IMG/VR virus record: IMGVR_UViG_3300025030_000184
Span: 1 to 45,684 of that record
Direction: 5' to 3' (one strand)
Source of the DNA: a virus
Length of the DNA stretch: 45,684 nucleotides
The notes below the pieces were generated by a model. That model was not told the origin of the DNA and did no database searches. It saw only the letters and a program-made list of their open reading frames with translations. The position numbers were made by a program, and so were the translations under genes. Of the stretch, positions 1 through 45,684 are shown piece after piece (within the stretch, counting starts at the first letter, position 1; each line of letters opens with the position of its first letter).

Positions 1-75
1 AGATTACCGGAACAATTAACGGGAGAAGTGGGTAGCATGAACCCCGAAGGTATGCAAGGAATGGTAAATGTTTGA
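1..75 (+). CDS. Portal protein, C-terminal fragment (5' cut by window edge)
   Basis: The first 24 codons, from RLPEQL to MVNV and a stop, are the same residues that end the full portal gene at 42642-44531. The gene is therefore cut only by the window start and is not a pseudogene. The next gene starts at 68, inside this reading frame, exactly as in the right-hand copy. Confidence 0.85.
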   Translation, partial: RLPEQLTGEVGSMNPEGMQGMVNV

Positions 76-412
76 TACGGTTAAAAGGTTATTTTCGAGG
101 AACTTTGAACTCACGGAGAATATACTTGTCTTGCGTGAACAGGTTCAGGTAGGGCAAAGGTTACAAGAAGTGCTTGAAGGAAAAGATTTCGCAACGATAA
201 GAGAACATATCCTTTTACCATTGCAAGTTGGAGCATTTGAGACTTTCAAGAAAGTAGATGCGAAAGATTTTGAACGAGTCATGGAAACGCAAATGATGTC
301 CAAGATGATAGATACGATACGGAAGGAGATTGAAAAGAAAATCAATCAGGGGCATTTAGCAGAACAACAAATAAAATCTCTACCCGAATTATCGGGCGAG
401 GAGGAGGACTAA
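68..412 (+). CDS. Small conserved head-region protein, left copy
   Basis: A 114-residue, charged, mostly helical protein with no recognised domain. It starts 8 bases before the portal stop, so it is probably translationally coupled to the portal, and it ends 1 base before the scaffold ATG. The right-hand copy (44524-44868) differs at only a few residues, for example V for I, E for A, H for R and D for E at the C-terminus. Its position between portal and scaffold suggests a head-assembly accessory role, but nothing in the sequence shows the function. Confidence 0.75.
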   Translation: MFDTVKRLFSRNFELTENILVLREQVQVGQRLQEVLEGKDFATIREHILLPLQVGAFETFKKVDAKDFERVMETQMMSKMIDTIRKEIEKKINQGHLAEQQIKSLPELSGEEED

Positions 413-413
413 C

Positions 414-1277
414 ATGAATACCGAACAAAACGGCTCTACTACCGTTGAGCAAGCGAGCCAGCAAGTAAATGTAACGGAAAAACTTTTTGCCGATTTATTG
501 CCGATAGACGAGGTTAAAACTCCACCTGCGGAAAATAAAGAAGCGGAAGTGAAGGACGAACAAGAAATAAAGAAGGAAGTTGTGGAAACGCCAACACCTA
601 AAGAACCCGAATACCTTGATATACAGGGCTTCGGAGACAAAAAGGTGAAAATAAAGGTAGATGGCGTTGAAACAGAGATTCCTTTCAAGGATGTTGTAAA
701 AGGCTATCAGACGGAACAGTATCTCACTCGTAAAGGGCAAATGTTAGCCGAGGAGAAGAAGAAACTACACGAAACCCCACCGCCTCCGCCTCATACAAAA
801 GATGACTATCTCGACCCGCTTATGGCTGATGAGATAGAACGCTTAAGTAAGGAATTGAAGACGGTAAAGGAATACAATGAAGCGACAATATCGGAATTAG
901 CACCAATCCGTTATGAGCGGAATTTGAGTGCCATAGATACCGAGATGAAAACGGAAGGTCTGATTGATTTCAGGGAGAAAATTCCTGAAATTGAAAAGAT
1001 TATCCTCGCTATGTCGCCTGAACAATCAGCGGCCTACGATACTGCCGAGGGGTTCAAAAGCGTGTATAAGAATCTTAAACTCCAAGAACTAATAAAGAAG
1101 CCGCAGGCAAGCACTACCGTTAATCCCGATGTGCGGCCAAAGCCAAAAATTGTCCCTATTGAGTCGAGTTCAAGTCCCTCTGGTGGTGCTGTGAATGGTA
1201 ACGCGGAGCGAAAAAAAGCACTCACTCATGCAATAGAAACAGGGGATTGGCCTGATTTCATGGCGAAATATGGTTAA
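414..1277 (+). CDS. Putative capsid scaffolding protein
   Basis: A 287-residue, highly charged and probably mostly helical protein lying directly before the major capsid gene, the usual place and composition of a scaffold. The N-terminal 65 residues are acidic and low in complexity. A segment around residues 65-110 is more globular, a run of prolines follows near residue 122, and a coiled-coil-prone stretch covers about 130-225. The C-terminus is rich in Ser, Gly, Lys and Arg, as expected for the capsid-binding tail of scaffolds. GAGGAGGA precedes the ATG. The call rests on gene order and composition, since no diagnostic motif exists. A truncated allele is at 44870-45684. Confidence 0.65.
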   Translation: MNTEQNGSTTVEQASQQVNVTEKLFADLLPIDEVKTPPAENKEAEVKDEQEIKKEVVETPTPKEPEYLDIQGFGDKKVKIKVDGVETEIPFKDVVKGYQTEQYLTRKGQMLAEEKKKLHETPPPPPHTKDDYLDPLMADEIERLSKELKTVKEYNEATISELAPIRYERNLSAIDTEMKTEGLIDFREKIPEIEKIILAMSPEQSAAYDTAEGFKSVYKNLKLQELIKKPQASTTVNPDVRPKPKIVPIESSSSPSGGAVNGNAERKKALTHAIETGDWPDFMAKYG

Positions 1278-1297
1278 TCTCCCTATAAGGAGGTATT

Positions 1298-2206
1298 ATG
1301 GCAATAGCGACTAACACATATACTACTTACGATACGGCGGGTATGAGGGAAGACCTCATAGACGTAATCAGCAACATAGACCCCGTATCTACGTGGTTTC
1401 AGAGTAACATAGGCAATGCAAGGGCTTCACAGAGATACCATGAGTGGCTTCTTGATGCACTCGCCGCTCCTGCCGCCAATGCACAGATAGAAGGCAATCA
1501 GTTGACGGCGACTGCGATTGTTCCGCCTGTAAGGTCGGGCAATTACTGCCAGATTCTGAGCAAGTCTTTTTCGATAACTGAAACCGAAGAAGTTACGGAT
1601 AAGGCTGGTAGAAATTCAGAGGTTGCATATCAGAAAGCGAATAAACTTAAAGAACTCGCCAACGATATAGAATACGCTCTGATTATCAATGCCAGCGCGG
1701 TTTCGGGCGGCACGGCTACGGCAAGACAGTTGAAAGGATTGTCGGGCTGGATAACTTCTAACAACATTACCGGAACAGGCACGGAAAGTCAGCCTCTTAC
1801 CGAGACGTTGTGGAATGACGGCTTGCAGACCGTATGGAACGCAGGAGGTAAACCCTCTAATTGCCTTATGGGTGCGTTCCAGAAACGCAAGGTTGATGCA
1901 TTTACGAGCAATACCAAGAACGTAAATGCCGACCAGAACAAACTTATCAACCATATCTCGATTTACGAATCGCCATTTGGGACGGTTGCCTTAAGAATAC
2001 ACCACATTATGCAGAGCGATGTTCCGAGCAAAATCTTCATTCTCGGCGACATGAAACTGTGGAAGAAAGCGTATCTCAGACCGTTGCAGTGGAAGGATTT
2101 GCCATACACGGGTTTTGCGAGATTCTTGGGGTGTGAAGCGGAACTTACCCTCGAATCAAGAGCAGAAGCGGGGTCTGGCGTAATCGCCGAATTAACCACG
2201 AGTTAG
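1298..2206 (+). CDS. Major capsid protein (SU10/DUF5309-like)
   Basis: A 302-residue protein following the scaffold with an AAGGAGGT ribosome site. It resembles the SU10-type/DUF5309 capsid family: an N-terminal arm with the DVISNIDPV-type motif, a central KAGRNSEVAYQKANKLKELANDIEYAL helix region (spanning about residues 100-128), then a domain with SGWI and a C-terminal LGDMKLWKKAYLRPLQ-type segment near 247-262. This family forms HK97-fold capsids. Length and position (portal, small protein, scaffold, capsid) agree. Two hairpins follow the stop codon and may set transcript levels. Confidence 0.85.
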   Translation: MAIATNTYTTYDTAGMREDLIDVISNIDPVSTWFQSNIGNARASQRYHEWLLDALAAPAANAQIEGNQLTATAIVPPVRSGNYCQILSKSFSITETEEVTDKAGRNSEVAYQKANKLKELANDIEYALIINASAVSGGTATARQLKGLSGWITSNNITGTGTESQPLTETLWNDGLQTVWNAGGKPSNCLMGAFQKRKVDAFTSNTKNVNADQNKLINHISIYESPFGTVALRIHHIMQSDVPSKIFILGDMKLWKKAYLRPLQWKDLPYTGFARFLGCEAELTLESRAEAGSGVIAELTTS

Positions 2207-2222
2207 TCGGCGCACGGAGAAA

Positions 2223-2260
2223 GGGGGGGTTCTATCAAGCCCCCCACCTTCCGAGAAGGT
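2223..2260 (+). terminator. Tandem hairpins after the capsid gene (attenuator-like)
   Basis: Seven G at 2223-2229 face six C at 2240-2245 across a 10-base loop. An immediately following perfect 5-bp hairpin pairs ACCTT with AAGGT (2246-2260). There is no U tract, so this is not a canonical intrinsic terminator. It could be a processing site, mRNA stabiliser or partial attenuator that lets capsid mRNA exceed downstream message. Confidence 0.45.
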
Positions 2261-2266
2261 AAGTGT

Positions 2267-2572
2267 ATGATTTTCAGAAGTGGTAACGTGCAAGATAAGG
2301 CGATTATAGACATAAACCACAAGGGCGAAAAAATTTCCTTCACCCATGTTGGGGTGATTGACGATGCCGCACAGGAAGCATATCTTAATAGGATGTATTC
2401 CAATAATGGATTTTCGGATAAGAAACTATTTAGGAAGGTGGCAGTGATACCTGATTGGGTATTCGTTGTTCACCCAGAATTTAATCAAGACCCTGATTTG
2501 GCGTTAGATTGGGTAAGAAAGAATGGCGATGGGATAGGGCAAAACTTTAAGGCTTGCACGGGAAAATTTTAA
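2267..2572 (+). CDS. Hypothetical protein, 101 aa
   Basis: Small soluble protein with a Trp-rich C-terminal half and no recognised domain. It lies between the capsid gene and the glycosyltransferase cassette, and its stop overlaps the next start (TAATG at 2570-2574). A weak AGAAGG site precedes the ATG, and that sequence is also the 3' arm of the second post-capsid hairpin, so folding of that hairpin would compete with ribosome binding. Function unknown. Confidence 0.7.
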   Translation: MIFRSGNVQDKAIIDINHKGEKISFTHVGVIDDAAQEAYLNRMYSNNGFSDKKLFRKVAVIPDWVFVVHPEFNQDPDLALDWVRKNGDGIGQNFKACTGKF

Positions 2573-3582
2573 TGAAACCTCATATAGTATTTGTTAGCGA
2601 AAAATGGTGCGATTGCAGACCCGAAATGGGTTTGACGAATAGTTTCCATAACCTCTTCGGTTCTTTGGAATCAACGGGATTAGCGGAATATTCTAATATC
2701 TTTTTCGACGAATGGAATATCAAATATGGTAAAAAATGCGACGAAGAAGTTTTAAGACAAGGATTAGAGGCTGATTTGGTGGTCGTTACACCTCTTAATG
2801 GTATTCACCATTTGCCTAATATCCAGACTTTCGGTAAGATTAAAGATGCCGGTATTCCCGTAGTTGCTATCCATTTTGACAGCGTTAGTCCAAAAAATCT
2901 TGCTTATGCGGATAGTATGCTCCCGCAGATAAATTTTAATGTGGTTTTGGATTCGGGAATATCGTATTCAAATTCATTGCACAGTAATAGATATGTTCCA
3001 TTATGGACTCCACAAGACCCTCGGATATTCCATAATCCAAATAAGAAACGGGATATAGCGATAAGTCATCTCGGAACTACGGAAGGCCGTCCTGAAAGAG
3101 AAAATTCGCTTAACTTTATCGGGTCAAGAGATATAAAGATTTATTCGAGAGGCGGACAAAGAAAAGATAATATCCCTATCGAAGAATATGCCGATATTTT
3201 ACAAAGGTCTTTAATTACACTTAATTGGTGCGAAAATAAAGATTTTAAGCAGTTAAAAGGTAGGATATTCGAGGCAATGTTATGCGGTGCTTGTCTATTT
3301 GAATCGGAGAATGATGAAATTAAAAAGTATTTCATTGAAAATGAAGATTACGTTTCATTCAAGGGACGTAATTCGGAAGTTCTTGCCTGTATGTTGCGGG
3401 GTTATATTGAAGATAAAAAAGAAGTAGAACGCATAGCAAAGAATGGATATAAAAAAGCAACGGCATATTACAATGCTGAGAATTTTTGGCGAACTATTTT
3501 CCAGAAAGCGGGGGTAAATGGATATAGACATATTGATACCGACTTCAAAGAAGCGATTACAGAAATTGCTTTGGCAAATTAG
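2572..3582 (+). CDS. CgeB-like glycosyltransferase
   Basis: A 336-residue GT-B type protein. The C-terminal part around residues 215-275 has the CgeB/Glyco_trans_1_2 pattern: LNWCENK, then KGRIFEAMLCGACLF followed by an acidic segment that normally contacts the nucleotide-sugar. The N-terminal half has alternating beta/alpha segments typical of the acceptor domain. I start it at ATG 2572, which overlaps the preceding stop; an in-frame ATG at 2554 lies inside the previous gene. First of three consecutive glycosyltransferase genes. It probably moves a sugar onto a virion protein, host glycan or DNA base; the acceptor is unknown. Confidence 0.8.
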   Translation: MKPHIVFVSEKWCDCRPEMGLTNSFHNLFGSLESTGLAEYSNIFFDEWNIKYGKKCDEEVLRQGLEADLVVVTPLNGIHHLPNIQTFGKIKDAGIPVVAIHFDSVSPKNLAYADSMLPQINFNVVLDSGISYSNSLHSNRYVPLWTPQDPRIFHNPNKKRDIAISHLGTTEGRPERENSLNFIGSRDIKIYSRGGQRKDNIPIEEYADILQRSLITLNWCENKDFKQLKGRIFEAMLCGACLFESENDEIKKYFIENEDYVSFKGRNSEVLACMLRGYIEDKKEVERIAKNGYKKATAYYNAENFWRTIFQKAGVNGYRHIDTDFKEAITEIALAN

Positions 3583-4129
3583 GAGTTGTTTCAATCAAGG
3601 TCTTGATGTTCGCGTTACCATTGCTTCAACAGGAGAATACCCCGAATTGTTGGAGCAGTTGACAGAAGCAGAAAAAGGCAAGATGAGATTTATTACAGAC
3701 GCTCCTGAGGGATTATGCGGGAACGCCGCTTCTAAATATGTAATGGAGAATTTTGAATGGGGGGAATGGTTTTACTCGATAGGAGATGATGACGCATTGC
3801 TTCCGTGGGGATTGAAGCATTTATGGGATAATAGACACGGCGTGGGAATGGTTATAGGACGGGCTTTATGTGTAAGCAAGGGACAGAACCTTGACTTAAC
3901 GCAATATAGGGTCGGCACTATTCTTGCTTGCGGCAGAGTAAGCGGAGTATGCACATTATTCAATTTCAGAAAGGTTGAAAAACTTGGCATACCTTATTGG
4001 AACGCTAATAGTATGGTAGCCGATTGGGAACTCATAGAGAAAATGGCGGAGAATTATAAATATAAGATTATACCCGAAACGGTTTGTGTTCTTGCTTTAG
4101 CGACTGTGCAGGGGGAAAAATGCGAATAA
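3518..4129 (+). CDS. GT-A-like glycosyltransferase
   Basis: A 203-residue protein with a GT2-like start (MDIDILIPTSKKR, then RVTIAS) and a DDD metal-binding motif in SIGDDDALLPWG near residues 87-98, the expected DxD of GT-A folds. It is shorter than usual GT2 enzymes (about 240-300 residues), so it may be a minimal catalytic domain. Its first 65 bases overlap the 3' end of the upstream glycosyltransferase in another frame, so the genes are coupled. A few ATG-containing bases separate it from the next glycosyltransferase, whose start at 4120 it overlaps. Confidence 0.65.
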   Translation: MDIDILIPTSKKRLQKLLWQIRSCFNQGLDVRVTIASTGEYPELLEQLTEAEKGKMRFITDAPEGLCGNAASKYVMENFEWGEWFYSIGDDDALLPWGLKHLWDNRHGVGMVIGRALCVSKGQNLDLTQYRVGTILACGRVSGVCTLFNFRKVEKLGIPYWNANSMVADWELIEKMAENYKYKIIPETVCVLALATVQGEKCE

Positions 4130-5217
4130 CATATTTCTTGGCGGATAATGGAGCATGTGGTATTTACCGTCTCGATAATCCATTATTAGAAGTCAAGAAA
4201 TCGGGTCTGGCTAAAGTATGGCGGATAGATAAAGGCGATAGTATCGTGAAAAATATAGATTGCCTTGAAGCCGATATATTCGTAATGCCGCGTATGTGTG
4301 GCGAAGATATGCAAAGGAATATGAAAAAACTCCAAAACGGAGGTAAGAAGTTAATAATTGACCATGACGATTTCTTATTTGATATTCAACCTCTTATGAG
4401 GGCTTATAGTGAATTTGGAACAAAAGAAGTCAAGTATAAAATGCCCAACGGCGACATCATGGATTTATGGCAGGACGGCAAGAATATCAATTTACAAGAA
4501 AATATTGAAAGACTTAATGGTGTTGCAAAAGCATTAAAACAGGCGGATATGGTTACTGTTACGACTGATATACTTGCCGAGGCATACAAGAAGTATAATC
4601 CTAATGTGGTGGCATTGCCGAATTGTATTGATATGGATTTATGGAAGCAATTACCATTGAAAAGAGAAAACGACGAGATTAGATTATATTGGGGCGGCGG
4701 GGATAGTCATTACGGCGATTGGATGTTAATGCCCAATGTCCTGAAGGCAGTAATGGATAAATACGAGAATGTAAAACTTATCATACAGGGAACTTTATTT
4801 AAGGCTTCGATAAAAGATTTACCGCAGGACAGGATAGAACATCATGGATGGGTGAATACTCATGCTTACCCATACAAAACGGCGATTTTAGACCCTGATA
4901 TTGCGATTATTCCGCTTGAAGATACATTGTTTAATCGGTGTAAGAGTAATATAAAGTGGGTTGAGATGTCGGCATTAGGTGTGCCATGTGTAACCTCTTA
5001 TGTATCACCATACAAAGAATATGCGGCAGAAAATAATGGAATTTTTATTGAGAATAACGATAAAGACGCATGGGTAGATGGGATTTCTTACATGATAGAC
5101 AACGTGGATACAAGAAAAGAGTTTGCAGGTAATGCAAAGAAAATAGTCGCAGAGCATTTCGACATTAAAACGCAATATCCGAGATGGATAAAAGCGTATG
5201 AAGGATTAGGAGTCTAA
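4120..5217 (+). CDS. GT-B glycosyltransferase (GT4/group 1-like)
   Basis: A 365-residue protein. The N-terminus has the YFLADNGACGIYRLDNP pattern seen in phage and bacterial group-1-like transferases. The C-terminal domain has LYWGGGDSHYGDW near residue 187 and a late KSNIKWVEMSALGVPCVTS segment (around 275-292), the donor-binding E-x7-E-like region. I place the start at 4120, because it has a GGGGGAAAA ribosome site; an earlier in-frame ATG at 4084 lies within the preceding gene. Last gene of the sugar cassette, 1 base before the adaptor gene, so it belongs to the structural operon. Confidence 0.8.
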   Translation: MRITYFLADNGACGIYRLDNPLLEVKKSGLAKVWRIDKGDSIVKNIDCLEADIFVMPRMCGEDMQRNMKKLQNGGKKLIIDHDDFLFDIQPLMRAYSEFGTKEVKYKMPNGDIMDLWQDGKNINLQENIERLNGVAKALKQADMVTVTTDILAEAYKKYNPNVVALPNCIDMDLWKQLPLKRENDEIRLYWGGGDSHYGDWMLMPNVLKAVMDKYENVKLIIQGTLFKASIKDLPQDRIEHHGWVNTHAYPYKTAILDPDIAIIPLEDTLFNRCKSNIKWVEMSALGVPCVTSYVSPYKEYAAENNGIFIENNDKDAWVDGISYMIDNVDTRKEFAGNAKKIVAEHFDIKTQYPRWIKAYEGLGV

Positions 5218-5218
5218 T

Positions 5219-6100
5219 ATGGCTGCACCGACCGCACCGACATTAGTTTCTCTTACTACCGAAGGTTTGAAAAAAGGCGGATATGCTTCTCCTACGTCCA
5301 TTCAACTTACGCAGGCTCAAGATGAATGGATGAATGAGATTAAGAATGACATACTTGTTTTAAGCGGTGGGCGAAAATTAACTTCCCTTTATACTACCTC
5401 GATGTCCGTTACCATTAACGGGAAAGAAAGATATGCAAGGCCGACAGATTTCTTTTCGGAAATGACAATAGATATACTTGACGGAACAATAAGAGGGACT
5501 GCTACTGCTGGTGCGGTAGGGTCTGTAACTCTCGCCAAAGATGAAGGGGATATTGTAGGGAAGTATATTATGATTACGGCTGGGACAGGTGTAGGTAGTA
5601 TGTCCCAAGCCACCGCTTTCAATTCTTCAACTTTTGTAGCAACCGTAAGCCCCGATTTTAATACTGCTCCCGCGAGTGGTAGTTCGTATATGATTATTGA
5701 CAGTATTTATCCTTTGCAATCAAAGCCAGCTTGGGATATAGGACAAAATTATTCAAGAGGTTTGCCGCAAATATTTTATCCGATTGGCGATAATAATTAT
5801 GGTGAATTTATACTCTACCCAACACCGTATAATACGGATAATCATGTATTCGGTATGAGAATGAGATATTACGCTAATCTTATGACGTTAGATTTAGCGG
5901 GAACTCTTATGGCAACCTTGTATCAAAGGTGGAGGAATATATGGGTGCAAGGAGTTCTTGCGAAAACATTACAGATGGACGATGACAATAGGCAAAAGCA
6001 GGAAATAGATAATTATTATGCCATGATAAAAGCGATGATAGCAAGAGAAACTTATGGAATGGATATAAGCAATCTTCAATCTAAAGTAACCGATTACTAA
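5219..6100 (+). CDS. Putative head-to-tail adaptor
   Basis: A 293-residue protein. Its N-terminal 90 residues and C-terminal 80 residues are the helical and beta segments seen in short-tailed-phage adaptor (gp4/gp11-like) proteins, for example DEWMNEIKNDIL and YPTPYNT followed by a helix with LYQRWRNIWVQG. Between them sits a Gly/Ala/Thr-rich beta insertion (about residues 90-160) like a small decorative domain. Position after capsid and before tail-type genes supports the call. No catalytic motif is visible. A distant relative of another connector component is possible. Confidence 0.5.
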   Translation: MAAPTAPTLVSLTTEGLKKGGYASPTSIQLTQAQDEWMNEIKNDILVLSGGRKLTSLYTTSMSVTINGKERYARPTDFFSEMTIDILDGTIRGTATAGAVGSVTLAKDEGDIVGKYIMITAGTGVGSMSQATAFNSSTFVATVSPDFNTAPASGSSYMIIDSIYPLQSKPAWDIGQNYSRGLPQIFYPIGDNNYGEFILYPTPYNTDNHVFGMRMRYYANLMTLDLAGTLMATLYQRWRNIWVQGVLAKTLQMDDDNRQKQEIDNYYAMIKAMIARETYGMDISNLQSKVTDY

Positions 6101-6113
6101 AGGAGAACCCCAA

Positions 6114-6398
6114 ATGAAGGTTGTTTATCCCGTTACCGCCACTACCGAAGCGTCCAAACTCTCGTTCTGTTACCGCCTCGATGGACTTCTTCGTCTTGAA
6201 CATAATGACATGGGGGCGAAGTTCATGTCGGGGCAGATAACCGAAGTCGAATGGTTGGATTATCTCAAAAATACCTTCGAGCTGCAAAGTCAGGCTATTC
6301 ATTTTGAAATCAACAAGAACAGGGAGATTGCTTCCAAAAGCACGTATTGGGCAGTTAATTTGAAAACCGCCATAGTGAAAGAAGTTGAGGTAATCTAA
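6114..6398 (+). CDS. Hypothetical protein, 94 aa
   Basis: Starts after an AAAGGAGAA ribosome site and ends on the A of the next ATG (TAATG at 6396-6400), so it is coupled downstream. Mixed alpha/beta composition, no recognised domain, no membrane segment. It lies among connector and tail genes and is probably a minor structural or assembly protein. Confidence 0.7.
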   Translation: MKVVYPVTATTEASKLSFCYRLDGLLRLEHNDMGAKFMSGQITEVEWLDYLKNTFELQSQAIHFEINKNREIASKSTYWAVNLKTAIVKEVEVI

Positions 6399-7057
6399 TG
6401 TCCTTTGAAGATTTTACAACCTATGTGGAAGTTGACCCCAACGCACATATATCGGTTGCGACTAATGTCATAACGTTTACCGGACTTGCACGCAATGAGA
6501 GTGCGTATGTCTATAAGGATGCTGGGGTTGACCATTTTAATGGCGATTTTACTCATCTTATAGATGCCATCTATACTTCTGTTACCGGAACAGATGTCCT
6601 TGGTAATTGGGCTTTAGGTAACGATATTGGAGAATTGTTTCTTTTACATAGTGCGGGGAAAAATGCTCTGATTGTATTTAGGTCGGAAGCCAGCGGCGTA
6701 AATGCAAACGATTATCTTCGGGAAAATGACGGAGGAACTTTATACACCAGTTCCTATGTGGATACGTTATCTCCTCAAAACAGATATTACAAAATAAAAA
6801 GAGATGAGAATGTTGGAACTTATGGCACAATTTATTTATATATTTACTCGGATGCCGCAAGAACAAATTTGTTATCAACATTGAGTATCGCTTTACATAC
6901 ATCTAAAAAAGATTATAGATATATATATGCGGTGCAGTCTTATAATGACGGCAATGCAGGGGCTGGCACAGGCAGAAACGAGAACCTCGATTTACAGGAA
7001 GCGGCGGGGACAGTTATCCCAGTCTTTATGAATCAATATCGCCAAAGGAGTGCATAA
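6398..7057 (+). CDS. Putative tail-associated lectin-like protein
   Basis: A 219-residue, beta-rich protein. It has the spacing of concanavalin/LamG-like jelly rolls: TFTGLARNESAYVYKD, then HLIDAIYTSV, ALGND, then YYKIKRDENVGTYGTIYLYIYSDAA around residues 128-155. This arrangement is common in phage structural proteins that contact carbohydrates. The stop overlaps the next start. The lectin fold is an inference from strand pattern only; no database comparison was possible. Confidence 0.45.
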   Translation: MSFEDFTTYVEVDPNAHISVATNVITFTGLARNESAYVYKDAGVDHFNGDFTHLIDAIYTSVTGTDVLGNWALGNDIGELFLLHSAGKNALIVFRSEASGVNANDYLRENDGGTLYTSSYVDTLSPQNRYYKIKRDENVGTYGTIYLYIYSDAARTNLLSTLSIALHTSKKDYRYIYAVQSYNDGNAGAGTGRNENLDLQEAAGTVIPVFMNQYRQRSA

Positions 7058-8238
7058 TGAGATTTTTACGAAATAATACCGCAACAAGGATTACAGTAGG
7101 GCCGTTCCTCGATAAGACTGACGGTGTTACGCCCGAAGTTGCGATTACCGTTACGGCTTGCAAATTAACATTCACGGCGGATACGGGAGGCGTTCCGACC
7201 CTCATCCTTGACGTTGCCCCAACTGCTTCGGGCGGGGCAAATGATATGGTGCATATAACAAATGATGACGCTGGATTCTACGACCTCGAACTTGCAGCGG
7301 CGAATGTAAACTACCTCGGCAGGGCTATGCTTGCCATAACGGACGCAACCGTGCACTGCCCTGTATTTTGTGAGTTTATGATTGTTCCTGCCGTAGTTTA
7401 TGATGCGATGTTTCTCGGCACGGATACCCTTGAAGTGGATGCGGTGCAGTGGCTCGGGACGGCTTGCGCTACTCCTACGGTTGCGGGCGTGCCTGAAGTG
7501 GATTTGACGCACGTAGCGGGGGCGACAACGAATGTCTCGGCTCTTGCAACCAATGTGGACGCTATCCTTACCGATACGGGGACGACAGGGGTGGTAAATG
7601 CTCTAATAGAAAGAAATTACATAGAAAACGGAACAGCACAATCAGGAACGACGAATACTATCACTCTTGCCGCAGGTGCGGCTTCTACGAATGACCTCTG
7701 GGTTGGTCAGCAGATTTCCATTTATGCAGGCACGGGGGCAGGGCAAACAAGGGGGGCATTGAATTATAATGGTTCAACTAAGGTTCTTACAGTCGCGCGT
7801 AATTGGAAAGTCAACCCTGATGCCACAAGTCAATATAAAATACAGTTGCAATTTGGACCGAAAGTCAATAACACTCTCGAAGTTTCGATTGCGGATGCAG
7901 GTGCTGATTTAACGACAATTCCATGGAACTCGGCATGGGACACAGAGGTTCAATCCGAATGTGCGGACGCTCTTACGGCGTATGGTGCTTCGACCCCTAC
8001 CGATGTTCTTACACAGGTTAATGCGGCTCTCGACGCGGCTGGAACGGAGTTGACCACTATACCTACTACGACGGGCACGATAAGGCAGAAACTCAATTTC
8101 TTATTTCAGTATTTTAGGAATAAGAAAACAATTACAACTACGACTGAAACCTTGAAGAAAGAAGATGCTTCTACGACACTTGGCACGGCAACAGTTTCAG
8201 ATGATGGGACTACCTTTACGAAAGGTGAAATGAACTAA
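7057..8238 (+). CDS. Putative tail/fibre structural protein
   Basis: A 393-residue Thr/Ala-rich beta protein. The N-terminal 100 residues (RFLRNNTATRITVGPFLDKTDG onward, then a VTACKLTF strand) match the immunoglobulin-like segments often found at the N-terminus of phage baseplate or fibre proteins. The rest is repetitive with several TNVSALATN/VDAIL-type stretches, and the C-terminus TTTTETLKKEDAS resembles a trimeric stalk end. It follows directly on the lectin-like gene and precedes an 8238 start that it overlaps by one base. Receptor contact is possible but not shown. Confidence 0.5.
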   Translation: MRFLRNNTATRITVGPFLDKTDGVTPEVAITVTACKLTFTADTGGVPTLILDVAPTASGGANDMVHITNDDAGFYDLELAAANVNYLGRAMLAITDATVHCPVFCEFMIVPAVVYDAMFLGTDTLEVDAVQWLGTACATPTVAGVPEVDLTHVAGATTNVSALATNVDAILTDTGTTGVVNALIERNYIENGTAQSGTTNTITLAAGAASTNDLWVGQQISIYAGTGAGQTRGALNYNGSTKVLTVARNWKVNPDATSQYKIQLQFGPKVNNTLEVSIADAGADLTTIPWNSAWDTEVQSECADALTAYGASTPTDVLTQVNAALDAAGTELTTIPTTTGTIRQKLNFLFQYFRNKKTITTTTETLKKEDASTTLGTATVSDDGTTFTKGEMN

Positions 8239-8459
8239 TGGCAGTTAATCGGATATGGTTTCCTAATGCACCTATACCGAGTGTATCTGCTCCTGATAGA
8301 GCGCAATTAGGTATAGGTTATGGCGGGATTACTATATCAGATGTATGGGGTGCTGGCAATAACCCCGCCGATATATGGTTGCAAGAAGGTAATCTTGTTG
8401 ATACATGGGTTCAGGAAAGCGATACAACAAATACATGGCTTAATAATCAGGAAAGTTAA
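8238..8459 (+). CDS. Small protein with Trp-centred repeats, 73 aa
   Basis: The second half contains three short repeats centred on a Trp: ADIWLQEGN, DTWVQES and NTWLNNQ, at about residues 46-72. Such spaced W motifs can stack on sugars or mediate trimer contacts. The N-terminal half is Pro-rich. It sits between a fibre-like protein and the large nozzle-like gene, 2 bases before the latter. Probably a minor tail component; function unknown. Confidence 0.6.
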   Translation: MAVNRIWFPNAPIPSVSAPDRAQLGIGYGGITISDVWGAGNNPADIWLQEGNLVDTWVQESDTTNTWLNNQES

Positions 8460-8461
8460 AG

Positions 8462-11107
8462 ATGTCCATTATCCCGATAATTCCATTCAAAGGCAGTGCC
8501 GTAACTTCAAAGGAAAAGGCCACTATCCCTATGGGTGGTTTTTCCATGATACAGAATTTTTATCCCCGTTCTTCTGGATTTGAACAAAGAAAAGGACAGG
8601 CAAAACATCATACAACCGCAGATAGTTCTCTCGAATGTCAAACTCTATGGCAATTCAATAAGGGAGCGAAAACCGAAAGACATTTCTTTGCTCAACTCCT
8701 CGACGGTTCGGTTCAGGAAGCAACCGATAATCCACCTACTATTACGACAGGAGCATTTGGCTCAGATGTTCTTACGGCGGTGAGTAGCACTATACCTGCT
8801 TCGTGGGGGAATATAGATGATATTGCGATATTCTCAGATGGGGCAAGACAACATCAGGTATATGGTGGCACAGACAGGAAAATAAAAGCCTTATTCGTTG
8901 GCGGCACAGGCACAATAGGCGACTCAGATGGAGTGGACGGCATAAGAAATGTTACCGATGGGGTTGCCGCTACCACGACTGTTTTAGGTGGCGGCACGAC
9001 TTTCTTTATTAAAACAGATTTGCCTGCAACTTCAATCAAACATACTGTTAGCGTAGCGAATACTACCACGGCAACTACCACCACTTATTATTGGGATAAA
9101 ACCACGAACGCATGGGCGGCAGTATCGGGATTTTCCGATGGAACACTTGCGGCGGGGAAAACGCTTGCTCAGGACGGGAGTATGTCTTGGACTGCCCCGA
9201 CAAACGAAAGGGCGATTTACCTTTTTGGAGAATCGGGATTTTGGTATAAATTTGTAGCAAGTTCTTCCCTTTCCGCTACTACCGCAGTATCAGAAGTTTT
9301 CTTTAATGCTCCTTTCCAATCCATACAGAATGTATTTGACGGGATATTCGTTGACGCTATCGAAGCGAAGATATGGAACTCGGTGCAACTTCGTTATTAC
9401 CAATATGCGGCAGGTTCAATAGACGTAAGTAATCTTACGGCTGGTGATTATATTTATTTCTCTGTTACCGACCCTATTTTAGCGGCCTACATAGATGTCG
9501 GGGCAACTCCTCATATCAAGAAAGCCACGGTTACAGGTTCGAGCAATATTTCTTTCTATGATGGCGGCACAGGTTTAGATTATATCCAAACTACGGACGG
9601 TAATTTCCAGACGGCTGGATTCGAAGAAGGGCAGTCAATCGTTATTACAGGGTCAGTCTCTAATAATATCACCACAAAAATTATTCGTGTCAACTCTAAT
9701 ACAATTTGGGTAGATACGGGACTTCTTACGGCAGAAGCAAAAAAATCAGCAACTCTTACCTACACAGGCACAACTCCTTCCTTCGATGCCTTTGACGGTT
9801 GGACTGGGAGTGCATGGACTGATTGTAAGGGGGCGGACGGCTCAAGCGGCCTCATACAATCAGGCTTTATGACATTGGCTAATTTAGACGCAGTTCAACC
9901 GACTGATTTCGACCAATCAGGATACCATGCGTTCTGGTATCGTTTCAAATTCGGGCATACCATATCGAGAAAAGTTGTCATGTCAATACAGGTTATCCCA
10001 TATTATGACATAGACGAATTGGGCAAAGTAGGAATTGCAAACGGAATATGGAAGAACAGGGTTCTATATACCTTTGGCGATTACCCCGAATATCTTTATG
10101 TCTCTACTGCGGGTAATCCTCTTATGCTCAACGGAAGCGATTATGCTATTCTTGAAGCGGGAGATGGGCGTAATAATCGTATTCGAGCGGCAAGAAAATT
10201 CCATAATGAAATAATCGTATGGCAAGAAGAAAAAGGTGATAGCGGCGGGGTTACACTTTTTGAGGGATTCGACCCTACTACTTTCGGTAAATTACTTTTA
10301 ACACCGCAAATAGGTATCTTAAACGCCAAGAGTGTAGCGGTTCTTGACGGCGTATTGACTTCCACGGAAACTGATTCTAAACTCAAAACCCTTGCTTTTT
10401 GGTTATCCCATTATGGAGTTTTTGTTACCGATGGGCGGATAGTTTCATTGGTAAGTGGTGATATACAAAATTATTTTGACCCGCAAAAAACAGAATACAT
10501 AAGGGCAGGCTATGAAGATAAGATGTGGTTGGCTTACGATAGCGCGAATCTTTGTATTCACATGGGACTTGTATCGGGTTCGAGTGCGACTGTCCCTAAT
10601 ATATTCCCTGTCTTCCATATAGCAGACGGTTCGTGGACTTTCAACGTATATGCTAATACTATCTCATGCATGGCAGAAGTAGAGGCGGCAAGTGGTGCGG
10701 TATTTTCCCTTCAATATGGCGGCGGTTCTTCAGACGGTTTCGTATATCGGCTCAATACGGGCTTGAATGATGTTTCAACCGCCATAAACGCCTATTGCGA
10801 CCAAGAAATAGACGGGGCAGGGAATTATTTGCAGATAAGAGATACCGTTCTTCGTGGTAAAGCACAGGCGGCTGGTAGTATCACGCAATCCTTCGCGTTA
10901 ATGGGTAATTCCACTTTCGAAACTTCGCCTACTAAGACATTTTCGATGATTGCGGCGACTTCCGGCGACCCTTATTGGCGGGATAGATGGAGGACGAGTT
11001 TGCGTAGCAATCACTTCACCATACGATATGCTCATAATACGGTTGATGAATCGGCATATTTATTTGACGTGGGGTATAGATTTAAACAACAGGATAACAA
11101 CAGATGA
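8462..11107 (+). CDS. Large tail protein, possible nozzle/stabilisation protein
   Basis: An 881-residue beta-rich protein, the longest gene in the window. The N-terminus (PMGGFSMIQNFYPRSSGFE then RKGQAKHHT) resembles the starts of gp10/nozzle-type proteins of short-tailed phages, which form beta-propellers that plug the DNA channel. Repeated VDGI/FDG segments and a C-terminal FALMGN, TKTFSMIAATSGDPYWRDRWR region are consistent with stacked beta domains. No peptidase or hydrolase motif is visible. If correct, absence of a tape-measure gene fits a podovirus. A receptor-binding role cannot be excluded. Confidence 0.45.
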   Translation: MSIIPIIPFKGSAVTSKEKATIPMGGFSMIQNFYPRSSGFEQRKGQAKHHTTADSSLECQTLWQFNKGAKTERHFFAQLLDGSVQEATDNPPTITTGAFGSDVLTAVSSTIPASWGNIDDIAIFSDGARQHQVYGGTDRKIKALFVGGTGTIGDSDGVDGIRNVTDGVAATTTVLGGGTTFFIKTDLPATSIKHTVSVANTTTATTTTYYWDKTTNAWAAVSGFSDGTLAAGKTLAQDGSMSWTAPTNERAIYLFGESGFWYKFVASSSLSATTAVSEVFFNAPFQSIQNVFDGIFVDAIEAKIWNSVQLRYYQYAAGSIDVSNLTAGDYIYFSVTDPILAAYIDVGATPHIKKATVTGSSNISFYDGGTGLDYIQTTDGNFQTAGFEEGQSIVITGSVSNNITTKIIRVNSNTIWVDTGLLTAEAKKSATLTYTGTTPSFDAFDGWTGSAWTDCKGADGSSGLIQSGFMTLANLDAVQPTDFDQSGYHAFWYRFKFGHTISRKVVMSIQVIPYYDIDELGKVGIANGIWKNRVLYTFGDYPEYLYVSTAGNPLMLNGSDYAILEAGDGRNNRIRAARKFHNEIIVWQEEKGDSGGVTLFEGFDPTTFGKLLLTPQIGILNAKSVAVLDGVLTSTETDSKLKTLAFWLSHYGVFVTDGRIVSLVSGDIQNYFDPQKTEYIRAGYEDKMWLAYDSANLCIHMGLVSGSSATVPNIFPVFHIADGSWTFNVYANTISCMAEVEAASGAVFSLQYGGGSSDGFVYRLNTGLNDVSTAINAYCDQEIDGAGNYLQIRDTVLRGKAQAAGSITQSFALMGNSTFETSPTKTFSMIAATSGDPYWRDRWRTSLRSNHFTIRYAHNTVDESAYLFDVGYRFKQQDNNR

Positions 11108-11268
11108 TGAAGAAACCCGATACGAGAAGGTGGTTTGAAAAAGTTATACCATGCAAAAATCTTAACGCCGAAAGGGAAGTTAAATTCGTTTCTATGGAGG
11201 AATTTAACACCGCATGGAAGAAGAAACCTATAGCAATTCCGATAGAGGAAAAAGATGGCAAAGAATAA
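11104..11268 (+). CDS. Small basic protein, 54 aa
   Basis: ATGATGA at 11104 overlaps the stop of the large tail gene. The product begins MMKKPDTRRWFEKV and ends with an acidic IEEKDGKE. No cysteine cluster or membrane segment. It ends 14 bases inside the next gene, in another frame, so the three genes are tightly coupled. Function unknown. Confidence 0.6.
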   Translation: MMKKPDTRRWFEKVIPCKNLNAEREVKFVSMEEFNTAWKKKPIAIPIEEKDGKE

Positions 11269-12253
11269 AGATTTTTTCCGCAAGCCGTATATGGAAACAC
11301 CCGAAGATGATTATTCGGATATGATGAAGTATATCCCCGATGCGGCGCAACCCGATTATCGTTCCAAACCTCATTCGGAAATGATTAAACCTTATGATGA
11401 TAGGATACAGGATTATGGCGAAATGGAACATTTTTACCCAAGTAATTTTAGTATTATTGCACAACCACCGAGTGCCGAATTAATAGTGAGTGGTGAGCCA
11501 AATCCTTGTAAGGCATTACGTCATATTGCTTTTGGGTCTATAAAAGTTTGGTGGGAAATCCCTTGTGGTGGGACGCTATCTATAAATAATGCATTTGAGG
11601 GAGGACTTCCGCCTTATATTGTGCTTGCTTCCGCCGCAACTATGAATGGCAGTTTATCCTGCGATGAACAGGGGAATTGCTATTATAGAGCACCTTCGGA
11701 GTGTTGTGCAGATATAACCGATAATATTTATATTCAAGACGCTTGCGGTAGAAGTGCTAATATTATAATTATTGTGAAGGCATTTGACTATTCAATATCC
11801 AATTATCAAACAGTTATCATCGGTCCTGACGCACCAGTAGACGGAGATTGCTATGCTCTTCAAACATATGTGCCTTATACCGTTTGGACAATAGATAAAG
11901 GTGCGATTGATAGTAGTGGGTGTGTAAGTGGACTATCTGGTCAGTGTGGTGCGGCAATTATTACCGCAACTTTTATGTGTGAAGATAACGAGATTATTGC
12001 TACTAAAAAAGTCCGTATGCCAGATGGAGTTTGGGTCTTTGTTTCTTATTGTAGTAATTGTGTAGGGTCAGCGGAAACTTGCTGTAATACAACTATTTAT
12101 ACTGACGACTTAAAAATAAATGGCTCAATAAGAAGAGCAGTGTCAACCAGTGGTGAATGTTATTTTTCTGATTGCACTCCATACCCGACTTGTGAAAGTT
12201 TGTATAGTGTATGGTGCTATCTTAAGTCTATCGACCAATGGACGTGTGCATGA
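11255..12253 (+). CDS. Cysteine-rich putative virion protein
   Basis: A 332-residue protein. After a 65-residue polar N-terminus rich in Tyr, Met and Pro it carries 20 cysteines, many in close pairs (ECC, TCC, CSNC, CDEQGNC). This suggests extensive disulphides or metal sites in extracellular Ig-like beta domains; the segment CGGTLSINNAFEGGLPPYIV (about 108-127) has a beta-sandwich look. No signal peptide. The start codon lies within the previous gene after AGAGGAAAA. The two following genes also carry Cys motifs. Possibly a decoration or tail-tip protein; not recognised. Confidence 0.55.
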   Translation: MAKNKDFFRKPYMETPEDDYSDMMKYIPDAAQPDYRSKPHSEMIKPYDDRIQDYGEMEHFYPSNFSIIAQPPSAELIVSGEPNPCKALRHIAFGSIKVWWEIPCGGTLSINNAFEGGLPPYIVLASAATMNGSLSCDEQGNCYYRAPSECCADITDNIYIQDACGRSANIIIIVKAFDYSISNYQTVIIGPDAPVDGDCYALQTYVPYTVWTIDKGAIDSSGCVSGLSGQCGAAIITATFMCEDNEIIATKKVRMPDGVWVFVSYCSNCVGSAETCCNTTIYTDDLKINGSIRRAVSTSGECYFSDCTPYPTCESLYSVWCYLKSIDQWTCA

Positions 12254-12519
12254 ATTGGTGGGATATATCATCTGAACTTAAAGACCCTTTTGACTATGAC
12301 GAGTTTTATTCTATGTGTATAGTGCAAAATCTTGAACCACTATCACCATTTGAATATGCTCAAAAGGTAGGAATGCTAATGGTGGCTCAGAGAAGATTTA
12401 AGGGGGTAACACCAGAAGCGGCTTACAAGGCTTTTATTCAAGAGATGAATAATGCTTCTTCGCAGAGGACTACTACAAGTTCAAAAGGAGGTTGTGGCTC
12501 ATGTGGCAAGAAATCGTAA
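12250..12519 (+). CDS. Small protein with C-terminal CxxC, 89 aa
   Basis: Starts at ATG 12250, overlapping the stop of the cysteine-rich gene. The body is helical (FEYAQKVGMLMVAQRRFKGV, residues 37-56). The end GGCGSCGKKS forms a CxxC that could bind metal or act in disulphide exchange, which is notable next to a 20-cysteine virion protein. The next gene begins inside its last codons. Function unknown. Confidence 0.65.
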   Translation: MNWWDISSELKDPFDYDEFYSMCIVQNLEPLSPFEYAQKVGMLMVAQRRFKGVTPEAAYKAFIQEMNNASSQRTTTSSKGGCGSCGKKS

Positions 12520-12767
12520 TAGGAAGTTTCATGGCTTACATCTTAACACTACTAATAGTAGAAGGAGTAGTATTTGATACTACTCGTAGGTGGTTACGTC
12601 CAAGAACCACATTCCTTATAATTGGTAATAAGTGGTTACTTGATTGTAGATTTTGTGTTTGCTTTTGGGTAAGTTTTGTGATAATGCTAATAATGAATAG
12701 ACCTTCGATGTTTTTGGTGATTTTCGGCATAGCCCATTGGCTTTCAACACAGGAAAGGAGAGTATAA
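12501..12767 (+). CDS. Small membrane protein with Cys motif, 88 aa
   Basis: Preceded by AAGGAGG at a good distance from ATG 12501. Two or three membrane segments are evident: residues 6-25, 48-66 and 67-80. Between them lies LLDCRFCVCFWVS, a C-x2-C-x-C cluster at the membrane face, an arrangement reminiscent of DUF1360-type phage membrane proteins. It may thread, fold or anchor a structural protein. Function unknown. Confidence 0.6.
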   Translation: MWQEIVIGSFMAYILTLLIVEGVVFDTTRRWLRPRTTFLIIGNKWLLDCRFCVCFWVSFVIMLIMNRPSMFLVIFGIAHWLSTQERRV

Positions 12768-12768
12768 T

Positions 12769-13560
12769 ATGGCAACGACACCTTCAGGGACGGCTTCTAA
12801 ATGGACTATGCTTGATATACCGACCTTCCAAGCAGGAAAGATACCTGCTGCTCCTTCTCCGAGTTCTTACTTTGCTCCTCTCCCTGACACGGGTAGGATA
12901 CAGTTTCTTACTCAACAGGCCGCCGCACCGGGGGCAAGAAAACTTCGCATGGGCTTGCTTGGGGCATTACAGATGGCTAAAAGAGCCGAGAATCCTAATG
13001 TTCAAGCGTTACTTGGCAGACAAGCCGTTGCGGGTTACGGTGAAGGATTAGAAAGCGTCATGGGTGGGGCAAGACGGGAAGGTATGGGAATGTATGCCCC
13101 CGAATACGCCGCCATGACCGAACAGGAAAAGGCGAATTGGCTTGCCGCAAATGAAAAAGAACGCTCTGATTACCTTGCCGCCCTTGAACAGTATAAAGCA
13201 AAACCACCTACTGGTATGGCAAAACCAACCAATGTTTCTGGCGAAGAACGTATGGGGTTAAGTAATTTTGGGTTAGATAATGACACCGACAAGATTTATC
13301 AGGCCAATAAAGCAAGTATGCTCGGTGGCGGTTATCCTACTTCTGGTGGCGTAGATAATACTACCGCAACAGCATTGAATAGATTCATCGAGAATAATCC
13401 TAATGCCACTCAAGGCGACTATGATGCATACAAGTTAAAGATAGGTGTGGAAACGGGGCAATCTGCGACATACGATGCATATATAAAAGAAAATTATATG
13501 CCGCACCCCGAAACCGATTACAATTCGTTTTTATCTGCTATACCGTCTTACGGAGGATAA
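12769..13560 (+). CDS. Hypothetical virion-associated protein, 263 aa
   Basis: N-terminal 60 residues are Pro/Ser-rich, the middle is helical and Ala/Met-rich (GARKLRMGLLGALQMAKRAEN, spanning about 57-77), and the C-terminal half is Gly/Asn/Tyr-rich. No membrane helix or enzymatic motif is visible. It is the first of three consecutive genes (to 16743) that, by position after the tail genes and by composition, look like internal or ejected virion proteins. Confidence 0.55.
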   Translation: MATTPSGTASKWTMLDIPTFQAGKIPAAPSPSSYFAPLPDTGRIQFLTQQAAAPGARKLRMGLLGALQMAKRAENPNVQALLGRQAVAGYGEGLESVMGGARREGMGMYAPEYAAMTEQEKANWLAANEKERSDYLAALEQYKAKPPTGMAKPTNVSGEERMGLSNFGLDNDTDKIYQANKASMLGGGYPTSGGVDNTTATALNRFIENNPNATQGDYDAYKLKIGVETGQSATYDAYIKENYMPHPETDYNSFLSAIPSYGG

Positions 13561-13561
13561 T

Positions 13562-14641
13562 ATGGCACAGACAAATTATCAAGGTATGGGACTTTACCCT
13601 ATGCAAGAAGATAAACCACCTGAAAGTTTCCGTGATGCCATGAGTAAAAGAATGGGACTCCTTCAATTAGGAACAGGTGAACGGCCTCTCTTGTATGGCA
13701 CAAAAGAAGGTGTTGGTCTTTATGCTGGTGGAGGCGGGACAGAACCTATTTATAGTGGTGAGACAGGCAAACCCTACGAAGTTGCTTCTACCCAGCCTGT
13801 TGCCGCACCTACCACACCAGAAACTCCTCTTGGAACTGCCGAATGGGTTAATCAGGAGTTCAAGAAGAAGAAAGACGCTTATACGGAAGCCCTGAAAAAT
13901 CAAAGACTCGTTATAGAAAAAGGGAAAGAATTGGGTATGCCTTTAGAGAAAGTAGAGGCGGCTCTTAAATCAAGAAATCTTCTCAAACTCAAAGAACCCG
14001 AACTCTCTGCACCGATGTTGGAAATATTGGAAGAAGAAAGAAAGAGCAAACAGCCTACTGGCGATATTACCAAAACCATAGAAACCGCCGAAGGTATTAT
14101 GCAATGGAATCCCGAAACACAGAGATACGATATAAAGGTTGGAGAAAGCAAGAAAACAAAGCAGGAAAGTGGGAAAAGCGATGAAAAGATAGCACGGATA
14201 AGACAACAAGGTGAAGTAGTAACAAGTAAAATTACCGAGGCTTTGGAAATGATAGGCAAATATGGACTAACTACTACTGGATTACCCGGTGCGATAATGT
14301 CTAAGATACCGGGTAGGGACGCTTATAGACTTGACAATTCACTACAAACAATAAAAGCTAATATCGGTTTCGATGAATTAAGAAAGATGAGAGCAGAATC
14401 CCCAACGGGTGGTGCGCTTGGGCAGGTATCCGAAAAAGAAATAGACTTTCTGCAAAACACACTCGCTTCGCTTGATTTGGGAATAGGGACAGAGGACTTA
14501 ATAAGTAATTTAGGCCAAATAGATACAATTTACAAGAAGGTATTAAATGGAATTAAGACAGATGAAGATAGGAAAAAGAACGAGGCCACAACTCCTTCCG
14601 GTGTGCGCCGTTATAATCCTTCGACTGGAGGTTTTGACTAA
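13562..14641 (+). CDS. Putative internal virion protein, 359 aa
   Basis: Charged helical protein with a predicted coiled-coil stretch (about residues 98-195, rich in E, K, Q and L). A C-terminal helical domain follows, with ARIRQQGEVVTSKITEALEM near 206-225 and a Gly-rich loop. The N-terminal 90 residues are low in complexity. It overlaps the next start by one base. The last 110 residues resemble the helical domain found in phage ejection-type proteins, but I cannot name a family. Confidence 0.5.
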   Translation: MAQTNYQGMGLYPMQEDKPPESFRDAMSKRMGLLQLGTGERPLLYGTKEGVGLYAGGGGTEPIYSGETGKPYEVASTQPVAAPTTPETPLGTAEWVNQEFKKKKDAYTEALKNQRLVIEKGKELGMPLEKVEAALKSRNLLKLKEPELSAPMLEILEEERKSKQPTGDITKTIETAEGIMQWNPETQRYDIKVGESKKTKQESGKSDEKIARIRQQGEVVTSKITEALEMIGKYGLTTTGLPGAIMSKIPGRDAYRLDNSLQTIKANIGFDELRKMRAESPTGGALGQVSEKEIDFLQNTLASLDLGIGTEDLISNLGQIDTIYKKVLNGIKTDEDRKKNEATTPSGVRRYNPSTGGFD

Positions 14642-16743
14642 TGCCACAGCAAATTGAAGTCCCCGGTCAGGGCATATTGGAATTTCCCGATGGCATGAGT
14701 GATAGCGAAATGGCACAGGCTATTAAAAAGAATTTTGGCCATACATTTGGGGGACAACCACCCTCATCCGTCCCTACGGAAGAACCCGCGCTTACGCCAT
14801 TCGAGGAAAAACTTGGTGTTGTAAGTCCAACGGCATTAGGGATTTATGGGGCGAGCAAAGAAGTAGGCAAGGCCTTAATCTCTCCTCTGGTTTCGGCAGG
14901 AGAAACAATAGGTAAAACTGCCGCTTATTATACAAGCGAGCAAGACCCAGAAGTATTAAGAGAAGCGGGTCTTAAACCAACTATAGGCGAAATAGCAGGG
15001 GCAGGTGTGAATATTGCGGCAACACTCATACCTTATGGCAGGCTTGCCAAAGGTGCTACTATGCTTGCAGGAAAAGTTTTGCCACAAGCCGCCGCTGAAA
15101 TTGCGGGGCAGATGGCGGCTGGTGCAACTATTGGTTATGCTTTCGAGGCAGGGGAAAAGATAAAAAAGGGTGAGACTCCTATCCCCGGAATATCCACAGC
15201 AGTAGGCGCGGCTATACCCGCCTCAATAGGGGCGGAACGTTTTGTCAGAAAGTATGCTTCTGAAAATTTACCTTCTCGGATAATCAATAGTTATCTTTCC
15301 CCATCAATCAAGCGTTTTAATTACGGTAAGAATCCCGGACGTATTGGCAATGAAGGTATTGTTGCCAATTCTATTGATGATTTCGCAACGCAGGTTACAG
15401 TTAAACGACGTGAAATAGGCGAGAATATTGGCTCTCTTTCTAAAAGCATAGATGAAGCGGCAAAAGTGAAAAATGTAGTTATCAATTTAGAGCAATCTAT
15501 TGCTCCGCTTAATAATGCCATGAAGATTGCCGCAAGAGAGAATAATAAATCATTGCTTGACAGACTTGTTCAAACTAAAGAGGCTATTATTGAGAACCTT
15601 GTGCCAAAAACGCTTAAATCACCAATCAGCGGTGCAACCGAAACTGTAATCATGTCGCAAGGGAAAAAAAACTTGGCTACCATGACATTCAATGACGCAC
15701 TTGAAATGAAACGTCAAATCGGAAACATGACAAAATGGACGGGAAATCAATCAGATGATGAGGCAGTAAACGCCGCTTTGAAACGGGTATGGGGGAATGT
15801 TGAGGGGAATCTTGAGCATGGCATAAAACGTGTTGACCCTAAACTCTTGCCTAAATTTCAGCAACTCAATGAAAGATTTGCAAACGCAACTTCCGCAGAA
15901 ATAGCGATAAAACACAAGCAAGTATTATTGGCAAAACAACCTTTGTTCACGGGATATAAGGCTGGTGCTGTTGCGGGTGGCTTATTAGGTATAGCGGCAA
16001 GCGGTGGTGCGGCTATTCCTGCCTTTTTGACTATGGTTGGCGGAGCAACTCTTGAGAAAGTTCTTAGTTCTGCGGCAGTAAGAACACGAATTGCCGCGTG
16101 GCTTGCAAAAGCTACACCCCAAGAGATTAGTCTCCTTAGACGTAAAATCCCAAATGTAATGGCGGCAATAGATAAAACTTATAAAGGAACACGCTCGCCC
16201 GGCGATATTCTTATGGACAAAATGAAACCACCAATAAGAAAAGGTGTCAAGAAAGTATTAGAACCTTCTTCTGCCATATACCACCCGACTCCGCAGAAAG
16301 CCCTTATGCCACCTGCCAGACCAAAAGCATATCCTATGCCGGGGGAAGGTATAGGTGGTTCATTAAGCGAAGGGAAGCAAGTTAAAGCCCTTATGCCACC
16401 TAAACCGGAAGTATGGCGGTCAGGTGAAGGATTTGCCATGAGAGAAGGGACACCTCCGATTACACAACCGCAATATCCACCTAATGCTGGGGTAAGAATA
16501 GAGAAATCTACCACACTCCGCAATGCTATACGTAAGGGTTGGACAGCAGTTAAAGGTGATGAAACCCCGTTACTCCTCGTAGATAAATCGGGGCGGCAGA
16601 TAGTATGGGATGAGGCGGCTCAGAAATTTTTGCCTATAAAGAAACCTTATTCGGCATATCAATTAGGTAAAATGAAAGATATTACCGATGAACTTTATGG
16701 TATCGGCGGTGTAGAAGGTGAAGCCTTGCCGTGGAGAAAATAA
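14641..16743 (+). CDS. Putative DNA-ejection/membrane-active virion protein, 700 aa
   Basis: The N-terminal motif QQIEVPGQGILEFPDGMSD (residues 3-21) followed by SEMAQAIKKNF is common at the start of phage ejection proteins, where a short beta-hairpin plus helix is repeated across families. Hydrophobic Gly/Ala stretches at about 104-125, 140-165 and 440-475 look able to insert into membranes. Between them is a charged helical region. The C-terminal 170 residues are Pro-rich with two related LMPP segments near 553-555 and 585-587. These features fit an internal protein released into the envelope during infection. Confidence 0.5.
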   Translation: MPQQIEVPGQGILEFPDGMSDSEMAQAIKKNFGHTFGGQPPSSVPTEEPALTPFEEKLGVVSPTALGIYGASKEVGKALISPLVSAGETIGKTAAYYTSEQDPEVLREAGLKPTIGEIAGAGVNIAATLIPYGRLAKGATMLAGKVLPQAAAEIAGQMAAGATIGYAFEAGEKIKKGETPIPGISTAVGAAIPASIGAERFVRKYASENLPSRIINSYLSPSIKRFNYGKNPGRIGNEGIVANSIDDFATQVTVKRREIGENIGSLSKSIDEAAKVKNVVINLEQSIAPLNNAMKIAARENNKSLLDRLVQTKEAIIENLVPKTLKSPISGATETVIMSQGKKNLATMTFNDALEMKRQIGNMTKWTGNQSDDEAVNAALKRVWGNVEGNLEHGIKRVDPKLLPKFQQLNERFANATSAEIAIKHKQVLLAKQPLFTGYKAGAVAGGLLGIAASGGAAIPAFLTMVGGATLEKVLSSAAVRTRIAAWLAKATPQEISLLRRKIPNVMAAIDKTYKGTRSPGDILMDKMKPPIRKGVKKVLEPSSAIYHPTPQKALMPPARPKAYPMPGEGIGGSLSEGKQVKALMPPKPEVWRSGEGFAMREGTPPITQPQYPPNAGVRIEKSTTLRNAIRKGWTAVKGDETPLLLVDKSGRQIVWDEAAQKFLPIKKPYSAYQLGKMKDITDELYGIGGVEGEALPWRK

Positions 16744-16746
16744 TCC

Positions 16747-16857
16747 ATGCCCTTACAATCAGATTATAGCAAGGAAACCATTACAGCAAATATCATTGCT
16801 ATTGCTTATGCCAAAGCAAGAGAATCAAAGAAAAAGGAAAGAGAGAATAAATCATGA
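16747..16857 (+). CDS. Small hydrophilic protein, 36 aa
   Basis: ATG 16747 lies 3 bases after the stop of the virion protein. The product MPLQSDYSKETITANIIAI then AYAKARESKKKEREN is a short helix with a basic end. Its stop overlaps the next ATG (ATGA at 16854-16857). Similar tiny genes are frequent before lysis genes of phages, but the role is unknown. Confidence 0.5.
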   Translation: MPLQSDYSKETITANIIAIAYAKARESKKKERENKS

Positions 16858-17114
16858 CACCAGAGGAGAGAGAAGAATGGAAACGAGAAATCAGGGAGGA
16901 TATACGCATTGCCGTCCACGAAAACCTCGGTGCGTATAAAATCCCGAAAGAACAGCATTACAACGACCACGAGTGGATTAAGGGACTTCGGGCGTGGCAG
17001 GACACCACCACCTCAACCCTTTGGAAAACAGTCCTTGCAATCGTAACAGGCGGAATTGCAACACTCCTCGTATATGGGTTTATTTTGTGGGGAAAGAAGC
17101 ACATCGGGAATTAA
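16854..17114 (+). CDS. Membrane protein with one C-terminal TM, holin-like
   Basis: An 86-residue protein: an acidic/basic soluble head (EEREEWKREIREDIR, residues 4-18), then one hydrophobic segment near 57-79 (VLAIVTGGIATLLVYGFILW) and a short basic tail. This N-in, single-TM layout with a charged head is seen in phage hemolysin/XhlA-like lysis accessory proteins. It begins the run of four membrane or lysis-type genes up to 17719. Exact class unproven. Confidence 0.55.
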   Translation: MTPEEREEWKREIREDIRIAVHENLGAYKIPKEQHYNDHEWIKGLRAWQDTTTSTLWKTVLAIVTGGIATLLVYGFILWGKKHIGN

Positions 17115-17135
17115 CCTTAAACGAAGGAGGCAGTT

Positions 17136-17411
17136 ATGTATGAAATAGGGATGGCAATACTTACGGCACTTGGATTGAGTCTGGTTATCTACTTGGGCAA
17201 AGAGAAAGAGGAAGTCTTTCAGCCCTACAAACTCGTCAGGACGCTCGCCGTGGGTGCGGTGCTGGGTGTGATAGCCTATTCTTCGGGATATGTGTTGACA
17301 GCGGATAACTGGGAAGCGTATCTCGCGGCTAACACCAGTATCATCGTGATTGCGGACGTGATAGTAAAGGCCGCGTGGCGGAAGTTAGCCCCTTCTGGCT
17401 GGCAGGAATAA
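17136..17411 (+). CDS. Putative holin, three TM segments
   Basis: A 91-residue protein with AAGGAGG before its ATG. Hydrophobic segments lie at about residues 4-20, 35-55 and 64-80, a length and topology typical of class I holins, which form the membrane lesions that release endolysin. Charged loop KEKEEVFQPYK follows the first segment. It is directly upstream of a nested spanin-like pair, which strengthens a lysis role. Confidence 0.55.
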   Translation: MYEIGMAILTALGLSLVIYLGKEKEEVFQPYKLVRTLAVGAVLGVIAYSSGYVLTADNWEAYLAANTSIIVIADVIVKAAWRKLAPSGWQE

Positions 17412-17415
17412 TGAA

Positions 17416-17619
17416 ATGATTCGGCTCGCCCTAACAATACTCGGCCTCGTTTTACAAATCTTGGTGGAACGGGGCAAGACCAAGAACGCAAGAGAGGCGG
17501 CGGCGCGCTATGAAGATTTTAAGTTCTTTCTTAAAAAAGGCGATACTGATATGGCTGGCGTTCTTCTTCGTGAGCAGTTCCGTAGGGTGCTTTCATCGAA
17601 AGGTAAACGTCCTGCCTGA
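17416..17619 (+). CDS. Putative inner-membrane spanin (i-spanin-like)
   Basis: A 67-residue protein with an N-terminal hydrophobic segment (residues 2-17) followed by a charged helix (RGKTKNAREAAARYEDFKFF). This is the plan of Rz-type i-spanins, although shorter than most. The start of a lipoprotein gene is nested in it at 17510, the classic overlapping spanin arrangement. Together the pair would connect inner and outer membranes and imply a Gram-negative host. Confidence 0.5.
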   Translation: MIRLALTILGLVLQILVERGKTKNAREAAARYEDFKFFLKKGDTDMAGVLLREQFRRVLSSKGKRPA

Positions 17620-17719
17620 TAGCGAGACGATAACCGACCACCCTACCATACCCACGAAGGTATGCCTTGATAAGGGCTATCTGCTTCGCATTTATGAAGC
17701 ATTGGAGAGATGTGAATAA
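17510..17719 (+). CDS. Putative outer-membrane spanin lipoprotein (o-spanin-like)
   Basis: A 69-residue protein with a basic start (MKILSSFLKK), a hydrophobic stretch (residues 11-24) and a lipobox-like SSVGC with Cys at position 27, so it should be exported and lipid-modified. The mature part contains Pro residues and two more Cys. It begins within the preceding membrane gene in another frame and ends just before a promoter. The lipobox is not ideal (Val at -2, Ser at -3), so the call is moderate. Confidence 0.5.
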   Translation: MKILSSFLKKAILIWLAFFFVSSSVGCFHRKVNVLPDSETITDHPTIPTKVCLDKGYLLRIYEALERCE

Positions 17720-17722
17720 TCC

Positions 17723-17750
17723 TTGACATTCTTTTTGCTTGTGCTATATT
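17723..17750 (+). promoter_or_regulatory. Sigma70-type promoter
   Basis: TTGACA at 17723-17728 and TATATT at 17745-17750 with a 16-base spacer, immediately after the spanin-like gene. Transcription would begin near 17757 and cross about 195 bases with no convincing gene before the zinc protein at 17952. It would drive the 18-22 kb plus-strand genes separately from the late operon. Confidence 0.75.
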
Positions 17751-17756
17751 CACGGC

Positions 17757-17951
17757 AATAGTCGGATAAAGAGGGATTGGGTTACAGTGGTAAACCCAGA
17801 GGCATACCGTAATCTGTATAATGATAGACAAACCCTCCCGTTGCACCGTATGGCGTTGACGGCTATCATAAGACTAACCCTTCCATAGTGGATAAAACCG
17901 ATAAGGGTTGGGACTACCCGACCGAGGGCGGTTATATTTTGAGATAATACT
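17757..17951 (+). promoter_or_regulatory. Structured 5' leader with competing hairpins
   Basis: The untranslated stretch contains TGGGTT/AACCCA (17778-17783 with 17793-17798). It also has two mutually exclusive helices: AACCCTT at 17876-17882 pairs with AAGGGTT at 17903-17909, while the overlapping GGTTGGG at 17906-17912 pairs with CCCGACC at 17917-17923 around an ACTA loop. Such competition is how attenuators and riboswitches work. No run of U follows, so control of translation or a small RNA is also possible. No family is recognised. Confidence 0.45.
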
Positions 17952-18131
17952 ATGGTGAAAATAAAAACAACCAACCTTTGCGTTACGTGTTTAGATACAC
18001 CCTGTGGAGAACACTGTATCCCCGAATTACGGCGGAGGCAAAAGAAGTTAAGGCAGAAACTCGGTATCTGCACCCGTTGCGGTAATAAGTTGCGGAACGG
18101 AAAATGTCTCAACCATAACGAGGGGGGCTAA
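17952..18131 (+). CDS. Small zinc-knuckle protein, 59 aa
   Basis: Contains three Cys pairs: CVTC at residues 10-13, CGEHC at 18-22 and CTRC at 43-46, followed by a C near 55 and a His, so two zinc sites are likely. The Arg/Lys-rich middle (ELRRRQKKLRQKLG) could contact nucleic acid. The stop overlaps the next start (TAATG). It is the first gene after the structured leader. A role in regulation is inferred only. Confidence 0.65.
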   Translation: MVKIKTTNLCVTCLDTPCGEHCIPELRRRQKKLRQKLGICTRCGNKLRNGKCLNHNEGG

Positions 18132-19141
18132 TGTCGAAGCAATGGAACTCGGCAAGGTTAGAATGTATCACTCAAGCCGTCAGTAAAGACCCGACAATCC
18201 CCACGAGAACCTTAGCACGTTCACTTACCACTAACCACCCTGAATTATTCCCGAACATCGAAAGCGCGAGACTTGCCATAAGAGGTTACAGAGGAGCGAA
18301 GGGGGATAGAGACCGCCATTTACAGGTATTTGATAACACGAAACGGAAAATCAATGTCCCTGATAGCGACACTGCAACTGAACCGACCGAACCTGTCAAG
18401 GTAGCCCTTAAAGGGCATTGGACGATTATTTCGGATATTCACGCTCCTTATCATTCCAAACCTGCTATCGAAGCCGCATTAGAACATTCGGACAAGATTG
18501 CCGCTACGGATGGGCTACTCATTAATGGCGACCTGATTGATTTCTACCAAGCGAGCAAGTGGAGTCGTAATCCTAACGCTCGGCGGATAAACGATGAACT
18601 TACGATGGTGCGTGAGTTTATGAAAGAACTCTCTCGATATTATCCCCGCATAGTATATAAATTCGGCAACCATGAACGCCGCTTTACGTCTTATCTTTAT
18701 GCCAACGCCCCCGAAATAGCCGATATGCCATGCTTGAAACTTGAGCAACTATTTATAAATAATAAAGAAAAGATAGAGTTTGAAGGCAAGATAGAGTTCA
18801 TAGGGGCGCAACAGATTATCTATGCCGGTGATTACCTCACAATCCTTCACGGCCACGAGTTCGCCTCAAGCGCGTTTAGCCCCGTCAACCCCGCAAGAGG
18901 GGCATTTTTGAAAGCCAAAACGAACTGTATCGTCGGACATCACCATAAACCGAGCGCACACGTTGAGACGGACGCACGAAGGGTTGTAACCTCAACCTTC
19001 TCTCTTGGCTGTCTTTCCGACCTTTCCCCGCCCTACGCGCCTATTAATTCATACACGCACGGGTTCGCCACGATGCACATGGACGGAAACGATTTTGAGA
19101 TAAATAATTATAGAATTACGAATAACTATAAGGTAAGATGA
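18131..19141 (+). CDS. Calcineurin-like metallophosphoesterase
   Basis: A 336-residue protein. Family motifs are complete: SDIH at residues 101-104, GDLID at 133-137, GNHE at 179-182, HGHEF near 240 and GHHHK near 265, which bind two metals. The first 90 residues are extra and look like a small helical DNA-binding or adaptor domain (TRTLARSL, then SARLAIRGYRGAKGDR). Phage versions often act on nucleotides or nucleic-acid ends. It sits with DUF3310 and TSCPD genes in a likely nucleotide-metabolism segment. Confidence 0.85.
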   Translation: MSKQWNSARLECITQAVSKDPTIPTRTLARSLTTNHPELFPNIESARLAIRGYRGAKGDRDRHLQVFDNTKRKINVPDSDTATEPTEPVKVALKGHWTIISDIHAPYHSKPAIEAALEHSDKIAATDGLLINGDLIDFYQASKWSRNPNARRINDELTMVREFMKELSRYYPRIVYKFGNHERRFTSYLYANAPEIADMPCLKLEQLFINNKEKIEFEGKIEFIGAQQIIYAGDYLTILHGHEFASSAFSPVNPARGAFLKAKTNCIVGHHHKPSAHVETDARRVVTSTFSLGCLSDLSPPYAPINSYTHGFATMHMDGNDFEINNYRITNNYKVR

Positions 19142-19162
19142 CCGAAAGGGTGGTGATTTGAT

Positions 19163-19441
19163 ATGTGCGACCATTGTAATTGCATTACAGTTGGGAAGAT
19201 AACTCTACCTTCTCAGGGCATAACATATTCCAGCCATGACCCTATAAATTTTCCGGAGCATTACACACAGGGCGGGGTTGACACCTTCGACTTTATTAAA
19301 GCCAAAGGGCTTACTTACGAAGAAGGCAATGTCGTTAAGTATGTCGTGCGTTCAAGACATAAAGGCAAGCGGCTGGAAGATTTGAAAAAGGCAAAATGGT
19401 ATCTCGAAAAAGCGATTAAGGAGGCTGAAGAAAATGACTGA
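19163..19441 (+). CDS. DUF3310 family protein
   Basis: A 92-residue protein with the family core: DPINFPEHYTQGG (residues 26-38), then FDFIKAKGLTYEEGNVVKY (43-61) and a C-terminal helix ending in a DLKKAKWYLEKAI stretch. DUF3310 proteins are common in phage genomes and are sometimes annotated as nucleotide kinases, without firm proof. An N-terminal CDHCNC adds a metal-like Cys cluster. The 3' end overlaps the TSCPD gene by 8 bases. Confidence 0.8.
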   Translation: MCDHCNCITVGKITLPSQGITYSSHDPINFPEHYTQGGVDTFDFIKAKGLTYEEGNVVKYVVRSRHKGKRLEDLKKAKWYLEKAIKEAEEND

Positions 19442-19787
19442 CAAACAACCTATCCCCGATGTTCTCCACGGGGCTACAAAAAGGATAAAAACAGGCGGTT
19501 GTGGAACTCTCCACGTTACACTGAATAACAGTAAGGACGGTAAGCCCTTGGCGGTGAGGTTGTCTTTCGGTAAAATGGGTGGGTGCGGGTCTGCTTCAAT
19601 GCAAGCCGTTCAACTCTCCATAACACGTTCCCTACGCCACAGCGTTCCTTTATCGGAAATAATAAAAGACCTGACAGGAATTGCCTGTCATTTGCCGTCT
19701 ATGGATAAAAAGGTGTTGTCCTGCTATGACGGATTGGCGAAGGTGTTGGCGGAATTAGAACCCCTACCTCCTCGGAAGGACTGGTAA
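19434..19787 (+). CDS. TSCPD-domain protein
   Basis: A 117-residue protein matching the TSCPD domain, which is otherwise the C-terminal part of some ribonucleotide reductases. It shows GGCGTLHVTLN (residues 21-31), GGCGSASMQAVQLSITRSLR (49-68) and IIKDLTGIACHLP (about 76-88), with conserved Cys. There is no reductase domain nearby, so it is free-standing. It may bind or assist the host reductase, or have drifted to another role. Its stop overlaps the next ATG (TAATG). Confidence 0.75.
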   Translation: MTDKQPIPDVLHGATKRIKTGGCGTLHVTLNNSKDGKPLAVRLSFGKMGGCGSASMQAVQLSITRSLRHSVPLSEIIKDLTGIACHLPSMDKKVLSCYDGLAKVLAELEPLPPRKDW

Positions 19788-19924
19788 TGAAAAGTTTTTT
19801 CAATACAATGCAAAATCTTTTTTTCTCATTGCCTATCATACTATTTTTATTATTGTTATTATATGTAATAATTTTTGGAAATTTTGAAATACTAAAAGCA
19901 TTTTGGAAAGGACTGGTAACATGA
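19787..19924 (+). CDS. Very AT-rich small membrane protein, 45 aa
   Basis: One hydrophobic segment rich in Leu, Ile and Phe (residues 11-30) and a polar end. Base composition is far more A+T-rich than its neighbours. It is bracketed by near-identical linkers, GGAAGGACTGGTAATGA (19774-19790) and GGAAAGGACTGGTAACATGA (19905-19924), each carrying the ribosome site and start codon of the following gene. This looks like a recently inserted cassette. Confidence 0.55.
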   Translation: MKSFFNTMQNLFFSLPIILFLLLLLYVIIFGNFEILKAFWKGLVT

Positions 19925-20022
19925 CGTTGCTGGCCTACTTCACCTTCGCAACCGGCCTGATACTCGGCTTCATTTGTGGACTGGTTTTCTGGTTTTACTA
20001 TTTGACGAGGATAGAAGAATGA
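19921..20022 (+). CDS. Small single-TM protein, 33 aa
   Basis: MTLLAYFTFATGLILGFICG then LVFWFYYLTRIEE: one long hydrophobic helix with a charged C-terminus. The ribosome site GGAAAGG precedes it. The stop overlaps the start of the methyltransferase remnant (ATGA at 20019-20022). Function unknown. Confidence 0.55.
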   Translation: MTLLAYFTFATGLILGFICGLVFWFYYLTRIEE

Positions 20023-20099
20023 TAAATCTATATAATGGTGATTGCATGGAAATTATGGCAAAAATGCCGGATAAGTTTTACGACCTCGCCATTGTTGAC

Positions 20100-20819
20100 C
20101 TAAAACAGGTTGATAATTTTTGTAACAGCCGCAATGTTTTTAAAATCGCTTTCCCAAAACCTAACTACCTTAATTCCCATTTTTCGCATATAGGCATCTT
20201 GAGATATGTCAAGAGCCATACGCTTAATCTGTCTATGGTCGGGATTTGGATAAACATTTTTCTTGCCATGCCAATAATCGCCATCAAATTGTATAACGAT
20301 ATTTTTAGATGGGATGAAAGCATCAACAGTAAACTTTCCACCAATAACATATTGACGAATAAAATCAACGCCGCAGGATGTAAGGATGGTATATCCAAGC
20401 AACTCAAGATTGTTTGGTTCTTTTCTTTTGTTTTGGTCTGCACCCATCTTAATCGTGTGTGCCTTAAAATCCTCACTTTCATTTCTGCAATTTATGGAGC
20501 AATATTTTTGAGCATAAAAAATAGGGGAACGAACAAAAACAATATTGCAAACCTTACAAATAATAGTAACTTTGTTTCTTCCTTGATATTTATTAGAGCA
20601 TATAACGCTACACGCCAGAGAATGGTTTATTCTGCACAACGGGGTATAAAAAGATTTATTGCAAACTACACAGTCTTTATACAATCCATTTTTTTTACGA
20701 CCTGTCTTGCCGTGCTTATGATAACAAGTGGGAGAACAAAACTTAACTTTTCCTATGCAGGATTTTTCAACAGAAATTCCACATCCAACACATATAAATT
20801 TCCTGATAGCATTTTTCAT
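20100..20819 (-). CDS. Vsr/DUF559-like homing endonuclease with zinc fingers
   Basis: A 239-residue protein. The N-terminal 110 residues carry three Cys-rich modules of the CxxC...CxxxC type (starting near residues 10, 48 and 87), likely zinc fingers that read DNA. The C-terminal part has a Vsr/PD-(D/E)XK look: FTVDAFIPSKNIVIQFDGDY (about 163-182), then a helix and GIKVVRFWESDF near 217-228. It lies opposite to, and inside, a ruined methyltransferase gene, and its stop codon (20100-20102) abuts the left break exactly. That is the usual signature of an invasive homing endonuclease. Confidence 0.8.
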   Translation of the reverse strand: MKNAIRKFICVGCGISVEKSCIGKVKFCSPTCYHKHGKTGRKKNGLYKDCVVCNKSFYTPLCRINHSLACSVICSNKYQGRNKVTIICKVCNIVFVRSPIFYAQKYCSINCRNESEDFKAHTIKMGADQNKRKEPNNLELLGYTILTSCGVDFIRQYVIGGKFTVDAFIPSKNIVIQFDGDYWHGKKNVYPNPDHRQIKRMALDISQDAYMRKMGIKVVRFWESDFKNIAAVTKIINLF

Positions 20820-20825
20820 AAGTCA

Positions 20826-20854
20826 ATGATAACATAAACCCAAAAGCCTGTCAA
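20826..20854 (-). promoter_or_regulatory. Promoter of the Vsr-like nuclease, leaderless layout
   Basis: On the minus strand TTGACA (20849-20854), a 17-base spacer and TATCAT (20826-20831). The ATG at 20819 begins 6 bases after the -10 box, so the predicted transcript starts at or next to the A of ATG. The -35 box lies within the surviving methyltransferase codons and the -10 box within the inserted DNA. Confidence 0.7.
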
Positions 20855-20937
20855 TCTCTATGAATGGCGGCCATGAAACGCTTTGACGACCATAAACGGC
20901 AAGGAACATTATTTACGCCGAAAGCAATCGGGGCGAT

Positions 20938-21090
20938 ATGAAAACCAAGAAGGTGCTTTTTGCCGATATCGAGAAATATGAAAAGAAGGGTTGGGTTACA
21001 ACTAACGAGTGGAGTATCAAAGATTACTACGTGGTAATGGAGAAGTGTGAACGAGGCGACTCTAAAGAAAATCTACTTCAACGAGATTGA
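20938..21090 (+). CDS. Hypothetical protein, 50 aa
   Basis: ATG 20938 overlaps the stop of the methyltransferase remnant (ATATGA), which implies former translational coupling. Product MKTKKVLFADIEKYEKKG then WVTTNEWSIKDYYVVMEKC. Its last 44 bases overlap the next, better-looking frame at 21047, so the C-terminus may be off-frame. No known domain. Confidence 0.45.
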   Translation: MKTKKVLFADIEKYEKKGWVTTNEWSIKDYYVVMEKCERGDSKENLLQRD

Positions 21091-21220
21091 CGATGTGATA
21101 TGGGTTGATAAGCCTACTTTCGCAACGCTTGTTCACTTCTATCTTGAAGGACATCCTATGGAAGCGGAGAAGATTGATATTACAATGTTCACCCATGAGA
21201 AGAATTGTGGGAATGTATGA
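21047..21220 (+). CDS. Hypothetical protein, 57 aa, GTG start
   Basis: GTG 21047 follows GGAG at 21039-21042. The product (VNEATLKKIYFNEIDDVIWV, then DKPTFATLVHFYLEG) is a compact alpha/beta chain ending EKNCGNV. The stop overlaps the next ATG (ATGA at 21217-21220), supporting real coding. No family recognised. Confidence 0.5.
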   Translation: MNEATLKKIYFNEIDDVIWVDKPTFATLVHFYLEGHPMEAEKIDITMFTHEKNCGNV

Positions 21221-21345
21221 CCTTCAACCCCCTAATTATGCCTCTGGGACGCACGAGGTTGCCCTATATCGAACGAAAAGGGCAGGATAAGGCAGATTTA
21301 AGGGTATTTCCCAAAAGGAGCGAACCATGCGAACCTTCCTCATAG
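21217..21345 (+). CDS. Small basic protein, 42 aa
   Basis: MTFNPLIMPLGRTRLPYIER then KGQDKADLRVFPKR. Linked to the previous gene by ATGA and overlapping the lysozyme-like start by 19 bases in another frame. It contains AAAGGAG, the ribosome site of that downstream gene, within its codons. A different frame from ATG 21213 gives only 25 residues and was not preferred. Function unknown. Confidence 0.45.
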   Translation: MTFNPLIMPLGRTRLPYIERKGQDKADLRVFPKRSEPCEPSS

Positions 21346-21665
21346 CCACCTTCCTTTTCGCCTTCCCCGCAACCCTTCCCCATGCCGAAAAGCCTACCCC
21401 GTCCCCTGCCTATAAGCAGGCCATGGAGATTATCGCCTGCGAGAGCGGCGGGAGGCACATCTGGAGTAGGGTTGACTTCAACCCCCCGACCTTTGGGGTT
21501 GCCCAGATGAGGGCTGATACGTTTTATATGCTCGCTCGACAATGTAATATACCGAACGCCGATTGGAAAGACCGAGACGACCAGATTACCGTAACCGTAT
21601 GCGCCGTGGAAATGGGCAAGACAAAACATTGGAACGCCTCAAAATCATGTTGGAGTAAAGTATGA
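21327..21665 (+). CDS. Exported lysozyme/transglycosylase-like protein
   Basis: A 112-residue protein with a clear signal peptide (residues 1-20, MRTFLIATFLFAFPATLPHA). The mature part begins a lysozyme-like fold: IIACESGGRHIW (35-46) holds the catalytic-type Glu39, and FGVAQMRADTF (56-66) matches the GVxQ-type loop of soluble lytic transglycosylases. It is shorter than typical domains (about 150 residues). It probably cleaves peptidoglycan; whether it serves lysis or entry is open. AAAGGAG precedes the ATG. Confidence 0.65.
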   Translation: MRTFLIATFLFAFPATLPHAEKPTPSPAYKQAMEIIACESGGRHIWSRVDFNPPTFGVAQMRADTFYMLARQCNIPNADWKDRDDQITVTVCAVEMGKTKHWNASKSCWSKV

Positions 21666-21922
21666 AGTGCCTTTGCAATTGCGGTAAAAAACTCATTAAG
21701 AAGAAGGGCAAAACCAACCCCCTTCCCCTCTATGCCTCAAGGAAGTGCTGGCAGAGAAGCCAGATATCCACGGTAGGCAACTTCTACGCCAAAGGGATTG
21801 CTACGGACAAACTCTTTGCCGACCTTCGCGGTGGCGATAGTAAGGCGAAAGAGCAAGTGAATAGTAAGGGGGCAAGGTTGACATATTGGTATCGGGGCGG
21901 AGAGGAATATAAAACCCTATGA
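21662..21922 (+). CDS. Hypothetical protein with N-terminal Cys motif, 86 aa
   Basis: Begins MKCLCNCGKKLIKKKGKTN, with C-x-C-x-C spacing and a later Cys at 29, so one zinc site is plausible. The rest is basic and soluble. It overlaps the previous stop by 4 bases (ATGA) and the next start by 4 bases, forming a tight three-gene unit with the nuclease. Function unknown. Confidence 0.6.
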   Translation: MKCLCNCGKKLIKKKGKTNPLPLYASRKCWQRSQISTVGNFYAKGIATDKLFADLRGGDSKAKEQVNSKGARLTYWYRGGEEYKTL

Positions 21923-22206
21923 GATTGCCACTTCTCAATCGCATAGTCAAAGGCTGGGTTACTGAATATAAATTTAGCCCAACACGGCGTTGGAGGTTCG
22001 ATTTTTGCCACCCCGTTCTCAAGATAGCGGTCGAGGTCGAGGGGGGGGTATGGGTTAAGGGACGGCACACGAGGGGCAAGGGCTTCCTCGGGGATATGGA
22101 AAAGTATAATGCCGCCGTTCTTCTCGGCTGGCGGGTGCTTCGTTATGAGACTTCCCAGATAGGGGAGATGGTAGAGGACGTGGGGAAATTGTTAAGGGAG
22201 GATTAA
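21919..22206 (+). CDS. PD-(D/E)XK nuclease (DUF559/VRR-like)
   Basis: A 95-residue protein. Nuclease core residues are visible: RRWRFDFCHP (about residues 23-32) with the first Asp, IAVEVEGGVW (36-45) giving the E-x-E/K-type metal site, then a helix and GWRVLRYETSQI (about 70-81). Phage proteins with this pattern occur in replication and recombination segments, where they resolve or trim branched DNA. The stop codon lies within a 34-bp perfect palindrome. Confidence 0.7.
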   Translation: MRLPLLNRIVKGWVTEYKFSPTRRWRFDFCHPVLKIAVEVEGGVWVKGRHTRGKGFLGDMEKYNAAVLLGWRVLRYETSQIGEMVEDVGKLLRED

Positions 22207-22236
22207 GTTATAACGTATATATACGTTATAACTTAA
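22203..22236. promoter_or_regulatory. Perfect 34-bp palindrome (operator or cruciform)
   Basis: A perfect inverted repeat with no central spacer. The left arm is TTAAGTTATAACGTATA and the right arm is its exact complement in reverse. It covers the stop codon of the nuclease gene and ends 30 bases before the next ATG. Very A+T-rich with no following T run, so it is a poor intrinsic terminator; a dimeric repressor site or a replication/recombination cruciform fits better. Confidence 0.7.
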
Positions 22237-22265
22237 ATAACCTGTTTTGTCAAAGGGAGGACTAA

Positions 22266-22667
22266 ATGAAAACTCTCACGATTAAGCGTATCTCTGAAAT
22301 CGAGGACGGCACATTCGGGGTATTCCTCGACGGCAAAACCCCTTTCGCCGTAACCCTCGAAAGGAATTGGCTCGACAATCAGGCAAATGTCTCCTGTATC
22401 CCCGTAGGGTCTTATCGTTGCGTAAGGCGTTTGTATCGCAAACACGGCTACTGGACGTTCGAGGTAATGGGCGTTCCGGGGAGGACGTCAATCCTCGTGC
22501 ACTCCGGCAACACCGAGGACGATAGCATGGGGTGCATCCTTATCGGCGAGTCTTTTGGCGGCCTAAAGAATAAAGTGGCAATCCTGTCAAGCAAAGAAGC
22601 CTTCCTTGAGTTCATGGAGCGGCTCAAGGGGCAGGATGAGTTTATGTTGGTGATTGAGAAGGGATAG
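22266..22667 (+). CDS. DUF5675 family protein
   Basis: A 133-residue protein with the family core: TLERNWLDNQANVSCIPVGSY (spanning residues 31-51), WTFEVMGVPGRTSILVHSGN (about 63-82) and GCILIG (about 89-94). The family is widespread in phages, and its RTxIxxHxGN pattern suggests a metal- or peptidoglycan-related enzyme, but no reaction is firmly known. Strong AAGGGAGGA ribosome site. Last plus-strand gene of this unit; its end overlaps the convergent minus-strand gene by 26 bases. Confidence 0.75.
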   Translation: MKTLTIKRISEIEDGTFGVFLDGKTPFAVTLERNWLDNQANVSCIPVGSYRCVRRLYRKHGYWTFEVMGVPGRTSILVHSGNTEDDSMGCILIGESFGGLKNKVAILSSKEAFLEFMERLKGQDEFMLVIEKG

Positions 22668-22827
22668 AGATAGAGACTTCCCTATAATCATGTGTATACG
22701 TTTTGCCATCTGTGTATGTTATCTTGCACAATTCCAGTCTGTCCCGGTGTGTCGCCCTATGTCGCGCAATACCAAGATAATGATATGACTTTTGGCATGT
22801 ATGGCAAAACGTAACGTAGTTTCTCAT
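22642..22827 (-). CDS. Small C2H2-type zinc-finger-like protein, 61 aa
   Basis: I start it at 22827, where AAGGAGATAGAAAA precedes ATG. Residues 8-27 read CHTCQKSYHYLGIARHRATH, a C-x2-C-x12-H-x3-H pattern close to a classical zinc finger. The tail is polar. It ends inside the 3' end of the converging DUF5675 gene. Likely a small nucleic-acid-binding protein; it is the most promoter-distal gene of the early operon. Confidence 0.6.
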   Translation of the reverse strand: MRNYVTFCHTCQKSYHYLGIARHRATHRDRLELCKITYTDGKTYTHDYREVSISIPSQSPT

Positions 22828-22866
22828 TTTTCTATCTCCTTGTATATCGCCTTTCACCCTTTTCCT

Positions 22867-23292
22867 TTACACAACTTTCTTTGTGTCAATTCCATTGAGC
22901 ACAATCTCCAATCTCTTTATCTCTGCCCACTTCTTCGGGGCGGTGCGAAGTGCCTTCTTTACGGCCTCAATTCGTAAATTCATGTGCCTCCCGCCATCTG
23001 CTACAAACACATCAAATGCCCTGCCCCCCTCACCCGTGGCATATTCCTTTATCTCAGACCGCACATCATTGTAAAGTTGCTCTGCCGTGGGGAGGCCGTC
23101 ATAATACATCGAGATATTTATTCCTCTCTCTCCCATACTGATAGGAACGCCGATAACTATTTCGTATGGCTTCCTGTCGTTAGGGTCAGGCCGTCCCGTG
23201 AGTTCGTTCCGGCGGACATAGATACCCACTACCTCGCAGTCGAGCAAGTCGAGCCGTGCGGCCTTGATTAAGTCAGTGTATTCCTGTTTCAT
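22867..23292 (-). CDS. Hypothetical protein, 141 aa
   Basis: Alpha/beta protein with GGGGGGAGAG before its ATG and a 4-base overlap with the upstream gene. Features: LLDCEVVGIYVRRNELTG (about residues 16-33), PYEIVIGVPISMG (42-54) and a Gly-rich turn near 88, then helices. No membrane segment or known catalytic motif. Function unknown. Confidence 0.65.
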   Translation of the reverse strand: MKQEYTDLIKAARLDLLDCEVVGIYVRRNELTGRPDPNDRKPYEIVIGVPISMGERGINISMYYDGLPTAEQLYNDVRSEIKEYATGEGGRAFDVFVADGGRHMNLRIEAVKKALRTAPKKWAEIKRLEIVLNGIDTKKVV

Positions 23293-23486
23293 CTCTCCCC
23301 CCGATACTTCATATTTTGCGCCCTCACCCGCACCGCCTCCAATCCCTCAATCGCCCCTGCGAGCCTCTGTGCCTTTTTCACCAACTCAGCACGTTCGCCC
23401 TTGTCGAGTGTATCTCCGCCGTTAGCGAAAGAGAGGCGGGTGTTGAGGACACGGAGTTCTTCCTTGAGGGAAAGAATGTCAGTCAT
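23289..23486 (-). CDS. Small helical protein, 65 aa
   Basis: Begins at 23486 after AAAGGAGGATATAAT. An antiparallel coiled-coil composition: ILSLKEELRVLNTRLSFA then ERAELVKKAQRLAGAIEGLE. Its start overlaps the previous gene stop and its stop overlaps the next start. Function unknown. Confidence 0.65.
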   Translation of the reverse strand: MTDILSLKEELRVLNTRLSFANGGDTLDKGERAELVKKAQRLAGAIEGLEAVRVRAQNMKYRGER

Positions 23487-23857
23487 ATTATATCCTCCTT
23501 TATTCCCCAAAACTCCATAAGGGCGGCACGGAATTTGAGGGGGTTGATAAACTCAACAGGGATACCTGACCTGAATACACTTAAATCATCATTAGCAGTA
23601 TGAAACTCCTTCCATAGAAATGCTCTAAAAATATCCTGCCACCCCTTTTCCTGCAATCTCTCCCACAACCAGAAGAAACCTTCGGGGGTGGTGAAGTCGG
23701 GGTTGCGTGTTCCATACCCTGAAATATTTGTAGGTCTATCGGTGAAAGTTTTATCACATTTTGCACAGGAATGACGGGTTCCTTTCCAATACCCCCACTC
23801 ATGACAACACTCGTCATCTCTTTTTACCTTCTCGAATAACTGCTGGTCGGGGGTCAT
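23483..23857 (-). CDS. Phage hypothetical with N-terminal zinc knuckle, 124 aa
   Basis: Start chosen at 23857 because AAAGGAG precedes it. Residues 17-36 contain CCHEWGYWKGTRHSCAKCDK, a C/H-rich knuckle. The rest contains DFTTPEGFFWLWERLQEKG, typical of a frequently seen phage family without assigned function. The neighbour at 23872 also carries a C-terminal knuckle, so both may be small nucleic-acid-interacting proteins. Confidence 0.6.
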   Translation of the reverse strand: MTPDQQLFEKVKRDDECCHEWGYWKGTRHSCAKCDKTFTDRPTNISGYGTRNPDFTTPEGFFWLWERLQEKGWQDIFRAFLWKEFHTANDDLSVFRSGIPVEFINPLKFRAALMEFWGIKEDII

Positions 23858-23871
23858 ATCGGGTTCTCCTT

Positions 23872-24108
23872 TCAGTAAGGTATTGAACAGGAACATCTAT
23901 AACAAATTTTATAAGGTGTTTCATTATCTACCACATCATAAGAATCGGATGTAAATGTTTCCCCGTGGCCTATAATTTTGCAAACAAACCGTCCAAAGGT
24001 ATCTTGCAAAACATATTCTCTCGCCCACTTATCACCTATCAACCCTCTTCGAAAAAAATGCTTCCGAGAAATTTTGCTAAGTAAATTAAAATTTTCTCTA
24101 CTACACAT
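23872..24108 (-). CDS. Hypothetical protein with zinc knuckle, 78 aa
   Basis: Starts at 24108 behind AAAGGAGAAGAT. Basic N-terminus (ISRKHFFRRG), then FVCKIIGHGETF and a C-terminal CYRCSC, a C-x4-H...C-x2-C layout like many phage zinc proteins. The roughly 38 bases before its ATG are a near-copy of the bases before the 24436 gene. Function unknown. Confidence 0.55.
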   Translation of the reverse strand: MCSRENFNLLSKISRKHFFRRGLIGDKWAREYVLQDTFGRFVCKIIGHGETFTSDSYDVVDNETPYKICYRCSCSIPY

Positions 24109-24124
24109 ATCTTCTCCTTTCAAA

Positions 24125-24436
24125 TTAAATCTTGGCGGCAGGAATTTCCAATCCTCGTTTATTGGCCTCATCGTAAAGTTCTTCATATAGCGGTAAGTCA
24201 AAAGGATTAAATCCCTCTGTTTCCATGTTTTGTATAGCGTTCTCGCACATAACGCCAGCAACGGACTCATCGCTAAAAACGCCTAAACACTCGTAAGCGG
24301 CAGAGAGGTTCTCATCAAATGCTTCCTGACCTTTACGCTGTAACATTGTGAGCGTGTTAAGAAGGTGTGAGTCGGACATATCACTTATTTTTATTTTCTG
24401 TCCGTTTTTAGTCGTCCAATAACTATCTTTTTTCAT
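24125..24436 (-). CDS. Hypothetical protein, 103 aa
   Basis: Starts at 24436 (GGAGAAGGGT before ATG). Product has SDMSDSHLLNTLTMLQRKGQ (about 17-36), helical, and an acidic middle. Its C-terminal codons (LEIPAAKI) are part of a linker that recurs at 24446-24470 at the 3' end of the adjacent structured element. Function unknown. Confidence 0.6.
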   Translation of the reverse strand: MKKDSYWTTKNGQKIKISDMSDSHLLNTLTMLQRKGQEAFDENLSAAYECLGVFSDESVAGVMCENAIQNMETEGFNPFDLPLYEELYDEANKRGLEIPAAKI

Positions 24437-24458
24437 ACCCTTCTCCATTCAAATTAAT

Positions 24459-24653
24459 CTTGACGGCAGGGACTTGAACGAGAGGTTGCGACCCTTATGT
24501 TTCTTTTTACTGACTGTTTACATCACAAGCCTGCTTAGGCGGGTTCGTTAGTAAACGTCTGCTATACTCGTATAGTCACCCTGCATGACCCACTTCCATT
24601 CGACGCGAGTCGCGGGTCTTACGTATTAGCGTCTCCTATTCCGCCACGTCAAG
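24459..24653 (-). ncRNA. Candidate structured RNA with tRNA-Leu-like ends
   Basis: No plausible gene lies here. On the minus strand the 5' end has tRNA-Leu-like sequence (TGGCGGAATAGGAGACGC, with GCG/CGC as D-stem) and the 3' end a T-loop-like GTTCAAGTCCCTGC. End segments CTTGACG and CGTCAAG pair perfectly, and GCAGGG (about 100 bases upstream of the T-loop) pairs with CCCTGC. Further helices include GACCC/GGGTC enclosing CGCG/CGCG, CTATAC/GTATAG, and GTTTAC/GTAAAC enclosing GCCT/AGGC. A standard anticodon arm cannot be drawn. It may be a degenerate tRNA, an interrupted tRNA or an unknown phage RNA. Confidence 0.4.
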
Positions 24654-24657
24654 TGAA

Positions 24658-24870
24658 TTACTTTATTTTATAGAGACGAGTTTTTTTTGTGCTAACCCAT
24701 ATACTATTAACTATTTTATATTCGATTAACTCATCTGGGACGAAAATTTTCATGTATAAATCTATAAGAGGAAGACGAGCAATCCAGTATTCTAAATCTG
24801 CCACGTCTTTGAACTTACGTTCAACGATATGACCACAGCCGTCTTTGTTGTAAAGAATTTCTACTTGCAT
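24658..24870 (-). CDS. Hypothetical protein, 70 aa
   Basis: AAAAGGAGATAAGGAT precedes ATG at 24870. Product shows VEILYNKDGCGHIVERKFKD then LEYWIARLPLIDLYMK, alternating strands and helices, with a basic C-terminus (STKKTRLYKIK). No motif recognised. Flanked on both sides by the CCACGTCAAGTGG linker, as a cassette would be. Confidence 0.6.
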   Translation of the reverse strand: MQVEILYNKDGCGHIVERKFKDVADLEYWIARLPLIDLYMKIFVPDELIEYKIVNSIWVSTKKTRLYKIK

Positions 24871-24903
24871 ATCCTTATCTCCTTTTCTGCCACGTTCAGT
24901 GGG

Positions 24904-25098
24904 TTACTTATACGGCAGTTCATTCCAGTAAAAAGAACAATTTCGACAAGTCCTATGGATTATGTCTTCGGAAGCATATTCTTTTGGTCTTAAACAGTCT
25001 ACAAACATTCGATACTCCTCCCCTTTCGTGTAATAATGGTTGCCTATATCTTTCTGCCCACATTTAGGGCAGGGTCTATCATGGTCATAAGTGTTCAT
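24904..25098 (-). CDS. Zinc-ribbon protein, 64 aa
   Basis: Starts at 25098 with GGAGAAATT before ATG. CPKCGQ (residues 9-14) and CRNCSF (about 53-58) form a C-x2-C...C-x2-C ribbon, as found in small phage zinc-ribbon proteins that bind nucleic acid or polymerase. Cassette-like flanking linkers as in its neighbours. No homologue named. Confidence 0.65.
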   Translation of the reverse strand: MNTYDHDRPCPKCGQKDIGNHYYTKGEEYRMFVDCLRPKEYASEDIIHRTCRNCSFYWNELPYK

Positions 25099-25123
25099 AA
25101 TTTCTCCTTCCACGTCAAGTAGA

Positions 25124-25321
25124 TTACTCTCCCGAAGGATTATTAAATCCAATCTTTATGCTAAGGTAAAATGCCCCGCATATACTACCGATAAGTAATC
25201 CGGTAAGAATAAGCGGAAGTAGCAGAATTTTATATCCTTCTCGGATTACTGGAAATACCTTATGTATTATTACCTCTTCTATTGTTTTTATTACTTCTTG
25301 TATCGTCATGTCTTTTTTCAT
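25124..25321 (-). CDS. Small single-TM protein, 65 aa
   Basis: AAAGGG before ATG at 25321. Residues 4-30 form an amphipathic helix, and residues 31-54 (ILLLPLILTGLLIGSICGAF) one strong membrane helix, followed by a short polar end. Function unknown; membrane location is clear from sequence. Confidence 0.6.
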   Translation of the reverse strand: MKKDMTIQEVIKTIEEVIIHKVFPVIREGYKILLLPLILTGLLIGSICGAFYLSIKIGFNNPSGE

Positions 25322-25352
25322 TTGTTTTTCCCTTTCATCTATGTCAAGTGGA

Positions 25353-25916
25353 TTATTCGATTACCTCTACCCCATCTTCACTTATCCCACCCCCAAAGTA
25401 TATGTTATACGCCCTTACAGCGGCACAACACTTGATAAGCCACTCCTCGGAGGGGACGAGAATAACATTGTTATCACAGCTTTCGTTTGTGCCACGGACA
25501 TAGAAAACATTACAACCGTCTGTGAGAGACGCCGCACTACAAAGACGAAAGTCGTTGAAAATAAATTTGTTCCAACCCTCCCCAAACTCATCTCCCCTAT
25601 GCGTCTGTTCCTTAATCCGAAGCAACTTTCCCCACCCCGCTATGGTATTAACCTCGATTGATAAGTGCTTTCTCATTTGACCTTCTTCTATTTTCTCGCC
25701 TTCATGTGATAAGACTGAGGCACTGCACCACCGCCCGTGTTCATCTTTACTTTCCCCCAAGCAGGTATGCCCCCCACTAAAGGGATTATCAAACTCTACT
25801 CCAATAGGTGCTATACTTTTATTTTCTATAACAACCACTTTCCCAGTCATTCCTGTTAAATCAATCCCACCTTCACTACCAACTCCCACCACCCTATCGC
25901 CTACCTTGAAGTTCAT
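25353..25916 (-). CDS. Hypothetical protein with KOW/SH3-like N-terminus, 187 aa
   Basis: AAAGGAGG before ATG. The first 45 residues (FKVGDRVVGVGSEGGID, then GMTGKVVVIENKSI) look like a small SH3-like barrel that binds nucleic acid or protein. The remainder is mixed and holds a Cys-containing segment near 163-170. It starts 4 bases inside the upstream nuclease gene, so coupled expression with that nuclease is likely. Function unknown. Confidence 0.55.
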   Translation of the reverse strand: MNFKVGDRVVGVGSEGGIDLTGMTGKVVVIENKSIAPIGVEFDNPFSGGHTCLGESKDEHGRWCSASVLSHEGEKIEEGQMRKHLSIEVNTIAGWGKLLRIKEQTHRGDEFGEGWNKFIFNDFRLCSAASLTDGCNVFYVRGTNESCDNNVILVPSEEWLIKCCAAVRAYNIYFGGGISEDGVEVIE

Positions 25917-26710
25917 TTTGTTACCTCCTTTTGTCCCACCCCTTCAAATTTATACTTGCTATACCAGTATCCCAACAAAGCCCTGAACATTCTCCACCCT
26001 CGATTTATATCTTTTCCGTCCGCCATGACAAGTTTGGCGGTCATATTAGTTGAGACAAAAAGAATACCGCAACGCGCGTTATCAAGTCGCAACCCCACCT
26101 GATACGCCGCAAGTTGCATGAGATGATTGTCGTAAAGTTGTATGTCATCAAGACTTCCTTCCTTACTTTTTATGTCGAGAAGATAACTATCGTTATATAA
26201 ATCCACCTTACCACCATAGCCGCAATCATTTACTTTGACCGTAAATGATTTTTCACATTCCCATTCCTGCACCCCTATCTTCTCGATAATCTCCACCTCT
26301 GCCGCCTTATAACATTCGTGCATTGCCTCCATTTTCGGGTTAGGATACGTCCACCCGAAAGGTTTACCCTCGAACCGCGCTTGCAGGTAAGCATGTATTG
26401 CCGTCCCCTCCTCTGCCCGTATCCGAGCGTGTTCTTTTGCGTCGTGTCGAACCCGCTTAATGTAGTCCGCACTATTCTCGCCCTCGTGCCGAGGGAGGGT
26501 GAGGGCGGCCTCGATAGCCTGATTGATTCCATAGTGAATAAGGCCATAACTCGAAGCCTCGCCCATTATGGTCGTAACGCTTGGATACAGACCGAGTTTC
26601 TTTGCGTCCGCCTTCGTGGTGGGGCGTATTCCCTTTTTACCTTGAATCGTATAAGCAGGCCTACCGTCGGGGTAATAGAAATGCCCGCTTTCGGAAGCGT
26701 GGTTATTCAA
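25913..26710 (-). CDS. RecB/Cas4-like PD-(D/E)XK exonuclease
   Basis: A 265-residue protein with the complete motif set: His106 in GTAIHAYL, GGKVD with Asp170, LLDIK (177-181) with Asp179 and Lys181, and QLAAYQ (199-204). This is the RecB/Cas4/lambda-exo-like nuclease arrangement. With the ERF annealing protein 2 kb upstream it would form a phage recombination pair: nuclease to resect ends, ERF to anneal. AAAGGAGG precedes ATG. An HNH cassette is inserted directly upstream. Confidence 0.8.
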   Translation of the reverse strand: MNNHASESGHFYYPDGRPAYTIQGKKGIRPTTKADAKKLGLYPSVTTIMGEASSYGLIHYGINQAIEAALTLPRHEGENSADYIKRVRHDAKEHARIRAEEGTAIHAYLQARFEGKPFGWTYPNPKMEAMHECYKAAEVEIIEKIGVQEWECEKSFTVKVNDCGYGGKVDLYNDSYLLDIKSKEGSLDDIQLYDNHLMQLAAYQVGLRLDNARCGILFVSTNMTAKLVMADGKDINRGWRMFRALLGYWYSKYKFEGVGQKEVTK

Positions 26711-26729
26711 GATACCTCCTTTTAATTTG

Positions 26730-27296
26730 TTATAATAAAAATCCTCTTTCTTGCATATATACTATCGGGTGCTTTGCACCTTTACGAAAATTACAACTTG
26801 CCCGTAAGAGCTGTATATTACAATCTTCATTTCTACCGCCAAGTGAAAGTGGTATTATATGGTCGAGATTAAAGTTATTCCCCAATGGTTTACAACAACA
26901 AATACATTTACCTTTTTGCCGCTTATAAAGTTTCTTTGCTAAATCTTTGGATAATATGCCACCATTAACAATCTTGGAAGCACGATAATTTTGTCCATAA
27001 ATACGTCTTTTTTCGAGATTAGCAACTTGCCATGCTCTTTTGCCAGTCTTTAGTTTTTCAGGATTAGCAATACCCCATGCTGCCCGTGCGGCTTTTGCTT
27101 TTTCAGGATTAGCGATACGATGTGCGCGACTCGAAGCTTTCACTTTTTCAGGATTAGCAATCCGCCATGTTTTCCCCGCGGCCTTTACTTTTTCGGGGTT
27201 AGCGATACGGTATGTGCGGCTAATTGCCCTATGGCATATCTTACAAACACCGCTCTTATACCGCTCTAAACTCTCACATTTTATACAAGGTTTCAT
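26730..27296 (-). CDS. HNH homing endonuclease with five IANPEK repeats (paralogue 1)
   Basis: A 188-residue protein. The N-terminal 28 residues hold a C-x2-C...C-x2-C zinc site. Residues 29-103 are five 15-residue repeats of WRIANPEKVKASSRA type, probably short helices that track along DNA. The C-terminus is an HNH domain with CICC, LDHIIPLSLGG and CNFRKGAKHP. Two paralogues lie at 27721 and 30423 with different repeats. It forms a cassette with a 41-residue zinc ribbon and a strong promoter. Confidence 0.85.
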   Translation of the reverse strand: MKPCIKCESLERYKSGVCKICHRAISRTYRIANPEKVKAAGKTWRIANPEKVKASSRAHRIANPEKAKAARAAWGIANPEKLKTGKRAWQVANLEKRRIYGQNYRASKIVNGGILSKDLAKKLYKRQKGKCICCCKPLGNNFNLDHIIPLSLGGRNEDCNIQLLRASCNFRKGAKHPIVYMQERGFLL

Positions 27297-27418
27297 ATTC
27301 CCTTCTTCCTATCCCAATATGGAGATTTACATTTTGGACAAATACGGATTTCCGTTTTTCTCGGAATCCATTTGTGTCCACATCTTTTACAATTAAGTTT
27401 AGCAATATTTATTTTCAT
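27293..27418 (-). CDS. Zinc-ribbon mini-protein of HNH cassette 1, 41 aa
   Basis: MKINIAKLNCKRCGHKWIPR then ICPKCKSPYWDRK: CKRC...CPKC ribbon. The ATG at 27418 is 6 bases after a -10 box and has no ribosome site, so it is predicted to be translated leaderless. Its stop overlaps the HNH start (ATGA), so it would feed ribosomes to the nuclease. A homologue stands before paralogue 2. Confidence 0.7.
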   Translation of the reverse strand: MKINIAKLNCKRCGHKWIPRKTEIRICPKCKSPYWDRKKGI

Positions 27419-27424
27419 AAGATA

Positions 27425-27453
27425 AGTATAACCTATAAGTAAATCGCAGTCAA
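27425..27453 (-). promoter_or_regulatory. Promoter of HNH cassette 1, leaderless layout
   Basis: Minus strand TTGACT (27448-27453), 17-base spacer, TATACT (27425-27430), then 6 bases to ATG 27418. Inserted between early genes, it makes the cassette independent of the operon promoter. Confidence 0.75.
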
Positions 27454-27483
27454 GTATAAAAGTATCCACTCACAGAGGCACGA

Positions 27484-27696
27484 TTAAAAGGGGATTGGGT
27501 CGCAACCTTTCTTCTCTTCCCTCGGCTTCGAGATAAGAATGTTGTAGTCAGGCGTTTTTTCGCCTTCCTTCTTGAGCGTGTTTCGGAAACAAACTATCGC
27601 TATCTTTTTGCCGTCCACTTCGATATTGCCGGAGAGGAACTCTCCTTTGGTCGAAGTCTTAATCCACAATGCCCCTATTTTGTCGTTATTAGACAT
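27484..27696 (-). CDS. DUF736-like protein, 70 aa
   Basis: Product opens SNNDKIGALWIKTSTKGEFL then SGNIEVDGKKIAIVCFRN, the strand pattern of DUF736-type phage proteins, which look like small OB-like beta sheets. TAAGGAGGGAATTTAC precedes ATG. It sits between two HNH cassettes in the recombination part of the operon, so an ssDNA-related role is possible but unproven. Confidence 0.65.
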   Translation of the reverse strand: MSNNDKIGALWIKTSTKGEFLSGNIEVDGKKIAIVCFRNTLKKEGEKTPDYNILISKPREEKKGCDPIPF

Positions 27697-27720
27697 GTAA
27701 ATTCCCTCCTTAGAATTATT

Positions 27721-28299
27721 TTAAAGTAAAAACCCTTTTTTTTGCATATATATTACGGGGTGTTTTACACCTTTACGAGAATTACACTCCGCCCGTAAAA
27801 GTTGTATATTCCAATCCTCATTTTTACCACCAAGAACAAGTGGCATGATATGGTCGAGATGATAATCATTATTTAATGGTTTGTGGCAACAAACACATTT
27901 CCCTTTTTGTCGCTTATACAACCTTTCTGATAAACCCTTTGAGAGCATTCCTCCAGCAGAAAGTTCACGAGCACGACGATTTTGTTTATAAATACGCATT
28001 ATTTTAGGATTTGCTTTTCGCCATTTAACAAAATAAATAGCAGTTTGCTTTTTTATTTTCTCTTGATTGATAATCCGCCATTTATTTGTTCTGGTTTTTA
28101 CTTTTTCACGATTAGCAATTTGCCATGCTCTTTTATAAACCTTTACTTTTTCACGATTAGCAATTTGCCATGCAACAAATATGGTTTTCATTTTATCGGG
28201 ATTTGCTTTTCGCCATTTAGCACATCTTATCCTTGCACATATTTTACAATCACCGTTTTTATATCGTTCTAAATTCCCACATTTTATGCAAGATTTCAT
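27721..28299 (-). CDS. HNH homing endonuclease (paralogue 2)
   Basis: A 192-residue paralogue of the 26730 protein. N-terminal C-x2-C...C-x2-C, then five W-x-x-ANx-x-K repeats, of which the fourth is extended by four residues (KKQTAIYFVK). The HNH domain has CVCC, LDHIMPLVLGG and CNSRKGVKHP. Repeat units differ from paralogue 1 (IANREKVK against IANPEKVK), so specificity may differ. Preceded by its own zinc-ribbon gene and promoter. Confidence 0.85.
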   Translation of the reverse strand: MKSCIKCGNLERYKNGDCKICARIRCAKWRKANPDKMKTIFVAWQIANREKVKVYKRAWQIANREKVKTRTNKWRIINQEKIKKQTAIYFVKWRKANPKIMRIYKQNRRARELSAGGMLSKGLSERLYKRQKGKCVCCHKPLNNDYHLDHIMPLVLGGKNEDWNIQLLRAECNSRKGVKHPVIYMQKKGFLL

Positions 28300-28424
28300 G
28301 CTCCCTTCCTCTTATCCCACCAAGCGGATTTACACTTGGGGCATATTCTTATTTCTTTATTACGAGGATTCCACGCATACCCACATCTTTTGCATTTCAG
28401 TTGTTTGGTTATTTTTATTTTCAT
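28296..28424 (-). CDS. Zinc-ribbon mini-protein of HNH cassette 2, 42 aa
   Basis: MKIKITKQLKCKRCGYAWNP then ICPKCKSAWWDK, clearly related to the 27293 protein. No ribosome site; ATG is 6 bases after the -10 box. The stop overlaps the HNH start by ATGA. Likely leaderless and coupled. Confidence 0.7.
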   Translation of the reverse strand: MKIKITKQLKCKRCGYAWNPRNKEIRICPKCKSAWWDKRKGA

Positions 28425-28430
28425 AATTTA

Positions 28431-28459
28431 AGTATACCTTATAAGTTTACTTATGTCAA
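28431..28459 (-). promoter_or_regulatory. Promoter of HNH cassette 2, leaderless layout
   Basis: Minus strand TTGACA (28454-28459), 17-base spacer, TATACT (28431-28436), 6 bases to ATG 28424. It lies just after a good ribosome site (AAAGGAGGCG) and a dead-end ATG, suggesting that the cassette cut into an existing gene junction. Confidence 0.75.
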
Positions 28460-28554
28460 GCATTTTCGTCTACGCCTCCTTTCTATCAGGTAAGTCAAGC
28501 AGGATTTTGAAGATTGTTTCTTGAGAAGTTCTGTCTATGATTTCGTTTGCGTGT

Positions 28555-29205
28555 TCAAATCTGTTTTCCTGCCCCTCCGAGTTCGACTTTTTTATTGTCT
28601 TTCGCCAAAACAAGGCGATGTAAATCTTCGGGTGATAGCCCCTTTATCTCTTTATCGTATTTTGTCCAAATGTTTTGGAGATGAGGGATTGCCTTTGCCT
28701 CGCCAACTTTATCGAGAAGAATGGCAAAGGTTATTATAGGGATTTCTACGGGCGATAGCGGTGAAACTTCGTGCGTTTGTCCTTCTGTGTCTTTTGGTTC
28801 GCTGGGTGGGTCTTCGGTCGGTATGCAAAAGACCTGTAAAAAGGCATACTTTTGCGCCGCACTCATGGCTTTATTGCACGATTTATCGCCGCTATCCATT
28901 GCCTCGCCGATTGTCCGTGCCTCAACCGATGAACCGTCCGAGGCGTAGAAGGTGTATTTGACGGTAAGGATTGAATAAAATAACACGCCGCCCGATTTTG
29001 ATTGTCTTTCCTCGCGCTTTAAGTCCTCGACAAACGGCGCACAAAATACCTCATGCTTCGCAAGTGCGGCATTGACGGCATTGTAGATGTCGTCTATGCC
29101 CCGGAATGAATATTTCTGTTCGACGTTCTTTCTGTCTTTCCCTATCGCTCCGATTTCACTCATAACAAGCGAAATCTGCTTATAGATTTTGCCCTCGTCG
29201 CTCAT
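28555..29205 (-). CDS. ERF-family ssDNA annealing recombinase, possible 3' frameshift
   Basis: A 216-residue protein with the ERF core: RGIDDIYNAVNAALAKH (about residues 34-50), a strand region, then the hallmark GEAMDSGDKSCNKAMSAAQK (102-121) and CIPTED. ERF proteins anneal complementary strands in phage recombination. At the 3' end six A (plus-strand T 28588-28593) precede the stop. With five A the frame continues for about 38 sensible codons (through HANEIIDRTSQETIFKILLD) to a stop at 28470. A homopolymer indel may therefore have truncated the tail. Confidence 0.85.
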   Translation of the reverse strand: MSDEGKIYKQISLVMSEIGAIGKDRKNVEQKYSFRGIDDIYNAVNAALAKHEVFCAPFVEDLKREERQSKSGGVLFYSILTVKYTFYASDGSSVEARTIGEAMDSGDKSCNKAMSAAQKYAFLQVFCIPTEDPPSEPKDTEGQTHEVSPLSPVEIPIITFAILLDKVGEAKAIPHLQNIWTKYDKEIKGLSPEDLHRLVLAKDNKKVELGGAGKQI

Positions 29206-29441
29206 ACCCCCTCCTCTTTTTTATTCAATTTGTCGCAGTAATCTTGCGCCCGCTTTTTCACTTCTTCGACTTCCGAACACAATCCTTTGATTCGTTTTAT
29301 AACTTTTCCCCTTTTAAGCCCCCTTCTTTTTTTAGGTAACCACTGGAAAATACCGAAAGAAAAAGTATTATTCCATCCACTCGTGTTGCCGGGCGCACAC
29401 GAACCGGAAAAATCATATTGATATGGTTTGGGTTCGCTCAT
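29202..29441 (-). CDS. Hypothetical protein, 79 aa
   Basis: Starts at 29441 after GGAGGAGGT. Short polar N-terminus, a basic middle (PKKRRGLKRGKVIKRIKG) and a charged helix at the end. It overlaps the ERF start by 4 bases, suggesting coordinated production. No family recognised. Confidence 0.6.
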   Translation of the reverse strand: MSEPKPYQYDFSGSCAPGNTSGWNNTFSFGIFQWLPKKRRGLKRGKVIKRIKGLCSEVEEVKKRAQDYCDKLNKKEEGV

Positions 29442-29638
29442 ACCTCCTCCTTCTCTCCGTTTTTCCCTTTTGCTGTTCCGCAAGCCACTATGTATTCCTT
29501 TTTTGCCGCTATGCAAACTTCCGTATATTTCACTACCGCCGCTTTGCAAGCCTTTTCATACACCTCTTGTGCTACCTCGCAGGTCTTTTCATACGTTGCA
29601 TACGCCGCCTCGTAAACCTTTTCGTTTCCCTTTGTCAT
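29438..29638 (-). CDS. Ala/Cys/Tyr helical repeat protein, 66 aa
   Basis: GAGGAGGAGGT before ATG. A periodic helix built on AYATYEKTCEVAQEVYEKAC then KAAVVKYTEVC, with Ala/Tyr/Cys every 3-4 residues, so one amphipathic surface. The protein at 33500-33661 has a comparable plan with Ala/Trp. Possibly a small oligomerising or membrane-surface protein. Function unknown. Confidence 0.6.
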   Translation of the reverse strand: MTKGNEKVYEAAYATYEKTCEVAQEVYEKACKAAVVKYTEVCIAAKKEYIVACGTAKGKNGEKEEV

Positions 29639-29787
29639 ACCTCCTCCTCTCCATTTTCCGCCCGTTCCCGTAAATCCTGTATGCGCTTCCTCAAGAGTTT
29701 CCCGAAGTCTTTTCCCGCCTTCACTGCCGCCTCTTGCCGCATGAGGGCAAGGGCTTCGTCGTGGAGGTCGTCAAGTTCGTTTCTCAT
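29635..29787 (-). CDS. Small helical protein, 50 aa
   Basis: MRNELDDLHDEALALMRQEA then AVKAGKDFGKLLRKRIQDLR: one or two amphipathic helices, no Cys. The stop overlaps the next ATG and its start overlaps the upstream gene. Short chain typical of this part of the operon. Function unknown. Confidence 0.6.
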   Translation of the reverse strand: MRNELDDLHDEALALMRQEAAVKAGKDFGKLLRKRIQDLRERAENGEEEV

Positions 29788-29929
29788 AAATACCCCCCTC
29801 CTTTATTAAAATTGTCTCTGGTATTTCTCTCTTGGTAATTTCTGCTACCGCTTTCCTTTTTGCGGGGTCTTTTGCCAGATGATACCCCGGCAGGAATTTC
29901 TTGATTAGCCAACGGATTATTTTAGTCAT
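29771..29929 (-). CDS. Small basic protein, 52 aa
   Basis: Starts at 29929 behind AAAAGGGGGC. MTKIIRWLIKKFLPGYHLAK then DPAKRKAVAEITKREIPE: amphipathic N-terminal helix with basic tail, possibly membrane-surface associated. Overlaps both neighbours by a few bases. Function unknown. Confidence 0.55.
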   Translation of the reverse strand: MTKIIRWLIKKFLPGYHLAKDPAKRKAVAEITKREIPETILIKEGGIYEKRT

Positions 29930-30092
29930 TGTTGCCCCCTTTTCTTGTTTCGGCGGCTGACCACTGTATGAGTTCTGCAATGGAAGTCTGGCTTAGAGGT
30001 TTGTCTGTGGTGCTGATAAAATCAGCCACCAATTCATCGAGACATTTATGCAAATGCTCATGTCTTTCCCTATGATTTTGAGTTTTTGTCAT
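29922..30092 (-). CDS. Small hydrophilic protein, 56 aa
   Basis: GGGAGGGAATA before ATG 30092. His-rich start (QNHRERHEHLHKCLDELV) then IAELIQWSAAE. Alpha-helical. Reading through TAA at 29922-29924. No family known. Confidence 0.6.
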   Translation of the reverse strand: MTKTQNHRERHEHLHKCLDELVADFISTTDKPLSQTSIAELIQWSAAETRKGGNND

Positions 30093-30207
30093 TATTCCCT
30101 CCCTGCCACCGCGCCACCTGCGCCGTAGCCCCTGCCACTTTGTTCGCTTGTTCTATCGTCTCTTGCGTCTCCGCCTCTACTGGTTTCGGTTTATCTATTT
30201 CTCCCAT
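30070..30207 (-). CDS. Small hydrophilic protein, 45 aa
   Basis: I use ATG 30207, preceded by GAAAGGATT; a longer frame upstream is Gly-rich read-through and less likely. The product is Glu/Thr/Ala-rich (ETQETIEQANKVAGATAQVA), a single helix. Its 3' end holds the ribosome site of the next gene. Confidence 0.5.
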   Translation of the reverse strand: MGEIDKPKPVEAETQETIEQANKVAGATAQVARWQGGNNDKNSKS

Positions 30208-30386
30208 AATCCTTTCACCGCCGAACCAATCTGATACAATCCATCTTCTCTCTTTAATCTGTATTCCGCCGCCAGTTCCGCCTTGCGATATAGTTCCTTC
30301 TTCCTGTCCGCCCTGTCGTCCTTGAATATCGCCCAACCCCATGCAACGAAGATAACGATTACCAAGAGCGTGATGAGTTCAGTCAT
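30195..30386 (-). CDS. Single-TM protein, 63 aa
   Basis: N-terminal membrane helix (LITLLVIVIFVAWGWAIF, residues 4-21) and a charged helical tail (DDRADRKKELYRKAELAAEY). GGGAGG precedes ATG. N-out topology with a cytoplasmic coiled tail is likely. No known partner. Confidence 0.6.
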   Translation of the reverse strand: MTELITLLVIVIFVAWGWAIFKDDRADRKKELYRKAELAAEYRLKREDGLYQIGSAVKGLWEK

Positions 30387-30422
30387 GGTTTGCCTCCCTT
30401 TATCCGTTTGACTTCGACGAGT

Positions 30423-30944
30423 TCATAACAAAAATCCTTTTTCTTGCATATATACTATCGGGTGTTTTGCACCTTTACGAGAATTACACTCTGCCCGTAA
30501 GAGTTGTATATTCCAATCTTCATTTTTACCGCCAAGAGCAAGTGGCATTATATGGTCAAGGTGGTAGTTACTGCCTAATGGTTCATAACAACAAGCACAT
30601 TTACCTTTTTGCTGTTTAAAAAGTTTATCTGATAAATCTTTCGATAGTATACCGCCATTGGAAAGTTTGCGAGCACGACGATTGTGCCAATAAATACGCC
30701 TTTTTTCGGGGTTCGCAATCTTCCATGTCCTTTCACATGCTTTCCTTTTTTCGGGGTTCGCAATCTTCCATGTTCTATTATACGCTCGCATTCTTTCGGG
30801 ATTCGCAATCTGCCATACTCTATTGCGCGCTGTATGTTTTTCGGGGTTAGCAATCTGCCATGCACGGTTTAATCTTCTGTGGCATACCCTACAATGCCCA
30901 TATTTATTCCGTTCTATTGCGCCACATTTTTTGCACGGTTTCAT
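30423..30944 (-). CDS. HNH homing endonuclease (paralogue 3)
   Basis: A 173-residue paralogue with N-terminal CKKC...CRVC, four 15-residue W-x-IANPEK repeats (about residues 29-88) and an HNH domain with CACC, LDHIMPLALGG and CNSRKGAKHP. I start at 30944; a longer frame extends upstream but lacks a start of its own and overlaps a better leader gene. Unlike the other two copies it has no zinc-ribbon partner; a 40-residue leader gene precedes it instead. Confidence 0.85.
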   Translation of the reverse strand: MKPCKKCGAIERNKYGHCRVCHRRLNRAWQIANPEKHTARNRVWQIANPERMRAYNRTWKIANPEKRKACERTWKIANPEKRRIYWHNRRARKLSNGGILSKDLSDKLFKQQKGKCACCYEPLGSNYHLDHIMPLALGGKNEDWNIQLLRAECNSRKGAKHPIVYMQEKGFLL

Positions 30945-30952
30945 GAAGACCT

Positions 30953-31075
30953 CTAAAAAAGCAAACTTCCCCACGCGATAAGTCCGGCAGAACTCATGGC
31001 AAGCCAACGCAACGGTAATTGCGCTCGCGTGGAGAAGTTCAATTTTTTAGGATTTATGAAGTCTGCCGCTTTCAT
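30953..31075 (-). CDS. Leaderless 40-aa leader gene before HNH 3
   Basis: ATG 31075 is 7 bases after a perfect -10 box. Product: MKAADFINPKKLNFSTRAQL then PLRWLAMSSAGLIAWGSLLF, basic N-terminus and a hydrophobic C-terminal helix. A long inverted repeat inside it (arms 30964-30978 and 31025-31039, 14 of 15 matching), plus TTTTTTAG at its end, resembles an attenuator: translating ribosomes would open the hairpin before the nuclease gene starts 8 bases later. Confidence 0.55.
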   Translation of the reverse strand: MKAADFINPKKLNFSTRAQLPLRWLAMSSAGLIAWGSLLF

Positions 31076-31082
31076 GATTGAG

Positions 31083-31110
31083 ATTATAGCACCTTCTGAA
31101 AGATTGTCAA
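31083..31110 (-). promoter_or_regulatory. Near-consensus promoter of HNH cassette 3
   Basis: Minus strand TTGACA (31105-31110), 16-base spacer, TATAAT (31083-31088): both hexamers are exact consensus. Seven bases separate TATAAT from the ATG of the leader gene, predicting a leaderless transcript. Confidence 0.8.
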
Positions 31111-31121
31111 GGAAATTCTTT

Positions 31122-31322
31122 CTAAATCTTTTGCCTCTTTCCGCCCTGTGTTCGTGCGGGTTCTACTGTTACCCTGACTTTGATAACTTTCTTGGTATCG
31201 GGAATGGCGTATTCTGCGTCTCTTTTACATCTAAACATATAAAAGTCAACCTCGGCATATGTTGTCAGCCGCCCACCTTCCTTCGTAACTGTTACCCACC
31301 CATTCAAAACTTTCTTCTTCAT
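31122..31322 (-). CDS. Hypothetical protein, 66 aa
   Basis: Starts at 31322 behind CGGGAGGGATT. Beta-rich: GWVTVTKEGGRLTTYAEVDF then IKVRVTVEPART. A longer upstream extension lacks its own ribosome site. No motif. It ends 12 bases before the -35 box of HNH cassette 3, where the inserted cassette begins. Confidence 0.55.
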   Translation of the reverse strand: MKKKVLNGWVTVTKEGGRLTTYAEVDFYMFRCKRDAEYAIPDTKKVIKVRVTVEPARTQGGKRQKI

Positions 31323-31486
31323 AATCCCTCCCGTGATGCGGTGCTGTATTGCACCTCGCAAGACGCACAGAAAAAAGTATCACCGCCAATTATGATACTT
31401 GACTCTGTAATATTGTTAGCCTCACAATATGCGCAATACCAAAACGTAACCCTGAACGTAACCCTGTCGTTTGTTTTCTTTTTCAT
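31319..31486 (-). CDS. Zinc-ribbon protein, 55 aa
   Basis: AAAGGAGGGG before ATG at 31486. CAYC (about residues 18-21) and CASC (about 43-46) give one zinc site. N-terminus basic (MKKKTNDRV). The stop overlaps the next ATG (ATGA). Likely a small nucleic-acid or protein-binding ribbon. Confidence 0.6.
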   Translation of the reverse strand: MKKKTNDRVTFRVTFWYCAYCEANNITESSIIIGGDTFFCASCEVQYSTASREGL

Positions 31487-31498
31487 AACCCCTCCTTT

Positions 31499-31735
31499 TT
31501 AACCATGTAAGATTATAGCGAGTTCGTCTGCCAATTTTTCCGCGTCAACATTGCACAAACGAAATACGCTGTTAGATATTGTGATTTCGATATAATGCCC
31601 CGCCTTTTTTTCTTTGTTGCAAACGCTACACCAGTCCGCTAATGCCGGGGCGGTTATTTTAATGCCCCTGAGTTGCTTCGCTACGATATTTGTGTTCAAG
31701 TTCCCCACCGTTTCTATCATCGCCTTTCTATCCAT
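31499..31735 (-). CDS. Small Cys-containing protein, 78 aa
   Basis: AAAGGAGGGG before ATG. Contains WCSVCNKEK near residues 35-43 and a later Cys, possibly half a zinc site. The N-terminal 30 residues form an amphipathic helix. Belongs to a run with the same GGAGGGG-type ribosome sites as neighbours 31319 and 31769. Function unknown. Confidence 0.6.
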   Translation of the reverse strand: MDRKAMIETVGNLNTNIVAKQLRGIKITAPALADWCSVCNKEKKAGHYIEITISNSVFRLCNVDAEKLADELAIILHG

Positions 31736-31768
31736 AACCCCTCCTTTTGTTTTTCCTTTTCCAGTTCC

Positions 31769-32239
31769 TCAACCCGCAAATCGCTCACAAGCCTTTTGTG
31801 TGTGCTCAATCGAGAGATAGACCTGTAGGCAACCTTCTCGCCCGTTATCTTCCGGTGCATTGTCGCGGCTTATCGTCATCGCGCAACAATGTGTTTTGGT
31901 AAATTTGGTCATGCGCACGGAGTATGGTAAGACCCCGCGATAGAGATTGCCCCCATGCTCCCACCCGAAGTTTTTACATTGCCAACATCGCTGGGTATAA
32001 TCCCCCTCGTCGGTGTATGTGTTTATGTTTTTTATTCGAAATCCTCGGAGTTCCGCAGGAGAGGGGAAAAACTTGCATGTCTGCCCTGCGGTCTTAACGG
32101 CATGGGCAAAAGACTCGAAAGAAAGGTCTTTTAAGAGTTGCCAATATCCGGCGGTCTGTCCGTGCGTAAGTTCAATACGATATACCTCCGCGAGCGCGGA
32201 CATAGCCTTATCGAAAATATCTCTTTCATGGTCTTTCAT
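31769..32239 (-). CDS. Putative helicase-loader-like replication protein
   Basis: A 156-residue protein. The first 65 residues (FDKAMSALAEVYRIEL, then YWQLLKDLSFESFAHAVK and FFPSPAELRGF) match the helical pattern of phage replisome organiser and G39P-type loader/inhibitor proteins. The C-terminal half adds Cys residues (CWQCKNFG near 84-91, HCC near 117-119) that could bind zinc. It overlaps the replication initiator by 14 bases, the order expected for initiator followed by loader. Confidence 0.5.
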   Translation of the reverse strand: MKDHERDIFDKAMSALAEVYRIELTHGQTAGYWQLLKDLSFESFAHAVKTAGQTCKFFPSPAELRGFRIKNINTYTDEGDYTQRCWQCKNFGWEHGGNLYRGVLPYSVRMTKFTKTHCCAMTISRDNAPEDNGREGCLQVYLSIEHTQKACERFAG

Positions 32240-33044
32240 GTTTACCCTCCGGTAATTGTTTTTGTTGTTCTTCGTCGCGCTCGGCTTTCATTCTCTCTAA
32301 AAGTTCTCGGTTGTGCCGCGTTCTCGGATGCTCGTAAGGTTGAGGCGGGGCAATCTCATCTTCCCATCGCCTTTGTCTTATCCATGTTGCCGGTAGAGAG
32401 ATAAATTGTCCGTCCTCTTTTAGCCATTGTGCGGTTTGCTTGTGTTTTTCTAATGCCGTGAGGATTACGGCCAAAAGGATATCGTCTGGTTTCAATGAGT
32501 TCCATGCCTTAAGCGCGTCCGCTTTCGCTTCCTTCCTCGGATAGGCTTGCCAGAATTTATCGAAACGCTCGCCATATAGGCTCGTTATAGGCTTGTTATC
32601 TCCTTCCAAGGACGGGTCTTTATCCCCTTTGTTTTCATTCTTTTCATTCTTATCATTCTTGTCTGTGTCCCTTTTGGTGTCCTTCTGGTGTCCGCTCTGG
32701 TGTCCGCTCTGGTGTCCGCTCTCTTGATATGAAGAATAGTTTAAGATAGTAATAATAGTGGTTTGGTTATTAGTTTTGGTGTCCACCATTCCCCTATTTT
32801 GAAGCCAGCACAAAAAGGTTACGATTGTTTTACGATTCCACCCCCATCTCTTCGCTAAAGTGAGTTGCGAGTAGGCAAGTTGCCCCCGTAAAATATTTAT
32901 TTCAATCCCCCTTATGAAAATGGTTTGTGGTTTATGATTAACCAATAAAAGTAAATCAACCCATGCTTGCCCTTTACTGAATCGCTCGGCTGTCCATATT
33001 TCCGATTCTAATATTTGCCTGTGCAATTTTATCCAACCTTCCAT
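32226..33044 (-). CDS. Replication initiator-like protein (winged helix)
   Basis: A 272-residue protein starting at 33044 behind GAAAGGGATTTT. The N-terminal 95 residues begin GWIKLHRQILES and hold a winged helix (AYSQLTLAKRWGWNRKTI, 57-74), as in phage O/DnaD-like proteins. Linker 100-137 is low in complexity: three SGHQ units coded by a tandem 12-base repeat, then KND/KNE repeats. The C-terminal FDKFWQAYPRKEAKADAL and LPATWIRQRRWED are typical of phage initiators that recruit the loader encoded next. Confidence 0.75.
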   Translation of the reverse strand: MEGWIKLHRQILESEIWTAERFSKGQAWVDLLLLVNHKPQTIFIRGIEINILRGQLAYSQLTLAKRWGWNRKTIVTFLCWLQNRGMVDTKTNNQTTIITILNYSSYQESGHQSGHQSGHQKDTKRDTDKNDKNEKNENKGDKDPSLEGDNKPITSLYGERFDKFWQAYPRKEAKADALKAWNSLKPDDILLAVILTALEKHKQTAQWLKEDGQFISLPATWIRQRRWEDEIAPPQPYEHPRTRHNRELLERMKAERDEEQQKQLPEGKHERP

Positions 33045-33054
33045 AAAATCCCTT

Positions 33055-33177
33055 TCAGAACGCACAATGCCGCTCAAGACGAGGGGCTAATCCTCTTCCA
33101 TATTTGAATTGCTCAAATATGTTCTTGAACGGCATTGTAAATTCTAACAGGAATTTATGAATAATTAGCCTATCCAT
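33055..33177 (-). CDS. Leaderless 40-aa leader gene before the replication gene
   Basis: ATG 33177 is 6 bases after a -10 box, with no ribosome site. Product MDRLIIHKFLLEFTMPFKNI then FEQFKYGRGLAPRLERHCAF. Same length (123 bp) and layout as the leader before HNH 3, and likewise built over an inverted repeat: ACAATGCCGTTCAAG pairs with CTTGAGCGGCATTGT, with an inner perfect hairpin (CATATTTGA/TCAAATATG). The next ATG follows after 10 bases. Likely a regulator of initiator synthesis. Confidence 0.5.
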   Translation of the reverse strand: MDRLIIHKFLLEFTMPFKNIFEQFKYGRGLAPRLERHCAF

Positions 33178-33183
33178 ATATTT

Positions 33184-33212
33184 ACTCTATCAGTTCCCTA
33201 AGGGCTTGTCAA
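33184..33212 (-). promoter_or_regulatory. Promoter before the replication gene, leaderless layout
   Basis: Minus strand TTGACA (33207-33212), 17-base spacer, TAGAGT (33184-33189), 6 bases to ATG 33177. It lies between the stop of the small DNA-binding-like gene and the replication genes, giving them their own start of transcription. Confidence 0.65.
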
Positions 33213-33215
33213 GGA

Positions 33216-33380
33216 TTATTTTGCGCTCTCCTTTCCGCTGTTCTTGCTTATCTCCCTCTCGATGAGTTCCGTTATCTTTTCCCCTGTCGTTTTCCGTTCC
33301 ATTGCACAAACCCCCTTGAATCGCCTCCAGAGTTCGTCCGATACGAAGATGTTGCGCCTCTCGTTTATCTTTTTTGTCAT
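33216..33380 (-). CDS. Small putative DNA-binding protein, 54 aa
   Basis: GAGGAGGGAATT before ATG 33380. MTKKINERRNIFVSDELWRR then FKGVCAMERKTTGEKITEL: a strand followed by two helices, like a ribbon-helix-helix (Arc/CopG) or similar short regulator. It ends 3 bases before the -35 box of the replication promoter, so it may regulate that promoter. Confidence 0.55.
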   Translation of the reverse strand: MTKKINERRNIFVSDELWRRFKGVCAMERKTTGEKITELIEREISKNSGKESAK

Positions 33381-33401
33381 AATTCCCTCCTCTGTCTGTT
33401 T

Positions 33402-33503
33402 TTATTTTGTGGCAATCATAATCCCTATAAGACATGAATGACACCCGTTCCCTTCGCGTTGGATTGTCGAAGTATCACCACATTTATTACATACTGTCTT
33501 CAT
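33402..33503 (-). CDS. Zinc-ribbon mini-protein, 33 aa
   Basis: MKTVCNKCGDTSTIQREGNG then CHSCLIGIMIATK: CNKC and CHSC form one zinc site. Start at 33503, stop linked to upstream gene by ATGA. Very short but with good coupling and no competing frame of comparable quality. Confidence 0.55.
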   Translation of the reverse strand: MKTVCNKCGDTSTIQREGNGCHSCLIGIMIATK

Positions 33504-33661
33504 CTCCCCATCTCCTGTGCGCAGGCCGCCGCCTTCTTCTCCCATGCCGCCGACACCGCCTTTACCCTCGCCCATGCTGCCGCCTCTTTCGCCTCCGCCG
33601 CCTTCAATGCCTTTACCGCCCTTACCCATACTGCCGCCGCTGATTTTTTTCTTATCTTCAC
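33500..33661 (-). CDS. Ala/Trp-rich amphipathic helix protein, 53 aa, GTG start
   Basis: VKIRKKSAAAVWVRAVKALK then AAEAKEAAAWARVKAVSAAW: Trp at about 12, 29 and 40 and Ala/Lys between them produce one strongly amphipathic helix. GTG 33661 follows GGAGGTGGAGAA in the conserved GGAGGTGG start linker, which supports the start. It resembles the 29438 protein in design. Possible membrane or DNA contact; function unknown. Confidence 0.55.
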   Translation of the reverse strand: MKIRKKSAAAVWVRAVKALKAAEAKEAAAWARVKAVSAAWEKKAAACAQEMGR

Positions 33662-33689
33662 TTCTCCACCTCCGCGGGGTCGCCGCCGT

Positions 33690-33791
33690 TTAGGTTATGT
33701 TGTCCACGTTGTAGCCGATTATTACCGCCTCCGGTATATCCTCCCCGGACTCGTCAAGGTTCGGGTTCGTGTAGTCGAGTTCGTAGGTCAT
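33690..33791 (-). CDS. Small acidic protein, 33 aa
   Basis: MTYELDYTNPNLDESGEDIP then EAVIIGYNVDNIT. GGAGGAGACCACTCC precedes ATG 33791. Negative, soluble, no Cys. The stop overlaps the linker before the next gene. Function unknown. Confidence 0.5.
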   Translation of the reverse strand: MTYELDYTNPNLDESGEDIPEAVIIGYNVDNIT

Positions 33792-33961
33792 GGAGTGGTC
33801 TCCTCCTCCGTATTTTTAATGAGCGTATAAAATCTTTCATGGTCGAGATTGATATTAACGCCGTTATCTACCTTATCCGCCATGTGTTCGGATGCAATCG
33901 GTTCAAATTCCTTTGCGATTCTTCCTGTGGCGTGTTCTACTATTTGGATTATGTATGTCAT
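33788..33961 (-). CDS. Small protein, 57 aa
   Basis: GAGGAGGGCAAAACA before ATG 33961. MTYIIQIVEHATGRIAKEFE then PIASEHMADKVDNGVNINLD: beta-hairpin then helices. Overlaps the next ATG by ATGA. No family recognised. Confidence 0.55.
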   Translation of the reverse strand: MTYIIQIVEHATGRIAKEFEPIASEHMADKVDNGVNINLDHERFYTLIKNTEEETTP

Positions 33962-33984
33962 TGTTTTGCCCTCCTCTTTTAAGG

Positions 33985-34674
33985 TTATACTGCTATGTCC
34001 TCGCCCTCTTTCGCTGTATCCGGGGCAACGTCGTTAGTCGTTTCCTCGCCCACTTCGTTGTTTACAGGGTTTTTGAAGGGATTAAGAACGCTCTCGATTG
34101 TATTCATTGCCTCTTGCTCACCGTTACCACGGCAGGGCATGGTAATGACGATACAATCTTCTATACCCTCGAAAACAAGAATCATTGCCGCGCTTTTATC
34201 GTGTTGCGTGAAAAGACTTACTGGGCTTATCTTTCCGGTATCTCTTGCTTTAGCAAACGCCGCGTGGGTTGCCATACCTTCTAACGAAAAGCAAGGATTA
34301 AGAGGTATAAGGTTTTTTATGTCCGGTATTACATTGAGGACAGGCAGGAAGTCTATTGGCTCGACAAGGCGATAGATAATGCCATTATGTTCAAGCGTGA
34401 AGGTTTCGGTATCATACTTGGCAAAATGTGCGCTCTGTATAATACCTTTACGGGTTTTGAGTAAGGCCGCCCTTATGGTCTTTATTTGGTCTTTGTGAAA
34501 GTTTAGGGTAAAGAATTCGCTTGGGTTCTCGTCGGTATTCCATAGCAGTAATGACGTTCCGTTTGTCGCCATCACCTTGCCGCGTTCATAGCGTACTTGG
34601 CAAGTTACTGGCCTATCGCCGTCAAGATATGTCATGGCTGCCGCTAATGTATTCGTGTTGAGTATCAGTTCCAT
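33985..34674 (-). CDS. Possible sliding-clamp-like protein
   Basis: A 229-residue protein. Strand/helix order and the segments KVMATNGTSLLL (33-44), then a helix with DQIKTIRAALLKTRK, VEPIDFLPVLNVIPD (104-118) and IVITMPCRGN (about 179-188) recall a single domain of a beta-type clamp (ATDGHRL, FPDYRRVIP and VMPMR motifs). One domain would need trimerisation or pairing to form a ring. Acidic Asn/Glu-rich C-terminus. I hold the clamp call as a hypothesis; a phage-specific DNA-metabolism protein is the alternative. Confidence 0.4.
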   Translation of the reverse strand: MELILNTNTLAAAMTYLDGDRPVTCQVRYERGKVMATNGTSLLLWNTDENPSEFFTLNFHKDQIKTIRAALLKTRKGIIQSAHFAKYDTETFTLEHNGIIYRLVEPIDFLPVLNVIPDIKNLIPLNPCFSLEGMATHAAFAKARDTGKISPVSLFTQHDKSAAMILVFEGIEDCIVITMPCRGNGEQEAMNTIESVLNPFKNPVNNEVGEETTNDVAPDTAKEGEDIAV

Positions 34675-34701
34675 CTCTCCACCTCCTGCGGGGTTGCCGC
34701 C

Positions 34702-34935
34702 TTATTTGGTTTCATTTTCTATTAAGGATTTAAGTTTATAATTGCCTCTAACCCAATCGTAAACGGGTACTCCCGTATATGTGGAAAAAACAAACAAATT
34801 TTGCACTTCCGGGGTTAAATCCCGTGCTTCGACCAAACCGAGAAAGTTAAATCTTTCTTCTTTTTTATGGCATTTGCGAATATGTCTTTTTAATTGTGCA
34901 AGTGTAAGCACGCTTTTTTTATCTCTTGTCTTCAT
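34702..34935 (-). CDS. Hypothetical protein, 77 aa
   Basis: Linker ribosome site AGGAGGTGGGAAG before ATG. Basic N-terminus with helices (LAQLKRHIRKCHKKEERF), then an aromatic C-terminal half (GVPVYDWVRGNYKLKS). No Cys pair. Function unknown. Confidence 0.6.
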   Translation of the reverse strand: MKTRDKKSVLTLAQLKRHIRKCHKKEERFNFLGLVEARDLTPEVQNLFVFSTYTGVPVYDWVRGNYKLKSLIENETK

Positions 34936-34964
34936 CTTCCCACCTCCTGCGGGGTTGCCGCTGT

Positions 34965-35159
34965 TTAGGGTTCGTTGTTTTCAATTTCGGCGCGTAATCG
35001 CCTGATTTCCGTCAGGAGACTGTTCGGCATAGTCATACTTACGATTTCCAATCCTTGCAATACGGTTATAATGTATTCAACCGGTATATAACGCCGGTAG
35101 TGTTCGTTAATTTCGTCCGTTATTGTTAAGACGGGTAATGATTTTTTAAGTTTTTTCAC
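34965..35159 (-). CDS. Hypothetical protein, 64 aa, GTG start
   Basis: GTG 35159 after AGGAGGTGGAAA. VKKLKKSLPVLTITDEINEH then VEYIITVLQGLEIVSMTMP and a C-terminal coiled helix (LLTEIRRLRAEIEN). Likely oligomeric. Function unknown. Confidence 0.6.
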   Translation of the reverse strand: MKKLKKSLPVLTITDEINEHYRRYIPVEYIITVLQGLEIVSMTMPNSLLTEIRRLRAEIENNEP

Positions 35160-35197
35160 TTTCCACCTCCTGCGTTTAAAGGCCGCTCGCCTATTCG

Positions 35198-35407
35198 TTA
35201 AGAGTCTATGCGGTTGCCTGTATGCATAAAATCTGCTGTATATGCCGGCCCAGAATTGTCTGAGATGTTGTTACCATCCTCATCTTTGCACGGTGTAACA
35301 TCCACTATCCAGAAATCACCTGTATAATGGACAATGCCGTATTTGTAACCCTGTTCAGGATTTTTACCTTTCTTAAATTTTACTATCTCATTTTTGTAAA
35401 CTTTCAT
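35198..35407 (-). CDS. First early gene, SH3-like small protein, 69 aa
   Basis: ATG 35407 behind GGGAGGTGGAGAAG; an in-frame GTG three codons earlier lies within the ribosome site and is rejected. MKVYKNEIVKFKKGKNPEQG then YKYGIVHYTGDFWIVDVTP has the alternating strands of a small barrel. As the first gene after the operator-bearing promoter it may be an early regulator or anti-host factor. Function unknown. Confidence 0.6.
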   Translation of the reverse strand: MKVYKNEIVKFKKGKNPEQGYKYGIVHYTGDFWIVDVTPCKDEDGNNISDNSGPAYTADFMHTGNRIDS

Positions 35408-35452
35408 CTTCTCCACCTCCCGTTTTAAGGCCGCCGCCTATTCGTTATTATC

Positions 35453-35481
35453 AATATATAACATATTTCATATGTTGTCAA
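35453..35481 (-). promoter_or_regulatory. Main early leftward promoter with internal operator
   Basis: Minus strand TTGACA (35476-35481), 17-base spacer and TATATT (35453-35458). The spacer contains a perfect dyad, ACATAT-GAA-ATATGT (35461-35475), placed exactly where a repressor would block polymerase. It drives the whole minus-strand operon from 35407 to 22642. The protein that binds it is not identifiable. Confidence 0.75.
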
Positions 35482-35836
35482 GTCCTTTTACCGTTTATTT
35501 TCATTTATTTTTATCCCGCTTTCGCTCAATGTTTATGCGGGTTTGATAAAGAGGACAAAGAGGACAAGGTTAGTCTTTTATTATTTAAGTCCCGCCGAAC
35601 AGTCAAAAACCCCTGCTCAAGGGCTACTCTATTCGACAAGGCGTAGAAGGGAGAGGAAAGAAAGGGGTTGACAAGGGATGGCAGTCGCTGTTAAGGTTGC
35701 GAATGTGTAGCCGCTTATCGTTAAGCGGGATAAAAACCGGTAACGAGGGTTTTGACATTTGAACCCGCGCCCTGATTAGTCTATAAAAATACAAACAAAG
35801 AGGCCGCTAAAATCAAATGACGATAGGGGATAATTC
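35482..35836. other. Divergent control region, no gene seen
   Basis: About 355 bases between the early promoter and the plus-strand HNH gene. Contents: CCCGC/GCGGG arms near 35514-35542; a tandem 9-base repeat AAAGAGGAC twice near 35547-35565; a perfect hairpin CCGCTTA/TAAGCGG near 35712-35731; and GGGTT-TTGACATTTG-AACCC near 35748-35766, a -35 box inside a small dyad without a well-placed -10. This is a good place to look for an origin or early switch. Only very short frames exist. Confidence 0.5.
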
Positions 35837-36316
35837 ATGGCCAAACTGAATTACGCCAAAGCTTCGCGGCAGTGGAAGGCCGATAACTACGGACAGGCAA
35901 TGGATTACAAGCCCGTAAAATGGTCTAAAGCGTTCAAGAAGGAACGGAAGGCCAAAGCCAAGGCATGGAAGAAGAAACACCCGAAGGCTGCTAAAGCCCG
36001 ACAATACTATGCCGCCGATAAGCAAGACCGGACAAGCAAGCGTTACTGGTCATGGCGCCGGGCAGTCCTTAAGCGGGATAAATACCGTTGCCAAGGTTGT
36101 AACTCGGCTGATAACCTCATTGCGCACCATGTCAAGTCTTGGTATGACTACCCTCAATACCGATTCCATATCGAAAACGGGCAGACGCTTTGTCGAGACT
36201 GTCATATCCTCATTCACCCTTTCATAGACCTGAAACGTTTCAAAGAACTACAAACCCCTGTCAATAACCTAACTGAAAAGGTTGTAATAAGGCGCACTAA
36301 CCCGCGTGTAATATAA
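35837..36316 (+). CDS. HNH nuclease, DNA-packaging-associated type
   Basis: A 159-residue protein. A very basic N-terminal 65 residues (Lys/Ala-rich helix) precedes an HNH domain with CQGC (about 91-94), IAHHVKSWYDYPQ and CRDCHILIH. HNH enzymes next to terminase genes help cut DNA for packaging in many phages. It reads with the terminase operon on the plus strand and is unrelated to the three IANPEK paralogues. AGGGGATAATTC precedes ATG. Confidence 0.8.
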   Translation: MAKLNYAKASRQWKADNYGQAMDYKPVKWSKAFKKERKAKAKAWKKKHPKAAKARQYYAADKQDRTSKRYWSWRRAVLKRDKYRCQGCNSADNLIAHHVKSWYDYPQYRFHIENGQTLCRDCHILIHPFIDLKRFKELQTPVNNLTEKVVIRRTNPRVI

Positions 36317-36510
36317 TAGAGTCTTGTTCAAAACTGATTCCCTTTTCCCTCGAACCCGTAGGGTAGAGGGTTGCACCTTCAAGCCCTTCTTTACCACCTT
36401 TAACAATGATAAAAAAGGTATAGGTTACTATGCCCGGGCAATTCAAGACCCCTTGTAGCCAATCCTCGAAAGGGTATTACGCCCGATAAGGACACGAACC
36501 ACCGAATCCC
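36317..36510 (+). other. Short intergenic region before the terminase promoter
   Basis: No convincing gene. A 19-codon frame at about 36431-36490 (MPGQFKTPCSQSSKGYYAR) has only a weak upstream site and is not annotated. A small ACCC/GGGT hairpin lies near 36355. The position directly before the small terminase makes it a place where a packaging-recognition site could lie, but no cos-like or pac-like repeats can be recognised. Confidence 0.35.
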
Positions 36511-36539
36511 TTGACAACTCCGACAAGGTATGGTATACA
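36511..36539 (+). promoter_or_regulatory. Late-operon promoter, leaderless layout
   Basis: TTGACA (36511-36516), 17-base spacer, TATACA (36534-36539), then 6 bases (CTCTCT) to the small-terminase ATG at 36546. No ribosome site stands before this ATG. It would start the transcript for terminase, metabolic module and head genes. Confidence 0.75.
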
Positions 36540-36545
36540 CTCTCT

Positions 36546-37031
36546 ATGAGCATACAAGATATAGACCCCGCAGAACTTGAGCGCGTTAGTAAGGACGTTA
36601 AGCGGTCAGCTCCAAAGCGTATCCCCATCGAAGATATTCTTGAACTTCGGAATAAACAGTTAAACGGCCGTCAAATCGCGCAGTTACTCGGTTGCAGTGA
36701 AGTTACAATCAGCAGAAGGTTGAAAGCGTATACACCTATTTTCGCCCGGCTCGACCGTTTCAAAAAGCATCGTGCCGACCTCCTCACCCTCAAACAAGCT
36801 GACATACTGCGTTCTATCACCGATAAGGACATCAGAGAGGCCAGTCTCTTACAGCGTGCCACCACTCTTGGTATCCTGCACGACAAGGAACGCTTGGAAC
36901 GCGGGTTGTCCACGAGCAACGTTGACATACATAGCGAGATTCGTTCTTCAATCGAGCGAGTTGAGGCGATAAGGGCGTTGATAGCAGAGGGGGGTGGGGA
37001 GAGAGGGGGCGATGGTGGTGGGAATGAATAA
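36546..37031 (+). CDS. Putative terminase small subunit
   Basis: A 161-residue protein with a helix-turn-helix at residues 39-62 (LNGRQIAQLLGCSEVTISRR), then a long charged helical region (65-140) and a Gly/Glu-rich end. This matches small terminases, which recognise the packaging site and oligomerise. It is two radical SAM genes, a hypothetical gene and two TPP genes away from the large subunit, an unusual separation. A transcription regulator is the alternative. Predicted leaderless start. Confidence 0.65.
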   Translation: MSIQDIDPAELERVSKDVKRSAPKRIPIEDILELRNKQLNGRQIAQLLGCSEVTISRRLKAYTPIFARLDRFKKHRADLLTLKQADILRSITDKDIREASLLQRATTLGILHDKERLERGLSTSNVDIHSEIRSSIERVEAIRALIAEGGGERGGDGGGNE

Positions 37032-37073
37032 AGTTACTTCTCCCTTTCTGAACACTCAAACAAAAAGGAGTTT

Positions 37074-38405
37074 ATGTCAACCACACTCATAGTCAACGTA
37101 GGGAATGATAGTTGTTATCAGGATTTGGATATTGCGATTGAACCTCCTTATTGGAGTATCATGCTTGGTAGTTACCTTGAAAGAATAGGGGAAAAGGTTC
37201 GGATACTCGACTTAAATTGCGAAGAATACTTTACAATAATGGTCGAGCTTGAAGAAGAAGGTGGGATAGCGGGGCGGTATGACAAATTCATTGTCCTTGC
37301 TCACGGGCATAATCCTTCGGCTTCTACGCAGTTAATGGATAGGGCTTTTGAGATTGGGCGGGGTTTAGGAAGATACGTGCGGCAAGGGCAATTTGTTTAT
37401 ATGGGTGGTGGTCATGTTGAGAGGAATCATATAACAGCAAGCGAGAGTTCGGGGTCTGCTCTCCCGCTTGCCGAAGGTGGGGTTTTACGGGAATGGGGGC
37501 GGGATAATTACGGGAGTAAAGAACAGCAGGAATTGAATTGGGATTTAGTGGATATGCGGCGGTATAGGGCGCACAACTGGCATTGTTTGGGGGGATTGGA
37601 TAGAGGCGGGTATGGCGTAATTTATACTTCATTCGGTTGTCCGTTTAACTGTGAGTATTGCTGTGTTGGCGGGAAGGGTATTAGTTTCCGTGATGTTAAA
37701 ATAGTTTTGAAGGATATAGATGGGTTGGTATTGCGTGGTATAAAGAACTTGAAGATTGCGGACGAGATATTCTTTTTCAAAAAGTCTCATTATATGCCAA
37801 TATTAGAAGGATTGGTTGAACGCAATTACGGATTGAATATCTGGTGTTATGCAAGACCCGATATGCTTGATTACGAGATTTTGGAATTAGCGAAGAAAGC
37901 AGGGATAAATTGGCTTGCATTAGGCATCGAGGGAACGAGGGACGGTAAATGCGGGAAGGATATAGGAACAGTTGTTAAGACGATACAGGATTCGGGGATT
38001 AATGTTATCGGGAATTATATGTTTGGTTTGGTGGGCGACACCTTCGAGTCTATGCAGGCCACTCTTGATTTGGCATTGGAATTGAATTGTGAGTATGCTA
38101 ACTTCTATTGTGTTATGGCATATCCGGGGTCGAGATTATACGAAAAAGAATTGGCTAAAGGTAGTCATGCGAGATTGCCTTTAACGTGGTCGGGTTATGG
38201 ACAGTATTCGATTGATAGTATGCCTTTGCCTACCGAGTCTCTTTCTTCGGCGGATATTCTTTTATTCAGGGATAATGCCTTCAATGAGTATTTCAATTCG
38301 CCGAAATATTTGGATATGATACGGGCAAAATTCGGTGAAGATACCATGAATGGAATAAAACGCACGGCAAGCATACGATTAAGGAGGGCTGATGGAGTGG
38401 TCTGA
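37074..38405 (+). CDS. Radical SAM enzyme with B12-binding-like N-domain
   Basis: A 443-residue protein. N-terminal 110 residues follow the cobalamin-domain pattern (EPPYWSIMLGSYLERIGEKV) but lack the DxHxxG cobalamin ligand, so B12 may not be bound. The radical SAM core has CPFNCEYC (Cys 189, 193, 196) for the 4Fe-4S cluster, then GxE-like LALGIEGT, and YMFGLVGDT in the barrel end. Such BchE/elongator-like enzymes methylate, cyclise or isomerise. AAAGGAG precedes ATG. It overlaps the next gene by 14 bases. Confidence 0.85.
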   Translation: MSTTLIVNVGNDSCYQDLDIAIEPPYWSIMLGSYLERIGEKVRILDLNCEEYFTIMVELEEEGGIAGRYDKFIVLAHGHNPSASTQLMDRAFEIGRGLGRYVRQGQFVYMGGGHVERNHITASESSGSALPLAEGGVLREWGRDNYGSKEQQELNWDLVDMRRYRAHNWHCLGGLDRGGYGVIYTSFGCPFNCEYCCVGGKGISFRDVKIVLKDIDGLVLRGIKNLKIADEIFFFKKSHYMPILEGLVERNYGLNIWCYARPDMLDYEILELAKKAGINWLALGIEGTRDGKCGKDIGTVVKTIQDSGINVIGNYMFGLVGDTFESMQATLDLALELNCEYANFYCVMAYPGSRLYEKELAKGSHARLPLTWSGYGQYSIDSMPLPTESLSSADILLFRDNAFNEYFNSPKYLDMIRAKFGEDTMNGIKRTASIRLRRADGVV

Positions 38406-39477
38406 TGAGTTCAACAGTTTCAATAGTTGGAAGGGATTGCTCTACGCACCACATTATGAAAATATAGCGCAATGGGGTTCGGGGAAGAAAAAAGGGTTGC
38501 TTTTATTGCCTCCTATCGAGGCTTCGTTAGACCCGATAGAACAATGTCAGTTAGCGTGCAACCATTGTAACGCAGGGCGGTATTTGGGAAAAGACGGACG
38601 GCGGATGTCCGATAAACATATACTTGATTTGGTGGCGTATTTGGCAGTATGGGGTGTTAAGGCAATATGCTTCGGTGGTGGTGGCGAACCAAGTCTTCAT
38701 ACGGCATTGCCAAAGGCCATTACCGTTACGAAACAACATGGATTGGAATCTTCGGTTGCTACAAACGGAATTATAATGACTGCCGAATTATTCGAGGCGT
38801 ATAAACTTTGTAGGTGGATTGGTGTATCTGTTGATGCAGGAACGGCTAAAACTTATACTATCGGAAGAAAAGGCGGATATTTTGGTATCACTATAAAGAA
38901 TATCGCACGATTAGCCAAAATACGCAATGATGTATCTTTCAAATTCCTTATTTTCGATTATAATCAGCATGAGATATTCGAGGCTTGCAAACTTGCCAAA
39001 GAACTTGGCGTTGGTAGTTTCCATGCCCGACCAGCCGATATGCGCCATCAAGGGATGTCAAGCCCAACAGTCGGTGGGTATTACGATGTAGAGAAGATTA
39101 ATGAGCAGTTGGCGAAGTGCAGGGAATTAGAAGATGACCGTTTTAAGGTCTTTACGGTAACACATAAATTTGAGAAAGATTTTACTCCGAAAAGAAACTT
39201 TTCTCAATGTTATGCCTCTCCTATTTGCATACAACTATCACCTGATGGGAATATATATCTATGTCCCGATACTCGGCATATTGATTTCTACAAACTCGGT
39301 AGCCATGAGAACGTCGAGGATATAGGGAAAGTATGGGGAAGTAAGAAGCATTACGACCTCGTGTTCAAGAATGGTTGTGGTAATTGTAATTCACGTTGCA
39401 CATTTTCGTCTTACAATCGTCAATGCGAGAAGTTATTTATAAACGGCGATGACCCTTTTTGCCGTAATTTTGTTTAA
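38392..39477 (+). CDS. Radical SAM/SPASM-type enzyme
   Basis: A 361-residue protein with CQLACNHC (Cys 52, 56, 59) and GGGGEP (95-100), the cluster and SAM-binding motifs. The C-terminal 95 residues hold seven or more Cys (CYASPICIQLSPDGNIYLCP, then CGNCNSRC and later C), the SPASM pattern that binds extra Fe-S clusters in enzymes modifying peptides, sugars or tRNA. Its pairing with a second radical SAM gene and TPP enzymes indicates a small biosynthetic pathway. Confidence 0.85.
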   Translation: MEWSDEFNSFNSWKGLLYAPHYENIAQWGSGKKKGLLLLPPIEASLDPIEQCQLACNHCNAGRYLGKDGRRMSDKHILDLVAYLAVWGVKAICFGGGGEPSLHTALPKAITVTKQHGLESSVATNGIIMTAELFEAYKLCRWIGVSVDAGTAKTYTIGRKGGYFGITIKNIARLAKIRNDVSFKFLIFDYNQHEIFEACKLAKELGVGSFHARPADMRHQGMSSPTVGGYYDVEKINEQLAKCRELEDDRFKVFTVTHKFEKDFTPKRNFSQCYASPICIQLSPDGNIYLCPDTRHIDFYKLGSHENVEDIGKVWGSKKHYDLVFKNGCGNCNSRCTFSSYNRQCEKLFINGDDPFCRNFV

Positions 39478-39487
39478 GGAGGATTTC

Positions 39488-39883
39488 ATGGAAAGAGATT
39501 TAGGCGATATTCTCGATAGGCAAAGCATAGCAAAGTTGAAGGCCGCAAGAATAGGTTTAGACGAGAATATCAGAGAATACGAAGCGTTCTCTAATCGAAT
39601 TTCCAAACAATATGATTTTGATATAGAGATGTTTTTCAAACTCATATTGAAATTAAATGGTTTTATATGGGATTTGGAATCGGCATTAAAAAGCGGTAAA
39701 GATAATCTTAAAGAACCACATTACCTTTTTTCAAATAACAACAACCCTCAACTTATTCAAATTGGCATAATATCAATCCTTATCAGGAATATTAATAGTG
39801 TAAGGGTTGATGTTAAAAATATCGTGAATAATTTGGCGAAGGAAGGTTTCACCGATGTCAAGAAAAACCATATCTCTGAGTAA
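39488..39883 (+). CDS. Hypothetical helical protein, 131 aa
   Basis: Start at 39488 behind AAGGAGGATTTC; an upstream in-frame ATG at 39449 lies inside the SPASM gene. Mostly helical (LDRQSIAKLKAARIG, then FKLILKLNGFIWDLE). Its last 29 bases overlap the E1-alpha-like gene. It could be a partner of the biosynthetic enzymes, or unrelated. No motif recognised. Confidence 0.6.
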   Translation: MERDLGDILDRQSIAKLKAARIGLDENIREYEAFSNRISKQYDFDIEMFFKLILKLNGFIWDLESALKSGKDNLKEPHYLFSNNNNPQLIQIGIISILIRNINSVRVDVKNIVNNLAKEGFTDVKKNHISE

Positions 39884-40436
39884 ATTCAGCGAGAAGGTAG
39901 GAGAACTCTATGAAGCGGGTGAAATCAAATCTCCGATACATTTATCAGGTGGGAACGAAAAACAGTTGGAGGAAATCTTCAAGACGCATTATAGAAAAGG
40001 TGATTGGATATGTTCAACACATAGAAGCCATTATCATTGGCTTTTATCAGGACATAATGAAGAAGATTTATTGAAACAAATCCTCGATGGGCATAGTATG
40101 CATATATTCGGAGAACAGTTCGTAACGTCTGCTATTGTAGGCGGTATTGCTCCGATAGCGGTTGGTATCGCAATGGGATTAAAAGCGCATAAGTCAAAGA
40201 ATAAGGTCTTATGTTTTATCGGGGACTCTGCATCTTATTGCGGTATAACATTGGAATCCATAAGATATTCAAGAGGGCATAATCTGCCGATTTTATTTAT
40301 TGTGGAAGATAACGATAAAAGCGTAAGGGCGAATACACTTGATACATGGGGATTAGGATTCGAACATAAAGAAACTGAATATTTTTACGATATGAAATAT
40401 CCTCATGCCGGAACGGGAACGTATGTCATATTCTGA
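39855..40436 (+). CDS. E1-alpha-like thiamine-diphosphate subunit, shortened
   Basis: A 193-residue protein. It retains the E1-alpha signatures of pyruvate/acetoin dehydrogenases: STHRSHYHWLLSG (54-66), GHSMHIFGEQ (79-88), a Gly/Ala helix (GIAPIAVGIAMGLK), and the TPP motif GDSASY (123-128) with an EDND end near 151-154. Normal subunits have 320-370 residues, so this is about half size. The following gene supplies the matching beta-like half. No E2 or E3 gene is present, so it may decarboxylate and transfer an acyl or aldehyde unit rather than feed a dehydrogenase complex. Confidence 0.75.
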   Translation: MSRKTISLSKFSEKVGELYEAGEIKSPIHLSGGNEKQLEEIFKTHYRKGDWICSTHRSHYHWLLSGHNEEDLLKQILDGHSMHIFGEQFVTSAIVGGIAPIAVGIAMGLKAHKSKNKVLCFIGDSASYCGITLESIRYSRGHNLPILFIVEDNDKSVRANTLDTWGLGFEHKETEYFYDMKYPHAGTGTYVIF

Positions 40437-40953
40437 TTATCATAGTAGAATATGTTTTTGGATGAAAGAAATTGCATCCATGGATAATACGATATTCTTA
40501 GGGCAACAAGTTGCTTCGGAAGATTTTTATGGAACACTTAAAGACGTAGATATAACGAAAAGACTTGAAATGCCCGTGGCAGAGGATATGCAAACAGGAC
40601 TTGCCATAGGTCTTTCGTTACAGGGATTTTTACCTATAAGCATTTATCAGAGAATGGACTTCTTACCGAGAGCGGCAGACCAGATTATCAATCATCTTGA
40701 CTTATTGTCTCATTTAAGTCGTAATTGTTTTGAACCACAAGTCGTTATCAGAACTACCGTAGGGACAACGAATCCGTTGAATGTGGGAGTGCAACATAGT
40801 AAAGACCTTACGAAAATGTTTAAGGGAGTAGTCGGTTTTGAGATTTTCAACGTGCGAACAATAAGAGACATTGATGAAGCATACTCATACGCAATACATA
40901 CTAAAAGACCTTCAATGATAGTGGAATATCAGGAATTATATGTCGGACATTGA
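40423..40953 (+). CDS. E1-beta-like thiamine-diphosphate subunit, shortened
   Basis: A 176-residue protein with the E1-beta core: RLEMPVAEDMQTGLAIGLSL (residues 48-67) containing the expected essential Glu54, LPRAADQIINHLDLLS and VVIRTTVG. It lacks the C-terminal transketolase domain of normal beta subunits (about 325 residues). I use ATG 40423, which overlaps the alpha-like stop; another in-frame ATG at 40405 is possible. With its partner it would form a miniature alpha2-beta2 enzyme. The next gene starts 14 bases before its end. Confidence 0.75.
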   Translation: MSYSDYHSRICFWMKEIASMDNTIFLGQQVASEDFYGTLKDVDITKRLEMPVAEDMQTGLAIGLSLQGFLPISIYQRMDFLPRAADQIINHLDLLSHLSRNCFEPQVVIRTTVGTTNPLNVGVQHSKDLTKMFKGVVGFEIFNVRTIRDIDEAYSYAIHTKRPSMIVEYQELYVGH

Positions 40954-42565
40954 TAAAAAAATCCTCATCGCTAAACTTGCGGAAGAAGAAAAATTCCTCG
41001 ATGCTTTAATTACTAAAGCGAAAGATATAGACCCTTTCTGGTATTGGATACCTAATGACGGCATTATCACCGATGAAGCAAGAGAAGTCTTACGGAAATA
41101 TCTTAAAGAAGAAGATATACCCGATAAGGTTGATAGTCAATTAGATAGATTGTTATGCCGCTCTGAAGTCGTTGGAGTGTCAGGTGGTAATAGGTCATCT
41201 AAAACGAATTGTGATACTATTGACGGCATTATAAAATCTACGGGTGAATTACCGTATAGCATGGAAAAATACGGGAAAGAATTTGAAGATGTGATAAAAA
41301 GAGCACATAGTAAAATCATCAAAGGGCGGGTTACAGGTGTAGATAATAAACAATTACATAGGGTCGTGTTGCCGATGTGGCAAAGATATATCCCGAAGAA
41401 ATATCTCAAAAAGGGAGATTGGGACAAGAGTTATTCGAGGGAATTTGACATTTTGACACTATACAGAGATGACAAACCATGTTCGGTTATTGAGTTTCTT
41501 ACCAATGAACAAGCTGTTAAGAGCGCACAAGGCGGGGATTTAGATTGGGCTAAATTCGATGAAGAACCCGATAGGGATAAATGGAAAGAGACACTTATGC
41601 GGTTTGGAACTGCCGATAAACTCGACATTTCAATCGCATGGACTCCTACCGAAGGTCTTACTTGGGCGACTGATTTATTCCATAACGGCATTATAAATTC
41701 GAGTGGTAAGGAATTATCCACTTCTTTATTCAAATTTTCGTCTGTTACAAACCCATATGTTAATAAGAATACCTTGCTTGCCATAATGGACGAGTTCGCA
41801 AAAGTATCGAGTTATGACGAGATGAAAATGCGTTTACTTGGCGAGGCCATAAGTTTAAGTGGACTTGTTTATGGCGGATTGTTCCACGTGGAACATATTA
41901 TCGAACCATTCTTTGAGAACCTCCCAGAAGATAAAAAGAGTGAATACATTGTATTGGCTGGCATAGACCCACACGCCGTAACTGCGACCGCAATGGTCTT
42001 TATCCTAATAGATAGAGAAGGTATAGCCTATCTTGACAGGTGTTATTTCAGACAATCGGATACCGATGAGATAAAGAGGGATTTTTGGGCGATAGTATTG
42101 TCAAACAAATACAGACCTGCTTGGTCTGTTTGTGATAAGTCAGCAGATTCGTCAATCATAGCCTTTGGCGGACGTAATATATTCGAGGAGATAAAACGAC
42201 CTACATACGAACACAATACAAATCCGCTTGTCGTAAAGTATAAGGGACTTCCTGCATTGAGGACTTCCGAAAAATTTGAAGGCAGTATCAAGGCGGGGGT
42301 TGATACTATCAAAAGACGTTTGAAGGAAAAAAGGTTATTTGTTGTAAATCGTCCCGAAAACAGTGAGTTAATCAAATCGTTCCGAACACTCGAAAGGGAT
42401 ACTTATGCCGATGAGGATAAAAGTGGCACTAAAGATAGAATACGGGAAGGAAGACATCATCTCCACGCCGCAATGCGGTATTGTTTCCAATTCCCTATAC
42501 ATTGGTATCCAGAGAAAGTTTATATACCCGAACCCGAAATGATTGACGAAGTAGTGTGTTGGTAA
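40940..42565 (+). CDS. Terminase large subunit
   Basis: A 541-residue protein with Walker A-like SGGNRSSKT (81-89) and Walker B GGDLDWAKFDEEPD (around 198-211), the ATPase that drives DNA into the capsid. The C-terminal half has an RNase H-like nuclease (AGIDPHAVTATAMVF near 325-339, CDKSADSS later). Length is typical. Its start overlaps the E1-beta-like gene by 14 bases, so terminase is translated from the same message as the metabolic module. Confidence 0.92.
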   Translation: MSDIDKKILIAKLAEEEKFLDALITKAKDIDPFWYWIPNDGIITDEAREVLRKYLKEEDIPDKVDSQLDRLLCRSEVVGVSGGNRSSKTNCDTIDGIIKSTGELPYSMEKYGKEFEDVIKRAHSKIIKGRVTGVDNKQLHRVVLPMWQRYIPKKYLKKGDWDKSYSREFDILTLYRDDKPCSVIEFLTNEQAVKSAQGGDLDWAKFDEEPDRDKWKETLMRFGTADKLDISIAWTPTEGLTWATDLFHNGIINSSGKELSTSLFKFSSVTNPYVNKNTLLAIMDEFAKVSSYDEMKMRLLGEAISLSGLVYGGLFHVEHIIEPFFENLPEDKKSEYIVLAGIDPHAVTATAMVFILIDREGIAYLDRCYFRQSDTDEIKRDFWAIVLSNKYRPAWSVCDKSADSSIIAFGGRNIFEEIKRPTYEHNTNPLVVKYKGLPALRTSEKFEGSIKAGVDTIKRRLKEKRLFVVNRPENSELIKSFRTLERDTYADEDKSGTKDRIREGRHHLHAAMRYCFQFPIHWYPEKVYIPEPEMIDEVVCW

Positions 42566-42573
42566 AATAATAC

Positions 42574-42629
42574 TTGACATACATATCTATATATTGTAGG
42601 GTTGCTTATACATACTACAATATGTAGTA
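42574..42629 (+). promoter_or_regulatory. Regulatory dyads before the portal gene
   Basis: TTGACA at 42574-42579 lacks a good -10 at normal spacing. Two overlapping inverted repeats follow: ATATTGTAG (42591-42599) with CTACAATAT (42615-42623), and TACTACA-ATA-TGTAGTA (42613-42629). They share bases and cannot form together, a switch-like arrangement, or the sequence may be bound by a dimeric protein. The portal ribosome site CAGGAG is 3 bases beyond. Confidence 0.5.
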
Positions 42630-42641
42630 GTCAGGAGTTAA

Positions 42642-44531
42642 ATGAAAAAAGAAAACTTAACCGAAGATTTTATAGAAAACAGAGGGCGTTCTCTTTTTAC
42701 GATTTCACGTAATTGGATTGCCGAAACAGTAGTGCCACGTTGGAAGGATAGTAACGATTTATACAATAGCAAATTTAAGAAACAAAAAGATGGTAAATCC
42801 GATATTCTTATCGGACAGGGTAAATTATTCATTCCCAAGACTTATTCCCATGTTCAAAGAATGTTGGTTGATATTCTCGATACATATTTTTTAGACCCCG
42901 AAGAAATAGTTGATGTAACATCATGGAAAAATATCCCTTCCGCGACAAGAGAAATTGTTAAAGCTTTAATGAATTATCGTCTTAATGGACATCCCATCAA
43001 TTTTTACCAAGAATCCTATGAAGCCTGTCTTGATGCTCTAAAAAACAAGGTGGGCATATTCAAAGTCTATCCTAATATCAAAACCGAGAAAACCAAAGTT
43101 CAGATTCCTAATCCTGCCAATCCGCTTGAAACTATCGAAGAAGAAAAGGAAGTCGTAACCGCTTTCAATCCATGTATTGACTGTTTACCATATGAAGACG
43201 TATTTTTTAGTCCAAATGCCACATGGAAAGATTATTGGCGATTCCCGATAGTCCACAGAATGAGGAAACCTTTGGATTATCTTAAACGCAGAGGTTATAA
43301 AAATCTCGATGACCTCGAATCCATGCATAATTCGGAAGGTGTTGACGAGATTAAAGAACAGAGAACATCGGATATGGGGTCGCCTTTTTCCAATAACCAA
43401 GATGTTTCGGTAAATGGGCAAAACGAAATCTTCATATATGAATTTTGGGACTTTCTCGATGTGAATGGCGATGGACTTTTGGAATCATGCAGTTATATCA
43501 TGGCCGGAACAGCCGATACCGCAACTCGTCTTATTCGAGATGTGGAAGAAAATACACTGCCTTATATAACGCATGGAGACGATTACAATAGGTCGCCTAT
43601 TATCATGGGGCAATCCTTCCCCGAACCTCATCAGTTAATGGGGAAAGACCTACCTGAAATTGTGGAAGGTTTACAGAGAGAAACTAACGCGATAAGGAAT
43701 CAACGCAGAGAAGCCGTCGCACTCGCACTTCGCAAACCTATTCTTATCAATAGGAGTGCGAATATAGACCTTGTGGGGTTATTGAATAGACGTATCGGCG
43801 GAATAGTGCAAGGGGACGATATATCACTTTCGAGTGTAAGGGAAATGGATATATCAGACCCTACAAGTCAAAGTATTGCCGAAATGGCAAAGGTTGACAC
43901 GGATTTTTACGAAACAACTTCCGTTCCTCCTAATCTTCTGGGTATGCCGTCATCTTCGGACGAAACAGCGACTGCCGTTACGAGTCAGGTTGCGAACGCC
44001 AATAAGAAGATAGCCAACGTAATACGGAATCTTGCTTATACGCTCTTTATACCTTCCTTACGTATGCTTTTAAGACTTGAACAGATGTATGAAAACGATA
44101 ATTATATTCAGATGGTTACGGGACGGATATTGGGATGGAAAATGGCGATGGACGAAATGCCTGCAATCGAGATTATACAGGGTGATTTCGACTTATCCGT
44201 CAATATCGGAATGAATAAACAGACGCAAATAAACAAGTGGCTAATGTTGTTCGATAGAGGTGTTCAAGCGAACCAAGCAATAATAGGGATGTTGCAGGCA
44301 GGGGTTGTTAATCCTGCCAATGTCCACTTCGTTGATACTATGAAGTTTTATCATAAAATGCTTCCTCTTGTTGGCGAAAAGGCAGTCGAAGAATATATGA
44401 TTGCGGCGCAGGCCTCCCCACAGGAAGGAATGGCAAGCGGTGTGGCAAGTCAACCAAGATTACCGGAACAATTAACGGGAGAAGTGGGTAGCATGAACCC
44501 CGAAGGTATGCAAGGAATGGTAAATGTTTGA
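42642..44531 (+). CDS. Portal protein
   Basis: A 629-residue protein directly after the large terminase, the usual order. It shows portal-like features: an N-terminal SRNWIAETVVPRWKDSNDLY region, a beta domain around 140-300, a central NQRREAVALALRKPI segment (about 353-367), then FYETTSVPPNLLGMPSSSDE (about 424-443) with a helical stem and the tunnel-loop area. Twelve copies would form the ring through which DNA passes. The gene end at 44531 is repeated at window start. CAGGAGTTAA precedes ATG. Confidence 0.88.
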   Translation: MKKENLTEDFIENRGRSLFTISRNWIAETVVPRWKDSNDLYNSKFKKQKDGKSDILIGQGKLFIPKTYSHVQRMLVDILDTYFLDPEEIVDVTSWKNIPSATREIVKALMNYRLNGHPINFYQESYEACLDALKNKVGIFKVYPNIKTEKTKVQIPNPANPLETIEEEKEVVTAFNPCIDCLPYEDVFFSPNATWKDYWRFPIVHRMRKPLDYLKRRGYKNLDDLESMHNSEGVDEIKEQRTSDMGSPFSNNQDVSVNGQNEIFIYEFWDFLDVNGDGLLESCSYIMAGTADTATRLIRDVEENTLPYITHGDDYNRSPIIMGQSFPEPHQLMGKDLPEIVEGLQRETNAIRNQRREAVALALRKPILINRSANIDLVGLLNRRIGGIVQGDDISLSSVREMDISDPTSQSIAEMAKVDTDFYETTSVPPNLLGMPSSSDETATAVTSQVANANKKIANVIRNLAYTLFIPSLRMLLRLEQMYENDNYIQMVTGRILGWKMAMDEMPAIEIIQGDFDLSVNIGMNKQTQINKWLMLFDRGVQANQAIIGMLQAGVVNPANVHFVDTMKFYHKMLPLVGEKAVEEYMIAAQASPQEGMASGVASQPRLPEQLTGEVGSMNPEGMQGMVNV

Positions 44532-44868
44532 TACGGTTAAAAGGTTATTTTCGAGGAACTTTGAACTCACGGAGAATATACTTATTTTGCGTGAACAGGT
44601 TCAGGTAGGGCAAAGATTACAGGAAGTGCTTGAAGGAAAAGATTTCGCAACGATAAGAGAACATATCCTTTTGCCATTGCAAGTTGGAGCATTTGAGACT
44701 TTCAAGAAAGTAGATGCGAAAGATTTTGCACGAGTCATGGAAACGCAGATGATGTCCAAGATGATAGATACGATACGGAAGGAGATTGAAAAGAAAATCA
44801 ATCAAGGGCGTTTAGCCGAACAACAAATGAAATCTCTACCCGAATTATCGGGCGAGGAGGAGGAGTAA
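44524..44868 (+). CDS. Small conserved head-region protein, right copy
   Basis: A 114-residue allele of the gene at 68-412, starting within the last codons of the portal gene. Differences from the left copy include I for V near residue 21, A for E near 69, R for H near 96, M for I near 102 and E for D at the end. The substitutions are mild and the frame is intact, which indicates selection on both copies in their populations. Confidence 0.75.
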   Translation: MFDTVKRLFSRNFELTENILILREQVQVGQRLQEVLEGKDFATIREHILLPLQVGAFETFKKVDAKDFARVMETQMMSKMIDTIRKEIEKKINQGRLAEQQMKSLPELSGEEEE

Positions 44869-44869
44869 C

Positions 44870-45684
44870 ATGAATACCGAACAAAATGGTTCTACTACCA
44901 CCGAGCAAGCGAGCCAGCAGATAAACGTAACGGAAAAACTTTTTGCCGATTTATTGCCGCCAGACGAGGTTAAAACTCCACCTGCGGAAAATAAAGAAGC
45001 GGAAGTGAAAGACGAACAAGAAACAAAGAAGGAAGTCGTGGAAACACCAGCACCTAAAGAACCCGAATACCTTGACGTTCAGGGCTTCGGAGACAAAAAG
45101 GTGAAAATAAAAGTAGATGGCGTGGAAACGGAGATTCCTTTCAAGGACGTTGTAAAAGGCTATCAGACGGAACAGTATCTCACTCGTAAAGGGCAAATGT
45201 TAGCCGAGGAGAAGAAGAAACTACACGAAACCCCACCGCCTCCGCCACATACAAAAGAGGACTATCTCGACCCGCTTATGGCTGATGAGATAGAACGCTT
45301 GAGTAAGGAATTGAAGACGGTAAAGGAATACAATGAGGCGACAATCTCAGAATTAGCACCAATCCGTTATGAGCGGAATTTGAGTGCCATAGATACCGAG
45401 ATGAAAACGGAAGGTCTGATTGATTTCAGGGAGAAAATTCCTGAAATTGAAAAGATTATTCTTGCTATGCCGCCCGAACAATCAACGGCTTACGATACTG
45501 CCGAGGGGTTCAAAAGCGTGTATAAGAATCTTAAACTCCAAGAATTAATAAAAAGGCCGCAGGTAAGCACTACCGTCATTAATCACGATGTGCGGCCAAA
45601 GCCGAAACTTGTCCCTATTGAGTCGAGTTCGAGTCCATCTGGTGGCGCAGTGAATAGTAACGCGGAGCGGAAAAAAGCATTTGC
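44870..45684 (+). CDS. Scaffolding protein, right copy, cut by window end
   Basis: Begins ATG 44870 and runs open to the window edge. It is the 5' part of a second allele of the 414-1277 scaffold gene, with the same acidic N-terminus, Pro run and helical region. It has one inserted codon and more amino-acid changes than the preceding small gene. Confidence 0.7.
   Translation, partial: MNTEQNGSTTTEQASQQINVTEKLFADLLPPDEVKTPPAENKEAEVKDEQETKKEVVETPAPKEPEYLDVQGFGDKKVKIKVDGVETEIPFKDVVKGYQTEQYLTRKGQMLAEEKKKLHETPPPPPHTKEDYLDPLMADEIERLSKELKTVKEYNEATISELAPIRYERNLSAIDTEMKTEGLIDFREKIPEIEKIILAMPPEQSTAYDTAEGFKSVYKNLKLQELIKRPQVSTTVINHDVRPKPKLVPIESSSSPSGGAVNSNAERKKAF

Follow-up and report, generated by a model that had tools for sequence, protein, structure and literature searches.

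Thiamine-dependent enzymes acting on keto sugars are described or proposed in the biosynthesis of yersiniose (YerE) and of avilamycin and paulomycin (PMC4753412, PMC4425429). The YerE/RfbH yersiniose pathway shares its logic with the cassettes considered here, namely a 4-keto sugar, a PMP-dependent 3-dehydrase and a thiamine-dependent two-carbon transfer, but YerE is a single-chain flavoprotein and GDP-heptose-type genes here replace the CDP-glucose genes. The branched-octose systems AviB1/AviB2 and Pau11/Pau12 combine, as here, an E1-alpha/beta-like pair with keto-sugar chemistry, whereas Pau11/Pau12, the paulomycin homologues of AviB, are full-size (325 and 345 amino acids) and belong to antibiotic clusters, not to phages. 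In Campylobacter, a 3-deoxy-4-keto sugar arises in two steps, oxidation of GDP-heptose at C4 by Cj1427 and then the action of a PLP-dependent C3-dehydratase (PMC10680097). Homologues of the kinase, guanylyltransferase, C4-dehydrogenase and C3-dehydratase of this modification (HddC, Cj1427, HS:5 C3-dehydratase) are found in related cassettes. To our knowledge, it has no described thiamine enzyme or radical SAM partner.

On the phage side, glycosyltransferases encoded by a mycobacteriophage are taken as suggesting capsid glycosylation (PMC11256854), and a study of pelagimyophages, favouring O-chain modification, reports radical SAM cassettes in the host-recognition region, with no function attached (PMC7029224). 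Cyanophages S-SM2 and P-TIM68 encode a phrog_34187 protein annotated as "transketolase central region-containing protein", amid epimerases, kinases, nucleotidyltransferases and phosphoheptose isomerases. It belongs to the same family as both halves of the thiamine enzyme described below (mini-E1); the cyanophage form is, however, a fused single chain partnered by a Zn alcohol dehydrogenase and a carbohydrate kinase, whereas the present form consists of two chains and partners a radical SAM protein, rSAM1. Phage sugar cassettes and thiamine-dependent sugar branching are thus already known, while the set of rSAM1 and mini-E1 is widespread and apparently undescribed as a unit. The initial annotation, which knew of no such phage system, holds for the unit but not for its parts: the fused form is deposited in GenBank and the pelagimyophage cassettes are published, both with no function assigned. 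The putative phage sugar cassette, with a minimal thiamine enzyme at its core and a radical SAM protein as partner, is real, widespread and coherent.

A five-gene module between the terminase genes

The window, i.e. the whole stretch of DNA analysed, is a 45,684-base virus record. Its ends share a 1.2-kb overlap at 95% identity, and it is therefore likely to represent nearly all of a genome of about 44.5 kb. Five intact frames, closely spaced, fill the interval that separates a TerS-like gene from TerL (Table 1). TerS is separated from the module by a 42-base gap, neighbouring module genes overlap by 14-32 bases, and the last one overlaps the start of TerL by 14 bases. The initial annotation of a five-gene module at this position is borne out by the called ORFs, the Pfam cores and the retained cofactor motifs; its tight packing and overlap with TerL stand as well, and its overlaps of 13-29 bases are measured here as 14-32.

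Table 1. Module genes, their borders and the capsid-proximal genes, in window positions
Feature	Position	Strand	Evidence
Major capsid gene	1298-2206		phrog_1328, 5e-77
Glycosyltransferase (PF13524), shortly after the major capsid gene	2554-3582	+	5e-18
Candidate glycosyltransferase, unconfirmed	3518-4129	+	No Pfam match; NCBIfam 0.03 only
Glycosyltransferase (PF13692/PF00534)	4084-5217	+	5e-9; 37% identity with the C-terminal half of a 676-residue L007 protein
Small terminase subunit (probable), left border	36546-37031	+	HTH; 44% identity to its positional counterpart in L007; weak matches to PHROG small terminase families
rSAM1, radical SAM with putative N-terminal Rossmann (B12-type) domain, CxxxCxxC at 189-196	37074-38405	+	PF04055 4e-9; conserved motifs in orthologues
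rSAM2, radical SAM with SPASM-like C-terminal cysteines	38392-39477	+	PF04055 4e-16; SPASM below cut-off
Small helical protein, 144 residues	39449-39883	+	Orphan
Mini-E1 alpha, PP (thiamine diphosphate/Mg) half	39855-40436	+	PF00676 6e-15; phrog_34187 N-half 1e-42; GDS...EDN Mg motif
Mini-E1 beta, PYR half with catalytic Glu (PVAE)	40423-40953 (ORF open from 40405)	+	PF02779 1e-8; phrog_34187 C-half 8e-34
Large terminase subunit, right border	40940-42565	+	Homologues on five IMG/VR contigs, at 58-63% identity

The related phage L007 (63% identity to the window in TerL, 54% in the portal and 50% in the capsid protein) has no module in its TerS-TerL interval, which makes the module accessory; the glycosyltransferase downstream of its capsid gene is still there.

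HMM searches of the five proteins, proposed initially as a check, confirm two radical SAM enzymes, E1_dh and Transket_pyr. The helical protein, also noticed initially, is present and an orphan: it has no significant match in Pfam, PHROG or NCBIfam, and BLASTP among the fetched loci finds nothing beyond the window.

A minimal thiamine enzyme and its radical SAM partner

Mini-E1 possesses the PP and PYR domains, the Mg motif and the catalytic Glu of 2-oxo acid dehydrogenase E1, and residues E60 (the catalytic Glu, numbered in the 182-residue frame), R83 and D85 are invariant in the beta half. Counted from its first ATG, the latter has 182 residues; a start at the ATG at 40423 gives 176, the length that agrees with its homologues. 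Neither half is a full-length E1 subunit: alpha covers only positions 3-162 of the 300 in the E1_dh profile, and beta stops at PF02779, with no transketolase C-terminal domain. This is the reduced architecture proposed from the outset, with the TPP motif and catalytic Glu kept and the extra domains missing. Active-site loss, which might have spoken against the module, is not seen in the motifs of the E1 halves or of the radical SAM proteins.

The nearest solved proteins to the two halves are PDH E1 alpha and beta, which are also their best NCBIfam matches, ahead of the transketolase N and C models. The phrog_34187 profile is matched over each half. A predicted model (pLDDT 84) of a natural fusion, L048, resembles PDH E1 and also transketolase and DXS; an alignment that mixed fused with single E1-beta sequences was misaligned and left out of folding. 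Alignment-based scans recovered 495 relatives in IMG/VR and, in GTDB genomes, about 46 that are clear, alignments being needed since single-sequence scans of IMG/VR gave one relative each. The motif GD[MGAS]...E[DN]N is kept in nearly all relatives (GD in 121 of 122), and PVxE in most E1-beta relatives. We know of no member of the family with an assayed activity. To note, a 735-kb metagenomic phage (LR756501) encodes E1b, an rSAM2-like protein and E1a consecutively. Matches of E1a on plasmids were discarded, as they resemble ordinary E1/AcoA enzymes, and assignment to the YerE type of single-chain flavin enzyme was rejected, mini-E1 being two short, separate E1-family chains.

ComD/ComE is a small split decarboxylase with subunit sizes and domain content similar to those of mini-E1. 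This likeness, together with the fact that 2-oxo acids are the substrates of E1 enzymes, would suit a plain decarboxylase that, in the manner of the split enzymes acting on sulfopyruvate and phosphonopyruvate, converts a 2-oxo acid to the aldehyde or acyl group used by another partner. We hold this to be quite unlikely: the sequence is E1-like and not POX-like (PF00676 and PF02779 are the best matches, TPP_enzyme_C reaches only 9e-5 and a POX-type N-domain is not matched), and the neighbours are sugar-nucleotide enzymes, phosphonate or coenzyme M genes not having been noticed.

The two radical SAM proteins anticipated initially both harbor CxxxCxxC in a PF04055 core, with matches exceeding the curated cut-off. 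In rSAM1, orthologues keep this motif and a DE-F motif. Its predicted model shows an N-terminal alpha/beta domain and matches best AprD4 (6fd2, E 4e-20), followed by TsrM; the B12-binding domain PF02310 is not recognised by Pfam in the window protein, the L015 orthologue matching it at 1e-17. AprD4 is the best match by sequence as well, at an identity of just 16-17%, and its function is not transferred. The window rSAM1 is divergent, with an end branch of 1.91 on the rSAM1 tree, yet its cluster cysteines are kept. For rSAM2, the SPASM-like cysteines (C273-x12-G-x4-C291 plus another CxxC) are seen as first described, while PF13186 stays below threshold, at 17.2 bits against a cut-off of 21.5. 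Orthologues of rSAM2 in the archaeon L037 and the phage L098 are 42 and 39% identical. The nearest solved sequence relatives of the radical SAM enzymes, AprD4 and BlsE, both act on sugars. A tblastn search with rSAM1 against cultured phages gave no match, and a literature search for a B12-rSAM cassette named "rhizo-twelve" found nothing.

The association of the two enzymes was approached from either side. Of the non-redundant E1 loci, 33 of 50 from viruses and 21 of 40 from cells have radical SAM genes at most 8 kb away, and clustering of the surrounding ORFs assigns rSAM1 and rSAM2 of the window to neighbour clusters that recur. The rSAM1 scan retrieved about 354 viral relatives in IMG/VR; among the best 80 of these 354, E1a is present in 56, mostly right beside rSAM1, and E1b in 50, usually in the order rSAM1-E1a-E1b, with a query alignment built from orthologues beside E1 and hence biased towards that subclade. 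By counts only, chance sharing of 354 and 495 contigs among 2.9 million amounts to about 0.06 contigs. Absence of co-occurrence, the outcome named initially as a refutation, decisively fails: mini-E1 lies within 8 kb in 41 of 57 non-redundant rSAM1 loci (near copies removed). Distances of rSAM1 and E1a are correlated (r 0.71, with 0 of 2000 permutations as high). The four-gene set rSAM1, rSAM2, E1a and E1b is found in L098 and L037.

Four further rSAM1 loci (4/57) carry a split transketolase pair in place of mini-E1 and none carries both, a zero overlap with a chance of about 0.005 (C(16,4)/C(57,4)); the remaining 12, some cut by contig ends, have no thiamine enzyme. In L154, L166 and L207, NCBIfam recognises the swapped genes as the halves of a transketolase. 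The four swaps stand apart from one another on the rSAM1 tree, with at least four changes (L154 is sister to L098, L211 to L197). These swaps are the best evidence that a two-carbon transfer by mini-E1 is used with rSAM1. They would also fit a transketolase-type mini-E1 that moves glycolaldehyde between sugar phosphates, giving a heptulose or octulose and, through the heptose kinase pathway, an NDP-heptose with no branching; the resemblance of the fused model to transketolase and DXS, and the HddA, GmhA and HddC-like genes close to mini-E1 in many loci, point the same way. We consider this unlikely, as the sequence groups with E1 and not with transketolase, GmhA is near rSAM1 in just one of the 57 loci, and 4-keto-sugar-forming enzymes (32/57) rank second among the partners, behind the thiamine enzyme. 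Furthermore, several SAR11-type loci contain both mini-E1 and a split transketolase, which indicates that the two are not interchangeable everywhere.

Keto-sugar genes and the proposed pathway

Sugar enzymes co-occur in 48 of the 57 rSAM1 loci. This, and the sugar substrates of AprD4 and BlsE, argue against a radical SAM pair that modifies a peptide or protein (RiPP-like or of the virion) and is only secondarily associated with sugar genes; we judge such a role very unlikely, even if peptides are frequent targets of SPASM enzymes and rSAM2 weakly resembles several peptide maturases. Among the genes inspected, with small ORFs covered unsystematically, none was recognised as encoding a precursor peptide.

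The partners include a Cj1427-like C4-dehydrogenase (20/57), a 4,6-dehydratase (13/57), an HddA-like heptose kinase (17/57) and a PMP-type dehydrase similar to ColD/RfbH (28/57). The C4-dehydrogenase matches 6vo6 at 3e-116 and 3e-104; the molecule is named "putative sugar-nucleotide epimerase/dehydratase" on record and is, we presume, Cj1427. DegT-fold proteins have HH, HQ, HL or HI at the aminotransferase Lys site: His replaces the PLP Lys in 51 of 51 matches in rSAM1 loci, a count obtained with an HMM built from His-type proteins, and the one protein checked has a ColD-type dehydrase as its best PDB match (2e-52). From this gene content, we infer that the relatives encode a GDP-sugar pathway to 3-deoxy-4-keto sugars. 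Such sugars would, by analogy, serve as acceptors in the same way as in the branching of yersiniose and avilamycin.

The window holds a shorter version. No HddA, Cj1427-like, 4,6-dehydratase, DegT or GmhA gene was found over its whole length, so the acceptor sugar must be borrowed and, the window being probably near-complete, the complete pathway rests on the relatives. These missing enzymes and the long rSAM1 branch could betray a decaying passenger, a cassette acquired from another phage that has since lost its function. Five intact frames with kept motifs and tight overlaps, and small gene sets recurring in L098 and L097, make this highly improbable. rSAM2 orthologues accompany rSAM1 in L098, L037 and L154, in none of which a PMP dehydrase occurs. 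This is a small-number hint that rSAM2 may replace the PMP dehydrase step; a complementary pattern was not retained as a claim, four loci being too few.

The reading that we favor, with a probability of roughly one half, is that of a glycan-precursor cassette of five genes, inserted between the terminase genes, in which mini-E1 would transfer two carbons to a keto sugar, radical SAM enzymes would tailor it and glycosyltransferases would attach it. E1-alpha and E1-beta would form a minimal heteromeric thiamine-diphosphate enzyme, devoid of E2-binding and C-terminal domains, cleaving a two-carbon acyl or ketol unit off a 2-oxo acid or ketose. Its addition to a keto sugar linked to a nucleotide, at the carbonyl, for which YerE in yersiniose and, as proposed, AviB1/AviB2 in avilamycin are precedents, would give a carbon-branched or chain-extended sugar. 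The conserved partner rSAM1 may perform a radical step on the same sugar, either a 1,2-diol dehydration like that of AprD4 or, if cobalamin is bound, a C-methylation. rSAM2 would tailor further, possibly standing in for the PMP-dependent dehydrase of related cassettes. With the acceptor supplied by the host, the product would be attached to the virion or the cell surface by glycosyltransferases, either those that the phage encodes next to its capsid gene or those of the host.

The conserved core, rSAM1 plus a minimal E1-type thiamine enzyme, is common to phages, archaea and bacteria, and a substrate class can be predicted for several orphan enzyme families together. If true, phages bring their own sugar chemistry beyond borrowing host sugars, and the cassette offers directly testable enzymes forming carbon-carbon bonds on nucleotide sugars.

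Glycosyltransferases and the location of sugar genes

The unusual carbon unit or branched sugar suggested initially finds support in the co-occurrence and in the GDP-sugar and keto-sugar neighbours of the relatives; it is probably made for the surface coat of the phage or of its host. Attachment to DNA, the other target suggested, finds no support, as the proteins scanned show no sign of a base-modification pathway. Two of the three glycosyltransferases first listed, the outer ones, are upheld by Pfam, and the middle one is not. A more specific and doubtful proposal is that hundreds of uncultured phages might make a new high-carbon branched sugar from GDP-heptose-like precursors, using a minimal thiamine ligase partnered by a radical SAM enzyme, and place it on the capsid by capsid-adjacent glycosyltransferases.

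In other phages, too, sugar genes of this kind are located amid virion genes. They lie between apparently structural genes in L098 and between likely capsid and tail genes in L204. In L006, an rSAM1 homologue and a methyltransferase are followed by a different terminase, and in MW202801 an rSAM2-like gene and glycosyltransferases come directly after the capsid gene.

Forms and neighbours of the mini-E1

The mini-E1, a minimal split thiamine-diphosphate enzyme, occurs as a fusion of about 400 aa in seven compared loci (L039, L040, L041, L045, L048, L049 and L052), most of them from Patescibacteria. A Zn alcohol dehydrogenase is encoded near the fused form in 7 cellular loci and a sugar kinase in several; both are likewise partners of the fused mini-E1 of cyanophages S-SM2 and P-TIM68. 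In four separate lineages (L154, L166, L207, L211), the mini-E1 pair adjoining the radical SAM gene rSAM1 is replaced by split transketolase genes.

Other radical SAM partnerships are found. The 735-kb, very large metagenomic phage L145 (LR756501) carries consecutive genes for E1-beta, an rSAM2-like protein and E1-alpha. In a second locus type (L016, L017, L034, L035, L079, L081), the mini-E1 is accompanied by two radical SAM genes, one of the rSAM-SPASM type and the other short (about 290 aa).

Phage contig L065, whose mini-E1 is among the closest (55%), also harbors putative sialic-acid-type synthase and cytidylyltransferase genes, as judged by sequence resemblance.

Other features of the window

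Searches of Pfam, PHROG and NCBIfam, and BLASTP among the fetched loci, returned no relatives of the orphan protein encoded within the cassette. As the contig ends repeat each other, the genome (about 44.5 kb) is probably circularly closed or permuted, though pieced together from two variants.

Coordinates of features in the window
Feature	Position	Strand	Remark
HNH-endonuclease-like copy	26715-27440	minus	three diverged copies, 68-80% identity
HNH-endonuclease-like copy	27705-28446	minus	
HNH-endonuclease-like copy	30425-30944	minus	
Orphan gene, helical protein	39449-39883		low GC (33%)
Contig-end repeat	1-1220 and 44457-45679		95% identity
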